Origin: Marinomonas foliarum
Lineage (GTDB): Bacteria; Pseudomonadota; Gammaproteobacteria; Pseudomonadales; Marinomonadaceae
Assembly (NCBI RefSeq): GCF_003337275.1
Contig: NZ_QPJQ01000011.1
Location: forward strand, 1 to 64,000
Direction: 5' to 3'
Length of the DNA stretch: 64,000 nt
Position 1 is the stretch's first letter. Each line of letters starts with the position of its first letter. This document shows, in pieces, positions 1 to 64,000 of the stretch. The position numbers and the translations under genes are program-made. The notes below the pieces were generated by a model, which was not told the DNA's origin, did not search any database, and saw nothing but the letters and a program-made list of their open reading frames with translations.

Positions 1-1
1 A

Positions 2-61
2 AACTGGCAGCCAATAGGTGATGTGGAATTAAATCCAGAGCAACACAAAGACGCTGCTTAA
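2..61 (+). other. Possible C-terminal fragment of an unidentified gene
   Basis: An open frame enters from the left window edge and ends at TAA 59-61; the 19 visible residues include NWQPIGDV and end EQHKDAA. It runs opposite to the tnsA-like gene and stops exactly where that gene stops. It could be the tail of an insertion-sequence transposase that broke tnsA, but 19 residues are too few to identify it, and it could be chance. Confidence 0.25.
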
Positions 62-724
62 TTATTTTAGGCGACAACTACCTTGAAAGACGCCGCTATG
101 CTTGTTTTCCAGCTGTGCTTGAAATATTTCAAAATAAGTATGTAAAGATGAAAAGTCCGCTTCTTCTAATGGAGAACTATGGTTATACAACAGGTTGATG
201 TTATCAAATGTGATTGAAGGAATCTGAGCTTCTGTAACCAAATAAAACGGTATCGATTTATCACGCCAATATCTACGCTCAATTTCAAGCTTTTCTATCG
301 TTCGAGGGTTAAGTAATGCTTCTGTATGCTTTACCTGAATAGCGAAGCGCGGACAACCGCCTTCTTTAGCATCAACAACAAAATCACTACTCATGTATTG
401 CGCGATGCCTTGGAAAGAAGGATGTCTAATACCTAGTCGATCACTTAAAGACATAGTTAATTCTAGATCTAGAGGGAATTGCTCACGTATATCAATGGTA
501 GAACTTCGCCATTGAAGTAGTAGAAAGGTTGCAAGTTCAAGATCTGAGAGTAAATGGTGGGTACGATTAGTGAGATGCCCAAATATTCTATGGGAGCGAC
601 CTTCTGAAGCTACATCCCTGACAGTCAGCCATGGTTTATAATTCGAACCTCGCCCTTGACCCCGCCCCTCTTTCAGCCAACGTTTGTTTTTTACTTCTGT
701 ATTCCAATACCGTTTCTTGCCCAT
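62..724 (-). CDS. tnsA: TnsA-like transposon endonuclease, probably C-terminally truncated
   Basis: TnsA cuts the 5' ends of Tn7 during cut-and-paste transposition together with the TnsB transposase. The N-terminal catalytic domain is well kept: KEGRGQG, KPWLTVRDV, HHLLSDLELATFLLL and DIREQFPL match Tn7 TnsA, and the acidic/Lys active-site set (Glu in DLE, Asp in SSDF, Gln-x-Lys in AIQVK) is present. With the ATG at 724 (MGKKRYW, TAGGGTGG about 10 nt upstream) it has 220 residues; a GTG at 736 is also in frame. E. coli TnsA has 273, so about half of the TnsC-contacting C-terminal domain is missing. No tnsB start follows in the 61 bp to the edge, which favours real disruption over a naturally short TnsA. 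The gene points inwards from the transposon end. Confidence 0.85.
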   Translation of the reverse strand: MGKKRYWNTEVKNKRWLKEGRGQGRGSNYKPWLTVRDVASEGRSHRIFGHLTNRTHHLLSDLELATFLLLQWRSSTIDIREQFPLDLELTMSLSDRLGIRHPSFQGIAQYMSSDFVVDAKEGGCPRFAIQVKHTEALLNPRTIEKLEIERRYWRDKSIPFYLVTEAQIPSITFDNINLLYNHSSPLEEADFSSLHTYFEIFQAQLENKHSGVFQGSCRLK

Positions 725-774
725 AAAAAACGCCACCCTAACTAATTCATTTAAAAATAGCTTAGGTGACGCTA

Positions 775-840
775 GTTAACAACTTTTTTGTTTTGTTAGT
801 AACTTTATTGTCTTATTAACAACTTTATTGTCCTGCAACA
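775..840 (-). repeat. Three TnsB-type binding repeats and transposon terminus
   Basis: Three near-identical 17-mers sit at 775-791, 795-811 and 815-831, exactly 20 bp apart; on the minus strand they share the core ACAATAAAGTT-N-TTAA/ACTAAC. The same core, GACAATAAAGTCTTAAACTG, is the TnsB site of Tn7. The outermost copy is followed by the terminal TGT at 838-840. Closely packed copies are typical of the Tn7 right end. The array overlaps the expected tnsA promoter, as in Tn7, where TnsB binding represses the operon (known for Tn7, inferred here). Confidence 0.85.
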
Positions 841-900
841 CTAAGACCGAACTCTTTTTTTATATCACTCAACGGTAACCGATTTCGCTAGGTTGCGCGG
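841..900. promoter_or_regulatory. attTn7 site: insertion point and TnsD target in the glmS 3' end
   Basis: The transposon end at 840 is followed by ctaag (841-845), the candidate 5-bp target duplication, then 19 bp to the glmS stop (865-867). Tn7 inserts about 25 bp behind glmS, guided by TnsD bound to the last codons (here encoding LAKSVTVE). No glmS terminator hairpin is visible between stop and transposon, so the original terminator may lie beyond the far transposon end. The duplication cannot be confirmed without that far end. Confidence 0.75.
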
Positions 901-2691
901 CTGATCTACGTCTGTACCTTTCACAACAGCAACGTGGTAAGACAACAACTGCAGCGGAATGGTATGCACAATCGGCTCTAGAATGCTGTCTACTTTTGGT
1001 ACTTCTGTGAAGATGATGTTGTCTTCATTATGAAGGTCGGTATCTTTATCAGCAAAGACGTACAGTTCACCACCGCGGGCGGCGACTTCTTGTAGATTTG
1101 ACTTAAGCTTGTCCAACATGTCGTTGTGTGGAACCAGGGCAATAATCGGCATATCTTCATCGACCAATGCCAATGGGCCATGTTTCAGTTCGCCTGCAGG
1201 GTAAGCTTCAGCATGAATATAAGAAATTTCTTTCAGCTTTAATGAGCCTTCCAGTGCGATTGGGAACATGGTGCCACGTCCCAAAAATAGCGCATTGGTT
1301 TTATTCGCAAATCGATCTGCTACTTTCTTAATATGAGCGTCTGCCAATAAAGCGTCATTCACATAGGCAGGCAAAGAACGCATCGCTTGTACAAGCTCTT
1401 CTTCTTTTTTTGCAGACAAGCCGTTTTCAACAGCAATTGCTACGCTAGTAATTAATAGTGCCGTTAGCTGAGTTGTAAAGGCTTTGGTTGATGCCACGCC
1501 AATTTCTGGGCCCGCATTGGTCAACAAAGTAAGCGCTGACTCACGTACTAACGTACTAGATGGCACGTTACAAATAGCTAGCGTCGTTAAATAGCCAAGC
1601 TCTTTTGCCATACGTAGTGCAGCCAAGGTATCTGCTGTTTCACCCGATTGAGACAAGGTTAAAAACAAGGTTTTCTTTGGCACTGCCACTTTGCGATAGC
1701 GATATTCGCTGGCCACTTCCACGGTACATGGCAAACCAGCTAAATCTTCGATCCAGTATTTTGCCACCATGCCGGCATGGTAGCTGGTACCACAAGCAAC
1801 GATATGAACATTTTCAACTTCTTTTAAGAAGCCAGAATTAACACCAAAACAGCTAGTAAGTACTTTGGTTTCGCTAATCCGCCCCTCTAAACAGGCGCTA
1901 ATCACTTTAGGTTGTTCGTAGATTTCTTTCATCATGTAATGACGAAACTCGCCTTTGTCTGTGGCATCGACGTTGTGGTTAAACACGCTAATTGGTCGGT
2001 CTTGCAATTCGCCTTTTGCATCATAGATAGAGACTTGATCACGGCTAACTTCGGCGACATCGCCCTCTTCTAAGAAGATGAATTGGTCGGTAACGTGTAA
2101 CAAAGCAAGCTGGTCTGATGCTACGAAGTTTTCTTCAATACCAACCCCAACGACAAGCGGACTGCCTTTTCGAGCCGCTATAAAGCGTTCGTTATCGTCT
2201 TTTTGCACCACGCCAATTGCAAAAGCACCATGTAGTTTTGTCAACGCAGCTTGAACCGCTTTCAGCAAATCCGGCTGTGTTTTCATTGCATCGTGTATAA
2301 GATGAACAATAACTTCGGTGTCTGTTTCAGATTTAAATTCATAGCCTTTGGCTTTTAATTCGCGACGCAGAGGCTCGTGATTTTCAATAATGCCGTTGTG
2401 CACTAGTGCAAGGTCATCACCAGAGAAATGCGGATGCGCATTGGCTTCCGTTGGTTTGCCATGGGTCGCCCAACGAGTATGTGCGATGCCCATTTTGCCA
2501 TCTAGTGGCTCAGCCTCAAACTTGTCTTTTAACGCTTGAACTTTACCTACTGCACGGTGTGAAAACACACCGTCTTCGTTGTTAATCGCAACACCGGAAG
2601 AGTCATAACCACGGTATTCAAGGCGGCTTAAGCCTTCGATTAAAATTTTTGATACGTTACGACGTGCAATGGCACCAACTATTCCGCACAT
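865..2691 (-). CDS. glmS: Glutamine--fructose-6-phosphate aminotransferase (isomerizing)
   Basis: Makes glucosamine-6-phosphate from fructose-6-phosphate and glutamine, the first committed step to UDP-GlcNAc for peptidoglycan and lipopolysaccharide. The 608-residue length equals the family norm (E. coli 609). Cys2 of MCGIVGA is the glutaminase nucleophile of the class II amidotransferase domain (about 1-240); two SIS sugar-isomerase domains follow (about 285-608), with the SQSGETADT signature and a typical LAKSVTVE end. It lies 75 bp downstream of glmU on the same strand, so the two probably form one operon, with a palindrome in the gap. Its 3' end is the target of the Tn7-like element. Confidence 0.97.
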   Translation of the reverse strand: MCGIVGAIARRNVSKILIEGLSRLEYRGYDSSGVAINNEDGVFSHRAVGKVQALKDKFEAEPLDGKMGIAHTRWATHGKPTEANAHPHFSGDDLALVHNGIIENHEPLRRELKAKGYEFKSETDTEVIVHLIHDAMKTQPDLLKAVQAALTKLHGAFAIGVVQKDDNERFIAARKGSPLVVGVGIEENFVASDQLALLHVTDQFIFLEEGDVAEVSRDQVSIYDAKGELQDRPISVFNHNVDATDKGEFRHYMMKEIYEQPKVISACLEGRISETKVLTSCFGVNSGFLKEVENVHIVACGTSYHAGMVAKYWIEDLAGLPCTVEVASEYRYRKVAVPKKTLFLTLSQSGETADTLAALRMAKELGYLTTLAICNVPSSTLVRESALTLLTNAGPEIGVASTKAFTTQLTALLITSVAIAVENGLSAKKEEELVQAMRSLPAYVNDALLADAHIKKVADRFANKTNALFLGRGTMFPIALEGSLKLKEISYIHAEAYPAGELKHGPLALVDEDMPIIALVPHNDMLDKLKSNLQEVAARGGELYVFADKDTDLHNEDNIIFTEVPKVDSILEPIVHTIPLQLLSYHVAVVKGTDVDQPRNLAKSVTVE

Positions 2692-2716
2692 GAGAGAATC
2701 CTTTTTGTGTCTGCGA

Positions 2717-2735
2717 AAAGGGGTCTGACCCCTTT
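2717..2735. repeat. Perfect 9+1+9 palindrome between glmU and glmS
   Basis: AAAGGGGTC-T-GACCCCTTT forms a perfect stem in the 75-bp gap between glmU and glmS. There is no T-tract directly after it on either strand, so it is not a standard terminator. Similar GGGGTC(A/T)GACCCC palindromes occur as short dispersed repeats in many proteobacteria, often linked to REP-type elements; that link is inferred here. It could modulate read-through from glmU to glmS or mRNA processing. Confidence 0.6.
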
Positions 2736-2766
2736 AATGCTTTTAAATTTAAATTATTTTAAACGT

Positions 2767-4128
2767 TTATTTTTTGGTGGGCCTAGGCCAATTGTCTTTA
2801 TTGGTTTGTCGTGCTCTAGCGAAAGCTAATTGCTTCTCACCAACTTGTTTAGTGATGGTCGAGCCTGCTGCAATGGTTGCGCCTTCGGCTACTTGGACGG
2901 GGGCAACTAATGAGGTGTTGGATCCGATGAATACGTTATTGGCTACTTGTGTCTTATGTTTATTAACGCCATCGTAATTACAGGTAATGGTACCTGCGCC
3001 CACGTTTACGTTAGCACCCATTTCGGTGTCGCCAATGTAGCTCAAGTGGTTTACCTTGCTACCTTCACCAATAATGGCTTTTTTCGTTTCAACAAAATTA
3101 CCTATTTTGGCTTTATTAGCCAGTTGAGTTCCTGGACGTAAGCGTGCAAATGGCCCGATGTCACAAGATTCACCCACCAGACTGTCTTCAATCAAGGTGT
3201 TGCTTTTTATAATGGTATTGTCGCCCACAATGCAATTTTTAAGGTAGCAGTTTGGCCCAACTTCCACACCAGAACCCAACACAACTTTTCCTTCAAAGAC
3301 ACAATTCACATCGATAATGACATCGTTTCCAGTTACTAGCTCACCACGAACATCAATGCGAGATGGATCCAACAAGGTCGCACCATTTTGCATAAGACTA
3401 ATGGCTTGCTGACTTTGTAACTCTCGCTCTAATGCTGCAAGTTGTACACGGTCATTGACTCCAGCGACTTCGGCTTCGTTTTCTGGATTGACAGTGACGA
3501 TATCAACGCCGTCACGTGCCGCCATGGCAATCACGTCAGTTAGGTAATATTCGCCTTGGGCATTGTTGTTTGTTAAAGCAGCAAGCCACCCCTGAAGGCG
3601 TGCATTTGGCGCCAATAGGATGCCCGTATTGACTTCTTTAATAGCCAGCTGACTTTCTAAGGCATCTTTTTGTTCAACAATTGCGGTTACTTTACCTTGT
3701 TCATTACGCACGATACGCCCGTAGCCTGTTGGATTATCGAGAGAAATTGTCAATAAAACCAAGGTATTAGCATTCGAAAGTGCTGTCATTTTTTCTAATG
3801 TATAAGCACGAATAAGCGGCACATCACCGTATAAAGTTAAAGTCGCACCATCAGCTTGAAGAAAAGGCGCAACGCGGCGCAACGCATCCCCAGTACCTTG
3901 TGGGTCGTTTTGCCAAACAATATTGGCTGAAAAATCCTGACAATTCGCTTCGACCTGTTCGCCTTGATGTCCAACAACAAGGTGTAATTTCGAATCTGCC
4001 AATGTGCTTGCGGTTGTCAGCACTCTTCTTACCATAGCGATACCACCTACTTTGTGCAGTACCTTGGAAAATGCAGATTTCATTCGGCTACCCTTTCCGG
4101 CAGCAAGAATTACGATGTCCTGAGTCAT
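2767..4128 (-). CDS. glmU: Bifunctional GlcNAc-1-P uridyltransferase / GlcN-1-P acetyltransferase
   Basis: Catalyses the last two steps to UDP-GlcNAc: acetylation of glucosamine-1-phosphate and transfer of UMP. The start chosen is ATG 4126-4128 (MTQDIVILAAGKGSRM) with AAGGA 8 nt upstream; the frame stays open 32 codons further up, but those are not family-like. Length 453 (E. coli 456). The N-terminal nucleotidyltransferase domain (about 1-227) carries LAAGKGSRMKS; the C-terminal left-handed beta-helix (about 250-453) has hexapeptide repeats, and the acetyltransferase region contains NFVETK and NYDGVNKHKT. It precedes glmS. The atp operon often found upstream of glmU is not adjacent; a divergent PPOX-like gene is. 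Confidence 0.97.
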   Translation of the reverse strand: MTQDIVILAAGKGSRMKSAFSKVLHKVGGIAMVRRVLTTASTLADSKLHLVVGHQGEQVEANCQDFSANIVWQNDPQGTGDALRRVAPFLQADGATLTLYGDVPLIRAYTLEKMTALSNANTLVLLTISLDNPTGYGRIVRNEQGKVTAIVEQKDALESQLAIKEVNTGILLAPNARLQGWLAALTNNNAQGEYYLTDVIAMAARDGVDIVTVNPENEAEVAGVNDRVQLAALERELQSQQAISLMQNGATLLDPSRIDVRGELVTGNDVIIDVNCVFEGKVVLGSGVEVGPNCYLKNCIVGDNTIIKSNTLIEDSLVGESCDIGPFARLRPGTQLANKAKIGNFVETKKAIIGEGSKVNHLSYIGDTEMGANVNVGAGTITCNYDGVNKHKTQVANNVFIGSNTSLVAPVQVAEGATIAAGSTITKQVGEKQLAFARARQTNKDNWPRPTKK

Positions 4129-4425
4129 GAAGCGTCCTTGTATTGGCGTCTTTAAATAATGAATAAATTTAGGATGGGAGCCATTAGACCTTTTTGCAAA
4201 AAACGCTACAACCCAAATTGTCACAAAAAAATTGACAATTTTTATAAAAAATCATAAATCAATGATTTTCAACGCTTCCGCACAAGACAAAAACCAATAT
4301 TGTCAGAGAATTATCAATCTGATGGTTGGAGGTTACATTAAGGCGTTTGCAGTATAAAATACCTTCTAATATTAATAGTAACCATTATCAATGATTGACC
4401 ACACCTGCAACAATAAAGGACGAAC
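4129..4425. promoter_or_regulatory. Divergent promoter region glmU / PPOX-like gene
   Basis: This 297-bp AT-rich gap must hold promoters for glmU (leftwards) and the PPOX-like gene (rightwards). A stretch near 4369-4396 (aatagtaaccattatcaatg) has some likeness to a Fur box but with several mismatches. AAAGGA at 4416-4421 is the ribosome-binding site of the rightward gene. No hairpin terminator or short gene was seen. Confidence 0.45.
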
Positions 4426-4980
4426 ATGAGTAAACTCAGCGAACCACAACAACTTAATGCACTTTATAAAGAGGCACATCCTTTAGCATTAAAAAAGGAG
4501 ATTGATGCGTTGGAGCAGCACTCCATCACCTTCATTGAATATTGCCCTTTTATGATAATGTCGACATCGGACGAAAACGGCTTCGCTGACGTATCGCCTC
4601 GTGGTGGGGACGCTGGATTTATTAAGGTTTTAGATTCTAATACGATCGCTTTTTCAGACCTTCCTGGTAACAATCGTCTAGACAGCCTTAGAAACATTGT
4701 TGAGCGCCCTGAAGTAGGGCTGCTGTTTATGATTCCTGGGATTGGTGAGGTTGTACGTATAAAGGGCACAGCTAGCCTACACACTGACAAGGACACACTT
4801 GATTTGTTCGCTGGAGATAATAAGCCACCCAAGTTAGTCGTTAAAATACAAGTGCATAAATTACTGTTTCACTGCCCTAAAGCCATTGCCGTTGCCAAAC
4901 TTTGGAGCGAAGAGAATAAAGTAGAACGCTCTTTCCTACCTTCATTATTGACCATCATTCAAGACCAAGTCCCAGAGTAA
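4426..4980 (+). CDS. PPOX-type FMN-binding protein (MSMEG_1061-like)
   Basis: A 184-residue member of the pyridoxamine-phosphate-oxidase split-barrel superfamily. The pattern FMIMSTSDENGFADVSPRGGDAGF followed by LPGNNRLDSLRNI and a VGLLFMIPG strand is that of the MSMEG_1061-type FMN- or F420-binding subgroup, not of biosynthetic PdxH. Such proteins are thought to bind flavin and reduce small substrates, but the physiological role of this subgroup is unknown. Good AAAGGA ribosome-binding site 5-10 nt before the ATG. Stands alone, divergent from glmU, convergent with a LysR gene; a strong hairpin overlaps its stop codon. Confidence 0.85.
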   Translation: MSKLSEPQQLNALYKEAHPLALKKEIDALEQHSITFIEYCPFMIMSTSDENGFADVSPRGGDAGFIKVLDSNTIAFSDLPGNNRLDSLRNIVERPEVGLLFMIPGIGEVVRIKGTASLHTDKDTLDLFAGDNKPPKLVVKIQVHKLLFHCPKAIAVAKLWSEENKVERSFLPSLLTIIQDQVPE

Positions 4981-4992
4981 TGTGGGACTTGG
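4965..4992. terminator. 10-bp hairpin with the stop codon in its loop
   Basis: CCAAGTCCCA (4965-4974) pairs perfectly with TGGGACTTGG (4983-4992) around an 8-nt loop holding the TAA stop of the PPOX-like gene (4978-4980). It lies between two convergent genes, so it may end transcripts from both sides, but no T-tract follows on either strand; it may act instead as an RNA 3'-end stabiliser. Confidence 0.5.
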
Positions 4993-4999
4993 GGGGCTG

Positions 5000-5923
5000 T
5001 CACAATAACGAAGAAGCTTTACGACTTGGGCATGCATTGCATTCCGCCTGAAGAAGTTCAACCAGCAGTCTAGTCGCGGGCCCCGTTCGTTCACCTTTGC
5101 CGAAGATGGCATACATGTGGAAATTTCGCTCACTGCCAGAGATTAGTTTCAGCTTTTGCAGCTTTCCGCTTTGCAGTGCGTACTCCAAGTCAGCCTTTGG
5201 CAACCATGCAAAACCAATACCGCTCGTGACAATTTCTAAAGCAGACTGCACGCTCGATACCGTCCAGCGACGATCCGTCCCTAACCAACCCGCATCAACC
5301 GAGGTTTCAGAGGCAGAATCTCGAATGACGATCTGCAGCTCTCGGCTCAGTCGCTCATTATTAATGGGTTCTACTTCTTGTAGCAATGGATGACTGCTAG
5401 CCGCGACGGCGATCATTTCAACTTCAACAATCGGGTCGGCAAGATAACCTTTCGGAACGATACTGCTAAGCACTAAATCAGGGCGGCCTTTTCTAAGAGC
5501 TTCTTCACCTCCGCTCAATACCGCTTCTTTGAGCTGTACTTGCGTGCCTTGGCTTTGCGGTTCAAATGCTTGCAGCGCTCGCAATAGGGCCGGTGTTGGA
5601 AACGTTTGATCCACCACCAGTTCCAATTCTGGCTCCCAACCTTGGCCTAACGTATGAGCCAATTCTTCTAGGTCTACTGCTTCTTTTATTAGATGGCGAG
5701 ACCGGCGCAATAGCACTTCCCCCCGCTCTGTTAATTTGGCCTTTCGGCCTTCAATAATTAATAGCGGATAACCGAGCTGCTCTTGAAGCTTCGCAACTGT
5801 GTAGCTCACCGAAGACTGGCTTTTGTGTAGCGCTTCCGCTGCTTGGGCAAAGCCGCCTTTATCAACAACTGATTGCAGCACTCGCCATTGTTCTAGGGTT
5901 ACTCTTGGGGCTTTCAAGGTCAT
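5000..5923 (-). CDS. LysR-family regulator, probably of azoR
   Basis: A 307-residue LysR-type transcription factor when begun at ATG 5921-5923 (MTLKAPRVTLEQW); the frame continues 19 codons upstream without family likeness. Residues 8-67 form the winged helix-turn-helix (FAQAAEALHKSQSSVSYTVAKLQEQLG), then a periplasmic-binding-like effector domain. Divergent from the azoreductase gene with a 159-bp shared gap, the usual layout of a LysR regulator and its target. The inducer cannot be read from sequence; quinones or other electrophiles would fit the target. Confidence 0.9.
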   Translation of the reverse strand: MTLKAPRVTLEQWRVLQSVVDKGGFAQAAEALHKSQSSVSYTVAKLQEQLGYPLLIIEGRKAKLTERGEVLLRRSRHLIKEAVDLEELAHTLGQGWEPELELVVDQTFPTPALLRALQAFEPQSQGTQVQLKEAVLSGGEEALRKGRPDLVLSSIVPKGYLADPIVEVEMIAVAASSHPLLQEVEPINNERLSRELQIVIRDSASETSVDAGWLGTDRRWTVSSVQSALEIVTSGIGFAWLPKADLEYALQSGKLQKLKLISGSERNFHMYAIFGKGERTGPATRLLVELLQAECNACPSRKASSLL

Positions 5924-6001
5924 TCTCGTTTTAAAAATATGAATAAATAATGTATCGCATTTTTCGATTAATATCCCCAAAAAATGTCACTTTTTTATCG
6001 A

Positions 6002-6016
6002 ATATATTGGTTATAT
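6002..6016. promoter_or_regulatory. Candidate LysR-box between regulator and azoR
   Basis: ATAT-ATTGGTT-ATAT (6002-6016) is a 4-7-4 interrupted dyad with the size and AT-rich arms of LysR-type boxes (T-N11-A). It lies 67-81 bp upstream of the azoR start, a usual place for activator binding. AT-rich dyads of this size occur by chance, so this is tentative. Confidence 0.35.
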
Positions 6017-6082
6017 GATAGCTTTATTCATCAAGACATAGCGTCTCAAAGACTCTAAACCCCTTATTACGGAGAACTTAAC

Positions 6083-6676
6083 ATGGCTACATTATTACGT
6101 ATCGACTCTAGTGCTTCTGGCGAAAACTCAAAATCACGTCAGTTAGCAAATGAATTTGTTGAAAACTGGTTAGCAAAAAATCCAGGCGGCAAAATTATTG
6201 TTCGTGATGTTGATGCTAATCCACTACCACACTTTACAAGTGAAACTTTGGGTGCATTGTTCACACCAGAAGAAAACCGCACCGCTGAGCAAAAAGCCAT
6301 TGTTGCGATTGGTGATGAGCTTATTAGCGAAATCGAAGCGGCTGATGTTGTGACGGTTTCTGCACCTATGTATAACTTCGGTATTCCTTCTACATTGAAG
6401 TCTTACTTTGACTACATCGCTCGCGCTGGTCGCACTTTCCAATACACAGAAACTGGCCCAGTTGGTTTGCTAAACAAAGATGCTTACATCTTCGTTGCAA
6501 GCGGTAGCTTCTTGGCAGAGACACCAATGGATCACCAAGTTCCTTACCTGAACACTTTCTTAGGTTTTGTTGGTATCACTGTAAAAGAAACTTTCATTGC
6601 TGGTGGTCAAGCACTGGGCGAGCCTGGTGAAGAATCTTTCAACCAAGCAAAAGCAAAAATCGCTACTGCGGCTTAA
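6083..6676 (+). CDS. azoR: FMN-dependent NADH-azoreductase / NADH:quinone oxidoreductase
   Basis: A 197-residue flavodoxin-like enzyme of the AzoR (AcpD) family that uses NADH to reduce quinones and azo compounds, protecting against thiol and quinone stress. Seen: the FMN phosphate loop LRIDSSASGENSKSRQLA at residues 5-22, the APMYNFGIPSTLKSYFDYIARAGRTF block near 94-119 and the VASGSF loop near 139. Length is that of the family (E. coli AzoR 201). GGAGAA ribosome-binding site. Divergent from a LysR gene, its likely regulator, and followed by a strong terminator, so monocistronic. Confidence 0.95.
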   Translation: MATLLRIDSSASGENSKSRQLANEFVENWLAKNPGGKIIVRDVDANPLPHFTSETLGALFTPEENRTAEQKAIVAIGDELISEIEAADVVTVSAPMYNFGIPSTLKSYFDYIARAGRTFQYTETGPVGLLNKDAYIFVASGSFLAETPMDHQVPYLNTFLGFVGITVKETFIAGGQALGEPGEESFNQAKAKIATAA

Positions 6677-6704
6677 TTTAATAGCCCAACGCGATACCTA
6701 AAAA

Positions 6705-6734
6705 AACCGATTAGCACGCTAATCGGTTTTTTTT
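6705..6734 (+). terminator. Rho-independent terminator of azoR
   Basis: AACCGATTAGC (6705-6715) and GCTAATCGGTT (6718-6728) form an 11-bp perfect stem; T8 follows directly (6727-6734). Confidence 0.92.
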
Positions 6735-6771
6735 GCCTAGATTTACATCATGACACCAACACTCGTAGATA

Positions 6772-6892
6772 CTTATAAGTCCTTGTTGGATCACGGCCGT
6801 ACCTCCCTCATCCAACCTACAAAAACATCATAAATGAGACACTCCGTAGGTCTGATGAGACGAGGCACGAGGCGTGATCTGACGTCCATAAG
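6772..6892. repeat. REP-like inverted pair downstream of azoR and tex
   Basis: Two diverged copies of a roughly 48-bp sequence face each other: 6772-6820 (minus strand begins GTAGGTTGGATGAGG) and 6846-6892 (plus strand begins GTAGGTCTGATGAGA); both end near ATAAG. Copy 1 also has its own arms GTTGGAT/ATCCAAC. The layout, in the gap between convergent genes, is that of REP/BIME elements. Family membership would need genome-wide comparison. Confidence 0.6.
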
Positions 6893-6900
6893 CATCTCTC

Positions 6901-9063
6901 TTAAAGCCCATTGGCTTTCAACGCGATTCGCTTACGTTGTATATCCACTTCTATCACGGTGACATTGACCACTTGTCCCACTCGAACTAACTCTCTTGGG
7001 TCTTTCACAAATCGGTTAGCCAGCTGCGAAATATGAATCAAACCATCTTGATGCACCCCAAGGTCCACAAAGGCGCCAAACGCCGCCACATTGGTCACAA
7101 CGCCTTCTAATGTCATACCTTCCTGTACATCTTCAAGTTTCTGAATACTGTGATCAAAAGACGCATAGCGAAATTCTGGACGAGGATCTCGGCCTGGCTT
7201 GGCCAACTCTGCCAAAATATCAGAATAGGTAAAATCACCCGCTTGCGCAAAGCTTGGCGCCAACTGTTTTAATTGCTGTAAAGCTTGGGCATTGTTTAAA
7301 AGGTCGTTGGCTTTGAGAGAAACCTGCTCAGCCATTCTTTTCACCAAAGGATAAGATTCTGGGTGAACACCTGATTGATCCAGTGGCTCTTTACCGTTCA
7401 ATATTCTCAAAAAACCAGCACATTGTTCAAAGCATTTATCGCCAACACCTTTTATTTTCAGTAATTCGGATCTGGATTCAATTCGGCCTTTTTCCTGTCG
7501 ATAATCAACAATATTTTGAGCAAGACGATTGGTTAGACCTGAGACATACGACAGCAAAGAAACCGATGCTAAGTTGATATCTACTCCTACTCGGTTCACA
7601 CAGTCTTCCACAACATTGGCCAGCGACTTTGAGAGCAGTGTTACTTTCACGTCATGTTGATATTGCCCAACCCCAATGGCTTGCGGGTCTATTTTTACCA
7701 ATTCGGCCAATGGATCTTGAAAACGTCGGGCAATCGACACCGCGCCACGAATAGTGACATCTAAATCTGGAAATTCTTGAATCGCAATAGGCGATGCCGA
7801 ATACACAGAAGCGCCAGCCTCACTGACAACCACTGCGCGACAGTCTAATTCTTGTTCCGCTATCAAAGCCTTTAGTAAAGATTCAGTTTCACGTGAGGCT
7901 GTGCCATTACCAATTGCTGCCCATGTAATGCGGTGCTTATTTATTAGCGCCAATAATCGAGCGTTTGCTTCTTGTGTTTTGTTTTGCGGACCATGCGGAT
8001 AAATAACGCCATGATCTAATACGTCGCCTTGTTCATTGATTACCGCCAGCTTCACACCATTACGGAAACCAGGATCGACCCCCAGTACTCGGTACGCCCC
8101 CGCTGGCGCCGCCATTAGTAAATCCTGAAGGTTATCGGCAAAAACCTGAATAGCCCCTTCTTCTGCTCGCTCTTTCAATTGCGCTAATACATCACTTTCT
8201 AATTTGGAAAGAAGTTTCTTCTCCCAGGCAATGTTTAAATAACGTCGTTGCACAGAAGTTAGTCTATACGATTCAACTTGTTCATGATCAAGCAATTGGT
8301 TTAAGTGAGGGAACATTAAGCTATCGGGATAAGAATCTCCGTTTTTTAAGGTCATGCTCAACTTTAATAGAGTCTCTTTTTTTCCTCGAAATAGTGCTAA
8401 TAATCGATGGGGTGGCACTTTATTTATGTCTTCTTGGTAATCAAAATAGTCTCTAAATTTTTCGCCTACTTCTTTTTTACCTCGCAATACTCGGCTGACT
8501 AAACGACCATTTTTAAGTAACTCTACACGTCCTTGCTTTAGAACATCACTGTCATTTGAAATAGCGTCACTCAATATCTCAATCACACCTTCTCGTGCTG
8601 AGTCAGCCGACATCTTAATATTATTTCGTCTATTCCAAGCCTCGATTGCGGACACACTATCAGACCTTTCTCCCGACCAAATCAAGGCCGCCAGTGGCTG
8701 TAAGCCTTGCTCTCTTGCTTCATCTGCTTTTGTTTTACGCACTTTTTTGAACGGTGCATACAAATCTTCTAATTCATTCTTTGACGTGGCACTTTGTATT
8801 TTCCGTCTTACTATATCGGTGACATTTGTATCATCAGCTAATAAGGAAAGAATGCTTTCTTTTCGTTTGTTTAATTCAACTAAATATTGCCATCTATCAA
8901 AAAATGCACGTAAATTCATATCGCTCATACCGCCAGTACTTTCTTTTCTATAGCGAGCAATGAAAGGTACTGTAGCGCCTTCTTCAAATAACTTAATGAT
9001 GTTATTGCTGTATTTTTTTAATATAGAAAACTCTGTGCTTAAGTTATCTGGTATAGAATTCAT
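6901..9063 (-). CDS. tex: Tex-family RNA-binding transcription accessory protein
   Basis: A 720-residue Tex protein: N-terminal helical region (IARYRKESTGG, DLYAPFKK), YqgF/RNase-H-like domain (about 325-430; GVDPGFRNGVKLAV), tandem helix-hairpin-helix segments (about 480-560) and a C-terminal S1 RNA-binding domain (about 645-716; GAFVDLGVHQDGLIHIS). Tex binds nucleic acid and affects transcription and virulence gene expression in several bacteria; the exact mechanism is unsettled. Ends soon after the S1 domain, whereas many Tex proteins have 40-60 further basic residues. Monocistronic; downstream lies the REP-like pair. Confidence 0.95.
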   Translation of the reverse strand: MNSIPDNLSTEFSILKKYSNNIIKLFEEGATVPFIARYRKESTGGMSDMNLRAFFDRWQYLVELNKRKESILSLLADDTNVTDIVRRKIQSATSKNELEDLYAPFKKVRKTKADEAREQGLQPLAALIWSGERSDSVSAIEAWNRRNNIKMSADSAREGVIEILSDAISNDSDVLKQGRVELLKNGRLVSRVLRGKKEVGEKFRDYFDYQEDINKVPPHRLLALFRGKKETLLKLSMTLKNGDSYPDSLMFPHLNQLLDHEQVESYRLTSVQRRYLNIAWEKKLLSKLESDVLAQLKERAEEGAIQVFADNLQDLLMAAPAGAYRVLGVDPGFRNGVKLAVINEQGDVLDHGVIYPHGPQNKTQEANARLLALINKHRITWAAIGNGTASRETESLLKALIAEQELDCRAVVVSEAGASVYSASPIAIQEFPDLDVTIRGAVSIARRFQDPLAELVKIDPQAIGVGQYQHDVKVTLLSKSLANVVEDCVNRVGVDINLASVSLLSYVSGLTNRLAQNIVDYRQEKGRIESRSELLKIKGVGDKCFEQCAGFLRILNGKEPLDQSGVHPESYPLVKRMAEQVSLKANDLLNNAQALQQLKQLAPSFAQAGDFTYSDILAELAKPGRDPRPEFRYASFDHSIQKLEDVQEGMTLEGVVTNVAAFGAFVDLGVHQDGLIHISQLANRFVKDPRELVRVGQVVNVTVIEVDIQRKRIALKANGL

Positions 9064-9416
9064 TTATTACCCTATTATTTACACTTTTATAACAGTCTAA
9101 GAACATTATTTGATTAGCATGTTAGGTTATTTTTTATTAAAATCCACACACAAACTTGAAATAGTATAGAATCACGCCACAATATAATGACAATAATTCA
9201 ACATCTTCTTAAATATTGAATTAGCGTCATTAGAAGATAAAAAGTCATCTCTTGTCTGAATTTTAATTCATGAACAAGAGTAAACGAAGCTACTTTTTAT
9301 TAAAAAGTAACGTGTTTTGACTACCAATTTTACCACACCACTGTGTGTAATAGATGGATCTCTTTTTCAATACAGGATCACACAATCCGTTCTTAACAGA
9401 TAGATAGGGGACACCA
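9064..9416. promoter_or_regulatory. AT-rich divergent gap tex / hns with two hairpins
   Basis: 353 bp without a gene. Two structured elements lie in the likely hns leader: CTCTTGT (9249-9255)/ACAAGAG (9274-9280) with an inner TGAATT-TT-AATTCA stem, and the palindrome TACTTTTTA-T-TAAAAAGTA at 9291-9309. Farther up is AATTCAA...TTGAATT near 9197-9224. H-NS genes are usually autorepressed through AT-rich curved upstream DNA, which this resembles. No start-worthy small ORF was found. Confidence 0.45.
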
Positions 9417-9815
9417 ATGAGTTTATTAGTTGAATTAGCAGGCAACAAAGCGAAAGCTCGCGCTGCTGGTAAAGAGTTAAGCGTTGCACAACTTGAAAAC
9501 CTAATTGCAGGCTTCACTAATGCGCTTGAGAAAGCGAAAGAAGAAGAAGCGGCACGCGAAGCTGAGCAAGCACTGAAATCTGCTCGCGCAGAAGAAATTG
9601 CTAGCCTGATCGCTAAAAGCGGCTTAACAATGGAAGAAGTTGCACTTTTAACTACGCCAAAAGCTGGCGCGACAAAAGGCAAAACTGTAGAGCCTAAATA
9701 CCGTCTAGTCGTTGCTGGTGAAACTCACGAGTGGACTGGCCGTGGCCGTACACCAAAAGTATTCCAAGAATACTTTGACGCAGGCAACAGCCGTGAGAGC
9801 GTAGAAATCAAATAA
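9417..9815 (+). CDS. hns: H-NS family nucleoid-associated silencer
   Basis: A 132-residue histone-like protein. Residues 10-75 form a charged Ala/Glu/Lys-rich coiled coil for oligomerisation; a linker (about 80-92) leads to the C-terminal DNA-binding domain with PKYR...ETHEWTGRGRTPKVF, matching the WTGQGRTP hook of H-NS that enters the AT-rich minor groove. It is thus H-NS type, not MvaT type as in Pseudomonas. Such proteins coat and silence AT-rich and foreign DNA. Strong terminator 3' and a long AT-rich leader; probably autoregulated. Confidence 0.92.
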   Translation: MSLLVELAGNKAKARAAGKELSVAQLENLIAGFTNALEKAKEEEAAREAEQALKSARAEEIASLIAKSGLTMEEVALLTTPKAGATKGKTVEPKYRLVVAGETHEWTGRGRTPKVFQEYFDAGNSRESVEIK

Positions 9816-9841
9816 TATTTGATTCTCAACTTTCGAATAAT

Positions 9842-9868
9842 AAAAAAGCGACCTAGGGTCGCTTTTTT
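9842..9868. terminator. Bidirectional terminator between hns and trmB
   Basis: GCGACC (9848-9853), loop tag, GGTCGC (9857-9862), flanked by A6 on the left and T6 on the right, so it can serve both convergent genes. Confidence 0.9.
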
Positions 9869-9920
9869 ATTAGCTAAGTATTAAAAGCGGAATTCTAATT
9901 TAGTACTTTTAATGCTTAGT

Positions 9921-10628
9921 TTATAATTTTGAATAAATCAAATCCCAAACACCGTGACCTAAACGCTCGCCACGTTGTTCAAATTTAGTCAAAGGACGCC
10001 ATTCAGGACGCGGATGATAAAGTCCTTTGCCAGCGGCATTTTGATAACCTTTCTCAACTTCCATCACTTCCATCATATGCTCTGCATAGGGCTGCCAATC
10101 CGTTGCCATATGAAAAAGGCCACCCTCTTTTAAGACATTTGCCACTTGCTGAGCAAACAATGACTGTACAATACGACGCTTGTTGTGTTTCTTTTTATGC
10201 CAAGGATCTGGAAAAAACAGCTGGAATCCGCTTGCAGTGTTTTGCGGTAAGCAATTTGCCATCACCTCAATGGCGTCATCACAGTACACACGCAAATTGG
10301 TAACACCTTCCTCTTTCGCTAGCATCATCAACTTGGCAACACCTGGCGGGTGGACTTCAATACCGATAAAGTCTTTTTCTGGTGCATTCTTTGCCATTTC
10401 GACCAGAGATGCTCCCATGCCAAAACCTACCTCGATCACCACATCAGATTCACGATTAAATACACTTGTGTAGTCAATTCGGCCATCAGCAAGGTTTAAA
10501 CCGTATACGACCCAGTTTGCGTCATAGTTCTTTTGCTGGCCTTCTGTCATACGACCACCACGTACCACAAAGCTTCTGATGGTGCGTTTGTGACTTGGTT
10601 CTTGTATTTCTGTGTCTTGCTCTTGCAT
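9921..10628 (-). CDS. trmB: tRNA (guanine-N7)-methyltransferase
   Basis: A 235-residue SAM-dependent enzyme that makes m7G46 in the tRNA variable loop. The N-terminus RTIRSFVVRGGRMTEGQ, SAM-binding EVGFGMGASLVEMA (about 75-88), GIEVHPPG (about 102-109) and the catalytic FFPDPWHKKKHNKRR (about 149-163) are diagnostic; D in PDPW is the catalytic Asp. The start at 10628 keeps the conserved RSFV segment. Followed by the shared hns terminator. Confidence 0.96.
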   Translation of the reverse strand: MQEQDTEIQEPSHKRTIRSFVVRGGRMTEGQQKNYDANWVVYGLNLADGRIDYTSVFNRESDVVIEVGFGMGASLVEMAKNAPEKDFIGIEVHPPGVAKLMMLAKEEGVTNLRVYCDDAIEVMANCLPQNTASGFQLFFPDPWHKKKHNKRRIVQSLFAQQVANVLKEGGLFHMATDWQPYAEHMMEVMEVEKGYQNAAGKGLYHPRPEWRPLTKFEQRGERLGHGVWDLIYSKL

Positions 10629-10770
10629 GATTTCGTATCGCTTAGCTTAAATATGTTCGATTTGAATGGGCATATTTATCAATATTTGATAATACACAAC
10701 ACCCACTGTAAATTTTGGACGCAATACTACCCGAAAACCCCAAATCTGTCCTGTTTTGTCAGATCAAAAA

Positions 10771-11193
10771 TTAGGCTTGATGCTGAGTTGAGCGCCATAA
10801 ACTTAATGCGAATAAGCACCAAGCCAATAAATAACAAAAACCACCTATCGGCGTTATAGCCCCTAAATAAGTATGACCAGTCAATGCCATGATATATAAG
10901 CTGCCAGCAAAAAAGAGATTACCTAAAGAAAATAATATCAGCACGCGTTTACAAAATGACAAAAGGGATGACAGCGCAACGACCAACAAACCAGCCAAGG
11001 CGTGATACATTAAATACTGACTCGCTGTGTGCCACCAGCCAAGCGCTTTAGCATCAAGAATTGCAGTTAAAGCATGAGCTCCAAATGCACCAGCTGCAAC
11101 AGAAATAGCGGCTTGGATAGCAAACAGGGCGCCCCACTTGGACAGCGCCTTCTGAGTTATTGGGAAAATAGAAGGTCTGTTTTTATCGGTCAT
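10771..11193 (-). CDS. DUF423 inner-membrane protein (YgdD-like)
   Basis: A 140-residue protein with four predicted membrane segments (about 21-42, 60-80, 83-104 and 110-132) and the family signature AAGAFGAHAL near 33-42, with a Trp-His pair (WWHTASQYLMYHALAG). DUF423 proteins are small inner-membrane proteins of unknown function. It lies 30 bp downstream of the WD40 lipoprotein on the same strand and may be cotranscribed with it and rsd. The 142-bp gap before trmB holds no visible gene. Confidence 0.9.
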   Translation of the reverse strand: MTDKNRPSIFPITQKALSKWGALFAIQAAISVAAGAFGAHALTAILDAKALGWWHTASQYLMYHALAGLLVVALSSLLSFCKRVLILFSLGNLFFAGSLYIMALTGHTYLGAITPIGGFCYLLAWCLFALSLWRSTQHQA

Positions 11194-11223
11194 TGCTATC
11201 GGACTTATAGTTTAATGAAAGGG

Positions 11224-12207
11224 TCATTCTAATATGTTCAAAAAGCCATTACTGCCAATGGCGTAGTATCGATTGTCAGATCCATGCGCAAGCGCTAGGA
11301 CGCTAGAACCGGTAAGCCGAGCATTTTCTTGCACAACATCCCATTCTTTCAGCACAGTTCCAGTACTCACCTGAACCAAGGAAACTCGCCCTGTCACCTC
11401 ACCAAGAAGAATCGACCTGTCGTCTTGGGAGAAAGCCGCCTGACTAATAGTGACATTACGGTACTTTAACGCTCCTGTGTCTATTTTTGTCAGCTCTTGC
11501 CCTGTTCTTGTCGACCAAATTTTGGCGTTACCAAGTTGAGCTGCACCAAAGGCATATTTGCCATCTGCCGATAATGCCACACTAGCTATCGCATTATCTA
11601 AAGGCCACTCGTACTTTTTCTCGCCGGTTTGCATATCCCACAGAATCACTTTGGACAAGTCATCCCCTGTAATACCTAATAGACCATCTGATGTGACATC
11701 GACTGCTCGAACCGTTGAGCTAGTTCGTAATGTCTGTCTGATGCCACCTTGTTTAATGTCAAAATAACGAGCAGTTTGGTCATTTAAGCCAACCAGTGCA
11801 AAATCGCCATTTTGGGTAAGTTTTAGCGACTGTATATCACCAGGCGTTGTCCAAAAACCATCAGACTTACCGGTTGTCGCATCCCACAGAACCAAGGAGC
11901 GACCGCCACCCGTCGCGGCAAATTGCCCACTAGGGTCAATATCCACTCCCAACAATGTCGTATATTCATTTGGCGCATGATTCCAGTTAAATCGACGCTC
12001 GTTAATTGCGTTTACCCAATAACTGCCGCCATGTTGAATAGAACCAATTAAAGCGGCTGAGCCGTCATCACTCAAGACAGCAGCATGCAGCCCCTGCACA
12101 GCGTATTTTGCCGTTCGGACTGGGGCTTCTGCCGAGCAAGACAAAAGCGCTATTGAGCAGAAAGCGATTACCCCCAGCTCAAGCGTTTTTTTCACTGTGC
12201 GCTTCAT
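11224..12207 (-). CDS. WD40-repeat outer-envelope lipoprotein
   Basis: A 327-residue lipoprotein: charged N-terminus, hydrophobic segment and lipobox LLSC with lipidated Cys24; Ser25-Ala26 after Cys does not carry an inner-membrane retention Asp, suggesting outer-membrane sorting. The rest is a beta-propeller with repeats ending in ...LVLWDATTG, KVILWDMQTG and AKIWSTRTG (WD-type). Probably a protein-interaction scaffold; partner unknown. Its start overlaps the 3' end of rsd by 29 bp, so it is translationally linked to rsd. Confidence 0.85.
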   Translation of the reverse strand: MKRTVKKTLELGVIAFCSIALLSCSAEAPVRTAKYAVQGLHAAVLSDDGSAALIGSIQHGGSYWVNAINERRFNWNHAPNEYTTLLGVDIDPSGQFAATGGGRSLVLWDATTGKSDGFWTTPGDIQSLKLTQNGDFALVGLNDQTARYFDIKQGGIRQTLRTSSTVRAVDVTSDGLLGITGDDLSKVILWDMQTGEKKYEWPLDNAIASVALSADGKYAFGAAQLGNAKIWSTRTGQELTKIDTGALKYRNVTISQAAFSQDDRSILLGEVTGRVSLVQVSTGTVLKEWDVVQENARLTGSSVLALAHGSDNRYYAIGSNGFLNILE

Positions 12208-12649
12208 GTAATTCCTTGATCAACTGATCTTCATATTCGAATCGCTCAGCCATGACCACAGCCAATGCTTGCAATGAAAAAGGCAACGCTTCTAGCTGCT
12301 CGTTACAGTGCTCTTTGGTGTCGTATTTATCATTAAATTCGATAGCAATTTCGGTAGTGCTGTCTATTTGAGGCAGTAGTTCACGTAATAGCACCACAGC
12401 AGCATCATCGCGAAACTCTTTCGCTTCTATAGCCAGCTGCTCATAAACCGTGAAATGTCCCACTGAAACATAATCTACCAGCAACTCACAAAATGATTGG
12501 ATCTTTGGTGTATCAGTCGGCGTAAATTCTCCACGCTCTCGCAAGTACACTCCCAACTCAAGCAGCTGTCGGCGCTGTGCTAACCAACGATCAATAATGA
12601 CATGAACTCCGCCCCAGCGCTCTTGGGCTGTTTTACAACCTTCTAACAT
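12179..12649 (-). CDS. rsd: Rsd/AlgQ-family anti-sigma-70 regulator
   Basis: A 156-residue helical protein beginning MLEGCKTAQERWGGVHVIIDRWL, the Rsd/AlgQ hallmark. Rsd binds region 4 of sigma-70 in stationary phase and frees core polymerase for other sigma factors; AlgQ has the same role in Pseudomonas and influences alginate and virulence genes. GGAG lies 8 nt before the ATG. It overlaps the WD40 lipoprotein gene downstream. A run of ten Gs sits in the putative promoter spacer 60-70 bp upstream, so expression may vary by slippage. Confidence 0.9.
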   Translation of the reverse strand: MLEGCKTAQERWGGVHVIIDRWLAQRRQLLELGVYLRERGEFTPTDTPKIQSFCELLVDYVSVGHFTVYEQLAIEAKEFRDDAAVVLLRELLPQIDSTTEIAIEFNDKYDTKEHCNEQLEALPFSLQALAVVMAERFEYEDQLIKELHEAHSEKNA

Positions 12650-12694
12650 ATGCAGACTCCATTAGGCGTTAATTATTATTTCTATCTTTTCTAA

Positions 12695-12723
12695 AGCATA
12701 TTCCGATACCCCCCCCCCTGCAA
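12695..12723 (-). promoter_or_regulatory. Candidate rsd promoter with a G10 tract in the spacer
   Basis: On the minus strand TTGCAG (12718-12723) and TATGCT (12695-12700) are 17 bp apart and could be the -35 and -10 of rsd. The spacer contains nine of ten consecutive Gs (plus-strand C10 at 12709-12718). The hexamers are only partial matches to consensus (3/6 and 4/6). Length changes in the tract would alter spacer length, as in known phase-variable promoters of Neisseria; this is inferred from one sequence. Confidence 0.45.
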
Positions 12724-12754
12724 GACGATAGTCAGAGGAATTTGTAACGTTTTT

Positions 12755-12783
12755 AGAGGGAGAAATAGGATAACTCCCCCTCC
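12755..12783. repeat. GC-rich inverted element behind dsbB
   Basis: AGAGGGAG at the left and CTCCCCCT at the right form an imperfect stem around about 11 nt, between dsbB and the rsd promoter. It lacks a T-tract on the dsbB strand. Its CTCCCCCTCC core recurs at 14401-14441 and 19041-19078, so it may belong to one dispersed repeat family. Confidence 0.4.
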
Positions 12784-12820
12784 ATCACTTTGCTAAAAGC
12801 TGCGCCAAAATACTCGTTTA

Positions 12821-13324
12821 TTAACGTATTTTTTTGTTAACTCGCAATGCAATAACAATATTAATAACCGCCATGCCAGTAAATGCGACCAAGGTCCAAC
12901 CTGGGATGCTCAGGCCAAGAAAAGTCCAAACGACGTCACCACATTCGCCAGTGCCCATCACCATAGCCTGCATAATCTCCTGCCATGGAAACACTTCAAA
13001 CATATAACTCAACCCCGGCAAACATGCCGGTAACTCATCCATAGGCAAGCTTTGCAGATATAAGTGACGAATAGCCAGTGCCGCCCCCATAACTGACAAC
13101 ACCACTACAAGCCAAGCACAGCCTTTTCTGACACAAACTTTTTCAGACAAAGCCGAGCCCAAAGACACAACACCTACACAGAAAAAGACGATGCGCTGCA
13201 ACATACATAAAGGACAAGGCTCTAAGCCCATTTGATACTCCATGTAGAATGCCACGGCTAAAAGCGCAAACGCGACAAACGCAACTAAACCATGAAAACG
13301 ACGAGCGGATAAAAACGCAAACAT
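12821..13324 (-). CDS. dsbB: Disulfide bond formation protein B
   Basis: A 167-residue inner-membrane quinone reductase that reoxidises periplasmic DsbA. Four membrane segments, with the two redox pairs in the periplasmic loops: Cys37-Pro-Leu-Cys40 (CPLC) and Cys101...Cys128. LEPCPLCMLQR is the family signature. Its partner dsbA is at 24383 in this window but in another operon. Divergent from the FliL-like gene with a 151-bp gap. Confidence 0.95.
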   Translation of the reverse strand: MFAFLSARRFHGLVAFVAFALLAVAFYMEYQMGLEPCPLCMLQRIVFFCVGVVSLGSALSEKVCVRKGCAWLVVVLSVMGAALAIRHLYLQSLPMDELPACLPGLSYMFEVFPWQEIMQAMVMGTGECGDVVWTFLGLSIPGWTLVAFTGMAVINIVIALRVNKKIR

Positions 13325-13475
13325 ATATAAAGGTTCCTAAACTGACTAAAAGAGTAATTCAAAGCAAATATAAAGGTTACGACAGTTAGAAAATCCGAAA
13401 GTGCAAAATTCCTACTGCAGAAAACATTAATGGCGGTTAGTATACTGTCTATTGGAATGAATACGAGAGTCCCAA

Positions 13476-13901
13476 ATGTCATTGATGATGTCCCTACACA
13501 GTAAGTTACGAACCTTTGGTTTATTACTGCTTTTATGTACGACTAGCCTCACATCTTATGCGGCTGACGACGAAACTACGTCGGTACCTGCTTACGTTGA
13601 ACTAAAGCCAAATTTTGTGGTTAATCATGTGGGCAACGAAACACGTTTGAAATACATCAAAACCAGTATTAGCATTCGTACCGACGAGTCCCAGACAGAA
13701 CTCATTGAAGCCAATATGCCGTTGATCAGAGATGCATTGGTCATGTTTTTAAGCTCTCGTACCACAGAGCAAGTCACTGGCGCTATTGCCCGCGAGAAAA
13801 CTCGTGAAGAAGCAGCACTGGCAGTAAACACGGTTCTAAAAGAAGAAACCGGACTAGAGCCGGTAAAAGACATTTTATTTGCCAGCTTTGTTACTCAATA
13901 A
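13476..13901 (+). CDS. Secreted FliL-like protein, orphan
   Basis: A 141-residue protein with a cleavable-looking signal peptide (hydrophobic core 12-27, likely cut after SYA at 29) and a domain resembling FliL, the flagellar stator-associated protein: YVELKPNFVVN, KYIKTSISIRT, MPLIRDALVMFLSSRTTEQV. Canonical FliL keeps an N-terminal membrane anchor and lies in flagellar operons; here the anchor looks like a signal peptide and no flagellar gene is near. Its role, perhaps in motors or another envelope complex, is open. Alternative starts at 13485 and 13488. Followed by a strong terminator. Confidence 0.8.
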   Translation: MSLMMSLHSKLRTFGLLLLLCTTSLTSYAADDETTSVPAYVELKPNFVVNHVGNETRLKYIKTSISIRTDESQTELIEANMPLIRDALVMFLSSRTTEQVTGAIAREKTREEAALAVNTVLKEETGLEPVKDILFASFVTQ

Positions 13902-13936
13902 CCTTCTTTAACTGGCTCAAATCAATATTTTAAGTC

Positions 13937-13979
13937 AAAAAAGGCCCCTTGCTAATGTGTTTAGCAAGGGGCCTTTTTT
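13937..13979 (+). terminator. Strong 19-bp terminator hairpin
   Basis: A6GGCCCCTTGCTAA (13937-13955), loop tgtgt, then the perfect complement (13961-13979) ending in T6. The flanking A and T runs allow it to act for the FliL-like gene and, from the other side, for yggX. Confidence 0.95.
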
Positions 13980-14008
13980 ACAGTAATTTATAGCGTTCTA
14001 ACGATCTG

Positions 14009-14293
14009 TTAAAGTTCTTTAATGTCATCCGGATCGACATAACCTGATAGTTTATCTGTCGCTTCGTTATTAAAAAATTTATCCATCTGCTCCATCACGT
14101 ATTTACGTGACTCAGGCTGCATGAGATTCAACTGTTTCTCATTGATCATCATGGTTTGCAGTAGTTGCCATTCTTGCCAAGCTTGCTTAGACACGTTTTG
14201 CAGAATTTCTTGGCCCTTTGCTCCTGGTAACGGCGCTCGATCTAATGCCTCCATTTCTTTTTGAAATTTTTTACAAAAAACTGTATTCGCCAT
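14009..14293 (-). CDS. yggX: YggX, Fe(II) trafficking / oxidative protection of Fe-S clusters
   Basis: A 94-residue protein from ATG 14291-14293 ([24 protein letters not shown]); the upstream in-frame extension runs through a repeat element and is not family-like. Cys7 is the conserved reactive cysteine. YggX helps keep Fe-S proteins active under oxidative stress, which includes its usual operon partner MutY, a 4Fe-4S enzyme. Here chrA and a repeat element separate yggX from mutY, though all three stay on one strand. Ends before the shared terminator at 13937-13979. Confidence 0.95.
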
Positions 14294-14400
14294 AGAAGTT
14301 GCCTGTCTTGTCAAAGTGTATAAGTTGAATAATGGCGTTAAGCGCACAGAATTCAAGGCATGATAGAAATAAGTCATAAAACGAGATAAAAAACTATTCG

Positions 14401-14441
14401 CTCCTCCCCCTGCTAAGAGGGAGACTGGGAGGGGGTAATCC
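14401..14441. repeat. GC-rich dispersed repeat between chrA and yggX
   Basis: CTCCTCCCCCTGCTAAGAGG followed by GAGACTGGGAGGGGGTAATC fills the gap right up to the chrA stop codon (14442-14444). It has internal complementarity (CTCC...GGAG, CCCCCT...AGGGGG). It aligns with 19041-19078 and in part with 12755-12783. Such elements often mark insertion or rearrangement edges. Confidence 0.5.
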
Positions 14442-15617
14442 TTAAAGGCTTCTAGCCAACCCAACAAGCACAAACACAAGAATCAACACAAAGATCGACG
14501 GTCGCTTATACACTAGCCAAATAAACCCGAGCCCGACTATTACCACATCCCAAACACTCAACAAGCTTGATGTGCCAATGGGATGATATAAGGCCGCTAA
14601 AAGAATCCCAACCACTGCAGCGTTCAAGCTTGCGACTGCCGAACGAAACAAAACGTGACAAGACAAACGCTGCCATGCTCCTTGAGCACTTAACATCAGT
14701 AGCAACCCAGACGAAAATACCGCTAAGGTTGCCATGCCAGCCCAAAGCCAAGCATTAGCGCCTGCTGGTGTCGCAGATGCACCGAGAAAACTCGCCATGG
14801 TGAACATAGGGCCTGGCACCGCCTGAGCAGCCGCATAGCCTAACAGCAAATCCGATTCCGACGCAGGCACAAAAGTCGCTAACATGGGCAAGACCACATG
14901 CCCACCACCAAAGACCAAGGCCCCCGCTCGATAAAAATCAGCAAACAATCCGGTAATACCGCTGCTTAATAAAAAGCTCACCACAAATATCACCAGCGCC
15001 ACACCCAAAAAAAACCAAGCAAAACGTACCTTAGGCAAAGGTTCGGTGACTGTAGGCCCAGCAGAATGTCGTGTTATAACACCAAAACATACGGACATTA
15101 ATAAAACCGCTAAGCTAGCGAAACCAAAAGGTGACAAGATAACAAATGCAGCGCTAGCAACCGTGACTCCCGCCATGGTTTTACTCTGACAAAACGACCG
15201 CCACATGCTAACGCAAGCGTCGGCAACCACCACCACAGCCAAAAGCTTCAGAGCATGGACCACAGAATCAAACCAGACATGACCTTGCCAATGATGGCCA
15301 AATTGCGCTAACAGCACCATGACAACAAATGATGGTAGAGTAAAAGCAACAAAGGCAGCGATTGCCCCCAACAGTCCAGCGCGATGATAACCTAACGCAA
15401 ACCCTACTTGGCTCGAACCAGGCCCTGGGACAATCTGACTCAAGGCGATCCATTGGGCATATTGGGCTTCACTGGCCCATTGCTTACGCTTAATGAAAGT
15501 TTGATTGAAATAACCTAGGTGAGCGGCAGGCCCACCAAAACTGGTGAAGCCTAGCATGAAGAAAGAGAGAAACACCTCTGATACACGTTTTAAATAAGAG
15601 AGGTTTTTGTCTGTCAT
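14442..15617 (-). CDS. chrA: Chromate transport protein, two-domain CHR type
   Basis: A 391-residue inner-membrane protein with two homologous CHR domains: the first has [15 protein letters not shown] (about 19-33) and [12 protein letters not shown] (about 61-72), the second [17 protein letters not shown] (about 231-247) and QAVPGPMFT. About ten membrane segments. This is the long-chain form of the CHR family, members of which export chromate with proton coupling; the natural substrate may be another anion. It lies 17 bp downstream of mutY and before yggX, in a spot where most relatives have mutY-yggX directly joined, so it looks inserted. Confidence 0.92.
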
Positions 15618-15634
15618 TGTCGTTCTATTCCTAG

Positions 15635-16684
15635 TTAAGTTAGCTGTTCCAAAATACTTCTAACCGGCGCAGGCAACCCTTGCGCCATGGCATCTTGTTG
15701 ATTAAACCATTGATATTTTTCACCTTCCATTACCTGTTTTGTCTCGGTAATCTGAATTTGGCTTGGCGAAATATCCAAATGATAATGACTAAACGTATGT
15801 CTAAAAGATGACAAGGGTGTTACAGCAGAAACCTGCGTCGCAAATCGTTGCTCAATATGCAGCACCACTGATTCGTCAGATGCCAACTCAGGCAAGCTCC
15901 AAAGGCCGCCCCAAATACCTGTAGAAGGACGTTTCTCTAATAACCATTGACCCTGCTGATTCATCAATACCAAAAGCTGAATACTCTTCTTTGGCTTAGC
16001 TGCTTTTTTCGGTTTACGGATAGGGTATTGTGTAGGGTCTTGACTAAGACGACCTTGGCAATCGCTTTGTAATGGGCAGAGCAAGCATTGCGGTTTGGAG
16101 CGCGTACAGAGCGTCGCTCCTAGATCCATCATGGCTTGCGTATAATCACCACAGCGTTCGCTTGGCATATAGTGTTCAGCTAATTCCCACATGACATTTT
16201 CGGTTTTTTTCTCGCCTGGCCAAGTAGGTACCGCATGAAAACGCGCCAACACCCGCTTTACGTTGCCATCTAAAATCGCGGCCTGAACACCACGGGAAAT
16301 AGATAAAATCGCTGCAGCCGTTGAGCGGCCAATTCCGGGCAATTCACATACGCCTTCTACTGTTTGAGGAAATTCACTGTCGAACTCATCCACCAGCATT
16401 TTTGCCGCCTTGTGCATATTACGAGCACGAGCGTAATAGCCCAAACCGCTCCAGTGGGCGAGCACCTCGTCCAGCTCTGCCTCAGCTAATGCTCCTACTG
16501 TTGGGAAAGACGTCATGAATTTGTGGTAATAAGGAATCACTGTCGTCACTTGCGTTTGCTGCAACATGATTTCAGAAATCCATACACGATACGGTGTTTT
16601 ACTTTCTTGCCAAGGCAAGCTTTTACGCCCATGTTCGTCAAACCACGCTAGAACACGAGGCGCAAAATTTTCAACTGGCTGCAT
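15635..16684 (-). CDS. mutY: A/G-specific adenine glycosylase
   Basis: A 349-residue base-excision enzyme that removes adenine mispaired with 8-oxoguanine. Catalytic Glu38 (SEIMLQQTQV) and Asp138 (ILDGNVKRV) and the 4Fe-4S cysteines Cys192, Cys199, Cys202 and Cys208 fall at nearly the same numbers as in E. coli; the helix-hairpin-helix has LPGIGRSTA. The C-terminal NUDIX-like domain (about 225-345) recognises 8-oxoG. Lies 52 bp downstream of asmA and 17 bp upstream of chrA on the same strand; yggX follows chrA. Confidence 0.97.
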   Translation of the reverse strand: MQPVENFAPRVLAWFDEHGRKSLPWQESKTPYRVWISEIMLQQTQVTTVIPYYHKFMTSFPTVGALAEAELDEVLAHWSGLGYYARARNMHKAAKMLVDEFDSEFPQTVEGVCELPGIGRSTAAAILSISRGVQAAILDGNVKRVLARFHAVPTWPGEKKTENVMWELAEHYMPSERCGDYTQAMMDLGATLCTRSKPQCLLCPLQSDCQGRLSQDPTQYPIRKPKKAAKPKKSIQLLVLMNQQGQWLLEKRPSTGIWGGLWSLPELASDESVVLHIEQRFATQVSAVTPLSSFRHTFSHYHLDISPSQIQITETKQVMEGEKYQWFNQQDAMAQGLPAPVRSILEQLT

Positions 16685-16736
16685 TTATATCTCACGTAAC
16701 AAATACTAAACAAGCTTCGTTTTAATCAACCCGTGA

Positions 16737-19022
16737 TTAGAGCAAGTTCTTTAATTTATCTTTTAGTTTCTCTTTTGCTCTTTCTTCTTCCGCTTTACGC
16801 TTTTCTTCCAATTCTGCTTTTAAGCGTGCTTTTTCAGCGTCTACTTTCTCTTTTAGTCGAGCTTTTTCCGCCTCGGCTTTTGCTTTTAACTCAGCTTTTT
16901 CTTCATCTAATTTGAGCGTTAACTCTTCTTTCGCGATATTGGCAAAGAGGGAAGCAAAGCCTTTTAGGTCTGGGCGGCACAACCCTGCTGGATCGTCACT
17001 GAACTGCCCTTTACAAACAATAGGAAAGGCCAGCCTAGTCAGTTTCTCGTTCACTCGACATGCTTTGTCTAATGCGCTACCTGCCACACCTACGTTCGCC
17101 TGATAATTTAACGACGAATCTGGCAATGACACCACGCCATCACCTGTTACTTGAATACCTGCCGAGCTGATTTTCAAGCCTGGAGTCGAGACCCGGCCAT
17201 TCACAATATGAGCTGGAAAACGCATAGTTTCGAATGGTGTATCTTTACCGAAGAGCTGTTCATTGATCTGTTCTTTGCGCGTGGCGGCTATGCCTTCACA
17301 CACTGTTTTGGTCAAGTTAGTTCCTACCAAGGCACCGTTTCTGATATCGATCAACAAGTCGCCTTGTAATGATGAAATCAAGTCATCCATGCGATTACCC
17401 TTGGCTCTAAGGTCACCATTTAGAAAAGTTGACCCTGCAATTTTGTCCATCTCCATGAAATCCATTAACAAAGGTTGAATCTGCACGCCATCAATCGCTG
17501 GCGACACATCCAATATGGGCGTTTTCCCGCGCACATCTAGGCTAGCTTTTGACGATACCGTTCCCTTATACAAGGCAACATTCAGAGGAGACACAGTCAC
17601 TAGACCGTTCTGCTGAGTTGAATCCAAGGTGATCTTATCAATTTTTAGTTTTTTGACGGTCAGCCCTTCAAATGTCAAACCAACATGACCATTTAAACCA
17701 CGAATCAACTCAACCGGAATCAACTCTCCAGCAGCGGCAGCGGCTTTCTCTTCAATTTGCGCTTCAGTAATGGCTTCTTTTGAGCCATTTTCATTAGGTT
17801 CAATAGGCGTAGGTAAATAACGGTCAAGATTCAAATTTTTACCCGCTACTTTTATGTCCCAGCGCAACGGCGATAAATCTACCACGGCATTCGCTTCAAT
17901 ATTGGTGTCGTCCAACGCAATAGAAATAGGCTGAGCGATAATCGAATTCAAATCGCCTTCAACAGTTATATTGGCTCGCGCTTTGGTCATCGCGGTTTCA
18001 TCTGACATCTCGGGCAGAGGAAGTTTTAAACGCGTCAGAAGATAACGAGGATTAAACTCGCCTACTGATAACACAGCAGAAAATTGCGGCTCACTTAGCA
18101 CTTGATAAGCTTGAATCTTCGCATCCAAATTGACACCAAAAGAGCTCAAATTTAACCCGTCTATCAAGACATTTTCTTGTGGTAAGTCGACATCAACTTT
18201 TACGGCACTAAGCTTAGCGTTAATTGGGCTTGTAGGTAACGCGGTACTTTCCACATCAGCGGATAACACCAAAGAATCCAGTGTCAAAAACTCTCTTTCT
18301 GGGAAAACCGCAAGGTTGGCATTAAGTGTTGCTTTGGCTTTAATGGGAGACTGCCCTTGCAAATCACTTTGTGTGACGGCGACATCCATAACCATTGGCC
18401 ATGCTTTATCCCACTGAACGTCGTTAAGCTGCACATTTAGCGTAGCATTAATGAGCTGATTGGTTTGTTCGTCACGGTATTCAACTTGAGCATTCTCAAT
18501 ACGGAGTTCATCAAGTTGGATATCTGGTAGCTTTTTGTTGATGGCGTCATTTTCATCATTTGCCTGCTCAGAGCTAGCAGATGCTGTTGTTGGCGCATTA
18601 GAGCCTGTGGAACCCGAACCACTCACTTCTTCAGCCGTTTCTAACTGCCAATTACCTTGGCCTTGGGCATCTTTATTTAAGCGCGCTTTGACATTTACCA
18701 AGCTAACCTTGTTGACCTGAACTTTTTGCTCCAATAACGGCAAAATAGCCAAGCCAAATTCTGCACGATCGAATTGTACTATTTCAGCGTCCGTACCGAG
18801 CGCCACGCCAATATCTTCTAAGCTAAGACCTAACCAAGGAAAAAACGACCAGCTAATATCACCATCTAAACGCAAATTAACATTGGCTTTTTCTAGTGCA
18901 ACACTCTTGAGCTCGTCTTTAAAGTCGTTTGGATTGACGAACAGCATTACGTACGCCAACAAAATAGCAATAATGGCCAATAAACCAGCCACCAACAGTG
19001 AAAGTCGCTTTATCCAAACCAT
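16737..19022 (-). CDS. asmA: AsmA-family envelope protein
   Basis: A 761-residue AsmA-like protein from ATG 19020-19022 (MVWIKRLSLL) with AAGGAG 9 nt upstream. One N-terminal membrane anchor (about 7-29), then a long periplasmic beta-rich region with the AsmA N-terminal block (NLRLDGDISWSFFPWLGLSL) and the C-terminal AsmA domain (about 560-690). Such bridge-like proteins are linked to phospholipid transport and outer-membrane assembly. The last about 55 residues are an unusual Lys/Glu/Ala-rich coiled coil with repeats of EKARLKE. Upstream of mutY, as in Pseudomonas. Confidence 0.92.
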   Translation of the reverse strand: MVWIKRLSLLVAGLLAIIAILLAYVMLFVNPNDFKDELKSVALEKANVNLRLDGDISWSFFPWLGLSLEDIGVALGTDAEIVQFDRAEFGLAILPLLEQKVQVNKVSLVNVKARLNKDAQGQGNWQLETAEEVSGSGSTGSNAPTTASASSEQANDENDAINKKLPDIQLDELRIENAQVEYRDEQTNQLINATLNVQLNDVQWDKAWPMVMDVAVTQSDLQGQSPIKAKATLNANLAVFPEREFLTLDSLVLSADVESTALPTSPINAKLSAVKVDVDLPQENVLIDGLNLSSFGVNLDAKIQAYQVLSEPQFSAVLSVGEFNPRYLLTRLKLPLPEMSDETAMTKARANITVEGDLNSIIAQPISIALDDTNIEANAVVDLSPLRWDIKVAGKNLNLDRYLPTPIEPNENGSKEAITEAQIEEKAAAAAGELIPVELIRGLNGHVGLTFEGLTVKKLKIDKITLDSTQQNGLVTVSPLNVALYKGTVSSKASLDVRGKTPILDVSPAIDGVQIQPLLMDFMEMDKIAGSTFLNGDLRAKGNRMDDLISSLQGDLLIDIRNGALVGTNLTKTVCEGIAATRKEQINEQLFGKDTPFETMRFPAHIVNGRVSTPGLKISSAGIQVTGDGVVSLPDSSLNYQANVGVAGSALDKACRVNEKLTRLAFPIVCKGQFSDDPAGLCRPDLKGFASLFANIAKEELTLKLDEEKAELKAKAEAEKARLKEKVDAEKARLKAELEEKRKAEEERAKEKLKDKLKNLL

Positions 19023-19040
19023 GACAAACTCCTTATTAAA

Positions 19041-19125
19041 TTCCCCCTCCGAGCCTACTCCTAACAAGGGGAGGAGCCAGAAGTTCCTTCTCCTTTCTTA
19101 ATAAGGGAAGGTCAGGGTGGGGTTA
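19041..19125. repeat. Pair of GC-rich dispersed repeats upstream of asmA
   Basis: Two related units: 19041-19078 (TTCCCCCTCCGAGCC... ACAAGGGGAGGAGCC) and 19086-19125 (CCTTCTCCTTTCTTAATAAG... GGGTGGGGTTA). Each has imperfect dyad symmetry (CTCCTAACAAGGGGAG type). The first aligns with 14401-14441. They lie in the divergent gap between asmA and hisB, just upstream of the asmA ribosome-binding site. Confidence 0.5.
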
Positions 19126-19320
19126 CTATTCTAAAATCTGCCTTATCATAGCATTCGAACTAAGTGTTTATCGATGCAATAGCGACAACTCATTAAAAAA
19201 CACCTAGGCAAAGCATAGAAGCTAAAGAGCCCACGTTCTATAATGGGGAAATTATGTCATGCTCTTATTATACAAAAACGTGGCGACCATTCGTCACCAT
19301 CACTGTGGAGAACTCAATCA

Positions 19321-19914
19321 ATGTCAGATCGCATTGCCAGTGTCGAGCGTAATACGCTTGAAACTCAGATCAAGGTGTCGATTAACTTAGACGGTACCGG
19401 TAAATTCAACTGCGTCACAGGCGTTCCTTTCCTTGATCACATGCTTGAGCAAGTAGCACGTCATGGCTTGATTGACTTAGACATCCATGCGGTTGGCGAC
19501 CTACACATTGACGCTCACCACACCGTTGAAGATTTGGGGATTACATTAGGCCAAGCGTTTGAGATTGCCGTTGGCGACAAAAAAGGCATCAAACGATACG
19601 GCCACGCCTACGTTCCTCTAGATGAAGCCTTGTCTCGCGTGGTTATCGACTTTTCTGGTCGTCCAGGTCTAGAAATGCACGTGCCTTTCACTCGTGGCTC
19701 TGTCGGTGGTTTTGACGTAGATTTGTTCTCTGAATTCTTCCACGGTTTTATCAACCACGCCAAAGTTACACTGCACCTAGACAATCTACGTGGTAAGAAC
19801 ACTCACCACCAAGCGGAAACCATTTTCAAAGCATTTGGCCGCGCATTACGCATGGCACTAGAAGCGGACGAACGCATGGCAGGGCAAATGCCTTCCACTA
19901 AAGGTTCTCTGTAA
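19321..19914 (+). CDS. hisB: Imidazoleglycerol-phosphate dehydratase
   Basis: A 197-residue monofunctional IGPD, sixth step of histidine synthesis. Start at ATG 19321 ([12 protein letters not shown]) behind GTGGAGAA; the frame is open further up but the extra 26 codons are not conserved. The metal-binding repeats [29 protein letters not shown] and [14 protein letters not shown]...THHQAE are intact. No phosphatase domain, so histidinol-phosphate phosphatase must be encoded elsewhere. First gene of hisB-hisH-hisF. Confidence 0.97.
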
Positions 19915-19941
19915 AATTCTCTTGGAGTGAGTAGTAAGAGT

Positions 19942-20604
19942 ATGAGTGAGATGAAAAAATCCACCGTCGCGGTTATTGATTACGGCATGGGCAACCTTCA
20001 CTCGGTTGCCAAAGCCCTTGAACACGCAGCCGATGAAAACACGTCTGTCATTGTCACCAGTAACCCTGCGGTGATTGATGCCGCTGATCGGGTGCTGCTA
20101 CCTGGTGTTGGCGCTATTCGCGACTGTATCGGTGAAATGCACAACGCAGGGCTTGTTCCTAGCATTAAAAAAGCCATGGCTGAAAAACCTTTTCTTGCTA
20201 TTTGTGTCGGCATTCAGTCTTTGATGTCTCACAGTGAAGAAAACGGCGGTGTTGATTGTTTAAACCATTTTCAGGGCAACGCTCTGTTCTTTGGTGAGAA
20301 ACACATCGACCATGATGGCAGCAAGCTTAAAGTACCACACATGGGCTGGAATCAGGTTAAACAGACCATTAACCACCCTCTCTGGACTGATATCCCAGAT
20401 AATGCTCGTTTTTACTTTGTTCATAGTTTTTATGTTGTGCCAGAGAACAAAAGCGAAGTGGCGGGTACCTGTGACTATGGTTTAGAGTTTTGTGTGGCAA
20501 TCGCCCGCGATAATGTATTCGCTGTGCAATTCCACCCAGAAAAAAGCCATAAAGACGGTCTTCAGTTGTACAAAAACTTCCTTCAGTGGAATGGCAAGCC
20601 ATAA
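19942..20604 (+). CDS. hisH: Imidazole glycerol phosphate synthase, glutaminase subunit
   Basis: About 220 residues. Class I glutamine amidotransferase giving ammonia to HisF. VAVIDYGMGNLHSVAKALEH begins the domain; the nucleophile is Cys in AICVGIQSLM and the His-Glu pair is in QFHPEKSH. Start is uncertain: ATG 19942, ATG 19951 and GTG 19927 are all in frame; GGAG at 19923-19926 is nearest GTG 19927, while relatives start near 19951. Lies 27 bp after hisB. In Pseudomonas hisA follows next; here only 57 bp separate hisH from hisF. Confidence 0.95.
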   Translation: MSEMKKSTVAVIDYGMGNLHSVAKALEHAADENTSVIVTSNPAVIDAADRVLLPGVGAIRDCIGEMHNAGLVPSIKKAMAEKPFLAICVGIQSLMSHSEENGGVDCLNHFQGNALFFGEKHIDHDGSKLKVPHMGWNQVKQTINHPLWTDIPDNARFYFVHSFYVVPENKSEVAGTCDYGLEFCVAIARDNVFAVQFHPEKSHKDGLQLYKNFLQWNGKP

Positions 20605-20661
20605 CAACAAACGATTAGTTTGTTTAGACAGAAGTATATTAGATTCTAGGAGCGCCATTTT

Positions 20662-21435
20662 ATGGGCTTAGCAAAACGTATTATTCCTTGCCTTGATGTG
20701 GACAATGGCCGCGTTGTAAAAGGCGTCCAGTTTGTTGATATTCGTGACGCTGGTGACCCTGTTGAAGTAGCCAAACGTTACAACGAGCAAGGCGCGGATG
20801 AGATTACTTTTTTAGACATCACCGCCAGCTCAGATGACCGAGCAACCACTGTTCATATGGTCGAAGCCATTGCCAGCCAAGTATTTATTCCCCTAACTGT
20901 TGGCGGCGGTATTCGCACCTGCGAAGACATTCGTCGCATGCTAAACGCTGGCGCGGATAAAGTTGGTATTAATACCGCTGCGGTATTTAACCCTGAATTT
21001 GTTCGTGAAGCGGCTCAGCGCTTCGGCTCTCAATGTATTGTTGTCGCTATCGATGCTAAGAAAGTCAGTGCCGAAGGCGAAACAGACAAATGGGAAATCT
21101 TCACCCATGGCGGACGTAAGCCAACAGGCTTGGATGCGGTTGAGTGGGCCAAGAAAATGGTCGAATACGGCGCAGGAGAAATCCTGTTAACCAGTATGGA
21201 CCGCGACGGTACGAAAAATGGTTTTGACCTTGGTGTTACTCGTGCCATTAGTGAAGCTGTGCATGTACCTGTCATTGCTTCTGGTGGTGTTGGTAACTTA
21301 GATCACCTTGTAGATGGTGTCATTGAAGGTAAAGCCGACGCCGTATTGGCCGCCAGTATTTTCCATTTTGGCGAATACAGCATTCAAGAAGCCAAGCAGC
21401 GTATGACCGATGCTGGCATCGAAATGCGTCTATAA
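20662..21435 (+). CDS. hisF: Imidazole glycerol phosphate synthase, cyclase subunit
   Basis: A 257-residue TIM barrel that, with HisH, converts PRFAR and ammonia to IGP and [26 protein letters not shown] with catalytic Asp11, FLDITAS, GGGIRT, the second catalytic Asp in [10 protein letters not shown] (about 176) and IASGGVG are all HisF marks; the PCLDVD start and DITAS separate it from the paralogous HisA. AGGAG ribosome-binding site. hisA is absent between hisH and hisF. Confidence 0.97.
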
Positions 21436-21470
21436 CCCATTCATCTAGTGAAAATTGTTGATCTAAAGAC

Positions 21471-21502
21471 CGATCTACAGGTAATTGTATTTTTGTAGAT
21501 CG
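21471..21502 (+). terminator. Hairpin downstream of hisF
   Basis: CGATCTAC (21471-21478) pairs with GTAGATCG (21495-21502) over a 16-nt loop, 36 bp behind hisF. No T-tract follows, so it is a weak candidate for ending the his transcript. Confidence 0.35.
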
Positions 21503-21648
21503 TGTCTTAGCGCGACAGATTCATTATATATATGTTCTAGAAGTCAGCATTTTTTGTGCACAAGGCATCTGCTGCTTGCTGCGAATAAGCTCTGCCGAGT
21601 ACAATCCTTAAAATTTAATTTTGCCTTATTTAATAGAAGGAAGACTTC

Positions 21649-23241
21649 TTGACCACCTTAACCGATGCCTTGCAAGCGCTGGCTGCACATTGCCAACAAG
21701 CTGCCACGACTTCTGCATTAACGTTTCATCGTGGTGTGGAGCGCGAAGCACTGCGAGTTGAACACTCTGAAGGCCGCATATCACACAAGCCTCATCCTAA
21801 AAGCTTAGGGTCGGCATTGACGCATAGCTCGATTACGACAGATTACTCTGAATCCTTGATGGAGTTTATTACTGGCGTTCACCCAAGCGTTGAAGGAGTT
21901 ATTCAAGAGCTAGAAGACATTCATAATTTAGTAAACCACGAGCTCTTCAAGCAAGACGAATGTTTGTGGCCTGCTAGCATGCCTTGCTATTTAAATGGCA
22001 ATGACGATGTCCCTATTGCGTATTATGGTGAATCCAACACAGGCAAGTTAAAGCGCGCTTATCGTGAGGGTTTATCCAATCGCTACGGTCGCATTATGCA
22101 ATGTATTGCAGGCATGCATTATAACTTTTCCTTCGATAAGGATTTCTGGTCGTTTTTAGAGCATCACAAAGGCAAATCGAACCTATCTAACTCTGAGAAG
22201 CAAGCTTTTCAATCGGACAACTATTTTGCACTGATCCGTAACTTCCGCCGTAGCTCTTGGATGCTGTCTTTACTGTTTGGGGCTTCACCGGCGATCGATG
22301 AAAGCTTTTTACCTAAAAAGCCTGATAGCTTAAATGAACTTGAAGAAAATACTTGGTTCGGCCCAAAAGCCACATCACTTCGCATGAGCGACCTTGGTTA
22401 TCAAAACAAGGCTCAAGCCGACTTATACGTGTGTTACAACGAAGTAGACACTTATATTAGCACTATCAAAAAAGCGCTGCGCACACCCTATCAGCGCTAT
22501 CAAGATATTGGCGTAAAAGTTGACGGGCAATACCGACAACTGAACAGCAATCTGCTGCAGATTGAAAACGAGTATTACAGCGACATTCGCCCGAAACGCG
22601 TTACCCAACCAGGTGAACACCCAAGTGCAGCCTTGCACGCCAGAGGCGTCGAATATATTGAAGTTCGCATCATGGACTTGGATCCTAGTTCACCCATTGG
22701 CATGCAATCTTCAACCTTGTACTTCATTGATGTTTTCTTGCTCTATTGCATGTTACGTGGCGATGAGCATTTAGGCAGCGCAGAATGCAGTCAACTTCGT
22801 ATTATGCAGCAAGAAATTGCATCTCATGGCCGTGACTTAGATATGGATTTCGATTTCGGTCAAGGTCCAACTAAGCTTCGTACCAAAGCAGAAGACATGC
22901 TGAACTCTCTAACAGAAGTCGCGAAATTTCTATCTAGTAAAACAGGCAACCCTGCTTATAAAAATGCAGTAGAAGTTCAACGAGAAAAATTAAGCGACGT
23001 ATCTAAACTGCCGTCAGCTCAGCTGCTGGAACTCAGTAAAGCACAACAAGGCTATCAGAATGCCATGTTAGCATTATCGAAAGAGCAACAAGCCAAATGG
23101 ATGTCTTGCCCTTTATCTGCTGAATTAACGAGTGAGTTTGCGCAAAAAGCAGAGCGCTCTTTACATGACCAAGCAGCCATAGAAGCAGCGGACGAAGTGG
23201 ACTTTGATGCCTTTTTGGTTGACTACTTAACTCCGCAATAA
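21649..23241 (+). CDS. gshA: Glutamate--cysteine ligase, class I
   Basis: A 530-residue ATP-dependent ligase making gamma-glutamylcysteine, the limiting step to glutathione. The start is TTG 21649 with GAAGGAAG 6 nt upstream. Class I marks: FHRGVEREALRV, TTDYSESLMEFITG, MPCYL, AGMHYNFSF, EVRIMDLDP. The length is close to E. coli GshA (518). Stands alone behind the his genes, 213 bp downstream of hisF, with its own strong terminator. Glutathione also serves the grxC product in this window. Confidence 0.96.
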   Translation: MTTLTDALQALAAHCQQAATTSALTFHRGVEREALRVEHSEGRISHKPHPKSLGSALTHSSITTDYSESLMEFITGVHPSVEGVIQELEDIHNLVNHELFKQDECLWPASMPCYLNGNDDVPIAYYGESNTGKLKRAYREGLSNRYGRIMQCIAGMHYNFSFDKDFWSFLEHHKGKSNLSNSEKQAFQSDNYFALIRNFRRSSWMLSLLFGASPAIDESFLPKKPDSLNELEENTWFGPKATSLRMSDLGYQNKAQADLYVCYNEVDTYISTIKKALRTPYQRYQDIGVKVDGQYRQLNSNLLQIENEYYSDIRPKRVTQPGEHPSAALHARGVEYIEVRIMDLDPSSPIGMQSSTLYFIDVFLLYCMLRGDEHLGSAECSQLRIMQQEIASHGRDLDMDFDFGQGPTKLRTKAEDMLNSLTEVAKFLSSKTGNPAYKNAVEVQREKLSDVSKLPSAQLLELSKAQQGYQNAMLALSKEQQAKWMSCPLSAELTSEFAQKAERSLHDQAAIEAADEVDFDAFLVDYLTPQ

Positions 23242-23262
23242 AATACAGAAATCTACCTAACA

Positions 23263-23300
23263 GACATAAAAAAAGCCTCTAACAAGGCTTTTTTTATGTC
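23263..23300. terminator. Bidirectional 16-bp terminator between gshA and engB
   Basis: GACATAAAAAAAGCCT (23263-23278), loop ctaaca, AGGCTTTTTTTATGTC (23285-23300): perfect stem with internal A7 and T7, fit to serve gshA and, with the distance to 23402, possibly engB. Confidence 0.9.
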
Positions 23301-23401
23301 TTAAAAGTACTAAACCCTTTTGGTGCTATGTCGTGGGCAAGATCAAGAAGAGTCTATTCTTAACTTGTTATTGGCCACAGCAGTCGAACAAGGGTTTTAT
23401 A

Positions 23402-24046
23402 TTATGCGTTTGGCGAAACAGGAATCTCTTCAAGATTTTCTAATACAAGCCATTCTGCCAACTTGGTACGTAGATCATCAACACCATCGCCATTCAAAGA
23501 AGAGAAGGTTTGGACTGAACCATCAACACCCAGTGTTTTTAGAACTTTCTGTACAGCCAACATAGTAGATTTAGCAGGACCACGCTTTAGCTTGTCAGAT
23601 TTAGTTAATAGCACATGAACTTTCATACGATTGGATTTTGCCCAATCCAGCATCATTTCATCAAACTCTTTTAATGGATGACGGATATCCATCACTAAAA
23701 CGACGCCCGCCAAAGAACGACGATTCATCAAGTAATCTTGCATGTGTGCTTGCCACACTTTTTTCATGGCAATCGGCACTTTTGCGAAACCATAACCTGG
23801 AAGGTCAATAAGACGACGATCATCAACATTCAGGCCAAAGCAGTTAATCAACTGAGTTCGACCAGGTGTTTTTGATGTACGTGCTAATTTTTTTTGATTC
23901 GTAAGGGTATTTAACGCAGTAGATTTACCAGCATTAGAGCGACCTGCAAATGCGACTTCGACACCTTGGTCTAAAGGACATTGGGAAAGTTTCTCTGCAC
24001 TTTTAATAAAATGCGCGGATTGGAAAGTGGAGTCAAAAGGGGTCAT
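23402..24046 (-). CDS. engB: Ribosome biogenesis GTPase EngB/YsxC
   Basis: A 214-residue essential-type GTPase needed for 50S subunit assembly. G1 GRSNAGKST (about 35-43), G2 TPGRT, G3 DLPGYG and G4 TKSD are intact. Convergent with gshA. In Pseudomonas engB is also near dsbA, as here, with a cytochrome c4 gene between; that gene is not present here. Confidence 0.96.
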
Positions 24047-24382
24047 AAGTTGATATTCGTCAGTAGATTCGGATTTGCATTCAGCGTTATTTCAATTGCT
24101 GTATATAATGCCAGCAATCAGTAGAAGATGCCATGTTAAACTCAGTAAGCAGCGGTAAACAAAGAAAATCTAGGTGAGCAACATTGATCGAATACAAGAT
24201 TTTACAGGAAACACCTGAAAACTATCGATCAATACGCTTTAATGTTGTAAGTTTTATGTAAACTTACTGGAAAAGCAGAACCTTCGTTGGTTGAAATAAT
24301 CGTATTCTATGTAATTCTATGCATGATATACACATACCCATTAAATATTAATACAACGATTAAATACGATCAGGAGCAACCC
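24047..24382. promoter_or_regulatory. Divergent gap engB / dsbA with a structured element
   Basis: 336 bp without a gene. At 24183-24233 ATTGATCG and CGATCAAT (8-bp arms) enclose an inner TTTACAGG...CCTGAAA stem (CAGG 24205-24208, CCTG 24214-24217), a cruciform or small-RNA-like fold. Also ATTGCTG...CAGCAAT near 24094-24117. The dsbA ribosome-binding site AGGAG lies at 24371-24376. In other gammaproteobacteria the DNA next to engB encodes Spot 42 or ErsA, but no sequence likeness to Spot 42 was seen. Confidence 0.4.
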
Positions 24383-25003
24383 ATGATAAAGCTGTTTTCA
24401 GCGCTAATACTTTCCTTATTTGTCTCACTCACCGCAAACGCAGCAGACTACAGTGATGGCAATGGCTACACCACAATTAAAACTCCCGTTCGTACTAGCG
24501 ATCCCAGCAAAATCGAAGTTACTGAAATTTTTTGGTATGGCTGCCCACATTGTTACAAACTTGAGCCAATCGCTCAGGCTTGGAAAAAAAATGTTCCTAG
24601 CGATGTCGACTTTAAATTCCTACCGGCTGTTTTTGGCCGAGGCTGGTTAGCTCATGCTAAAGCCTTCTATGTCGCTGATTTACTTGGTATTGAAGATAAA
24701 GTTCGTGCAGATATCTTTAATGCTATCCATGTTGAACGTCGTAATCTAAACTCTGAAGATGCGTTGGCAAGTTTCTTTGCCAACTATGGAGTAAGCGAAG
24801 ATGAGTTCCGCAAACAGTACAACTCTTTTGCGGTTAATAGCCGCCTAAGCCAAGCCGATGCGAAGATTCGCGCTTATGGTGCGCGTGGTGTTCCAGGGAT
24901 AATTGTAAACGGTAAATATTTGGTTAGTGCCGAGACAGCAAACGGCAACGAGAATATTTTCAAAGTCGTTGATTTTCTTATAGAAAAAGAACGTCAAAAA
25001 TAA
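24383..25003 (+). CDS. dsbA: Thiol:disulfide interchange protein DsbA
   Basis: A 206-residue periplasmic oxidase that puts disulfides into exported proteins. ATG 24383 (MIKLFSALIL) with AGGAG upstream; signal peptide 1-20 cut after ANA. Thioredoxin fold with active site Cys-Pro-His-Cys in FWYGCPHC and the cis-Pro loop GARGVPGI near 171-178. Works with DsbB (12821-13324). 15 bp upstream of a GGDEF gene, so probably one transcript. Confidence 0.96.
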   Translation: MIKLFSALILSLFVSLTANAADYSDGNGYTTIKTPVRTSDPSKIEVTEIFWYGCPHCYKLEPIAQAWKKNVPSDVDFKFLPAVFGRGWLAHAKAFYVADLLGIEDKVRADIFNAIHVERRNLNSEDALASFFANYGVSEDEFRKQYNSFAVNSRLSQADAKIRAYGARGVPGIIVNGKYLVSAETANGNENIFKVVDFLIEKERQK

Positions 25004-25018
25004 TTTTAATGAGGCGAT

Positions 25019-26545
25019 ATGACGGAATCATCAAGTGAAAAACTGATCGAAGTTTTGCGCAAGGCCGTTTCTAGAACCAGTATGTTGGCCGAAGGAAATG
25101 ACCCTAAACTGGATTCCGTTGTACGCCAAATTCGTTTGGCAATCACCAAAGGCGCCAATGCCACTGAAATACAAGCAGTGCTCAATGACGCAGAACCTCT
25201 GCTTATTCAAAGTGATGAGGCTCAATTGGCTAGAGCAAAACAAGTCCGAAACTGTTTACAAGAACTGATCGACCTTCTTGAGCAACAAGAACAGAAAAAC
25301 GTTCCGCAAAATGAAAAAAAACAACTAGAGGCCCAAATACGCATGCATTGGCAGGCGTCTTCACAATGGCCAGGACTATTAAAAGGCTTTCTATCCTTAG
25401 CCGAAAAGACCTTATCTCAAACTGATTCTAATAAGCCTAAAAGCTCATTTTTTAAGAGTTTCTTCAATTCTAAGACAGATACTGCCGTCTCAAAAAATGA
25501 TCATGAAGTCATGGGAGAAATAAGCCATACTCTTGCTGGCTTAATGAATAACTTAATGCTTCCAAGCCATTACGATGATGATATTGCCGACCTTAAAAAA
25601 GCATTAGTAGGTAACAAAAACCTACAACAACTGCCCGCTCTGCTTGATGAAATCATCAACTTGATCATGGTCGCCATAGGGAAAACCCAAGAAAATTTAA
25701 CGAACTATCTAAATCAGCTAAATAAACAACTTGCCAGTATCAATGATTCGATCAGTAACAGCTATAACTCTCAAAAGAATTTGTCTGAAAGCCGCGAAGG
25801 CTTTAATACAAGACTACAAATGCAAGTTACAGACACCTCTCAGGCCGTACAAGATGCCAGCGATTTAGACAGTCTGAAATCCCTTATCAACGAGAAAATG
25901 ACAACGATTTCAAGCACCATGACTGAGTACCGTACTCAAATGCTGGAACAAGAAAAGCACGCTAATCAGTCTATTACTCAGCTTAAAAATAAAGTCACAA
26001 GAATGGAGAAAGACACCGCCTCATTGCGCTCTTTACTACAAGAAAAGCTTGCTCAAGCGATGACTGATTCATTGACAGACTTGCCCAATCGCACTGCGTA
26101 TCAAGATGCCATTTTACCCCTTTGCAAAATCATGCAAAAAACACAAAAACCGATTTGTTTAGCGGTTTGTGATATTGACCATTTTAAAAAGGTCAATGAC
26201 ACTTGGGGGCATCTTGCTGGTGATAAAGTACTGCGCCTTGTTCCCAAGCAAATACGCAGCATCTTATTAAAACAAGACCACATATTTCGTTATGGTGGCG
26301 AAGAATTCGTTATCATTTTTCCAGAAGCAAACATTGAGCAAGCTATCCAGCGCGCTGAAGCGATACGCCTTGCCGTTGAAAAAACCCCTTTCAACATGCA
26401 AGGTGAGCCAGTATCGATTTCGGTATCAATAGGTGTGGCAGAACTTAAGCCACAAGAAGACCCAGAATCTTTATTTTCCCGTGCAGACAAACAGCTTTAT
26501 CTGGCCAAAGAATCTGGTCGAAATCGTGTCATGGCACACAAATAG
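25019..26545 (+). CDS. Diguanylate cyclase with long N-terminal coiled coil
   Basis: A 508-residue cytoplasmic-looking protein. Residues 1-345 are helical with heptad-rich stretches (about 220-345) and no membrane segment; the GGDEF domain fills about 350-505 with DSLTDLPNR, DIDHFKKVND and the active-site GGEEF at 426-430. The auto-inhibitory RxxD site is LKQD here, so product inhibition through it is not expected. Makes the second messenger c-di-GMP. Follows dsbA by 15 bp. A coiled-coil GGDEF protein near dsbA also exists in Pseudomonas (DgcP, polar); orthology is likely but not proven. Confidence 0.92.
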   Translation: MTESSSEKLIEVLRKAVSRTSMLAEGNDPKLDSVVRQIRLAITKGANATEIQAVLNDAEPLLIQSDEAQLARAKQVRNCLQELIDLLEQQEQKNVPQNEKKQLEAQIRMHWQASSQWPGLLKGFLSLAEKTLSQTDSNKPKSSFFKSFFNSKTDTAVSKNDHEVMGEISHTLAGLMNNLMLPSHYDDDIADLKKALVGNKNLQQLPALLDEIINLIMVAIGKTQENLTNYLNQLNKQLASINDSISNSYNSQKNLSESREGFNTRLQMQVTDTSQAVQDASDLDSLKSLINEKMTTISSTMTEYRTQMLEQEKHANQSITQLKNKVTRMEKDTASLRSLLQEKLAQAMTDSLTDLPNRTAYQDAILPLCKIMQKTQKPICLAVCDIDHFKKVNDTWGHLAGDKVLRLVPKQIRSILLKQDHIFRYGGEEFVIIFPEANIEQAIQRAEAIRLAVEKTPFNMQGEPVSISVSIGVAELKPQEDPESLFSRADKQLYLAKESGRNRVMAHK

Positions 26546-26703
26546 AAAGGACAAAGCAGTACCAGAGCCTTGCCGTCGGGGTTACAATAACCACATATAC
26601 AATACAGCACTTTACCGAGTGACTATTTGCACACTATAGAAACGTAAGTAGGGCTGAAAACTAGATATAGGCGTGCGACGCCGCCATTAGGATGAAGTAG
26701 TTT

Positions 26704-27459
26704 ATGCAAGACGATCAGAAAAAAACCACCGACTTTGGTTTTAAAGAAATCCCCACCGATGAAAAAGTACAAGCCGTCGCGCAAGTTTTCCATTCCGTAG
26801 CTGCAAAATACGACATTATGAACGATCTAATGTCTGGCGGCATTCACCGCCTATGGAAGCGTCACACCATCAGTCAATCAGGTGTTCGTGCAGGCAATTG
26901 TGTTCTAGACATTGCTGGCGGCACAGGAGATTTAACCCTTAAGTTTTCACGCCTAGTCGGTAGCCAAGGCCAAGTCATCCTAGCCGACATCAACGACTCA
27001 ATGCTAAAAGTAGGCCGTGACAAGCTGGCAAACCAAGGCATTGTAGGCAATGTAAAATTTGTACAGGCGAATGCAGAAGCTCTCCCCTTCCCTGATGATA
27101 CATTCGACTGTATCACCATTGCTTTTGGCTTGCGCAACGTAACAGACAAATCCAAAGCGCTAGCGTCTATGTATCGTGTATTAAAACCAGGCGGTCGTTT
27201 ACTGGTATTGGAGTTTTCTAAACCTGAATCAGACCTTCTTTCACAAGTTTACGATCAGTATTCTTTCCGTCTCTTACCTGCGATGGGGAAACTAATTGCC
27301 AACGATGCTGACAGCTACCGCTATCTAGCCGAATCTATTCGTATGCACCCTGATCAAGAAACGCTAAAAGGCATGATGGAAGAGGTTGGTTTTGAACGAG
27401 CAAGCTACCAAAATTTAACTGGCGGCATTGTAGCGCTTCATAAAGGGTTTAAATTCTAA
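26704..27459 (+). CDS. ubiE: Ubiquinone/menaquinone C-methyltransferase UbiE
   Basis: A 251-residue SAM-dependent enzyme that C-methylates the benzoquinol (and naphthoquinol, if made) ring. SAM motif [16 protein letters not shown] (about 67-82), the family signature [17 protein letters not shown] and [12 protein letters not shown] are intact. First gene of ubiE-ubiB-hisE-tatABC. In E. coli and Pseudomonas ubiJ lies between ubiE and ubiB; here only 2 bp do. Confidence 0.97.
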
Positions 27460-27461
27460 TC

Positions 27462-29105
27462 ATGTTAACCAGTGCTTTCCGTTTAATACGCATTCTATTT
27501 ACGATTGTGCGCTTTCGCCTTGATGTGTTTATTCCCTTTGCTCTTTTGCCTTGGTATATCCGCTATACATTGGGGGCAGTTTGTTCAATCGGCCGCAAAC
27601 GCGCTAGCAAAAATAAAGGTGAACGACTGCGCCTTGCGCTAGAGTCTCTTGGCCCTATATTCGTTAAATTCGGACAAATTCTTTCAACAAGACGAGACCT
27701 GCTTGACGACGACATCGCCGATGAACTGGTAAAGCTTCAAGATAAAGTACCTGCATTTCCAGGACATATTGCTCAAGCCATTGTTGAAAGAGATCTTAAA
27801 GCTCCCGTAGCCCAGCTTTTTGCCGAGTTCGATACTACTCCGCTTGCATCCGCATCTATTGCACAAGTACACACAGCAAAGCTACACAGCGGTGAAGAGG
27901 TTGTAGTAAAAGTTATTCGGCCAAAAATCGAAATAACCATTAGTAAAGATATAGGCCTACTTTATACATTAGCCCACCTTGTTGCCAATATGAGCGCCGA
28001 CGGTAAACGCTTAAGACCCGTCGAAGTAGTGACCGATTATGAATACACCATTCTAGACGAACTTGATTTAGCCAAAGAAGCCGCTAACACAGGGCTACTA
28101 CAGCGTAATTTCACTAACTCTGAATTGCTCTATGTACCTCAGGTTTATTGGGATTATAGCCACCGTAATGTCATGGTTATGGAGCGTATCTCAGGAATCC
28201 CTGTTGCAGACATTGCCGCTCTAAACAAAGCCAATGTAGATATGAAATGTTTGGCTGAACGCGGTGTCGAGATCTTCTTTACACAAGTTTTTTCTCACAG
28301 TTTTTTCCATGCAGATATGCATCCAGGTAACATATTCGTGGATGTGAGCAACCCGCAAAAACCTAAATACATTGCGATAGACTGCGCCATAATGGGCAGC
28401 CTAGATGATGCAGATAAAAACTACTTAGCACGTAATTTATTGGCATTTTTCCAGCGCGATTATCGTATGGTGGCGGAACTTCACGTGGAAAGTGGTTGGG
28501 TTCCAAAGGGCACTCCAGTGCATGCATTCGAATCAGCTATTCGTAGCGTTTGCGAACCAATGTTTGCCAAACCACTTAAAGACATCTCTTTTGGTCAAGT
28601 CCTTATCGGCTTATTTCAAACAGCGAGACGCTTTAATATGGAAGTGCAGCCGCAGTTGGTTTTGCTAGAAAAGACATTGCTGAATATCGAAGGATTAGGC
28701 CGTCAGCTTTATCCAGACTTAGACCTTTGGGTCACCGCGAAACCTTTCCTTGAACGCTGGATGCGCGAACAAATGGGGCCAAAACGGGTAATGGAAGAAG
28801 TTCGCAAGCAAGCCCCTCAATGGGCTGGCCAACTACCACAGATTCCAAACTTAGTTTTTACCGCATTATCACAAATGTCACATCAAGAAGAGCGTATGCA
28901 AGCGCAAACAGATGCCATCGCGCAACTAGGCAAGGAACTGAAAAGTAGCAGACAAGGCTTACCTTTCCGGCTACTTGGCGCATTAAGCATTGGGGCAGCT
29001 TGGTTTATTACCGATCCAGTATCTTTAAAGCATTTAGAAGTTGCCGATGTTACTAGCCTTGGGCTGTTTCTAGTTGGCCTATACTTACTTGTCTTAAAAC
29101 CGTAA
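27462..29105 (+). CDS. ubiB: Ubiquinone biosynthesis ATPase/kinase-like UbiB
   Basis: A 547-residue ADCK/UbiB-family protein required for ubiquinone synthesis, probably as an ATPase that helps lipid intermediates reach the Ubi complex. The KxGQ motif is in [28 protein letters not shown] and the catalytic-loop-like [10 protein letters not shown] follow. Two C-terminal membrane helices (about 505-545). Starts 2 bp behind ubiE, so translation is likely coupled. hisE follows at 16 bp. Confidence 0.97.
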
Positions 29106-29121
29106 CATGTGAGAGACTATA

Positions 29122-29454
29122 ATGAAATCTGATGTATTGGCTGAATTAGCAGCCACTCTAGAAGAACGTAAAACCGCAGCAGCTGACTCATCTTATGTTG
29201 CCAGCCTACACGCAAAGGGATTAAATAAGATCCTAGAAAAAGTCGGCGAAGAAAGCATTGAAACCATAATAGCAGCGAAAGACGCTGTTATCTCGGGCGA
29301 TAAGTCGGATTTAATTTATGAAACCGCAGACCTTTGGTTCCACACGCTTGTCATGTTATCTCACCTAGACATTGGCCCAGATGCTATTCTTGATGAGTTA
29401 GCTCGTCGTTTTAACTTATCTGGGCTTGACGAAAAAGCCAACAGAAGTAACTAA
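29122..29454 (+). CDS. hisE: Phosphoribosyl-ATP pyrophosphatase
   Basis: A 110-residue MazG-fold enzyme for the second step of histidine synthesis (PR-ATP to PR-AMP). [19 protein letters not shown] and [16 protein letters not shown] carry the Glu/Asp metal ligands. Monofunctional. In Pseudomonas hisI (PR-AMP cyclohydrolase) sits between ubiB and hisE; here the 16-bp ubiB-hisE gap leaves no room. The three his genes elsewhere in the window are at 19321-21435. Confidence 0.96.
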
Positions 29455-29470
29455 ACAGCAGGAGTAATCT

Positions 29471-29689
29471 ATGTTCGGTGGTATCAGTATTTGGCAATTA
29501 TTAATTGTCTTGGCAATTTTAATACTCATTTTCGGCACGAAGAAATTGAAAAACCTAGGTTCTGATCTAGGCGGTGCAGTAAAAGGCTTTAAAGAAGCTG
29601 TCGACAAAGACAGTGACGAAGAAAAAGAGAAAGACGCACAGCATAAAGTTATCGATGCTGACACAAAAAAAGACGATAAGAGCGCCTAA
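29471..29689 (+). CDS. tatA: Twin-arginine translocase subunit TatA
   Basis: A 72-residue pore-forming Tat subunit: short N-terminal membrane helix (about 5-21, [19 protein letters not shown]), FGTKKL hinge, amphipathic helix (about 25-44) and an acidic/Lys-rich tail. Exports folded proteins with twin-arginine signals. AGGAG ribosome-binding site. First of tatABC. Confidence 0.96.
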
Positions 29690-29692
29690 ACT

Positions 29693-30091
29693 GTGTTCGA
29701 TATTGGCTTTTCAGAACTTCTTGTTGTCTTTGTTGTAGGTCTGCTTATTCTTGGGCCTGAACGCTTGCCCCACGCTGCAAAAACAGCGGGGCTTTGGGTT
29801 CGTAAAATCCGCCGCAGCATAGGTTCAGTGCAGAGAGAAATTAATGCACAGTTGGACCATGAAGAACTGCAGCAAAAAATTACCGAAACCAATCAACGCC
29901 TATTAAAAGAAGGCCAAGCCATTCAAAACACCATCACACCTTATCCAGAAGAATATAAGGCGAAAAACGACGCAGTGCCTGAAACAGAGATGCAGCCCCT
30001 CAAAGCAACACCAGAAGCGGCAAGCGATCCTACAGAGCAAGGAAAAGCAGACCAAAAAGACATTGCAGCGGATACGACAAACCAACGTTAG
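29693..30091 (+). CDS. tatB: Twin-arginine translocase subunit TatB
   Basis: A 132-residue Tat receptor component, GTG start at 29693, 3 bp after tatA. MFDIGFSELLVVFVVGLLILGPERLPHAAKTAGLWV has the Glu8 and GPERLP hinge typical of TatB rather than TatA, then an amphipathic helix and a polar tail. Acts with TatC to recognise signal peptides. Confidence 0.95.
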   Translation: MFDIGFSELLVVFVVGLLILGPERLPHAAKTAGLWVRKIRRSIGSVQREINAQLDHEELQQKITETNQRLLKEGQAIQNTITPYPEEYKAKNDAVPETEMQPLKATPEAASDPTEQGKADQKDIAADTTNQR

Positions 30092-30162
30092 TGACATCCT
30101 TATCATTGTAAGTTGGATAACTTCTTCATACCTTTCACATTACGGCGGATATAAGACGCATT

Positions 30163-30936
30163 ATGAGCACTGATTCTTCAAATCAAGCCCCATTGGTTGC
30201 TCACCTGATTGAGCTGAGAAACCGTTTATTAAAATGCGTTGTTGCTATTCTGGTTCTTTTTGTTGGCTTATATGCGTTTGCTAACGACTTGTACTTGATC
30301 GTATCCGAGCCTTTGCGTTTATTATTGCCTGCTGGCAGCTCACTCATTGCTACCGAAGTCGCATCACCGTTTCTGGCTCCACTCAAGCTAACGTTTGCAG
30401 TGTCTGTTTTGATCTCTGTTCCATACACGCTATTTCAAGCATGGTCTTTCATCGCACCAGCGCTGTATAAGAACGAAAAACAAATTGCCATTCCCTTGCT
30501 CATTTCCAGTATTTTTCTGTTTTATGCTGGGGTTTTGTTTGCTTACTTTGTCGTTTTACCACTCATTTTTGGCTTTTTTACCACGGTAGGGCCTGGCGAA
30601 GTCACCGTAATGACAGATATTAATAACTACCTAAATTTTGTTTTGAAGTTGTTTTTTGCTTTTGGTGTTACCTTTGAAATCCCTGTCGCCACGTATCTAC
30701 TAATTAAAGCTGGCGTCACCACAGTGGCGACACTATCAAAAAAACGCCCTTATATTTTCTTGGGTTGCTTTGTCGTTGGGATGCTAATCACCCCACCAGA
30801 TATTTTTTCACAGACCTTACTTGCGATCCCTATGTGGATGCTCTTTGAACTGGGCCTGATTGCTGGGCGCACGGTAAAAGTCGTCGTCGATGGGAGTGAA
30901 GAAAATGAAGAAGAGGCAACGGATAGAGCGAGCTAA
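30163..30936 (+). CDS. tatC: Twin-arginine translocase subunit TatC
   Basis: A 257-residue inner-membrane protein with six helices; HLIELRNRLLKC near the N-terminus is the conserved cytoplasmic signal-binding motif and FxxFGxxFE appears as FFAFGVTFEIPVA. Last gene of tatABC, 71 bp after tatB. Convergent with dtd. Confidence 0.96.
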   Translation: MSTDSSNQAPLVAHLIELRNRLLKCVVAILVLFVGLYAFANDLYLIVSEPLRLLLPAGSSLIATEVASPFLAPLKLTFAVSVLISVPYTLFQAWSFIAPALYKNEKQIAIPLLISSIFLFYAGVLFAYFVVLPLIFGFFTTVGPGEVTVMTDINNYLNFVLKLFFAFGVTFEIPVATYLLIKAGVTTVATLSKKRPYIFLGCFVVGMLITPPDIFSQTLLAIPMWMLFELGLIAGRTVKVVVDGSEENEEEATDRAS

Positions 30937-30978
30937 GAGACTCATCATTATTACGAAACGCTGAGTCATCTGCTATTT

Positions 30979-31413
30979 TCAATTTAACATAAATGTCACA
31001 GGACCATCGTTGGTAAAAGACACCTTCATATCAGCCCCAAAGCGCCCTGTTTCAACTTTATCGTACTGAGCGCGCACTTGATTAACAAAATCGTTAAATA
31101 GCCTCTCACCCTCTGTAGGAACCGCTGCAGTAGAAAACCCAGGCCGAAGGCCTTTCTTAGTTTCTGCCGCCAAGGTAAATTGCGACACCAGCAAAACACC
31201 GCCACCTACCTGCTGAACATTAAGGTTCATTTTGCCATCTTGATCGCTAAACATGCGGTACTTTAATAGCTTGTCAGCTAGACGCTGGGTATCAGCTTCT
31301 GTGTCGCCTTTTTCGATACCCACCAGCACTAATTGCCCGTGATCAATTTCACCTATCGTTTCCCCATCTACGACCACACTGGCACCCAATGCCCGCTGCA
31401 CTAATACCTTCAT
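30979..31413 (-). CDS. dtd: D-aminoacyl-tRNA deacylase
   Basis: A 144-residue dimeric proofreading enzyme that frees tRNA from D-amino acids and mischarged glycine. MKVLVQRALGASVVV at the start, SQFTLAA in the active centre and the cross-subunit Gly-cisPro in TNDGPVTF are intact. Lies behind the typA terminator on the same strand and probably has its own promoter. Confidence 0.96.
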   Translation of the reverse strand: MKVLVQRALGASVVVDGETIGEIDHGQLVLVGIEKGDTEADTQRLADKLLKYRMFSDQDGKMNLNVQQVGGGVLLVSQFTLAAETKKGLRPGFSTAAVPTEGERLFNDFVNQVRAQYDKVETGRFGADMKVSFTNDGPVTFMLN

Positions 31414-31471
31414 GGCTTACCTCTTTTTTCTCTATCTACCGGAACCTATCACTTTAACAAAGCCCAGATAA

Positions 31472-31494
31472 AACAAAAGCGCCCGAAGGCGCTT
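31472..31494 (-). terminator. Terminator of typA with UUCG tetraloop
   Basis: On the minus strand AAGCGCC-TTCG-GGCGCTT (31494-31477) followed by TTGTTTT: a 7-bp stem with the very stable UUCG loop, 64 bp behind typA. Confidence 0.88.
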
Positions 31495-31557
31495 CTGTCG
31501 CTCACGAATTCATTTGCATGAATTCATTTGCTGCTGCTCTTTATAGAATAGCGAGTA

Positions 31558-33378
31558 TTACTTACGACCAGCGCGTTTACGCTCGTTTTCAGTCAATAAT
31601 TTCTTACGAACACGGATGCTTTCTGGTGTTACTTCTACCAATTCATCGTCTTCGATAAACTCAAGCGCTTGCTCAAGAGTGTGGCGAATCGGTGGAGTCA
31701 ACGTCAATGCTTCATCAGTACCAGAGGCACGCATGTTAGTTAACGCCTTACCTTTAACTGGGTTAACCGTTAAATCATTATCGCGTGAGTGAATGCCGAT
31801 AACCTGACCTTCGTATACTTCAACCGCGTGACCCAAGAACAAACGACCACGGCTTTGTAGGTTAAACAAAGCGAACGCTGCTGTTTTACCAGTAACCATA
31901 CTGATCAATACACCGTTCTGACGACTACCAACATCACCATCTTTTACTGGACCGTAATGATCAAATACGCTGGTCATGATACCAGAGCCAGATGTCAATG
32001 TTAGGAACAAGCCACGGAAGCCAATCAAACCACGAGAAGGCGTCATGAATTCTAGACGAACACGACCCTTGCCATCTGGTTCCATGTTAGTTAACTCAGC
32101 TTTACGCAAGCCAAGCTCTTCCATGATAGAACCTTGGTGTTGCTCTTCAACGTCGATAACGACTAACTCAAATGGTTCTTGAATTTTTCCGTCAACAAGC
32201 TTTTGAACCACTTCAGGACGAGAAACCCCCATCTCAAAGCCTTCGCGACGCATGCTTTCAATCAATACAGAAAGATGAAGCTCACCACGACCAGATACGA
32301 TAAATTTATCTGGCGTTTCGCCTTGACGAACACGTAAGGCTACGTTGTGGATAAGCTCTCGATCAAGACGATCAGAGATATTACGAGTCGTAATATATTT
32401 ACCTTCTTTACCAGCGAACGGGGAGTCATTCACCATGAAGGTCATGCTTACTGTTGGTTCATCTACAGATAATGCAGGAAGCGCTTCAACACACTCAGGA
32501 TTACATAATGTGTCAGAAATACTTAGACCATCGATACCTGTGATACAAACAATATCTCCAGCAGAGGCTTGGTTTGTATCAACACGAGCTAGACCGTGGT
32601 AGCCCTTCACGTTTAGGACTTTACCTTTACGCTCTTTGCCATCTGCCGATTTAACAATCACTTGTTGGTTTGGAGACAACAAGCCACGAGTAATACGACC
32701 AATACCGATAACACCAACATATGCATCGTAATCCAATGCAGAAACCTGCATTTGGAACATACCCTCTGGATCAACATCAGGCACAGGCACGCTGTCGACG
32801 ATCATTTGGTAAAGAGGCGTCATGTCTTCCGCCATATTTTCTGGATCATCACCAGAAATACCATTGATTGCAGACGCATAGATAACAGGGAAATCTAATT
32901 GCTCTTCTGTTGCACCAAGGCTGTCGAACAAATCAAAAACCTGATCCATAACCCAATCAGGACGAGCACCTGGGCGGTCAATTTTGTTGATAACAACGAT
33001 CGGACGAAGACCACGCTCAAATGCTTTTGATGTTACGAAGCGAGTTTGTGGCATTGGACCATCAACGGCGTCAACTAACAAAAGTACAGAGTCAACCATA
33101 GACAATACACGCTCAACCTCACCACCGAAGTCGGCGTGTCCAGGTGTATCAACGATATTAATACGGTAGTCGTGCCACATAATTGACGTGTTTTTCGCCA
33201 AAATTGTGATGCCACGCTCTTTCTCTTGATCGTTCGAATCCATGATTCGCTCAGAACCTAGGTCCTTACGATCAAGTGTTCCAGATTGGCTTAGTAGCTG
33301 GTCAACCAAGGTAGTTTTACCATGGTCAACGTGGGCAATAATAGCTACATTACGTAACTTATTGATATCATTAGACAT
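31558..33378 (-). CDS. typA: Ribosome-associated GTPase TypA/BipA
   Basis: A 606-residue translational GTPase that helps 50S assembly and stress and cold adaptation. G1 AHVDHGKTT (about 15-23), G3 [12 protein letters not shown]4 NKIDRPGAR, then the EF-G-like beta-barrel and the TypA-specific C-terminal domain. Length is the family norm (E. coli 607). The 248-bp gap to thiI upstream carries its promoter. Confidence 0.97.
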
Positions 33379-33626
33379 TTATAGTTCTCTGCATTTAGCG
33401 TGAGCAAAAAGATATACCGCCGCTTGATACGGGCAGGCATGCTCTTCAAGCGTCTAGGATCTTGGTGCGGGGTAAAATTCGCGCAATTGTACCCTTATAT
33501 TGATCAATATCCCATTAAAGTGACAAAAAAAGTCCACAAAAAATACTTCAATAGGGTAAAAAGCGCATTCGAATAAAAACGATAACATTCATATACTACA
33601 AAAATGCTACCGTTTTTTAGTACTTA

Positions 33627-35078
33627 TTACGGTAGGTAAACACCTACATTTTCATGTCCTTTTCCTAATAAAAAAGAAGCATGCATACGACTCATGACAC
33701 CTTTACCGCAATATAATAAATGCGTCACATCTTTATCTAAATCAGCCCAATTCGTTTCTAGCGAAAAAAACGGAATCACTTTGACTGGACGTCCACTCAC
33801 CTTTAACGGTCGGTTGCTTGCTTCATCGGGATGACGAATATCAATAATCACTTCATCACCAACCGGCATGCGCACAACAGGCACTTCACCTTGATATTGC
33901 TTAGACACATCATCCATCACATTTTGAATAGACATAATCTGTGCATTCTCAATGGCGCTTTCTAGTACAGCAAAATCAAAATTGGACTCTTGCTTCTCTA
34001 CACGGTGCATTTTAGCTCGCGTCGTTGGTTTCACCGAAATAACGCCACAAAATTCAGGCATACTTGCAGCAAAAGGCGCAGTACCTATTTCGATGGCCTT
34101 ATCTATAATGACCTGTTTATTTGTGGTAATCAAAGGACGAAGCACCAACTCTTCTGTCACTTGGTCAATTACTTTTAAATTCATTAGAGTCTGGCTAGAT
34201 ACTTGGGCAACGCTCTCGCCCGTCACCAAAGCCTTCGCCCCCACTTCAGGCATTAACTGAGACGCTGCTCGTAACATCATGCGCTTAAGAATCACGCCCA
34301 TTTCGGCGTTATCGACTTTCGTAAGAATCTCTCCAACAACGGCTTCGAAAGGCACAGTAATAAACTTCACATTCAGCGTTGAGCCATATTTTTCCCATAG
34401 GAAATTAGACACTTGCTTTACACCAATCTCGTGAGCATCGCCGCCAAGGTTAAAAAAGCAAAAGTGTGTTTTTAAGCCTCGGCTCATGGTGAGGTAAGAA
34501 CTAACTGTCGAATCATAACCGCCAGACATCAAAGACAGTACACAGTCCTGCGAACCTAATGGGTAACCACCAAGACCTTCTACACGTTGCTCAATCATCC
34601 ACACTCTGTTATCGCGAATATCGATAGGCACCAATACTTCAGGATTCTTTAACCGCACAGCCAAAGCACCACAACGTGCTTTAAGACAACCACCAATATG
34701 GCGCTCAGCGTCCACCGACGTGAAGTCATGATGACCTACTCGTTTAACTCGAACAGCAAACACAGCATCTTTGATAACATCACCATAAGAAACTATGGCT
34801 TGCTCAACAATGTCATCTAGATCAACTAAAGGGAATTCACGTACGAATTGAAAGTGTGCGATACCAGCAATGTTCGATAGCGCTTCGGTAAACTCTTCCC
34901 GTAATTCATCCTTATCAGAAAACACTTCGATGAAGTCCCAGTTACCAGATACGACGACGTCAGCATCATGCTTTTTTAGAACCAACTTAACATTGTGTCG
35001 AAGCTGCTTAATAAAAGCTTTTCGAACAGGACGACTTTTAATAGTGATTTCTGCAAAGAACTTAACAATAAATTTCAT
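33627..35078 (-). CDS. thiI: tRNA 4-thiouridine synthase / sulfur carrier ThiI
   Basis: A 483-residue enzyme from ATG 35076-35078 (MKFIVKFFAEITIKS); the frame is open 42 codons further up without family likeness. It makes s4U8 in tRNA and hands sulfur to thiamine synthesis. THUMP domain (about 60-165), PP-loop SGGYDS at 185-190, Cys344 in PEFCGV and the rhodanese domain with Cys457 in YCGKGVMS; Cys344 and the last Cys match E. coli ThiI Cys344/Cys456. Divergent from glnA. Confidence 0.96.
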   Translation of the reverse strand: MKFIVKFFAEITIKSRPVRKAFIKQLRHNVKLVLKKHDADVVVSGNWDFIEVFSDKDELREEFTEALSNIAGIAHFQFVREFPLVDLDDIVEQAIVSYGDVIKDAVFAVRVKRVGHHDFTSVDAERHIGGCLKARCGALAVRLKNPEVLVPIDIRDNRVWMIEQRVEGLGGYPLGSQDCVLSLMSGGYDSTVSSYLTMSRGLKTHFCFFNLGGDAHEIGVKQVSNFLWEKYGSTLNVKFITVPFEAVVGEILTKVDNAEMGVILKRMMLRAASQLMPEVGAKALVTGESVAQVSSQTLMNLKVIDQVTEELVLRPLITTNKQVIIDKAIEIGTAPFAASMPEFCGVISVKPTTRAKMHRVEKQESNFDFAVLESAIENAQIMSIQNVMDDVSKQYQGEVPVVRMPVGDEVIIDIRHPDEASNRPLKVSGRPVKVIPFFSLETNWADLDKDVTHLLYCGKGVMSRMHASFLLGKGHENVGVYLP

Positions 35079-35187
35079 AGGGATTGTGGTTTTTACCGGA
35101 TATTTATAAAGGCGCACAGTATAAAGAAAAGACATTCGATACGAAAACGCTAAATTCGCACCAAAACAACACAAAACACAAAAAATC

Positions 35188-35202
35188 GCACCACAAAAGT
35201 GC
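35188..35202. promoter_or_regulatory. NtrC box upstream of glnA
   Basis: GCACCACAAAAGTGC fits the NtrC consensus GCAC-Y-N5-R-GTGC perfectly. Its centre is about 140 bp upstream of the predicted sigma-54 start site, as in enteric glnA. Confidence 0.75.
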
Positions 35203-35231
35203 AATTACAGTTTTTATCGCCCTCTCCATGA

Positions 35232-35246
35232 GCCACAAATAAGTGC
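35232..35246. promoter_or_regulatory. Second, weaker NtrC site upstream of glnA
   Basis: GCCACAAATAAGTGC keeps the right arm GTGC, with a degenerate left arm. Its centre is 44 bp (about four helical turns) from the first site, the same face of the DNA, at about -97. Confidence 0.5.
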
Positions 35247-35309
35247 AATTTATAAGTGAGAACGTCTATCTATTTGTAAAATATAGAGTTATTGCCTCGC
35301 ACAAATTTC

Positions 35310-35326
35310 TGGCACAAGTTGTGCTT
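35310..35326 (+). promoter_or_regulatory. Sigma-54 promoter of glnA
   Basis: TGGCACAAGTTGTGCTT has the invariant GG (35311-35312), exactly ten bases, then GC (35323-35324), and TGGCAC matches the -24 box fully. The start site should be near 35336, giving a leader of about 95 nt. Confidence 0.85.
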
Positions 35327-35431
35327 AATTCAATTTGATAAATAACTCGACAAACGGTGCTTTGTATTAAATATTAGAGCACCTTTTACAACGAAAAATA
35401 ATTTCGCTTTAACTACGACTGGAGAACAACT

Positions 35432-36838
35432 ATGTCAAACAAGACCCTTGCCTTGATTGCTGAGCACGACGCGAAGTGGGTTGACCTTCGCTTTACCGAT
35501 TTTAAAGGTAAAGAACAACACGTATCTATTCCAGCTATTACGGTAGATGAAGAGTTTTTTGAAAACGGTCAGATGTTTGATGGATCATCAATCGCTGGTT
35601 GGAAAGGCATCAACGAATCCGACATGATCATGATGCCTCAGGACGATACTGCAATTATCGATCCTTTTACAGAAGAAGCGACTGTTATTGTTCGTTGTAA
35701 CATCATCGAACCTTCTACTATGCAAGGCTATGACCGTGACCCACGTTCTGTTGCTCTTCGCGCTGAAGAATTCCTTAAATCAACAGGTCTTGGCGACACA
35801 GCATTCTTTGGTCCAGAACCAGAATTCTTTATCTTTGATGATGTTCGCTGGAAAACAGACATGTCTGGCAGCACAGTAGAAATCAACTCTGAAGAAGCGG
35901 CTTGGTCTTCTAACAAGAAGATTGAAGGCGGAAACATGGGTCACCGTCCTTTCGTTAAAGGCGGCTACTTCCCAGTACCACCAGTTGATTCTCACCATGA
36001 CCTACGTGGCGCTATGTGTGGTGCTATGGAAACAATGGGCTTAGTTATCGAAGTTCATCACCACGAAGTAGCGACTGCTGGCCAGAACGAAATCGGTGTA
36101 AAATTCAACACTCTAGTTAAGAAAGCCGACGAAGTTCAAATTCTTAAGTACTGCGTACACAACGTAGCTCACGCTTACGGCAAAACAGCGACTTTCATGC
36201 CTAAACCAATCGTTGGTGACAACGGTTCTGGTATGCACGTTCACCAATCTTTCTGGAAAGATGGTACTAACCAATTCGCTGGTGACCAATACGCCGGCCT
36301 ATCTGAAATGGCGCTTTACTACATTGGTGGTATCATCAAGCACGCTAAGGCATTGAACGCGTTCACTAACGCTTCAACTAACTCTTACAAGCGTCTTGTT
36401 CCTGGTTTCGAAGCTCCTGTGATGCTTGCATACTCTGCACGTAACCGTTCTGCTTCTATCCGTATTCCATACGTTGCAAGCCCTAAAGGCAAACGTATTG
36501 AAGCTCGTTTCCCTGATCCAACCGCTAACCCATACCTAGCGTTTGCAGCTATGTTGATGGCTGGTATCGACGGTATCAAAAACAAGATTCACCCTGGCGA
36601 TGCAGCAGATAAAGATTTGTATGACCTTCCGGCTGAGGAAGCCTTAGCAATTCCACAGGTTGCTGGCAGCCTAGAAGAAGCGCTTAAGTGCCTAGACGAA
36701 GATCGTGCTTTCTTGACTCAAGGCGGTGTATTCTCTGATGGTATGATCGATGCTTACATTGATCTTAAATCTGGCGAAGCACAGCGCGTAGCAATGACAA
36801 CTCACCCACTTGAGTTCGAACTTTACTACAGCGTTTAA
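35432..36838 (+). CDS. glnA: Glutamine synthetase, type I
   Basis: A 468-residue GSI that assimilates ammonia into glutamine. FDGSSIAGW, the EPEFF metal site, NEIGVKF, the ATP-binding [18 protein letters not shown] and the NRSASIRIP region are intact. The adenylylation Tyr lies in [10 protein letters not shown] near 398, so activity is expected to be under GlnE control. Transcribed from a sigma-54 promoter with NtrC boxes; a terminator follows, then ntrBC. Confidence 0.98.
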
Positions 36839-36867
36839 TCGCTACAGCACTTAATAAAATATGAAAG

Positions 36868-36895
36868 GCCCTGATACAAATCAGGGCTTTTTTTT
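36868..36895 (+). terminator. Terminator of glnA
   Basis: GCCCTGAT (36868-36875), loop acaa, ATCAGGGC (36880-36887), then T8. It separates glnA from ntrBC, which then need their own promoter. Confidence 0.92.
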
Positions 36896-36923
36896 GCCCT
36901 AAAAAAATCCTCCCAGCCATTGC

Positions 36924-36938
36924 GCACAATTATAGTGC
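36924..36938. promoter_or_regulatory. NtrC box upstream of ntrB
   Basis: GCACAATTATAGTGC has perfect GCAC and GTGC arms seven bases apart. Its centre is about 95 bp upstream of the start site predicted from the sigma-54 promoter at 37001-37016. Confidence 0.65.
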
Positions 36939-37000
36939 ATAATGTTTTTATCCCCATGACAATACCCTTAATAAACAAGCCATTCAAAGCTGCCCAATGT

Positions 37001-37016
37001 TGGTTCGCTTTTTGCA
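37001..37016 (+). promoter_or_regulatory. Candidate sigma-54 promoter of ntrBC
   Basis: TTGGTTCGCTTTTTGCA (from 37000) has GG at 37002-37003, ten bases, and GC at 37014-37015, with a good TTTTTGCA -12 box. The start site would be near 37026, leaving a very short leader before the ATG at 37036 but keeping GAAAGAAAG as ribosome-binding site. This would make ntrBC autoactivated. Confidence 0.6.
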
Positions 37017-37035
37017 ACTGTATTGAAAGAAAGTC

Positions 37036-38154
37036 ATGAAAGCAGGAGTCAACAGAGAGGCGCTGTCTGTGTATAGTTTACTAATCGACCATTTATCCAC
37101 TGCTGTTGTTCAATTAAACGATCAACTTCAAATTGAGTATTTAAACCCTGCTGCCGAAATGTTGTTAGCTGTTAGCCGTCGTCGAATCTATGGCAACGAC
37201 ATCGGCGTTGCATTTAGGGAAAGCGAAGAAAGCATTCAAGCTTTGTACTCCGCTATTGAATCTGGCCATCCATTCACAAAACGTGAAGCTGAAATTGAAT
37301 GTAGCAATAACAAAAAGCTTTTCTGCGATTACACTGTCACCCCCGTTATGGGCACGACCAATAACACAGAAAGCCTCATTATAGAGCTGTACCCTCGCGA
37401 TCGAATGAAGCGGATTTCGCAAGAAGACGAAATCATCGCTAACCATGAAAGCAGTAAAGAGCTGGTTCGTGGCCTAGCTCATGAAATTAAAAACCCGTTG
37501 GGTGGTATTCGTGGTGCAGCTCAGCTGATTAGCCGCGCCTTTACCGATGAAGCACTAAACGACTACACGCAAGTCATTATTGAAGAATCAGATCGCTTAC
37601 GAGATCTAGTCGATCGTCTATTAGGCCCAAGACAATTACCAAAAAATAAATCTCTCAACATTCACAAAGTGATTGAGCGAGTTAGACAACTTATTTCGGT
37701 TGAAACCGAGAACCAAATTAAAGTAATCAGAGACTACGACCCCAGTATTCCAGACTTAATCGGGGACGAATCACAGCTAATACAAGCGCTTCTAAATATC
37801 ACCCGAAACGCGATGCAAGCGCTAATGGAAGATCAAGGCAATCATCACAAGACTATTCATATGGTAACGCGCGCTTTGCGACAATTCACCATCGGCTCAA
37901 AGCGCCATCGCTTAGTCTGCAAAATCAGCATCATCGATAATGGTCCAGGTATACCTGAACACATTTTGAAGACTCTTTTTTATCCCATGGTCAGCGGTAG
38001 AGCAGATGGTACAGGCTTAGGCTTATCTATCGCACAGTCAGTGATTCACCAGCATCATGGAATTATTGAATGCAACAGTTACCCACAGAAAACCGAATTT
38101 AATATATTAATTCCCATTGAGACGACAGTCCAAGAACAGGAGAAACACTCATGA
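37036..38154 (+). CDS. ntrB: Nitrogen regulation sensor kinase NtrB (GlnL)
   Basis: A 372-residue soluble histidine kinase. N-terminal PAS domain (about 15-120), phospho-acceptor His149 in GLAHEIKNPLGGIRGAAQL, N-box ITRNAMQAL and G-boxes DNGPGIP and GTGLGLSI. NtrB phosphorylates NtrC when nitrogen is short and is turned into a phosphatase by PII. Its stop overlaps the ntrC start (ATGA), so the two are translationally coupled. Confidence 0.97.
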   Translation: MKAGVNREALSVYSLLIDHLSTAVVQLNDQLQIEYLNPAAEMLLAVSRRRIYGNDIGVAFRESEESIQALYSAIESGHPFTKREAEIECSNNKKLFCDYTVTPVMGTTNNTESLIIELYPRDRMKRISQEDEIIANHESSKELVRGLAHEIKNPLGGIRGAAQLISRAFTDEALNDYTQVIIEESDRLRDLVDRLLGPRQLPKNKSLNIHKVIERVRQLISVETENQIKVIRDYDPSIPDLIGDESQLIQALLNITRNAMQALMEDQGNHHKTIHMVTRALRQFTIGSKRHRLVCKISIIDNGPGIPEHILKTLFYPMVSGRADGTGLGLSIAQSVIHQHHGIIECNSYPQKTEFNILIPIETTVQEQEKHS

Positions 38155-39584
38155 CACCAGAAGAAACCGTATGGATTGTTGACGACGATCGCTCTATTCG
38201 CTGGGTTTTAGAGAAGACATTAGAACAAGAAGGAATCCAATGTCGCTTGTTTGATTCTGCCGAAAACCTAGTCAACCTTATTGATAAAGAACAACCAAGC
38301 GCCATTATCAGTGACATTCGAATGCCTGGCATGGACGGCTTAGCGTTGCTTGAAAAGCTACAGAAAGATCACCCCTATTTACCTGTTATTATCATGACAG
38401 CACACTCAGATTTAGAAAGTGCAGTAGCCTCTTACCAAGGTGGTGCGTTTGAGTACCTACCTAAACCCTTCGATGTCGAAGAAGCCGTTAGCCTTGTAAA
38501 GCGCGCCATGCTTCACCACCGCAATGCACGACCAAGCACTGACGATATGGAAGCCGAAGAAGAGCCACAAGTAGACAAAGAAATTATTGGTGAAGCTCCA
38601 GCCATGCAGGAGGTTTTCCGTGCTATTGGTCGACTTGCCAATTCTAATATTACCGTACTGATCAATGGTGAATCCGGTACAGGTAAAGAGCTAGTAGCCC
38701 AAGCCCTACACACCCACAGCCCTCGTGCAGCAAACCCTTTTATCGCTTTAAACATGGCCGCAATTCCACACGACTTAATTGAGTCTGAGTTATTTGGCCA
38801 TGAAAAAGGTGCCTTTACCGGTGCCAATACACAGCGCCGAGGCCGTTTCGAACAAGCCAATGGCGGAACTCTATTTCTAGATGAAATTGGCGATATGCCA
38901 GCTGAGACACAAACACGCCTATTACGTGTTTTAGCGGACGGAGAATTCTATCGAGTGGGTGGACATACCCCAGTGAAAGTCGATGTTCGCATAATTGCAG
39001 CAACCCACCAAAACTTAGAAAACTTGGTGCAAAAAGGTTCGTTCCGTGAAGATTTATTTCACCGCCTAAACGTCATCCGTATTCACTTACCTAAGCTGGC
39101 AGAGCGTCGTGAAGACATTCCAAAGCTTGCTCGCCACTTCTTGAGCCGCGCAGCTGAAGAACTTGCCGTTGAGCCTAAACTGCTTACCAAAGAAACAGAG
39201 AACTATCTGACTCAACTAGATTGGCCTGGTAATGTCAGACAACTAGAAAATACCTGCCGCTGGTTAATTGTTATGGCATCGGGACGTGAAGTTCTAGTGG
39301 AAGACTTACCACCTGAGTTATTAGCGGCAATTCCGCACGAGCAGCCTTTTGCATCATGGGAAGAAGCGCTGAAAAATTGGGTAGACAGCACGCTAGCGAC
39401 AGGCCAGAAAGGCATCCTTGATCAAGCCGTACCAAAATTTGAACGCATTATGATAGAAACGGCGCTTGCTCACACTGGCGGACGTCGCCGTGATGCTTCT
39501 CTTCTTCTTGGCTGGGGACGTAATACACTAACCAGAAAAATCAAAGAATTGAACATTGATCATGCTGAACAAGATGAGGATTAA
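38151..39584 (+). CDS. ntrC: Nitrogen regulation response regulator NtrC (GlnG)
   Basis: A 477-residue sigma-54 activator. Receiver domain 1-120 with phospho-acceptor Asp55 (ISDIRMPGMDG) and acidic DDD at 11-13; AAA+ domain (about 145-375) with Walker A GESGTGKE, the sigma-54-contacting GAFTGA loop, and Walker B GGTLFLDEIGD; Fis-type HTH at the C-terminus (GGRRRDASLLLGWGRNTLTRKIKEL). Boxes for it are visible before glnA and ntrB, with weaker ones before livK. Confidence 0.98.
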   Translation: MTPEETVWIVDDDRSIRWVLEKTLEQEGIQCRLFDSAENLVNLIDKEQPSAIISDIRMPGMDGLALLEKLQKDHPYLPVIIMTAHSDLESAVASYQGGAFEYLPKPFDVEEAVSLVKRAMLHHRNARPSTDDMEAEEEPQVDKEIIGEAPAMQEVFRAIGRLANSNITVLINGESGTGKELVAQALHTHSPRAANPFIALNMAAIPHDLIESELFGHEKGAFTGANTQRRGRFEQANGGTLFLDEIGDMPAETQTRLLRVLADGEFYRVGGHTPVKVDVRIIAATHQNLENLVQKGSFREDLFHRLNVIRIHLPKLAERREDIPKLARHFLSRAAEELAVEPKLLTKETENYLTQLDWPGNVRQLENTCRWLIVMASGREVLVEDLPPELLAAIPHEQPFASWEEALKNWVDSTLATGQKGILDQAVPKFERIMIETALAHTGGRRRDASLLLGWGRNTLTRKIKELNIDHAEQDED

Positions 39585-39608
39585 TCAGACCTCATAGAGA
39601 AAAGAGTG

Positions 39609-39641
39609 ATGCAGGCATCATGAATTAGTATTTGCCTGCAT
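39609..39641 (+). terminator. Hairpin downstream of ntrC
   Basis: ATGCAGGCA (39609-39617) pairs with TGCCTGCAT (39633-39641) over 15 nt. Only short T runs follow, so it is a possible, not a strong, terminator. Confidence 0.45.
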
Positions 39642-39738
39642 TATCTCAGCTTTATGCTGTTTTAGACTTGCTTTTACAGACACAATCCCCTACTAATTAA
39701 AGACGACTAAATGACCATTAATAAACGGGAAAACTGTT

Positions 39739-40119
39739 ATGTATCCAACACTTCAGTCCATGGGTATCACAAGCATACAGGACATTGAAAAATTCACTTT
39801 GCGCTATGAAGGCGGCCACGATGTTTTAAAAATTTACTACCGTCGTGAAAAAGGCTCGCTACTTCCAAAAAGTAAAAAATTCAAATTTGGTCGCTCGACT
39901 AAAACCGTTTTAGCAGACGGCGGTCAACAAACTTATCGACAAGTACAAGAGCCTTCTTTAATTGTCTTACGTGCAATGGAAGAGCTAGAGAAAATCGTCG
40001 GTCGACAGCACGAAACCAAAGCATCAAAAGAAGATTTGATCAAAGAACTTGAGCACTTAGAAAAAGTCGTTAATAGCAAAATTAACGAAATCAAAGTAAA
40101 AATTGAGTCGATGCAATAA
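39739..40119 (+). CDS. DUF3461 family protein
   Basis: A 126-residue small cytoplasmic protein that fits DUF3461: MYPTLQSMGITSIQDIEKFTLR, DVLKIYYRREKGSLLPKSKKFKFGR, then a C-terminal helical region (about 78-126) with LEHLEKVVNSKINEIK. Function is unknown. The basic patch around residues 36-54 could bind nucleic acid, but this is a guess. Monocistronic between ntrC and tsaC. Confidence 0.85.
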   Translation: MYPTLQSMGITSIQDIEKFTLRYEGGHDVLKIYYRREKGSLLPKSKKFKFGRSTKTVLADGGQQTYRQVQEPSLIVLRAMEELEKIVGRQHETKASKEDLIKELEHLEKVVNSKINEIKVKIESMQ

Positions 40120-40276
40120 ATCAATTTGATCGTTTGACAGAACTCCCTCTTTTGACTGAGCGGTGACTTACTATCGCTCAGTCATTTGATCACATTACCA
40201 ACTAGCCCCATTTATAAAATCTCGCTACAATCTCCCGCTATTTCATATCTACTATATTTTTCAGAAGCCAATTATT

Positions 40277-40834
40277 ATGAATCTTATAACCTGCGTCGAA
40301 GAGCTGGCCGATATTATCCGTAAAGGCGGCGTTATAGCTTACCCAACAGAAGCAGTTTGGGGATTAGGCTGTGATCCTTACAACGAATCTGCTGTAAGGC
40401 GAATTCTGGCCCTAAAAGATCGTCCAGAATACAAAGGTCTGATTTTGATTGCGGGGGCAAAAAACGAGCTAACACCCTGGCTACAGACGCTAGATACAAA
40501 AGCAGCAGAACGCTTAATTAGTAAAAATGACATTCCCATTTCTTGGGTCGTACCGGATACAACAATCACCCCGAGCTGGGTGAGAGGTGAGCATCAAAGT
40601 GTCGCCATACGCCTTTCACAGCACCAACCAGTACAACGTTTGTGTGCGGCTTATCAAGGCGTCATTGTGTCAACTTCGGCTAATCCTGCGGGGCTAGATC
40701 CAGCCATGAGCGTAGAAGAAATAAATGCGTACTTTGGTGACAAAGTGGATGCTATTTTTAACGCATCACTAGGTGGCGCTTCACAACCCTCACAAGTGAG
40801 AGACATTCTGACAGACACCCTGTTTCGAGCTTAA
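40277..40834 (+). CDS. tsaC: Threonylcarbamoyl-AMP synthase
   Basis: A 185-residue short-form YrdC-domain enzyme that makes TC-AMP from Thr, bicarbonate and ATP for t6A37 of ANN-decoding tRNAs. [33 protein letters not shown] and VSTSANPAG are diagnostic. The length is that of TsaC (E. coli 190), not of Sua5. Convergent with livF. Confidence 0.95.
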
Positions 40835-40903
40835 ATTAAGCCAATACGGATAGGTATATCCATCTATTGTGTATAAGCCCAGTTTTTACCCACAATACAA
40901 AAT

Positions 40904-40950
40904 AAAAAAGCGCGGTGACCTTGTTTATAAACTGGTCACCACGCTTTTTT
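40904..40950. terminator. Bidirectional terminator between tsaC and liv operon
   Basis: AAAAAAGCGcGGTGACC (40904-40920) and GGTCACCaCGCTTTTTT (40934-40950) form a long stem with one mismatch over a 13-nt loop, with A and T runs outside, so it can end both convergent units. Confidence 0.88.
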
Positions 40951-40966
40951 CTTACTTTAACTGAGT

Positions 40967-41680
40967 TTAATGACCGCCTAGATAAGCATCACGCACTTCA
41001 GGATTAACCAAGAGCTCCGCTCCAGTTCCCGTCAATCGAATCTCACCATTCACCATAACATAGCCACGATTGGCCAGTTTTAGTGCATGGTTAGCATTCT
41101 GCTCCACCAAGAAAATTGTCATCCCAGTGCTAGCCACATCTTTCAAAATTTGAAAAATTTGCTTAACAATTATTGGCGCCAAACCTAGGCTTGGCTCATC
41201 CAATAAAAGCAATTTTGGACGACTCATTAGAGCTCGCGCTATAGCCAACATCTGCTGCTCACCACCAGACATGGTCGATGCTCGCTGGTTACGACGCTCC
41301 AATAACCTAGGGAATAATCCGAACATACGCTGCATATCTTCTTCCGCATGATCCATGCCGATTGGAATCGTCCCCATTAATAGGTTTTCCTCCACTGTCA
41401 TGCCTGGAAAAATACGACGTCCCTCTGGCGATTGAGCCAAACCGTGAGAAGCCACGTAATGGGCAGATTTTTGTGATATATCTTCACCGCGATAAATGAT
41501 TTCACCGGAAGAAATTCGAGGCTGACCAAATATAGACATTAACAACGTCGATTTACCCGCGCCATTCGCACCAATCAAGGTAACAATTTCACCTTCATCT
41601 ACGGTTAGAGAGACTTTTTTTAACGCTTGAATCGGGCCGTAATGCACGTCAACATCTTTAAACTGCATCAATGTAGTCAT
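40967..41680 (-). CDS. livF: Branched-chain amino acid ABC transporter, ATPase LivF
   Basis: A 237-residue ATPase subunit. Walker A GANGAGKST, signature TMSGGEQQMLAIARALMSRP, Walker B LLLLDEPSLGLAP and the switch His in FLVEQN are intact. Last gene of livK-H-M-G-F; its start overlaps the livG stop by 4 bp. Confidence 0.96.
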   Translation of the reverse strand: MTTLMQFKDVDVHYGPIQALKKVSLTVDEGEIVTLIGANGAGKSTLLMSIFGQPRISSGEIIYRGEDISQKSAHYVASHGLAQSPEGRRIFPGMTVEENLLMGTIPIGMDHAEEDMQRMFGLFPRLLERRNQRASTMSGGEQQMLAIARALMSRPKLLLLDEPSLGLAPIIVKQIFQILKDVASTGMTIFLVEQNANHALKLANRGYVMVNGEIRLTGTGAELLVNPEVRDAYLGGH

Positions 41681-42558
41681 AGTGTTACTTCCTCGCCTTC
41701 TTCTGCACCAAGGTAAGCCGCAATAACCTTTGGATTACTCTTAATATCATCTGGACCACCTTTGGCAATAACTTCACCATGGTCTAACACAACGATGTAA
41801 TCGGAGATATCCATTACCATCCCCATATCGTGCTCGATTAACAGAACCGTCGTGTTGTGCTCATCACGGAGGACTCGAATCATCTTCGTTAAGGCTTCAG
41901 TTTCAGATGGGTTTAAACCTGCAGCAGGCTCATCCAAACAAACAATTTCAGGATTAGTACACATGGCACGCGCAATCTCTAAGCGACGCTGCTGCCCATA
42001 TGAAAGTTCGCCTGCCAGACGGTTTGCTGAATCCACAAGGTCCACTACACCTAACCAATAAAAAGCACGTTCTAATGCTTCTTCTTCGGCTTTTTTATAA
42101 CCTTTCGTGTTCAAAATTCCAGCAATCAGACTGCGATTAACAAGCATATGCTGAGCAACTAACAAATTTTCAATCACAGACATTTCTTTAAACAAACGAA
42201 TGTTCTGAAATGTTCTAGACAAGCCTGCTCGGTTCACAAGATGAGACCCACCGAACATTTTGTACTTAAGACGAGAGGCAAATGAGGCAGGTGAAATAAA
42301 GTCAGTCGCTTTGAAAGGTTCGCCCAGTACTTTAATAATACTGGTTTCTTTACCGCCAGCAGATAATTGAATCTTGCCACCAGTCGCTTTATAAAAACCG
42401 GTAAGGCAGTTAAACACAGTGGTTTTACCCGCACCGTTAGGTCCAATCAAAGCTGATACTGAACCGCGCTTAATATCAAAAGTCACATCATTTAGCGCTT
42501 TAATACCACCAAAGTGCATCACCAAGTTTTCAACAGCTAAAATATTTTCTTGGTTCAT
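41677..42558 (-). CDS. livG: Branched-chain amino acid ABC transporter, ATPase LivG
   Basis: A 293-residue ATPase subunit with Walker A GPNGAGKTT, LSYGQQRRLEIARAM signature and Walker B IVCLDEPAAGLNP. Longer than the ~255-residue E. coli LivG because of a loop around 70-100. Overlaps livM and livF by 4 bp each, indicating coupled translation. Confidence 0.96.
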   Translation of the reverse strand: MNQENILAVENLVMHFGGIKALNDVTFDIKRGSVSALIGPNGAGKTTVFNCLTGFYKATGGKIQLSAGGKETSIIKVLGEPFKATDFISPASFASRLKYKMFGGSHLVNRAGLSRTFQNIRLFKEMSVIENLLVAQHMLVNRSLIAGILNTKGYKKAEEEALERAFYWLGVVDLVDSANRLAGELSYGQQRRLEIARAMCTNPEIVCLDEPAAGLNPSETEALTKMIRVLRDEHNTTVLLIEHDMGMVMDISDYIVVLDHGEVIAKGGPDDIKSNPKVIAAYLGAEEGEEVTL

Positions 42559-43829
42559 TTCACCACCCCTTTTTTCGGAGAAAAGCCTGTTCTAGTTACA
42601 CGAACAATGCCCCGAGGCTTCCAAATCATCATTACCACCATCAAAATACCAAACATCAACACACGGTATTCTGCGAACTCCCTTAACATTTCAGGTAATA
42701 CTGTTAAACAGAAGGCAGCAATAACTACACCTAATGTTGACCCCATACCACCTAATACCACAATCGCTAAAATTAATGCAGACTCAAAGAAAGTAAATGA
42801 GGACGGATTAACAAAGCCTTGGTAAGTCGCGAAAAATACACCCGCCAAACCACCAGTCGAAGCGCCTATCATGAAAGCAGAAAGTTTCACCAACACATGG
42901 TTCAACCCCAATGACCGACAGGCTATCTCATCTTCGCGTAGTGCTTCCCAAGCACGGCCAATTGGCATTTTTACCAGACGATGCTTGATAAAAAGCACGG
43001 CCCATACAACAGCAAATAGTACGATATAGATAAACATGTACTTATAAGCAGAATCATAGGGGATATTAAAGAACTCGTGGAAGGTTTCACCGTCTCTCGA
43101 CCTGCGCTTAAACTCCAAACCAAAGAAGGTTGGCAAAGGTGCTGACACACCATTAGGACCATGAGTGAATGACGCCCAGTTTGTTAAGATAAGACGAATA
43201 ATTTCACCAAACCCTAATGTCACAATCGCCAAATAATCACCATGCATTCGCAATACAGGAAAGCCTAATATAGCCCCAGCAAACGCCGCAAGTATGGCAG
43301 CAATTGGCAACATCGACCAAAAGCCTAGTCCTAAGTTTTCATAGCCTAATGCTAGGCCATAAGCCCCGATGGCATAAAAGCCAACAAAACCCAAATCCAG
43401 TAGACCGGCCAAACCGACAACGATATTTAGACCCAAGCCCAGTAAGACATAGATTAAACCTAGGATAATAACTGTCAGTACATATTTAGACGCGATAAAA
43501 GGTATCAAGAGACCAACCGCGATGACCAATGGAATAATCCATATCATTTTGGATTTATGGCCAGGAGGAAGAACCGTGACGCCGTCATCACTATTGGCAT
43601 AACGAAAAGCCAGCGCGATGCCTTTTTCTGTCTGCAAGAAGCTAGACATAACAAAACGTCCGACTGCAACTACCGCCACAATCCAAGCAACTCGCCCAAA
43701 TTCGGCATTGAAACCGTAACCATCCAATACGACACCAACAATTGGCCCAAACAAAACCAATGCCATTAAGCCAGCAATGAAGGCATCAACACTACTTTTC
43801 TTAAAATTTATTCCTACTGCTTGGCTCAT
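42555..43829 (-). CDS. livM: Branched-chain amino acid ABC transporter, permease LivM
   Basis: A 424-residue inner-membrane permease. The first about 90 residues match the LivM-specific N-terminal region (two extra membrane segments); the core has AGLLDLGFVGFYAIGAYG and the EAA-like loop GRAWEALREDEIACRSLGLN. Length equals E. coli LivM (425). Joins livH directly (stop and start abut). Confidence 0.96.
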   Translation of the reverse strand: MSQAVGINFKKSSVDAFIAGLMALVLFGPIVGVVLDGYGFNAEFGRVAWIVAVVAVGRFVMSSFLQTEKGIALAFRYANSDDGVTVLPPGHKSKMIWIIPLVIAVGLLIPFIASKYVLTVIILGLIYVLLGLGLNIVVGLAGLLDLGFVGFYAIGAYGLALGYENLGLGFWSMLPIAAILAAFAGAILGFPVLRMHGDYLAIVTLGFGEIIRLILTNWASFTHGPNGVSAPLPTFFGLEFKRRSRDGETFHEFFNIPYDSAYKYMFIYIVLFAVVWAVLFIKHRLVKMPIGRAWEALREDEIACRSLGLNHVLVKLSAFMIGASTGGLAGVFFATYQGFVNPSSFTFFESALILAIVVLGGMGSTLGVVIAAFCLTVLPEMLREFAEYRVLMFGILMVVMMIWKPRGIVRVTRTGFSPKKGVVK

Positions 43830-44741
43830 TTATACTTTCTCCACTTCAGGTTTGCCTAGAAGGCCACTTGGGCGAATAATCAAAATGAGAACTAATAAAG
43901 AGAATGAGAAAACATCTTTATAATCAGAACTAATCAACCCAGCAAACAGAGCCTCAGATAATCCAAGGATTAGCCCGCCTAGCATAGCGCCAGGTAAAGA
44001 ACCTATGCCGCCAAGCACCGCTGCAGTAAACGCTTTGATACCAATAATAAAGCCAACATAAAAATCAAATGCGCCATAGTCTAATGTCACCAATACACCA
44101 GCCAAGGCCGCCATCACAGCACCGATCACGAATACCGTTGATATAACCTTATCTGTGTCGATACCCAAAATAGACGCCATTTTTCTGTCTTGCTGAGTCG
44201 CTCGACACATGCGGCCTAATTTTGTTTTTTGAATAACATAAGTCAGTACGCCCATTCCCAATAAGGAAACGAACAAAATAAATAATTTCATATAAGTGAT
44301 TTGTACAAATCCATCACCCACTGAAAAGCGGATAGCGCCAGTCAATAGAGTTGGAACACCTTGTTGGTTCGCTCCCTGACTCAATTGCACGTAGTTTTGT
44401 AAAATCAGCGACATACCGATTGCAGAAATTAATACTGCCAAACGGCTAGAGCTTCTTAATGGTCTATAGGCGATACGTTCAATCACCCAACCATAAGCCC
44501 CCGTTACAGCAACGGTAAGAAACAATGTACCAACAATAATGATAGGAAAAGATTCGATACCGAAGAATGTTAAAATCGCAATAGCAATAGCGGTGATATA
44601 AGCTGACACCATATACACGTCGCCATGGGCGAAGTTAATCATGCCTATAATGCCGTACACCATGGTGTAACCGATCGCAATGAGTCCGTAAACAGAACCA
44701 AGGGTAAGACCGTTTACCAGCTGCTGGAGAACGATATCCAT
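43830..44741 (-). CDS. livH: Branched-chain amino acid ABC transporter, permease LivH
   Basis: A 303-residue inner-membrane permease with about eight helices. LVNGLTLGSVYGLIAIGYTMVYGIIGMINFAHGD is the LivH N-terminal signature, and the loop GRMCRATQQDRKMASILGID is the ATPase-contact region. Follows livK at 89 bp; that gap may let livK be made in excess. Confidence 0.96.
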   Translation of the reverse strand: MDIVLQQLVNGLTLGSVYGLIAIGYTMVYGIIGMINFAHGDVYMVSAYITAIAIAILTFFGIESFPIIIVGTLFLTVAVTGAYGWVIERIAYRPLRSSSRLAVLISAIGMSLILQNYVQLSQGANQQGVPTLLTGAIRFSVGDGFVQITYMKLFILFVSLLGMGVLTYVIQKTKLGRMCRATQQDRKMASILGIDTDKVISTVFVIGAVMAALAGVLVTLDYGAFDFYVGFIIGIKAFTAAVLGGIGSLPGAMLGGLILGLSEALFAGLISSDYKDVFSFSLLVLILIIRPSGLLGKPEVEKV

Positions 44742-44830
44742 CGTAAGACCTCGTGGGAATTTAGCTCAAATAGAGAGGATATCTGCTAGCAGATCCTTGC
44801 TAGCAGATACATTTATGGAGATTCTAAAAA

Positions 44831-45940
44831 TTAATTTAGCTGAATGGATTTACCATTTTGCCATTCATACATCACGTAATCGGAAACAACCAAATCGCCT
44901 TTATCATCGAATTGTTTTTTGCCCATTACGGTATCTGTAGCGTTATTTTTTAGCCACTCAGCGCCCTTGATAGGATCTAAGTCATTATTTGCCAAAGCTG
45001 CCGCAGCTACTTGCATAGCGGTGTAAGAATATAATGTGTAGCCTTCTGGCTCGTAACCGCTAGCACGGAACTCGCCTACTACTTTTTTACCAGCTGGGTA
45101 TGAGGTTGGATCAGCACCAAAAGTGTTTAAGACACCTTCAACGTATGTCGGAGAGCCTGCAACAGAAACAAACTCATCCGATACAATACCGTCACCAGAC
45201 ATAAAGATGGCTTTTGAACCTTGCTCGCGCAATTGGCGAACCAAAGGACCCGCTTCGGAATGAAGACCACCGAAGTAAACAACATCTGCGTCTACAGAAC
45301 GAATCTTAGTGATCAATGCGTTGAAATCTTTCTCACCACGAGTCAGACCTTCATACATCACTTCTTTTTCGCCATAAGCGTTAAGTGTTGACTTCATAGC
45401 ATCAGCAAGACCTTTACCATAAGTATCTTTGTCGTGAATGATTGCAACACGCTTAGCCTTAAGAACATCAACAATATAACTTGCTGCTACGTCACCTTGC
45501 TGATCATCACGACCACATACACGGAAAACGTTAGGAAAGCCTTGATCAGTTAATAGAGGCGCTGTCGAAGCAGGCGTAACCATTAGAACACCAGCTTCTT
45601 CATAGATTCGAGAAGCAGGGATAGAAGAAGACGAACAGAAGTGCCCAACCACAGCCAAAGCTTCATCAGAGTCAACTAAGCGGTTAGCAACCGAAACGGC
45701 CTGTTTTGGTTCACAAGCATCATCCGCTTTTACAAGCTTTATCATTTCACCATTAATACCACCTGCAGCATTAATGTCCATGGCCGCTTTTTCAGCCCCT
45801 TTCCACAATTGCTCACCGAACGCTGCGTATGCCCCTGTATGAGGACCCGCTACACCAATTACTACATCAGCTTGAGCCAGTGTCGCAGCACCAGCAACCG
45901 CAAGAGAAATTAATGTTTTTCTAATAACCGCATTTGACAT
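44831..45940 (-). CDS. livK: Branched-chain amino acid-binding protein LivK/LivJ
   Basis: A 369-residue periplasmic binding protein with signal peptide 1-24 (cut after AQA). The type I binding fold begins VVIGVAGPHTGAYAAFGEQ; Cys76 and Cys102 probably form the family's disulfide; GHFCSSSSIPAS is the ligand-binding loop. First gene of the liv operon, behind a sigma-54 promoter. Ligand is probably Leu/Ile/Val but could be a related amino acid or short amide. Confidence 0.94.
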   Translation of the reverse strand: MSNAVIRKTLISLAVAGAATLAQADVVIGVAGPHTGAYAAFGEQLWKGAEKAAMDINAAGGINGEMIKLVKADDACEPKQAVSVANRLVDSDEALAVVGHFCSSSSIPASRIYEEAGVLMVTPASTAPLLTDQGFPNVFRVCGRDDQQGDVAASYIVDVLKAKRVAIIHDKDTYGKGLADAMKSTLNAYGEKEVMYEGLTRGEKDFNALITKIRSVDADVVYFGGLHSEAGPLVRQLREQGSKAIFMSGDGIVSDEFVSVAGSPTYVEGVLNTFGADPTSYPAGKKVVGEFRASGYEPEGYTLYSYTAMQVAAAALANNDLDPIKGAEWLKNNATDTVMGKKQFDDKGDLVVSDYVMYEWQNGKSIQLN

Positions 45941-45985
45941 AAGAAAAGCCTCTATTCGTTTTGTGATTTATCGTTATTATTCAAA

Positions 45986-46002
45986 AGCAAGAAGCGTTCC
46001 AA
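45986..46002 (-). promoter_or_regulatory. Sigma-54 promoter of the liv operon
   Basis: The minus strand reads TTGGAACGCTTCTTGCTT: GG (46000-45999), ten bases, GC (45988-45987), with TTGG-ACG and TTGC matching the -24/-12 consensus. The start site should be near 45975, giving a 35-nt leader with AGAGGC before the ATG. Confidence 0.8.
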
Positions 46003-46340
46003 CAATTTTACCCATAGAAAAAGTATAAAATGTGGAACTTAATACAGCAACTATTCAAAAAATGTGCACCGTAATAAGGCTACACATTAATATCACTGCC
46101 ATCTTTGGTCAATAGTAGTGCAGATAAATTGTACAAATTGATCGAATTAAACGCTGCGTTTAAAAATATAAGCAAAATTAATCACTAGGTTTTTTTATAA
46201 GAAAAGGTTTTTCCACTAAAGTGGTTCGATAAACGCACTATATGAGGGCGAAAGCAAAGAGAGTCATACCTATAAGGAATAACTGATACAAAGCCAGAGT
46301 AATAATGCACTCAATGCTCAATCAGATGATAAAACAAAAC
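46003..46340. promoter_or_regulatory. Upstream control region of liv, no gene seen
   Basis: About 340 bp of AT-rich DNA. Two degenerate NtrC-like sites lie 66-122 bp beyond the sigma-54 promoter: GCACCGTAATAAGGC (46066-46080) and, on the minus strand, GCACTACTATTGACC (ending 46121). Farther on a CCACTAAAGTGG palindrome follows T5 near 46210-46224. The right end receives the yibQ transcript; only a weak hairpin (GAGT...ACTC) is near its stop. Confidence 0.45.
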
Positions 46341-47411
46341 TCAATTATCTGGCTCACCCTGAGAAGACACTAGCAAAAAAGACAGCGGAACGAGAAGCAC
46401 ACCATCATGCTCCAAACTGGATAGGCGTTTTTTCAAATAAGACATAGTTTCTGGGTAAGGATGACCAATCGCCAGCGCACTCCCGTTCTTTCTGGCAAGT
46501 TTTAGTAGGCGCGTGAATTGCTTATCAATGGCAGCCTCGGTGCGAATATTATCCAAGAACACGTCACGGCTGACTGTGTCTAAACCGTACTCTTGCGCTG
46601 TTTTCTTAGCAACACTTTTCGGGCTGGTTAAACTGTCGATAAAAAACAAAGATCGGCCTTTTAGCGTTTCCATCACCCAAGCCATAGAGTTGGCCTTGGT
46701 GGTTAACAAGCTCCCCATATGGTTGTTCACACCTTGAATACCCGGCAAACCGTCTAAGTCTTTGCTTAGCGTCGCTTTTAATTCGTCTTCCGTCATATTG
46801 GCATACAAACCACCAGGACCAAGCTTCAACTCTCGTTGATTTTCCATCGGAGCATGTAATAGTGTAATACGTTTTTGCTTTTGTGCCGACGTTGCCGTTT
46901 GCATAGCAAAAGGGGTACTTGGCAAGATGGCCAAGGCCACTTCTGTCGGCAGCGATAAAGACGAATCCATGCCATGACGGTTGTAGCCTAGATCATCAAT
47001 TAAAATCGCAATCCTTGGCATTTTAGGATGCACATCCACAGCCAGTATTTTAGAGGGCGCCGATATCTTGGGCTCACTGCGTTCAAGTGGTGCTTGTTCC
47101 TCAACACCATCAGATGCATCCAAAAAAGGCACAATAGCAGGAGCCCAAGGCTCCCTAGCATCTAATAAAATATTACCCTTGTCTGCATTAGTCTGTTCAA
47201 CTTCGTCTTCTGCCAACACGTTTGTGTCAATGACAGGACCCAAATGCTCAGGCAAAACAACCGCCTCCTCAGAACGAGCGGCATCTTGCTGCGCCTCAAT
47301 AAAAGCCACGTCTTCGACCAAAAATTCACTTGAATCATTTGCCCATACAGACAATGCCAATGAACAAATCACCACAGAACAAATTTTCTTAAAATTAACC
47401 AAGCGAACCAT
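46341..47411 (-). CDS. yibQ: Divergent polysaccharide deacetylase, YibQ-like
   Basis: A 356-residue secreted protein: signal peptide 1-24 (cut after VWA), an acidic low-complexity linker (about 25-125), and the divergent polysaccharide deacetylase domain (about 130-350) with IAILIDDLGYN, VALAILPSTPF and NNHMGS. This family always follows ctpA/envC/gpmI; it is thought to act on the cell wall but no activity is established. Last gene of the gpmI-envC-ctpA-yibQ block. Confidence 0.92.
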   Translation of the reverse strand: MVRLVNFKKICSVVICSLALSVWANDSSEFLVEDVAFIEAQQDAARSEEAVVLPEHLGPVIDTNVLAEDEVEQTNADKGNILLDAREPWAPAIVPFLDASDGVEEQAPLERSEPKISAPSKILAVDVHPKMPRIAILIDDLGYNRHGMDSSLSLPTEVALAILPSTPFAMQTATSAQKQKRITLLHAPMENQRELKLGPGGLYANMTEDELKATLSKDLDGLPGIQGVNNHMGSLLTTKANSMAWVMETLKGRSLFFIDSLTSPKSVAKKTAQEYGLDTVSRDVFLDNIRTEAAIDKQFTRLLKLARKNGSALAIGHPYPETMSYLKKRLSSLEHDGVLLVPLSFLLVSSQGEPDN

Positions 47412-47444
47412 TACCCAAAAAAAATACGTTTATAAAACAAAAGG

Positions 47445-48731
47445 CTACTTATGCGAAAGCTTAGGCAGAGTTTTTAAAATAGTCACCGCCTGATAAAGTT
47501 GAAAATCCGTTTTTGCCAACTCTCCAATGTCGGATTTCACGTCAGAACTGGTACGTTCCTCTCCACCCGTTCCGTTTCCTAAATGGCCTTTTAGTTCGGC
47601 TTCCTTAACAAAAAACTGCCCTTTCTCGAACGTCAGTGTCGCCTGTGGCACCACTAGGTCCGGCGTGATACCTTGAGCTTGAATCGAGCGGCCATTTGGC
47701 GTGTAGTAAAGTGCGGTAGTCAATTTAACCGCATCACCATGAGATAGAGGAATCACGGTTTGGACCGATCCTTTCCCGAACGTTTCTGTGCCCATAATCA
47801 CTGCCCGCTGGTGATCTTGTAAGGCACCAGCAACGATCTCAGACGCAGAGGCAGACCCCTCGTTTACAAGGACAACGAGCGGAGTATTGGCCAACTTGGT
47901 ATTTTTCTCTGTTGCCGTAAATTGGCTCTTGGACATATCATGGCGGCCATTCGTATAAACAATCATGCCTGTATCAATAAAAGCATCAACTACACCTACT
48001 GCGCTTTGCAGCACACCGCCTGGGTTATTACGCAAATCCAGAACAACGCCTTGAATCTTGTTTTCTTTTTTCAGCTTATCAATAGCAAGGTGAAACTCTT
48101 CACTGCTGTCGCCTTGAAATTGGCTAATACGAAAATACGCAATACCTTCGCCTAACCATTTATCCGTCACACTGGCATCTTCCACAAGTCGACGCACAAG
48201 CTCAAAGTGCTTAATCTCACCATCACGCTCGATATCTAAAGTCACGGTAGTGCCAACTTCGCCACGCATCATAGTAACGATATCCTGCATACCAAGATCG
48301 GTAATAAGCGTGTTATCAATCTTCACGATGACATCACCAGCTAAAATACCAGCTTCTGCAGCCGCAGAACCGTCAACAGGCGCAACAATAGTCAAACGTT
48401 TGTCTTTCATTTCGACTTCAACACCAACGCCAGCATAGTTACCAGACGTTAGCTCATTAAAATCGACTAATTCTTCTTTGGTAAAATATTCAGAATGCGG
48501 ATCCAGGCCTGACACCATGCCTTTCAAAGCTTTATTCAGAATATCTTGATCTGACATTTCTTCCACATAACCTTCTCGAATGGTTTCAAAGGTTTCAACA
48601 AAAGACTGTATCTCAGCACTCGGCAGCTTAGACTTCTCCTGATTTCCTTCCGGAGTTTGCGCAGCAAAAACAGGCTGAGCTAATAGCGCAATAAATATAA
48701 AAGAAACCTGTCTACGCAAAGTATTGTTCAT
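47445..48731 (-). CDS. ctpA: Carboxyl-terminal processing protease (S41)
   Basis: A 428-residue periplasmic serine protease. The start is ATG 48729-48731 (MNNTLRRQVSF), with AGGA 6 nt upstream; signal peptide ends near VFA. PDZ domain (about 95-175; AGVGVEVEMKD, GIRAGDV-like AGILAGDVIVKID) and S41 core with catalytic Ser in NEGSASASE and Lys in TFGKGSVQ. Such proteases trim murein hydrolases and lipoproteins. Lies 51 bp downstream of envC. Confidence 0.95.
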   Translation of the reverse strand: MNNTLRRQVSFIFIALLAQPVFAAQTPEGNQEKSKLPSAEIQSFVETFETIREGYVEEMSDQDILNKALKGMVSGLDPHSEYFTKEELVDFNELTSGNYAGVGVEVEMKDKRLTIVAPVDGSAAAEAGILAGDVIVKIDNTLITDLGMQDIVTMMRGEVGTTVTLDIERDGEIKHFELVRRLVEDASVTDKWLGEGIAYFRISQFQGDSSEEFHLAIDKLKKENKIQGVVLDLRNNPGGVLQSAVGVVDAFIDTGMIVYTNGRHDMSKSQFTATEKNTKLANTPLVVLVNEGSASASEIVAGALQDHQRAVIMGTETFGKGSVQTVIPLSHGDAVKLTTALYYTPNGRSIQAQGITPDLVVPQATLTFEKGQFFVKEAELKGHLGNGTGGEERTSSDVKSDIGELAKTDFQLYQAVTILKTLPKLSHK

Positions 48732-48782
48732 GGTCATTCCTATCACTGGTTACTAGGGCGTATTTATTCGTTGTGTAAAAAA

Positions 48783-49922
48783 TCACCCAGCTCTTACCCA
48801 AGAAAGTGGTTTTAATGGCGTGCCATTGTGTCGTATAGCAAAAAATAAAGCCGTGTCTGGGCGACCACCCGTACTGCCAGCCATTGCCACAGTATCATTA
48901 GCGCCAACCCACTCTCCAACTTCTTTTAAAAGACTTTGATTGTAACCGTATAATGACATGTAACCGTCACCATGATCTAAAATAAGTAAAAAGCCGAACC
49001 CTCGCATCCAGTCAGAGAAAACAACTCGACCTGAAAATATGGCGTGTATAGGCTCACCTTCTTTAGCACGTAATGTCACACCACCTAAATTTATGCTGCC
49101 ATTAGTCGATAGTTCAGACAGTTTTTTTAAAGGGCTGATGAGCTTACCTCGTTGTGATGAGAAAGGCACATCCTGATCAGGAATCTGAATATCAGCCAAC
49201 GCTTCTTCTAAACGCTGTAACATATCTTGTAAGTTTTTCTGGTCTTGTACCAATTGCTTCGCGCGCTTGTCGCCTGTTGCCAAATCTTTGTCTAGCTTAG
49301 CAAGTAGGTCGCGTCGATCCGCTTGCTGACTTGTCAACCGATTACGCTCTGCCACCAGCTCTGTTTCTTCTTTGGCTTGCTGGGCTCTATGGCTACGAAT
49401 GCTTTTTTCGACAAGATTTAAATCACTTACTTCGGTCACAAAGCCATTAATAAGCGATTGTCTAGCATTAGAAAAATAACGGTTGTATTGCACTAAACGC
49501 TCAGCATCTTCTGAGCTATCTCCATTGAGGAGTAGCTTGATACTTTCTTCATTGCCGGAACGATAAACCGCCCTCAATTGGGCGGCTATTTGTTCATTTT
49601 GTTGCTGAATACTCAGCTGCAGAGACCGCTGCTGGACTCGTAGCTCCCCGAGCTGTTTCTCGCCTTTTTTGAGACTTTCCTGAATACTTTGGATTTTTTT
49701 AAGCAACTCTTGGATATCTTTTTCTTTTCCTTCAAGCTGCTTTTCCACATCTGAGCGCTCAGATTTTATATCTTTTAGCCAGCTGTTAAGCTTTTTCAAG
49801 TCTTTCTGTAAAGCCTGAATCTGCTGCTTGGCCTCTTCTGGCGTTTGAGGCTCACCTGCCGCCCAGCCAATGCTGGACAACAGGAATAAACTCAAAAAAA
49901 GATGGCGGAATAATACGGTCAT
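48783..49922 (-). CDS. envC: EnvC-like murein hydrolase activator
   Basis: A 379-residue periplasmic protein: signal peptide to about 22, long coiled coil (about 25-245), then a LytM/M23 domain (about 270-379). The zinc ligands are lost (GYMSLYGYNQ where active enzymes have a His-containing YxHL, and LFFAIRH in place of HFE), as in E. coli EnvC, which activates amidases rather than cutting itself. Required for cell separation. 7 bp behind gpmI. Confidence 0.94.
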   Translation of the reverse strand: MTVLFRHLFLSLFLLSSIGWAAGEPQTPEEAKQQIQALQKDLKKLNSWLKDIKSERSDVEKQLEGKEKDIQELLKKIQSIQESLKKGEKQLGELRVQQRSLQLSIQQQNEQIAAQLRAVYRSGNEESIKLLLNGDSSEDAERLVQYNRYFSNARQSLINGFVTEVSDLNLVEKSIRSHRAQQAKEETELVAERNRLTSQQADRRDLLAKLDKDLATGDKRAKQLVQDQKNLQDMLQRLEEALADIQIPDQDVPFSSQRGKLISPLKKLSELSTNGSINLGGVTLRAKEGEPIHAIFSGRVVFSDWMRGFGFLLILDHGDGYMSLYGYNQSLLKEVGEWVGANDTVAMAGSTGGRPDTALFFAIRHNGTPLKPLSWVRAG

Positions 49923-49929
49923 TCTTGCC

Positions 49930-51459
49930 TCAATCCCGTGTCAGCAAGCTGACACCTGTCATCTCTGCTGGCTTTTCCATTCCCATCATATCGAGCAAAG
50001 TAGGCGCAAGGTCACACAATGCCCCTTCTTTAATGCCTAACCCTTGAGTAGGAGAGAACAAAACCAGCGGTACAGGACCAATAGTATGAGAGGTCAACGG
50101 CTGAGCACCATCATCGCTTAACATCTGCTCCACGTTACCGTGGTCAGCAGTAATCAAACACTGACCACCGTTCACTTTCAAAGCTTCAATTATACGACCT
50201 AGACAAGCATCAACCGCTTCAACGGCTTTTACTGCGGCTTCAAAAATACCACTGTGACCAACCATGTCACCGTTGGCAAAGTTACAGATGATAGTGTCGT
50301 ATTTACCCGCTTCGATGACTTCCACCAGCTTATCGGTAACTTCTGGCGCACTCATTTCTGGTTTTAAATCGTAAGTGGCAACATTCGGAGAAGGAATCAA
50401 TTCGCGCTCTTCGCCATCAAATAAAGCTTCTTCGCCACCATTAAAGAAAAACGTAACGTGAGCGTATTTTTCGGTTTCAGCTATACGCAATTGTTTCTTA
50501 TCGTTCTTCGCCAAGACTTCACCCAAGGTATTAGTCAAGGCAACGGGAGGAAATGCCACGTCGGCTTTGATAGTTGAGGCAAACTCAGTGAAGGTAACAA
50601 AAGACGCTAGTTTTGGATAAACAGCGCGAGTGAAACCATCAAAGTCAGCTTCGGTGAACGCACGAGTTAACTGACGAGCACGGTCTGGACGAAAGTTTGC
50701 GAAGATAATCGCATCGCCATCTTGCACAGGTGCAGATTCGCCCACAATAGTCGCTTTTACAAACTCGTCATTTTCGTCACGTTCATAAGCCGCTTGAATA
50801 GCCGCTTCCGCCGTATCCGCTTGAAACTCGCCTTTACCTAAAACAATGGCATCGTATGCCGTCTGCACTCGATCCCAACGATTATCGCGGTCCATTGCAT
50901 AATAACGACCCGTTAAGGTAGCAATTTTACCAACGCCTAGCTTTGCCAGTTTAGCGTCTAGCTCAGCCGCTGGCGTTTTAGCAGAACGTGGTGGCGTATC
51001 ACGGCCATCGGTGAAACCATGAACGTAAACTGCTTTTGCACCGCGCTTGGCCGCTAGTTCGCACATCGCCATAATTTGCTCATGGTGACTGTGAACACCA
51101 CCATCAGACAACAAACCTAAAATATGAACCGCTTTGCCAGCACCAACTGCTTTATCAACCGCATTTACAAGGGCTGCATTTTCAAAAAAAGAACCATCTT
51201 CAATGGCTTTACCGATACGAGTAAAGTTTTGATAAACCACGCGGCCAGCACCTAAATTCATGTGCCCAACTTCAGAATTACCCATTTGACCTTCGGGTAA
51301 ACCCACCGCAAGGCCAGATGTTTTAATAAGAGTATGTGGCTGATTATTCCAAAGTGCGTCCCAGTTAGGCGTATTCGCAGCAGCAATGGCATTGGATTTG
51401 GACGTTTCGCTGTATCCCCATCCATCAAGAATAAAGAGAGCTGTAGTTTTTTTGTTCAT
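49930..51459 (-). CDS. gpmI: Phosphoglycerate mutase, cofactor-independent
   Basis: A 509-residue Mn-dependent alkaline-phosphatase-like enzyme that interconverts 3- and 2-phosphoglycerate. LDGWGYSE with metal Asp12, nucleophile Ser62 in [21 protein letters not shown] and [10 protein letters not shown] are intact. First gene of the gpmI-envC-ctpA-yibQ operon. In E. coli the divergent neighbour is yibN; here about 6 kb of catabolic genes lie between the two. Confidence 0.97.
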
Positions 51460-51570
51460 GTTAATCTATCCCGTAAATGGCTCATGACTATGCCTCGATA
51501 CTACCACAGGCTTGTAATTTAATTACAGAGCAGCACAACTATTCAGACTATTAATTTCACTAATGATAAA

Positions 51571-52473
51571 CTAAGACTGATTTCGCTTAGCTAATAACCA
51601 GTCTCGAAAAACCACGACTTGCTCAAGATCGGCCTTGTCCGCTGGATAAGACAAAAGATATTCATGGGGCGTAGAAACAGCATCACCGAATGGTGCCACC
51701 AGCTCGCCATTTTTCAGGCTACGTTCGGCCAGCACACTTGGCATAATGGCAATTCCCATACTGTTTTTAGCCGCTTCAAGCAACATATGAAAATGCGCAA
51801 AAGAAGCACCAGCGAAAGAACCACTTTCCAACCCTTGGGAAACCATCCAATCTGGCCAAGCATTAATGCGAGACGATAAATGCAAAAATGGAAATAGTGT
51901 CACGTCTTCAACTTTCCATGCATCCATAGTTTTATCTCCCATTCTTGCTAATAGTTCAGCAGAACAGACAGCAATCACTTTTTCCTTCATCAACTGATGG
52001 GAGATCGCTCTCGGCCAATGATCGCCACCATAATGCAAAATGATATCAATGCTTTCAGGATCTATTTTTGCAGCGTCATCTAGTGAGCGAACTTTAATTT
52101 GAAATTGTGGATGGGCCGTTTGAAACTCTGCCAGAAGCGGCATCAGCCAATAAGAAGCTAAGGTAGGCAAAGCCGATATAGTCAGTGTGGTTTTTTCATC
52201 TTCTCTATGCAGCATACGTAAACAAGCGTTTTCCATGCCATCAAGCAAGGGCACCACTTCTTTGTAATAAGCCGCGCCCGTTCCTGTTAATACCAAACGC
52301 TTATTGAGACGAATAAATAAATCTCGCGACAAGAATTCTTCAAGGTTACGAATTTGTCGACTGACCGCACTCTGAGTCAGGTGCAACTCTTCCGCCGCCT
52401 TAGTAAAACTTAAGTGTCTGACAGAGGCTTCGAAGCATTTTAACGCGGTTGACGATGGAATATAACGGCGCAT
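51571..52473 (-). CDS. LysR-family regulator (GcvA-like) next to the lysine-type catabolic genes
   Basis: A 300-residue LysR-type factor. HTH in residues 6-65 (SSTALKCFEASVRHLSFTKAAEELHLTQSAVSRQIRNLEE) is of the GcvA/AmpR class. The effector domain continues to the end. It lies 214 bp downstream of the flavoenzyme gene on the same strand with a terminator between, so it is a separate unit and may act on that pathway or elsewhere. Effector unknown. Confidence 0.88.
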   Translation of the reverse strand: MRRYIPSSTALKCFEASVRHLSFTKAAEELHLTQSAVSRQIRNLEEFLSRDLFIRLNKRLVLTGTGAAYYKEVVPLLDGMENACLRMLHREDEKTTLTISALPTLASYWLMPLLAEFQTAHPQFQIKVRSLDDAAKIDPESIDIILHYGGDHWPRAISHQLMKEKVIAVCSAELLARMGDKTMDAWKVEDVTLFPFLHLSSRINAWPDWMVSQGLESGSFAGASFAHFHMLLEAAKNSMGIAIMPSVLAERSLKNGELVAPFGDAVSTPHEYLLSYPADKADLEQVVVFRDWLLAKRNQS

Positions 52474-52578
52474 CTAGACGTTGCTCATTCACGTAAATTA
52501 AAAGACAAAAATTGAAAATAAAAACAAGAAGAGAATAACTCTATCCTATATCACACTGATTCCCAACCGGAAAAATAA

Positions 52579-52603
52579 AAAACGCACCATAAAGATGCGT
52601 TTT
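52579..52603. terminator. Terminator behind the flavoenzyme gene
   Basis: AAAACGCA (52579-52586) and TGCGTTTT (52596-52603) over 9 nt, preceded by more A residues; on the minus strand it ends TTTTTTATTTTT, a good T-tract for the operon coming from 55626. Confidence 0.85.
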
Positions 52604-52687
52604 AGTGTAAAAGTTATTCGCAGTAAACTTATGCCAGTGCCAAACTAACCGTAACATTTACATGATGTAGCGAGCGCAGTAATCATT

Positions 52688-53959
52688 CTAATCCAAAGCG
52701 TGAGACTGTTGCCCAAGATGATAAGTATGAGCACCTACTTCATAAAACAGGCGCTTCAGCTCTCGAAACGAGATATCTCGCAGTAATGTTGTTGGTATAG
52801 ACAAGCTTTCTCTTCGACCCGACAGCCACTCTGCCAACTCAGCGCCAACAACAGTTCCTGGCCCAATACCTCGACCGCTGTAGCCTGCCACACTAAACAA
52901 GCCTTTTTGTAGCTGCTGGCAATGGGGCAAATGGTCTTCGCTGTAAGCGATTTTTCCTGTCCAGCAATAGTCCCATTCCACTTTGCTTAGAATAGGGAAC
53001 AATTCAGATATCCGCTGGGTCGCCCAGTTTGAATGAACACCACCCTCACCACCCATACCACCAAACACTAAACGGCCTTGCTGATCCAAACGGAAAGAAC
53101 TCATTACAGTACAGGTATCCCAAACGCCTTCTTTGTTAGGTAACACAAAGGCCAATTGCACGTCGCTTAAAGGCTTAGTTGCCAACTGGGAATAAAATAT
53201 AGGCACAAATTTACGTGCTTGTTCTTTCACTCCGAATTCGCTGTACGCATTCGTCGCGAGAATCACTTTTTCAGCATTTACCTGACCTTTTTCCGTGTGC
53301 AAAACCCAGCCATTTTCAGCAGGTTCAATTTTGCTAACGGGCGACTGATCAAAAAGCTTAGCGCCTTCTTTTAACGCCGCATGGGCAAGGCCACGAGCGT
53401 AAGCCAATGGCTGAATCGTTCCAGCTCTTGGGTCAAACAAGGCAGAATTGAATTTGCCAGAACCAATGCGAGCTTGGGCTTCTACGGCATCCAACAACTG
53501 AACGGGCGCTCCGCGTTTTTTCATTTGTTCATAACGACGTTGTAATTGCGCCAAACCGTTTTTCCCCACGCCTGCGTGCAAGGTTCCGTTACGCACAGGT
53601 TCGCATTGAATGTCGTATTCTTTAATTAGGCTGTAAACAAAATCAGGTGCCGCTGCCAATGCCTCGTACATAACATTGCCCGCTTCTGCGCCAATAGCCT
53701 GATCCAGCTGATCTGGTTCTAGCCAAACACCGGCGTTCGCCAAGCCAACATTTCGACCCGAGCCGCCAAAGCCAACCTCTTGCGCTTCAACCACAGCAAC
53801 GGAAACACCAAATTTAGCCAGATGCAACGCGGCAGAAAGACCTGTAAAGCCCGCACCGACGATCACTACTTCGACATCCACGCGCCCTTCAAGAGGCGTT
53901 AATACTGGCGCATCTGGAGAGCTTGCTCGCCATAACGAATTGCAGACTTTTTCTGACAT
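52688..53959 (-). CDS. amaA: FAD-dependent amine/imino acid oxidase, AmaA-like (L-pipecolate oxidase)
   Basis: A 423-residue DAO-type flavoenzyme. FAD dinucleotide fold VEVVIVGAGFTGLSAALHLAKFG (about 29-51), then FGGSGRNVGLANAGVW, and a C-terminal YSGRGIGPGTVVG flavin contact. Relatives include P. putida L-pipecolate oxidase AmaA and gamma-glutamylputrescine oxidase PuuB, which are alike in sequence. Placement right behind an ALDH7-type AmaB makes pipecolate (to piperideine-6-carboxylate) the best guess for its substrate. 122 bp after amaB, with a hairpin in the gap. Confidence 0.75.
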   Translation of the reverse strand: MSEKVCNSLWRASSPDAPVLTPLEGRVDVEVVIVGAGFTGLSAALHLAKFGVSVAVVEAQEVGFGGSGRNVGLANAGVWLEPDQLDQAIGAEAGNVMYEALAAAPDFVYSLIKEYDIQCEPVRNGTLHAGVGKNGLAQLQRRYEQMKKRGAPVQLLDAVEAQARIGSGKFNSALFDPRAGTIQPLAYARGLAHAALKEGAKLFDQSPVSKIEPAENGWVLHTEKGQVNAEKVILATNAYSEFGVKEQARKFVPIFYSQLATKPLSDVQLAFVLPNKEGVWDTCTVMSSFRLDQQGRLVFGGMGGEGGVHSNWATQRISELFPILSKVEWDYCWTGKIAYSEDHLPHCQQLQKGLFSVAGYSGRGIGPGTVVGAELAEWLSGRRESLSIPTTLLRDISFRELKRLFYEVGAHTYHLGQQSHALD

Positions 53960-54007
53960 AAGACGACCCCATTAAAGACATTGGCCAAACTGTTAGCCAA
54001 AACCTAA

Positions 54008-54030
54008 ACAGGCGAGAACGCCTCGCCTGT
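54008..54030. other. Intercistronic hairpin between amaB and amaA
   Basis: ACAGGCGAG (54008-54016), loop aacgc, CTCGCCTGT (54022-54030): a perfect 9-bp stem without a T-tract. May stabilise the upstream amaB message or lower expression of the following flavoenzyme gene. Confidence 0.5.
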
Positions 54031-54081
54031 AACTGACCTAAAAAAGCGCTTGCCTAAAGAACACTCCGCAAAAGAACATCC

Positions 54082-55626
54082 TTACTCAAAGACGATCCCT
54101 TGAGCCAACGGCAAATCACCACCGTAGTTCACTGTGTTTGTGGTGCGACGCATGTAGTTTCTCCATGCATCAGAACCAGATTCACGACCGCCGCCCGTTT
54201 CCTTCTCACCACCAAACGCACCACCAATTTCAGCGCCAGACGTACCGATATTAACGTTGGCGATACCACAGTCAGAACCCGCTGGTGACATAAACATTTC
54301 TGCTTCACGCATGCTTTCTGTAAACACTGCGGAAGATAGGCCTTGTGGCACTTCATTTTGGATTTCAATCGCTTCGTCAAACGTCTTGTAAGTCAAAACA
54401 TACATGATAGGCGCGAAGGTTTCTTCATGTACGATTGGCGCATCGTGAGCAATACGAACAATCGCTGGACGCACATAGAAACCACCAGCAGGAACACCTT
54501 CAGTGACACGTTCGCCACCGAAGACAACTTCGCCGCCTTGTTTCTTAGCGGTTTCTAGGGCCGCTTGCATGCGGTTGAAGCTGCCTTCATCAATTAACGG
54601 CCCGACCAGATTACCCTCAACGATTGGGCTACCGACGCGAAGCGAACCGTACGATTTCGCCAAACGCTCAACCAAGCCATCAACGATAGATTCATGGGTA
54701 ATCAAACGACGTAATGTTGTACAACGCTGACCAGCTGTGCCCGCTGCAGAGAAAACAATCGCACGTAGGGCAAGATCCAAATCCGCGGAATCAGACACTA
54801 TCATGGCGTTATTACCACCTAGCTCTAACAAAGAACGACCTAAACGACCCGCGACTGTTTTCGCCACAGCTCGACCCATCGCAGTTGATCCTGTTGCAGA
54901 CACCAATGGGAATATCTCGTTCGCAGCAATCGCTTCACCAAGATCACGATCACCAATCATTACAGACACTGCCGCTTTCGGGATATCCGGCATATCGGCA
55001 ATGACGTTTTGTGCGATTTGGTACATAGCCAAGGCACACAAGGGCGCTTTTTCAGAAGGCTTTAGTAGGATTGGATCACCACACACCAGACCCAGCATGG
55101 CATTCCACGCCCAAACGGCCATAGGGAAATTAAACGCAGTAATAACGGCAACAGGGCCAAGTGGCTGCCACTGCTCCATCATACGGTGACCAGGACGTTC
55201 AGACACAATAGACAAACCATGCAACATACGTGATTGACCGACCGCGAAATCACACACGTCGATCCATTCTTGCACTTCACCCAAGGCTTCAGGGACGATT
55301 TTTCCGGCTTCCAAAGAGATCACTTGTGCTAACTCATGTTTGTACTTACGCGCTTCGTCTCCAATTCGACGAACCAATTCACCGCGACGTGGCGCAGGAA
55401 TGGTACGCAATACTTTAAAGGCGTCTTTTAGTTCAGCATTTACTTTATCTAACTGTGCTGGTGTTGCGTTGTTAAAGGTAGACAATGCTTTGCCATCAAT
55501 TGGACTGTGAGCTGAAAAAGTGCTGCCTTCACCCAAAGCAAGCGTATTACCTGTTAATACGCTGTAAAAAGTGTCCCCTTGTTTTAACGTATTTACACCC
55601 AGTGTTTCTAAGCAAGTAAGTGACAT
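54082..55626 (-). CDS. amaB: Delta1-piperideine-6-carboxylate / 2-aminoadipate semialdehyde dehydrogenase (ALDH7)
   Basis: A 514-residue NAD-dependent aldehyde dehydrogenase of the ALDH7 (antiquitin) group: Asn166 in FNFP, general base Glu268 in LLELGGNNAM, nucleophile Cys302 in GTAGQRCTTLRRL, and the group-specific tail NVNIGTSGAEIGGAFGGEK...GGGRESGSDAW. It oxidises 2-aminoadipate 6-semialdehyde (in equilibrium with piperideine-6-carboxylate) to 2-aminoadipate in lysine breakdown. AGAGGT ribosome-binding site. First gene of the unit with amaA, divergent from a LysR gene. Confidence 0.92.
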   Translation of the reverse strand: MSLTCLETLGVNTLKQGDTFYSVLTGNTLALGEGSTFSAHSPIDGKALSTFNNATPAQLDKVNAELKDAFKVLRTIPAPRRGELVRRIGDEARKYKHELAQVISLEAGKIVPEALGEVQEWIDVCDFAVGQSRMLHGLSIVSERPGHRMMEQWQPLGPVAVITAFNFPMAVWAWNAMLGLVCGDPILLKPSEKAPLCALAMYQIAQNVIADMPDIPKAAVSVMIGDRDLGEAIAANEIFPLVSATGSTAMGRAVAKTVAGRLGRSLLELGGNNAMIVSDSADLDLALRAIVFSAAGTAGQRCTTLRRLITHESIVDGLVERLAKSYGSLRVGSPIVEGNLVGPLIDEGSFNRMQAALETAKKQGGEVVFGGERVTEGVPAGGFYVRPAIVRIAHDAPIVHEETFAPIMYVLTYKTFDEAIEIQNEVPQGLSSAVFTESMREAEMFMSPAGSDCGIANVNIGTSGAEIGGAFGGEKETGGGRESGSDAWRNYMRRTTNTVNYGGDLPLAQGIVFE

Positions 55627-55732
55627 ATAAACCTCTAAAATTTATGTATGTATTAATTTCTAACTATCAACACCATAACCAGCCAAATCATAAATAAGAA
55701 ATACCGTTTTCCTGCCAGTGGTCTAGTTTTTT

Positions 55733-55759
55733 CCTATAGCATGAGAATTGCTCTATAGG
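55733..55759. promoter_or_regulatory. Dyad operator between amaB and its divergent LysR gene
   Basis: CCTATAG (55733-55739), 13 bases, CTATAGG (55753-55759): perfect 7-bp arms in the 178-bp gap. The size and place fit a LysR-type operator that could control both directions; it lies 46 bp upstream of the LysR start. Confidence 0.6.
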
Positions 55760-55804
55760 TATATTGATAGAGAACTCAAAGGCCATTCACAAAAGAGCAT
55801 AACG

Positions 55805-56674
55805 ATGGACATCCGATCATTACGTTATTTTATTGCTGTTTACGAAGAGCGCAGCCTAAGTGCCGCTGCTAAGCGTTGTTTTGTGGCACAACCGTCCATA
55901 TCAACCACGGTGTCGCAATTAGAAGATGATCTAGATACAAAACTCTTTGTTCGCCATTCCAAAGGCGTATCACCAACCGACAGCGGCTCACAGCTTTACC
56001 CTCACGCCTGCAAAATGGTCAGTGATCTTAGTGCGATGCGCAGCTTATTTACCGACACACCTGTACCACTCGCTCTCTCTATTTCTTTAACGCCTTTTTT
56101 GTCGGGTGCCTTAATCAGTCAGGTTATTAAAACCATGCTCGATGAAGTCCATGGACTGACGTTAAAGTTAGTCGATGAATCAGAAAGTGCGGACCTGCGC
56201 TTTACTTGTCAGCGCTACACTAACGAAGAAGATGTGTTTTATCCCCTTTGGGAAGATGACTATGTAATCGCCATGCCACTGGATCATTGGTTAGCGGATT
56301 TCCCTTCGTTATCCATTAAACAAATAGACAAACAACCGTTCATATCTCGCACACCATGTGACATTTTGGAATCTTGGAACTACTTGATGCAAAAACAGGA
56401 GCTCACTACCGATGTTCGTGCTCAAGTAAAAACGGAAGAATATGCGTTGGACCTAGTGGCTGCAGGTTTAGGAATTTCGCTAATCCCCGAGCATTCATCA
56501 CGGGGGCGTAGCGACCTGTGTTTACGACCATTAAACGACGTAAAATTAAAACGCGTGGTAGGCTTAGCTCATAAAAAAGAGCGTAGTTTTCCAGCTCATC
56601 TTATCAACACAATTTTGGCGGCAAAACAGCAATTGTTAGTAAACAAGAGCGCGCCAGAAAATCGTCTCGCATAA
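55805..56674 (+). CDS. LysR-family regulator divergent from amaB
   Basis: A 289-residue LysR-type factor from ATG 55805 (MDIRSLRYFIAVYEERSLSAAAKRCFVAQPSIS), with the HTH in residues 1-60 and the effector domain to the end. The frame is open 19 codons further up through the operator dyad, but those residues are not LysR-like. Placed between divergent amaB and the downstream DUF1338 gene, it is the natural regulator of both. Inducer unknown; 2-aminoadipate, pipecolate or 2-oxoadipate would fit. Confidence 0.9.
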   Translation: MDIRSLRYFIAVYEERSLSAAAKRCFVAQPSISTTVSQLEDDLDTKLFVRHSKGVSPTDSGSQLYPHACKMVSDLSAMRSLFTDTPVPLALSISLTPFLSGALISQVIKTMLDEVHGLTLKLVDESESADLRFTCQRYTNEEDVFYPLWEDDYVIAMPLDHWLADFPSLSIKQIDKQPFISRTPCDILESWNYLMQKQELTTDVRAQVKTEEYALDLVAAGLGISLIPEHSSRGRSDLCLRPLNDVKLKRVVGLAHKKERSFPAHLINTILAAKQQLLVNKSAPENRLA

Positions 56675-56791
56675 CTTTTATGCATAACAAGGTGCATTTT
56701 TACCTTTTGCATTTCTTGTAAGTCGTGGATTAGAGTAAGTCTTATTCGATATATATTACCTCTTTCCAAACTCACAATTCAGGAGCATTCC

Positions 56792-57595
56792 ATGAAGCCC
56801 GCCGATTTCTTCGCATCCTTATGGGATCATTACACAGACGTCACGCCCCAAGCGCAGCGCATTCAACAACTGTTCCAAAGCTACGGTGAAAACGTCCTTA
56901 ACGACCACGTTGCTTTTCGTACGTTCAATAATTCACCTGTGTCATTAGAGAAGTTAGAGCCTCAACTGGAAGCCCTAGGCTATGTTGCCTATGGTGCTTT
57001 TACTTTCGAGAATAAACACTTAAAAGCCCGCTGTTATAAGCACAGAGCCGATGCGGATTCTCCGAAAGTGTTCCTATCTGAGTTACTGGTTGAAGAGCTT
57101 CCTGCAGAATGCCAAGACATCATTGCTAAATTTATCGCACAAATTCCGAGTGATGCAGTGCAATCCCCGGCTATTTTTTGGGCTGGAAAGCTATGGGATA
57201 CACCAACAGAAGCCGAATATCTCACGCTAGCGGAGCACAGTGAATACGCTGCATGGTTATCGACCATGGGATTACAAGCTAACCATTTCACTGTCAGCAT
57301 TAATCACTTGCAGAAATTCCCTACGATTGAAGATGTAAATACTCTATTGTTAAACGAAGGTTACGCATTAAACCAAGTGGGTGGCTTAGTAAAAGGCACA
57401 CCTGATTCCTTCTTGGAGCAATCTTCCACCATGGCCGACAAAGTCGAATACACCTTTACTGATGGCCAACAGAAAACCATCCCTAGCTGCTTTTATGAGT
57501 TCGCTCGTCGTCACACCATGCCAAACGGCGTGCTGTTTGATAGCTTTATCGAAGGCAACGCAGACAAAATCTTTGACTCAACCAGCACCAAGTAA
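56792..57595 (+). CDS. Short DUF1338 protein, HglS-type 2-oxoadipate dioxygenase/decarboxylase
   Basis: A 267-residue DUF1338 protein. The family's VOC-type fold binds one metal through two His and a Glu; likely ligands are His39 (NDHVAFRTFN), His165 (LQANHFTVSI) and Glu237 (SCFYEFARRH). The P. putida relative HglS (about 460 residues) turns 2-oxoadipate into D-2-hydroxyglutarate in lysine breakdown. This version is far shorter but keeps the ligand set. 117 bp behind the LysR gene and near amaB/amaA, so the same reaction is the best guess; the aminotransferase making 2-oxoadipate is not in the window. Confidence 0.82.
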   Translation: MKPADFFASLWDHYTDVTPQAQRIQQLFQSYGENVLNDHVAFRTFNNSPVSLEKLEPQLEALGYVAYGAFTFENKHLKARCYKHRADADSPKVFLSELLVEELPAECQDIIAKFIAQIPSDAVQSPAIFWAGKLWDTPTEAEYLTLAEHSEYAAWLSTMGLQANHFTVSINHLQKFPTIEDVNTLLLNEGYALNQVGGLVKGTPDSFLEQSSTMADKVEYTFTDGQQKTIPSCFYEFARRHTMPNGVLFDSFIEGNADKIFDSTSTK

Positions 57596-57619
57596 CGGAC
57601 TGAAAAAAACTCATCACAT

Positions 57620-57645
57620 AACGAGCCCCAGTGGCTCGTTTTTGC
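57620..57645 (+). terminator. Terminator of the DUF1338 gene
   Basis: AACGAGCC (57620-57627), loop ccagt, GGCTCGTT (57633-57640), with T5 at 57639-57643. Confidence 0.88.
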
Positions 57646-57792
57646 GTTTTAAACCTTGTAGCATCATATCTTTGTCATCTTTGTGTGATAAAAACCTTTA
57701 TGTAATGTGACAAGCAAAAGTAGTTCTTGAGAGCCTGTACCGATCCATCAGGCCGTGTATAATGCTCGCAGTTTAAATATGAGCCTACTATT

Positions 57793-58212
57793 ATGATTAA
57801 CCAACTTATCGAATTTTCTATGAACCACTGGGAAATGGTCGCAGTCTTTTTTGCGATTCTTGCCACTTTACTTTTTGTTGAAAGCAAAGGCGGCGCTCAG
57901 GGGCTAACACCTTCTGCTGCAACGAACCTAATGAACAATGAAGATGCTGTCATTGTTGACATTCGTCCGGCTAAAGAATTCAGCACAGGCTATATCACTG
58001 GCGCAATGAATATTCCAGCTACTAAGATGAAAGAGAACCTAAGCCGTCTTGAGAAACACAAAGATGCCCCCATCATCATAGTTTGCAAATCTGGTGTAAC
58101 GTCCGGCGCAAGCGCAAAAGACCTTAAAAAATCAGGCTTTAGCAAAGTATATAAACTTCAAGGTGGCATTGCAGAATGGCAATCATCTAACCTGCCACTG
58201 GTTAAAGGGTAA
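57793..58212 (+). CDS. yibN: Membrane-anchored rhodanese-like protein YibN
   Basis: A 139-residue protein with one N-terminal membrane helix (about 14-30) and a rhodanese domain (about 38-135) with active-site Cys98 in VCKSGVTSG. YibN-type proteins sit beside grxC and secB in many gammaproteobacteria and are tied to envelope biogenesis and membrane protein insertion; a sulfurtransferase reaction is not proven. 11 bp upstream of grxC. Confidence 0.94.
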   Translation: MINQLIEFSMNHWEMVAVFFAILATLLFVESKGGAQGLTPSAATNLMNNEDAVIVDIRPAKEFSTGYITGAMNIPATKMKENLSRLEKHKDAPIIIVCKSGVTSGASAKDLKKSGFSKVYKLQGGIAEWQSSNLPLVKG

Positions 58213-58223
58213 GAGTAACTATT

Positions 58224-58475
58224 ATGACCACCGTAACTATCTATTCGAGTGATTACTGCCCGTTTTGCGTTAGAGCAAAACAATTGTTATCAGCAAAGAA
58301 TATTGCTTTTAACGAAATCCGCGTTGACGGAGAGCGTGAATTAAGACAAGAAATGATGGAAAAAAGTGGTCGTCACACCGTCCCACAAATTTGGATTGGT
58401 GAACAACACATTGGTGGATGTGACGATCTGTACGCTCTTGAGCGCGAGCAAAAGTTGGATGCCTTACTTGCATAA
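58224..58475 (+). CDS. grxC: Glutaredoxin 3
   Basis: An 83-residue dithiol glutaredoxin with Cys12-Pro-Phe-Cys15, the cis-Pro in HTVPQIWIG and the glutathione-binding GGCDDLY. Reduces disulfides with glutathione. Second gene of yibN-grxC-secB. Confidence 0.96.
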   Translation: MTTVTIYSSDYCPFCVRAKQLLSAKNIAFNEIRVDGERELRQEMMEKSGRHTVPQIWIGEQHIGGCDDLYALEREQKLDALLA

Positions 58476-58576
58476 AAGTAAGAACGCCAATTATTCGCCT
58501 GCACAGAGTGAATAAACGTACTAACACTAACCATCGCAACACAAAAACATAAAAATCATAGAAAAAGGGAACCAAT

Positions 58577-59062
58577 ATGTCCGATACAGCGGAAACACCA
58601 GAAGCAACAACACAAGAAGCGCAAGCACCACAACTTTCCATGCAACGCGTATTTCTAAAAGACATTTCTTTTGAATCTCCACGCTCACCAATGATTTTCC
58701 AAGAAGAATGGAAACCAGAAGTAGGCTTGGAGTTAAATACTAAAAGCCGCCAAGTAGGCGAAAATGTCTACGAAGTCGTTTTGGAAATCACTGTAACCGT
58801 GAAAAACAGCGGCAACACTGGCTATTTAGTACAAATTCAGCAAGGCGGTTTGTTTGTTATTTCTGGTCTTGATGATCAGCAATTGCACCACGCATTGGGT
58901 GCTTTCTGTCCAGCAACTTTGTTCCCATACGCTCGTGAAAACATCGATGCTATTGTGGTTAAAGGCAGCTTCCCAGCCATCATGCTTGCACCAATTAATT
59001 TCGATGCGCTTTATGTTGAAAGCCTACAAAATCAACAAGCTGAAACTGAAACAACACAATAA
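58577..59062 (+). CDS. secB: Protein-export chaperone SecB
   Basis: A 161-residue tetrameric chaperone that keeps preproteins unfolded and passes them to SecA. QRVFLKDISFESPRSPMIF and the C-terminal GSFPAIMLAPINFDALY are diagnostic. 101 bp behind grxC, as in E. coli and Pseudomonas. Confidence 0.97.
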   Translation: MSDTAETPEATTQEAQAPQLSMQRVFLKDISFESPRSPMIFQEEWKPEVGLELNTKSRQVGENVYEVVLEITVTVKNSGNTGYLVQIQQGGLFVISGLDDQQLHHALGAFCPATLFPYARENIDAIVVKGSFPAIMLAPINFDALYVESLQNQQAETETTQ

Positions 59063-59096
59063 TCTGTATTGGTTGAAACACACAGTTTAAGGTTAT

Positions 59097-59126
59097 AAAA
59101 AAGGAGGCTATTCGCTTCCTTTTTTT
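59097..59126 (+). terminator. Terminator of secB
   Basis: AAAAAAGGAGGC (59097-59108) pairs with GCTTCCTTTTTT (from 59114) with one G-T pair over a 5-nt loop; the T-tract runs to 59126. Confidence 0.85.
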
Positions 59127-59173
59127 ATTGCATAATAGAAGACATAAATATCCTCCGTAATATGGAAGCTGTG

Positions 59174-59296
59174 ATGAAGAAGAAAAAAAAGCCTTGTCCA
59201 AATTGTCTCAGAGCTCGCTGGTTAATTCTCTATCTCGGTTGCTTTGCTTTGTTTGGCATTCTTGTCGTTAACCAGTTTTTTGAAAAGGGAATGTAA
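59174..59296 (+). CDS. 40-residue CPNC single-span membrane protein
   Basis: Starts ATG 59174 behind GGAAG (59164-59168); an in-frame ATG at 59162 would add four residues. The N-terminus is very basic (MKKKKKP), then CPNCLRARW, one hydrophobic segment (about 15-33, LILYLGCFALFGILVVNQF) and FFEKGM. By the positive-inside rule the CPNC pair is cytoplasmic and could bind metal or act in redox. Its stop (TAA 59294-59296) is one base before the GTG start of the following lipoprotein gene, so translation is probably coupled. I recognise no family. Confidence 0.7.
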   Translation: MKKKKKPCPNCLRARWLILYLGCFALFGILVVNQFFEKGM

Positions 59297-59297
59297 G

Positions 59298-60965
59298 GTG
59301 AGGTTGCTCCTTCTGTGGCTTAGTGTGAGCGTGTTGAGTGGCTGTGCTACCTACCAGCAAGATATTGAAGCAGGCTTAAGTTTGGCCAAAGCTGGCGAAT
59401 GGAAAGAAGCGGAGGAGCAACTAGAAGACGTACTATCCAACAAGCAGGACTCACTACTGTATTACATGGAAATTGGTGCTCTTGCACAAAACCAGGGAAA
59501 TTACGAACGCAGCAATACATTACTAGAAAAAGCAGAGCGATTAAGCGATACCTTCTTTCCTGATAATTTTTCGAATCGCTCCTGGGCTCTGCTCAGCAAC
59601 CCAAGACAAAGCGACTATCGCGGCAGCGGGCTAGAACGCGTTTACATCAGCTATCTTAAATCTTTGAACTACCTAGCTCTGGCTGAGCAAGAAAAAAATA
59701 GCGCTAAAAAGCGCCAACTCAATGATGCAGCCTTAGTAGAAGTACGACGCATTGACATCAAACTTAATGAAATCCGCGCCCAAACCCCAAGTTATCAAGA
59801 CCTTAATACCAAAGAAAACCAAGCCTTTTACATGAAGGCATTAAACTGGTTAGGTGATTTTTACACTGGCGGACGTGACACCGATAAATTCCTCTATCGT
59901 GATGATGCTTGGGCTCGTTACTTAGCTGGGCTGCAATACGAAATCGATGGCGCATTCGATGATGCACGTATCAGCTATGAAAAAGCCGCTAACCTGTATG
60001 AAGACGGTTATGCCATGCAATATGCTTTGCCTAGCACAACCGCAGATCGAGCTTGGCTAGATGCGATTCGTATGATGCAAAAAGGCGGTTTCAGTCAAAG
60101 TGAAGTTCAACAAAAAATAGACACCAAACTGTCTGCAGACATGCAAGAAACCCTCAAGCAATACAGCAAAGGCGACGCAGAATTAGTGGTTTTAGAGCAT
60201 CAAGGCTTTATTCCCGATAAAAGCGAAATGACCCTATTGCTGTACGCAGACCCTCAAGCCTATTCATTGGTACTTGAACCACTTCACGGTGGCGGTAGCC
60301 AAACTGCAAATGACTCATTTCGTTGGTTTACCATGGTGTATGCTGACATTAACCCACTAAACCTAATCGCCAATTACAAAGCAGGAGGAGCATGGGGAAC
60401 TTTTTCAGGTGTCTTTACCAAGCGAGTTATACTTGGTCGGCCTGTTTGGCGGCAACTGCAGGATATCAACGTAGACCGATTGCTCACGGAGCAAACCATT
60501 CGTGTCACAGTCCCCTATTATCAACGCTTTACACTGGATCAGCATCAGCCAACGCTACAAGTAAATACGTCATCCATCGCGCCTTTTAAAAGCGCATTAC
60601 GAATGACATCGCTAGCCGACATAGCCTTTCAAGAGCAACTAGCTCAAGCTCAACGAGATATTTATGAAGGCCTAGTAAGAGAATTACTACGCAGTTGGTT
60701 AGCCTATCATGCGTCATCAAGTGTTCAGGACCAAAATGTCGCTTTGATTTTAAACCTAATTGGCCAAGTCGCCGTGTTTGCCTCATCAGCAGCAGACACA
60801 CGGAATTGGCTCACACTGCCTGCGCAAGTCAGACTAACCCGTGAGCCTCTGCCACCCGGCAACTACAACCCAGAATACAAAGTGGATAAAAATACATTCT
60901 CTCTCGGTGGGGTCAGCTTAGAAGCCAATGAAATTAAACTTTGGAATCTTCGCAACCCCTATTAG
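59298..60965 (+). CDS. COG3014-type TPR lipoprotein
   Basis: A 555-residue lipoprotein from GTG 59298 (read as MRLLLLWL) with AAGGG 8 nt upstream; lipobox LSGC with Cys16. Residues about 20-110 and 205-245 have TPR-like helical repeats (AKAGEWKEAEEQLEDVL, NYERSNTLLEKAERL, FDDARISYEKAANLYEDGY); the C-terminal half is beta-rich. COG3014 proteins have no known function but occur next to LpoB and LPP20 lipoproteins, as here. Confidence 0.82.
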   Translation: MRLLLLWLSVSVLSGCATYQQDIEAGLSLAKAGEWKEAEEQLEDVLSNKQDSLLYYMEIGALAQNQGNYERSNTLLEKAERLSDTFFPDNFSNRSWALLSNPRQSDYRGSGLERVYISYLKSLNYLALAEQEKNSAKKRQLNDAALVEVRRIDIKLNEIRAQTPSYQDLNTKENQAFYMKALNWLGDFYTGGRDTDKFLYRDDAWARYLAGLQYEIDGAFDDARISYEKAANLYEDGYAMQYALPSTTADRAWLDAIRMMQKGGFSQSEVQQKIDTKLSADMQETLKQYSKGDAELVVLEHQGFIPDKSEMTLLLYADPQAYSLVLEPLHGGGSQTANDSFRWFTMVYADINPLNLIANYKAGGAWGTFSGVFTKRVILGRPVWRQLQDINVDRLLTEQTIRVTVPYYQRFTLDQHQPTLQVNTSSIAPFKSALRMTSLADIAFQEQLAQAQRDIYEGLVRELLRSWLAYHASSSVQDQNVALILNLIGQVAVFASSAADTRNWLTLPAQVRLTREPLPPGNYNPEYKVDKNTFSLGGVSLEANEIKLWNLRNPY

Positions 60966-61029
60966 ACTCTATTAAATTGATTATACTAACGGCTTGGCAT
61001 CAGGCTAAAACGGACGTAAGGAAAATATT

Positions 61030-61656
61030 ATGCGCATCGGAACTCTTAAACAGCCGAATCTAATTTCTCTATCATGGAAAGCGCTTATCGCTCTCTCCAT
61101 GACTGTATTACTGACAGCCTGTTCTGGCAGTGTAAAACGTCTTGATACCAATGAAGATGTGATGCTGTCTGACCGCTGGAATGACACAGACTCTCGCCTT
61201 GTCGCGGAAGAAATGATGAACGATATGCTGACATTCCCATGGTTCCGTAACTATAACTTCAGCAATAAAGGCAACCCAACAGTTATTGTTCAAACCATCC
61301 GTAACAAAACCTCTGAACACATTCCTGTTGATACCTTCATCAATGATATCAAACGCAGCTTGTTACGTGCCGGCAAAGTCGATTTTGTTGTATCCGGAGC
61401 TGAACGCGATGAGGTACGCAGCGAACGCGAAGAGCAAGAATTAAACGCAGCACCGGACACTGTCGCCAAGTTCGGTTTAGAACAAGGCGCTGGCTTTGCC
61501 CTATCAGGTACCATTAACTCCATTGTGGACTCTAATGGCGACCAACGTGTAAGCTTCTACCAAGTTGACCTTAAATTGATTGATATGACGACAAACCGAG
61601 AAGTTTGGAATGGTCAGAAGAAAATCAAAAAATTGGCAGACAAAGGCTTTTTCTAA
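61030..61656 (+). CDS. lpoB: LpoB-like outer-membrane lipoprotein
   Basis: A 208-residue lipoprotein with LLTAC lipobox (Cys31) and an LpoB/YcfM domain (about 55-205): SDRWNDTDSRLVAEEMMNDML, NPTVIVQTIRNKTSEHIPVDTF, GFALSGTINSIVD. E. coli LpoB spans the periplasm to activate PBP1b. Here it sits between COG3014 and LPP20 lipoproteins, not near ponB, so the partner may be different. 64 bp after the COG3014 gene, 2 bp before the next. Confidence 0.85.
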   Translation: MRIGTLKQPNLISLSWKALIALSMTVLLTACSGSVKRLDTNEDVMLSDRWNDTDSRLVAEEMMNDMLTFPWFRNYNFSNKGNPTVIVQTIRNKTSEHIPVDTFINDIKRSLLRAGKVDFVVSGAERDEVRSEREEQELNAAPDTVAKFGLEQGAGFALSGTINSIVDSNGDQRVSFYQVDLKLIDMTTNREVWNGQKKIKKLADKGFF

Positions 61657-61658
61657 CT

Positions 61659-62687
61659 ATGAAACTCTCCGCTTTACCAACATCGTATAACTGGATAATG
61701 GTAACGGGTCTATTATTCAGTCTAACTGGCTGTACAGGTTTAATGACCGAGCCCGAGCAAGCACCAGAGACCATACCAGACTGGGTGTTGTCGCCACCTC
61801 GTGATAATACCCATTTATACGGTGTTGGCAGCGCGCCACGTATTGAAAACATTGCTCTCGCTTTTAATCAGGCAGAGCAAAACGGCAATGCTCAAATCGC
61901 CCAGCAGCTGCGAACCCAAGTCAGTCAGATTAATACTCAAGACACGCAAGTTCGATCTGGACAAGGCGGAGAGCAAGTTTCAAAAACACAAACCGCCTAT
62001 ACTCAAGTCACCACATCCCCCATTGAGTTAGAACAAACCAAGAACGAGAAACGCTTTGCAGGTGAAAACTACGTCTATGCCATGCAATCCATTGACCGCA
62101 GACGCATTGTTGCCAAACTCATAATAGCTATCAACGACACAGACTCAACGATTCGCAAAGAAGCCGCATTGTTAAGCAAGGCCGACGACCAATATCCTGC
62201 ACCGCAGGATTGGCAAACCTATATGCAGCTTATTCCGTATTTTGCCCAACGCAAATCCTACGTAGATGAGCTAACAATGTACTCCGTTGAGAATACAAGC
62301 GCCGGTAAAGCCGCCTCGGATATCCAAGCGATAGAAAAGCGGCTTAATCTCGCTCTAAGCCATTATGGATTTGATGTGTCTTCGACAAGACAAGCCGACC
62401 AATTAGCCAGTGCACTCTCGCATTTTGGCCTAACACCCAAAAGCGGCTCGCTTTTCAAACTAAATAGCAAAACCGTGCTACATACGGAAGAACAAGATGG
62501 ACGCTTTTATGCTTTTGAAGACGGAACTCTAGAACTTATCGACCCATCGGGTTCACGCTTGGCATCTTGGACTGTCAGCTCTAGAGGCATCGCGAAAAAT
62601 CAGGGCAAAGCCAAAGAGCAAGCGTCTTACAACTGGTCAAAGCAAGCTGTAGAGGCCATGTTTACTTGGTTAACTCGCTTGGATTAA
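61659..62687 (+). CDS. LPP20-family lipoprotein
   Basis: A 342-residue lipoprotein from ATG 61659 with SLTGC lipobox (Cys25). The N-terminal LPP20 domain shows PDWVLSPPRDNTHLYGVGSAP then an AxxQAEQNGNAQIAQQLRTQV helix, as in LPP20/FlgP-type proteins that form outer-membrane rings. The C-terminal part (about 190-342) has no recognised domain. Starts 2 bp after lpoB, so coupled; last of the lipoprotein cluster. Confidence 0.82.
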   Translation: MKLSALPTSYNWIMVTGLLFSLTGCTGLMTEPEQAPETIPDWVLSPPRDNTHLYGVGSAPRIENIALAFNQAEQNGNAQIAQQLRTQVSQINTQDTQVRSGQGGEQVSKTQTAYTQVTTSPIELEQTKNEKRFAGENYVYAMQSIDRRRIVAKLIIAINDTDSTIRKEAALLSKADDQYPAPQDWQTYMQLIPYFAQRKSYVDELTMYSVENTSAGKAASDIQAIEKRLNLALSHYGFDVSSTRQADQLASALSHFGLTPKSGSLFKLNSKTVLHTEEQDGRFYAFEDGTLELIDPSGSRLASWTVSSRGIAKNQGKAKEQASYNWSKQAVEAMFTWLTRLD

Positions 62688-62794
62688 CGCCTTCCACCGT
62701 CATGAAAGATATACGCTATGTGCTCTAAATTCTGTTAGACTGCGCCGCATTAGCCACTCGCTGTGAGTGGCTGCACGTACCATTAGGAACACCA

Positions 62795-63127
62795 GTGTCA
62801 AAATTCTTTTATCGTGGTAGACCCGATATCATGGGTAAGCATAACCTAGGCAATTATCAGCCTAAGCCTAAAGTAAAACCTGGTAGCGAAGAGAACCCGC
62901 TCATTTTACAAGTTCAAACGCCTGAGCGTGAGAGCGAAATAAATGCCATCTTGATCGCTAACGACTTGATCGCAGAAATTACGATTAACAGCGAAGTGGC
63001 CGAAGATATTACGCCTTTGGATATGGTGCTTAATAAACCAACTCCACAAATCGCTGAAAAAGCACCACAACGCAATGACCCTTGCCCATGTGGAAGCAGC
63101 AAGAAATACAAAAAGTGCTGCGGCTAA
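62795..63127 (+). CDS. SEC-C metal-binding mini-protein, PBPRA1643 type
   Basis: A 110-residue protein, GTG start at 62795 with TTAGGAA 6-9 nt upstream. The N-terminus [17 protein letters not shown] and the C-terminal zinc-binding SEC-C tail [17 protein letters not shown] (three or four Cys) match the PBPRA1643 family. In SecA the same tail binds zinc and SecB; a link to SecB/ribosomes is possible for this protein but unproven. Own terminator follows. Confidence 0.88.
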
Positions 63128-63167
63128 AATGCTAAGCTCATTAGCATCACTAGGCTCTAACAAATGA

Positions 63168-63204
63168 AAATAGCGGTATCTAATTAGATTACCGCTATTT
63201 TTTT
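63168..63204. terminator. Terminator between SEC-C gene and pobA
   Basis: AAATAGCGGTA (63168-63178), 11-nt loop, TACCGCTATTT (63190-63200), T7 to 63204. On the minus strand A/T content is similar, so it may also serve pobA. Confidence 0.9.
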
Positions 63205-63226
63205 ATCACAAACTCGCCGTTATCCG

Positions 63227-64000
<774 letters not shown>

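Follow-up and report, generated by a model that had tools for sequence, protein, structure and literature searches.

With moderate confidence, we read this locus of Marinomonas foliarum as two distinct elements placed side by side, a conserved lipoprotein module and a Marinomonas microprotein. Since the microprotein outlasts the loss of the three lipoprotein genes, it is probably not part of the lipoproteins' machinery.

Organization of the locus

All features discussed here lie on the forward strand of the window, which is the whole 64,000-nucleotide stretch that was analysed. Between secB and the microprotein gene there is a terminator-like hairpin of the Rho-independent type (59097..59126), with a 12-pair stem and a T-run. 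The microprotein (59174..59296; 40 residues) is predicted to be single-span and N-in, and carries PCPNC-x3-RW, an in-membrane Cys23 and a C-terminal KG. It is followed by a TPR lipoprotein of 555 residues with a GTG start (59298..60965; lipobox LSGC16, helical repeats), a 208-residue LpoB-domain lipoprotein (61030..61656; PF13036, lipid Cys31) and a 342-residue LPP20-domain lipoprotein of putative HP1454 type (61659..62687; PF02169 and a second CsgG/LptE/PelC-like domain, lipid Cys25). A Shine-Dalgarno-like GAAAAGGGA (59282..59290) lies within the final codons of the microprotein and is positioned for the GTG at 59298. The four frames stand in the order described by an earlier sequence-only reading, the 40-residue frame stopping one base before the TPR gene. 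The coupled starts that it proposed are found at the microprotein/TPR (1 nt) and LpoB/LPP20 (2 nt) junctions but not between the TPR and LpoB-domain genes, which are 64 nt apart.

The hairpin region (59092-59136) folds at -15.4 kcal/mol (z -5.5), a value equalled by 0 of 200 shuffles, and a comparable hairpin upstream of the microprotein gene was seen by eye in about 19 of the 23 cassette genomes printed. A promoter and pattern scan near this gene revealed no promoter and a number of sites not above that of shuffles; the same scan also failed to list the hairpin at 59097..59126, which was later found by folding. The microprotein gene may have its own transcription start behind the secB terminator.

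Conservation and features of the microprotein

The microprotein ORF is present in 48 of 48 Marinomonas genomes, and the conserved start is the ATG at 59174 rather than the ATG at 59162. Codon and residue counts, made for 47 of the 48 genomes (G044 left out), gave pN/pS values of 0.13 (the seven genomes lacking the lipoprotein cassette) and 0.21, and pN was lower than pS in all 21 pairs among these seven and in all 780 pairs among 40 others, indicating that the ORF evolves as a protein. Conservation of the 40-residue frame, on which the sequence-only reading had made its proposal depend, therefore extends throughout the genus. A chance ORF is ruled out by the presence in every genome together with pN<pS in every pair.

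C8, C11, R15, W16 and C23 are invariant in 47 of 47 copies, and CxxC-x3-R stands at the helix start in the same 47. The net charge is +5 to +9 in the N-terminus and -1 to +1 in the tail. The lysine-rich N-terminus would lie inside, followed by one helix, with PCPxC-x3-RW at the cytoplasmic face, where the microprotein might act as a thiol or metal switch.

The motif resembles the active-site segment of DsbB, and the CPNC may have a redox or metal role. Both proteins have PCPxC-x3-R ahead of a helix, and weak matches were obtained in both search directions; against PF02600 (DsbB) the microprotein reached E 0.002 and 19.0 bits, below the gathering score of 22.1. The differences are substantial: with 40 residues and one hydrophobic stretch, the microprotein is without the four helices and the second Cys pair of DsbB, and its lysine-rich N-terminus predicts the opposite membrane face. 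DsbB itself was recognised by eye in eight fetched frames (L271-L278). Microproteins with C-x2-C-x3-RW and a helix also occur in at least three gammaproteobacterial families besides this one, at unrelated loci: some follow lepB-like genes, some are close to tmcA-like genes and others lie elsewhere. Among the 12 non-genus match loci (L048-L059), a short frame was found in eight (L048-L053, L056 and L058), the matches at L055 and L057 sit in DsbB-sized frames, L054 has no frame and L059 lay outside the examined set. A second search gave 25 non-own matches, of which six were inspected; a frame was present in L280-L282, L289 has one that overlaps longer frames, and L283 and L286 have none. A class of one-span proteins that present a DsbB redox segment to the cytoplasm, as a membrane thiol/quinone sensor or as a zinc-linked dimer, is suggested tentatively and is rather unlikely to be the correct description.

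Relationship between the microprotein and the lipoproteins

At this locus, the TPR gene is found in 41 of 48 genus genomes, the LpoB-domain orthologue likewise in 41 of 48 and the LPP20 gene in 40 of 48, the 41st copy being interrupted by a contig end. The same seven genomes are without all three lipoproteins, and the microprotein is kept in seven of seven. On the PBP1b tree these seven form one clade (100/97 support, one change). The joint absence of the three lipoproteins was considered as strong support and rejected, being one event on the tree; for the same reason, the evidence that the microprotein is retained comes from a single clade with seven members. Deletion of three adjacent genes is possible in one step, which counts against the two-part interpretation.

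The junction between the microprotein and the TPR gene is unbroken, with adjacency and the same strand in 41 of 41 cassette genomes, a pattern equally expected from a functional link. An SD-like tetramer lies within the last five microprotein codons in 39 of 40 genomes with the cassette and in 0 of 7 without it, and the SD-bearing KG tail is missing from the microprotein in all seven trio-less genomes. The KG codons carry the Shine-Dalgarno sequence of the TPR gene, so that the link between microprotein and module is at least partly a matter of layout. That the KG is chiefly a protein motif was rejected, because it goes along with the ribosome-binding site.

The sequence-only reading regarded the CPNC peptide as the inner-membrane part or sensor of a four-part envelope complex. 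Such a complex would agree with the 1-base junction, the constant adjacency and the ribosome-binding site of the TPR gene inside the microprotein; however, no shared complex is needed to account for the constant junction, given that this site lies in the last codons. Besides its retention in the trio-less clade, the microprotein was absent from the matches listed for the module outside the genus (0 of 65 loci, of which L228 and L266 have hardly any upstream DNA) and from all 32 gammaproteobacterial loci L158-L189 (best E 0.096). The four-part complex is therefore quite improbable, and of the four-gene neighbourhood whose conservation the sequence-only reading named as a check, the part that stands is that of the three lipoproteins, which extends over several phyla. 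A mere leader peptide, whose translation sets TPR-gene expression and whose sequence is of little use in trans, would account for the SD within the ORF, the short gap to the TPR gene and the terminator-like hairpin upstream. Nevertheless, a mere leader would decay without the downstream gene, and the strong amino-acid conservation runs through the helix and persists where that gene is absent, making this explanation very improbable. We thus prefer a microprotein that is separate from the module beside it. Present throughout the genus and coding for 40 residues with three invariant cysteines, the gene is a clear example of a microprotein outliving the operon that it heads, and its junction with the TPR gene illustrates how a ribosome-binding site embedded in a gene can be mistaken for a functional link.

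The TPR protein and the module across bacteria

The AlphaFold2 model of the TPR protein (mean pLDDT 85.5, pTM 0.85) shows helical repeats at residues 35-287 followed by a mixed C-terminal region, and is matched by TPR structures. TPR_2 reached 25.4 bits in the window protein, under the cut-off of 27, and 38.7 bits in a relative (L234); the lipobox Cys16 is conserved in 12 of 12 proteins. Pfam and NCBIfam searches gave no dedicated family for this protein. The name COG3014 is the label of the sequence-only reading, and the features of that family, which we take to be TPR repeats and a lipobox, are both present, TPR_2 below threshold. The C-terminal region, searched within the whole protein, gave no clear separate match; a sequence search of solved structures gave no relative of the TPR or LpoB-like protein, and no TPR protein was found among viral contigs. 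Literature searches returned nothing under the names COG3014 or 'LPP20 family lipoprotein', and none of the papers found on LpoB lipoprotein operons treats this module, as far as titles and the beginnings of abstracts tell.

Relatives of the TPR protein occur in several phyla. TPR and LpoB-domain genes are found together at 30 of 32 gammaproteobacterial loci, which were searched with genus-only profiles and come from 31 of the 38 other TPR-positive genomes. Across phyla, the pair is present at 79 of 80 loci (the best 80 of at least 487 relatives), the exception, L266, being cut; the HMM E-values of this search are inflated, as profiles were re-trained on hits, and many of the 80 loci belong to metagenome bins whose names may be wrong. 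Among 258 genomes of the class, LpoB domains (E<1e-20, a line of our own choosing) occur in 37 of 38 with the TPR protein vs 14 of 220 without, TPR presence being a lower bound from a single-sequence search and the LpoB sample being assumed, as handle numbers agree, to lie inside the TPR sample. LPP20 genes were found outside the genus at 18 of the 32 gammaproteobacterial loci and at 26 of 65 loci among the matches listed, and the trio is thus less general than the TPR/LpoB pair. Judged by sequence, the module is a pair of TPR and short-linker LpoB-domain lipoproteins, joined by LPP20-domain lipoproteins in many Proteobacteria and a few others, and the conservation of this neighbourhood in several phyla is consistent with a common function in the envelope. 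These lipoproteins represent a little-studied gene group that travels together across several bacterial phyla.

Lipoproteins are sorted according to the residue after the lipid cysteine. With A, S and T at this position, all three window lipoproteins would be sent to the outer membrane, where they could form a periplasmic assembly with the TPR protein as scaffold. The LpoB-fold and LPP20/CsgG-like domains might make up a ring or a contact surface by which cell-wall enzymes and the outer membrane are tuned.

The LpoB-domain and LPP20-domain proteins

The LpoB-domain protein matches PF13036 over its full length (E 3.8e-41, 140.8 bits vs a cut-off of 22.3), and all 48 genus genomes have a PBP1b-size frame in which UB2H, the PBP1b docking domain, scores over its cut-off. 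Both facts would suit a genuine activator of PBP1b, as LpoB is in E. coli, with the other two lipoproteins also serving PBP1b. Yet UB2H is retained in all seven trio-less genomes, and elsewhere it scores over the cut-off in a PBP1b-size frame in only 3 of 24 pair-bearing genomes (those of 25 of the 80 loci minus L253), with 0 of 15 in Bacteroidota; matches in frames of about 1150 residues were presumed from their size to be Mfd. In addition, the protein misses the TIGR02722 equivalog cut-off (101.1 vs 110.55 bits), and its lipid Cys31 is 19 residues from the WN motif. This spacing, measured to the first conserved W or, if W is absent, to the aligned motif, is 19-21 in all 108 module proteins measured (two others gave no value) vs 60 in E. 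coli LpoB, in which a disordered stretch of 145 A reaches UB2H, as stated in excerpts of PMC6220978. A PBP1b activator is accordingly unlikely here, and the window protein is probably not one of the E. coli type. In this neighbourhood, proteins annotated as 'penicillin-binding protein activator LpoB' are members of the TPR-lipoprotein pair, and since the pair occurs without a UB2H docking domain in most tested genomes outside Marinomonas, a role with PBP1b should not be assumed for them.

For the LPP20-domain protein, PF02169 was matched with E 6.5e-8 (33.3 vs 25.9 bits), and lipid Cys25 is invariant in 31 of 31 proteins. The top Foldseek match was HP1454 (4kzs, E 1.5e-7), and model residues 49-340 superpose on 4kzs with a VIA Z of 10.3 (227 aligned, rmsd 6.8), the domain placement being loose. 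A profile search found Lpp20 (5ok8, E 3.4e-9) and HP1454 (4kzs, E 6.7e-5), though an artificial alphaRep protein scored as well as 4kzs (E 4.6e-5); a single-sequence search brought up mostly artificial helical repeats of the alphaRep kind, the best with E 1.8e-4. In its model, the protein resembles HP1454, with an LPP20 domain and then a CsgG/LptE-like second domain. The LPP20 domain, shared with FlgP and FlgT, might instead suggest that the trio belongs to a flagellar accessory, as might a match to FlgT (3w1e, Z 8.9, though rmsd 14.4) and the interaction of H. pylori HP1454 and HP1456 with FlgP and FapH in assays (excerpts of PMC11756786). However, HP1454 and CsgG-type domains are the closer structural matches, none of the larger window ORFs around the trio looks flagellar by eye, and the H. 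pylori hp1456 mutant is described as motile with a normal motor in excerpts of the same paper. A flagellar accessory is hence highly improbable.

Comparison with known systems

The complex was earlier called undescribed, which is too strong: apparent counterparts, C. jejuni cj0089-cj0091 and H. pylori HP0018, HP1454, HP1456 and HP1457, have been studied. Given these probable relatives in Campylobacter and Helicobacter, the module cannot be regarded as entirely undescribed. C. jejuni cj0089-cj0090-cj0091 is a co-transcribed lipoprotein operon encoding a TPR protein of 453 residues and lipoproteins of 122 and 207 residues (PMC3100323). Excerpts of PMC11394524 call HP1457 an LpoB homologue, the 207-residue lipoprotein its orthologue and HP0018 a TPR lipoprotein. 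They also report that the HP0018 homologue adjoins the LpoB homologue in other Helicobacter, HP0018 standing alone in H. pylori, and that HP0018 has an effect on cell shape and on vesiculation, with AmiA and MltD recovered in its pull-down. HP0018 and Cj0089 are likened to the window TPR protein by these published descriptions rather than by sequence comparison, and Cj0089 is reported as inner-membrane associated (PMC3100323), in contrast to the outer-membrane placing proposed for the window protein. HP1454, described as three-domain and secreted in excerpts of PMC11756786, matches both domains of the window LPP20 protein, and HP1456 (Lpp20) shares the first. The middle C. jejuni protein (122 residues, 46% identical to HP0444) is too short to correspond to it; our guess is that this protein is YcfL-like.

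E. coli LpoB has the PF13036 fold in common with the window LpoB-domain protein, whereas identity is 16% (E 1.2) and the linkers differ (60 vs 19 residues). It is encoded together with YcfL at hinT-ycfL-lpoB-thiK, a locus without a TPR gene. At least one gammaproteobacterial locus (L165) has the order TPR - DUF1425/YcfL - LpoB.

Organization of the Locus

In the window, a strong terminator-like hairpin (59097–59126, z −5.5) lies 3' of the rhodanese, grxC and secB genes, and the next feature is the 40-aa ORF of the microprotein (59174–59296). A single base separates it from the TPR lipoprotein gene, which starts with GTG at 59298, and two bases separate the LpoB-domain (61030–61656) from the LPP20-domain (61659–62687) lipoprotein gene, whereas 64 nt lie between the TPR and LpoB genes. 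The sequence-only reading had described these four genes correctly, and its coupled starts hold for the first and last junctions but not for the middle one. Directly downstream of the trio, a PBPRA1643-family SWIM/SEC-C metal-binding protein is encoded (62795–63127; TIGR04102, 152 bits). Since its gene was detected at only one (L108) of the 20 genus loci compared, several being cut short, it probably lies outside the trio's unit. Among the best 80 of 487 relatives, the closest named loci were those of Marinomonas, plus Maribrevibacterium.

A Separate Microprotein Gene

The microprotein is a genuine gene, separate from the lipoproteins. The genus search found it in all 48 Marinomonas genomes, with the C-x2-C-x3-R-W motif and the intra-helix Cys invariant in the 47 copies read. 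Mean pN/pS was 0.13 in the seven genomes without the trio (pN<pS in 21/21 pairs) and 0.21 in 40 other genus genomes (780/780 pairs), and conservation of the 40-residue frame was thereby borne out. Because net charge is +5 to +9 ahead of the helix and −1 to +1 behind it, the sequence predicts that the N-terminus, bearing CPxC, is in the cytoplasm.

The best Pfam match, below the cut-off (E 0.002), is the stretch of DsbB that leads up to and into a helix and carries the DsbB active-site CxxC and Arg. DsbB-sized frames were weak second matches of the microprotein search in several genus genomes, and PCPxC-x3-R occurs in eight such frames taken from Marinomonas and other families. Similar short frames exist at other loci in other gammaproteobacterial families, two of the three tested weakly matching DsbB. 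At this length, the likeness may equally come from common descent, borrowing or convergence. At loci of these families (L048–L053, L056, L058, L280–L282), the short frame combines C-x2-C-x3-RW with a single helix; it stands directly after a lepB-like gene at four loci and near a tmcA-like gene at three (names by eye).

The sequence-only reading had coupled the microprotein to the lipoprotein system, and gene content speaks against this. The TPR gene and the LpoB orthologue are each present in 41 of 48 genus genomes, and the LPP20 gene is at the locus in 40, the 41st (G026) being interrupted by a contig end. All three lipoproteins are missing from one and the same set of seven genomes, each of which keeps the microprotein. 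LpoB-like matches elsewhere in two of them, G004 and G011, are only 24–26% identical (G004:C13:92681-93253, G011:C2:24381-24971). As the seven form one clade (100/97) on the PBP1b tree with a cassette-bearing sister, a single loss is the simplest reading, its direction deduced from midpoint rooting. In G011, G013 and G014, secB upstream of the microprotein is replaced by other genes or insertion-sequence-like frames (by eye). Dispersed repeat-like stretches surround the microprotein at the cassette-less loci L090–L094 and L096, and near-identical frames are repeated inside L092 (by eye).

Outside the genus, the microprotein was found at none of 65 TPR/LpoB loci (L205–L269, with hardly any upstream sequence available at L228 and L266), and a scan of 32 gammaproteobacterial loci (L158–L189) saw none (best E 0.096). 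It was present at 14 of the 15 genus loci scanned alongside those 65; at the 15th (L198, M. rhodophyticola, 4870–5250) both microprotein and TPR gene look frame-shifted, most likely through a sequencing fault.

The microprotein and TPR genes are adjacent on the same strand in all 41 cassette genomes. The conserved C-terminal KG of the microprotein is mostly encoded by AAA/AAG-GGN, an SD-like stretch right before the TPR start, and an SD-like tetramer falls within the last five codons in 39/40 cassette genomes versus 0/7 cassette-less ones (one lineage). Since the tetramer tracks cassette presence, an embedded ribosome-binding site accounts for the link, at least in part.

A Conserved Lipoprotein Module

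The TPR and LpoB-domain pair, often extended to the trio, constitutes a genuine and conserved module of the envelope; this half of the original interpretation stands, while membership of the microprotein does not. Around TPR homologues in 32 gammaproteobacterial loci, drawn from 31 of the other 38 TPR-positive genomes, an LpoB-domain gene adjoins or is close to the TPR gene in 30 and an LPP20 gene is present at 18. The best 80 of 487 TPR relatives from GTDB species, with record names including Bacteroidota, Gammaproteobacteria, Nitrospirota, Desulfobotulus, Gemmatimonadales and Poribacteria, gave an LpoB-domain gene at 79 loci, the 80th ending at a contig edge, and LPP20 genes at 15/15 genus loci and 26/65 others. 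The proposed neighbourhood conservation of the lipoproteins was therefore upheld. Of 258 genomes of the class, 38 have the TPR protein and 37 of these also carry a full-length LpoB domain (E<1e-20), as do 14 of the 220 without the TPR protein.

Comparison With Known Systems

At L165, L166, L168, L172, L174, L175, L177 and L179, ~450–700 nt lie between the TPR and LpoB-domain genes. In L165, the only locus tested, a DUF1425/YcfL gene lies in this gap, an order resembling E. coli ycfL-lpoB. The LpoB-like protein of the window is probably not an E. coli LpoB. It scores under the equivalog cut-off, and 19 residues separate its lipid Cys from the first conserved W versus 60 in E. coli LpoB. Over the 108 module proteins with a measured spacing, the window's among them, it ranges from 19 to 21; two proteins gave no value. 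In E. coli, a 145 Å disordered stretch allows LpoB to reach the UB2H domain of PBP1b (PMC6220978), and LpoB and UB2H have been called enterobacterial (PMC3060616). UB2H is found in 48/48 genus genomes, trio present or absent. In 24 pair-bearing genomes of other taxa, completeness not stated, it exceeds the cut-off in a PBP1b-size frame in three, and in none of the 15 Bacteroidota among them; a fourth match over the cut-off sits in a 1176-aa frame.

In the TPR protein model (pLDDT 85.5), helical repeats are followed by a C-terminal region of mixed type. The LPP20 domain of the LPP20 protein comes first and is similar to Lpp20 of H. pylori (5ok8; 102 residues aligned at Z 8.7). The second is a CsgG/LptE/PelC-type domain, for which the comparison with CsgG gave Z 12.3 over 106 aligned residues at rmsd 2.6. 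Taken whole, the protein comes closest in Foldseek to HP1454 (4kzs) at E 1.5e-7, the domains being loosely placed at an rmsd of 6.8. Profile search found Lpp20 at E 3.4e-9, and HP1454, at 6.7e-5, did not outscore an artificial helical repeat.

The C. jejuni operon cj0089-cj0091 is transcribed as a unit and encodes a TPR lipoprotein and lipoproteins of 122 and 207 aa (PMC3100323). HP0018 of H. pylori, the homologue of Cj0089, influences cell shape and vesicle formation and pulled down AmiA and MltD, and HP1457 is named as an LpoB homologue (PMC11394524); HP1454 and HP1456 belong to one operon (PMC11756786). Matched by published descriptions rather than by sequence, HP0018 and Cj0089 are likely members of the window's TPR family. 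If the likely counterparts in C. jejuni and H. pylori are true relatives, the complex regarded as undescribed by the sequence-only reading is partly described in Campylobacterota.
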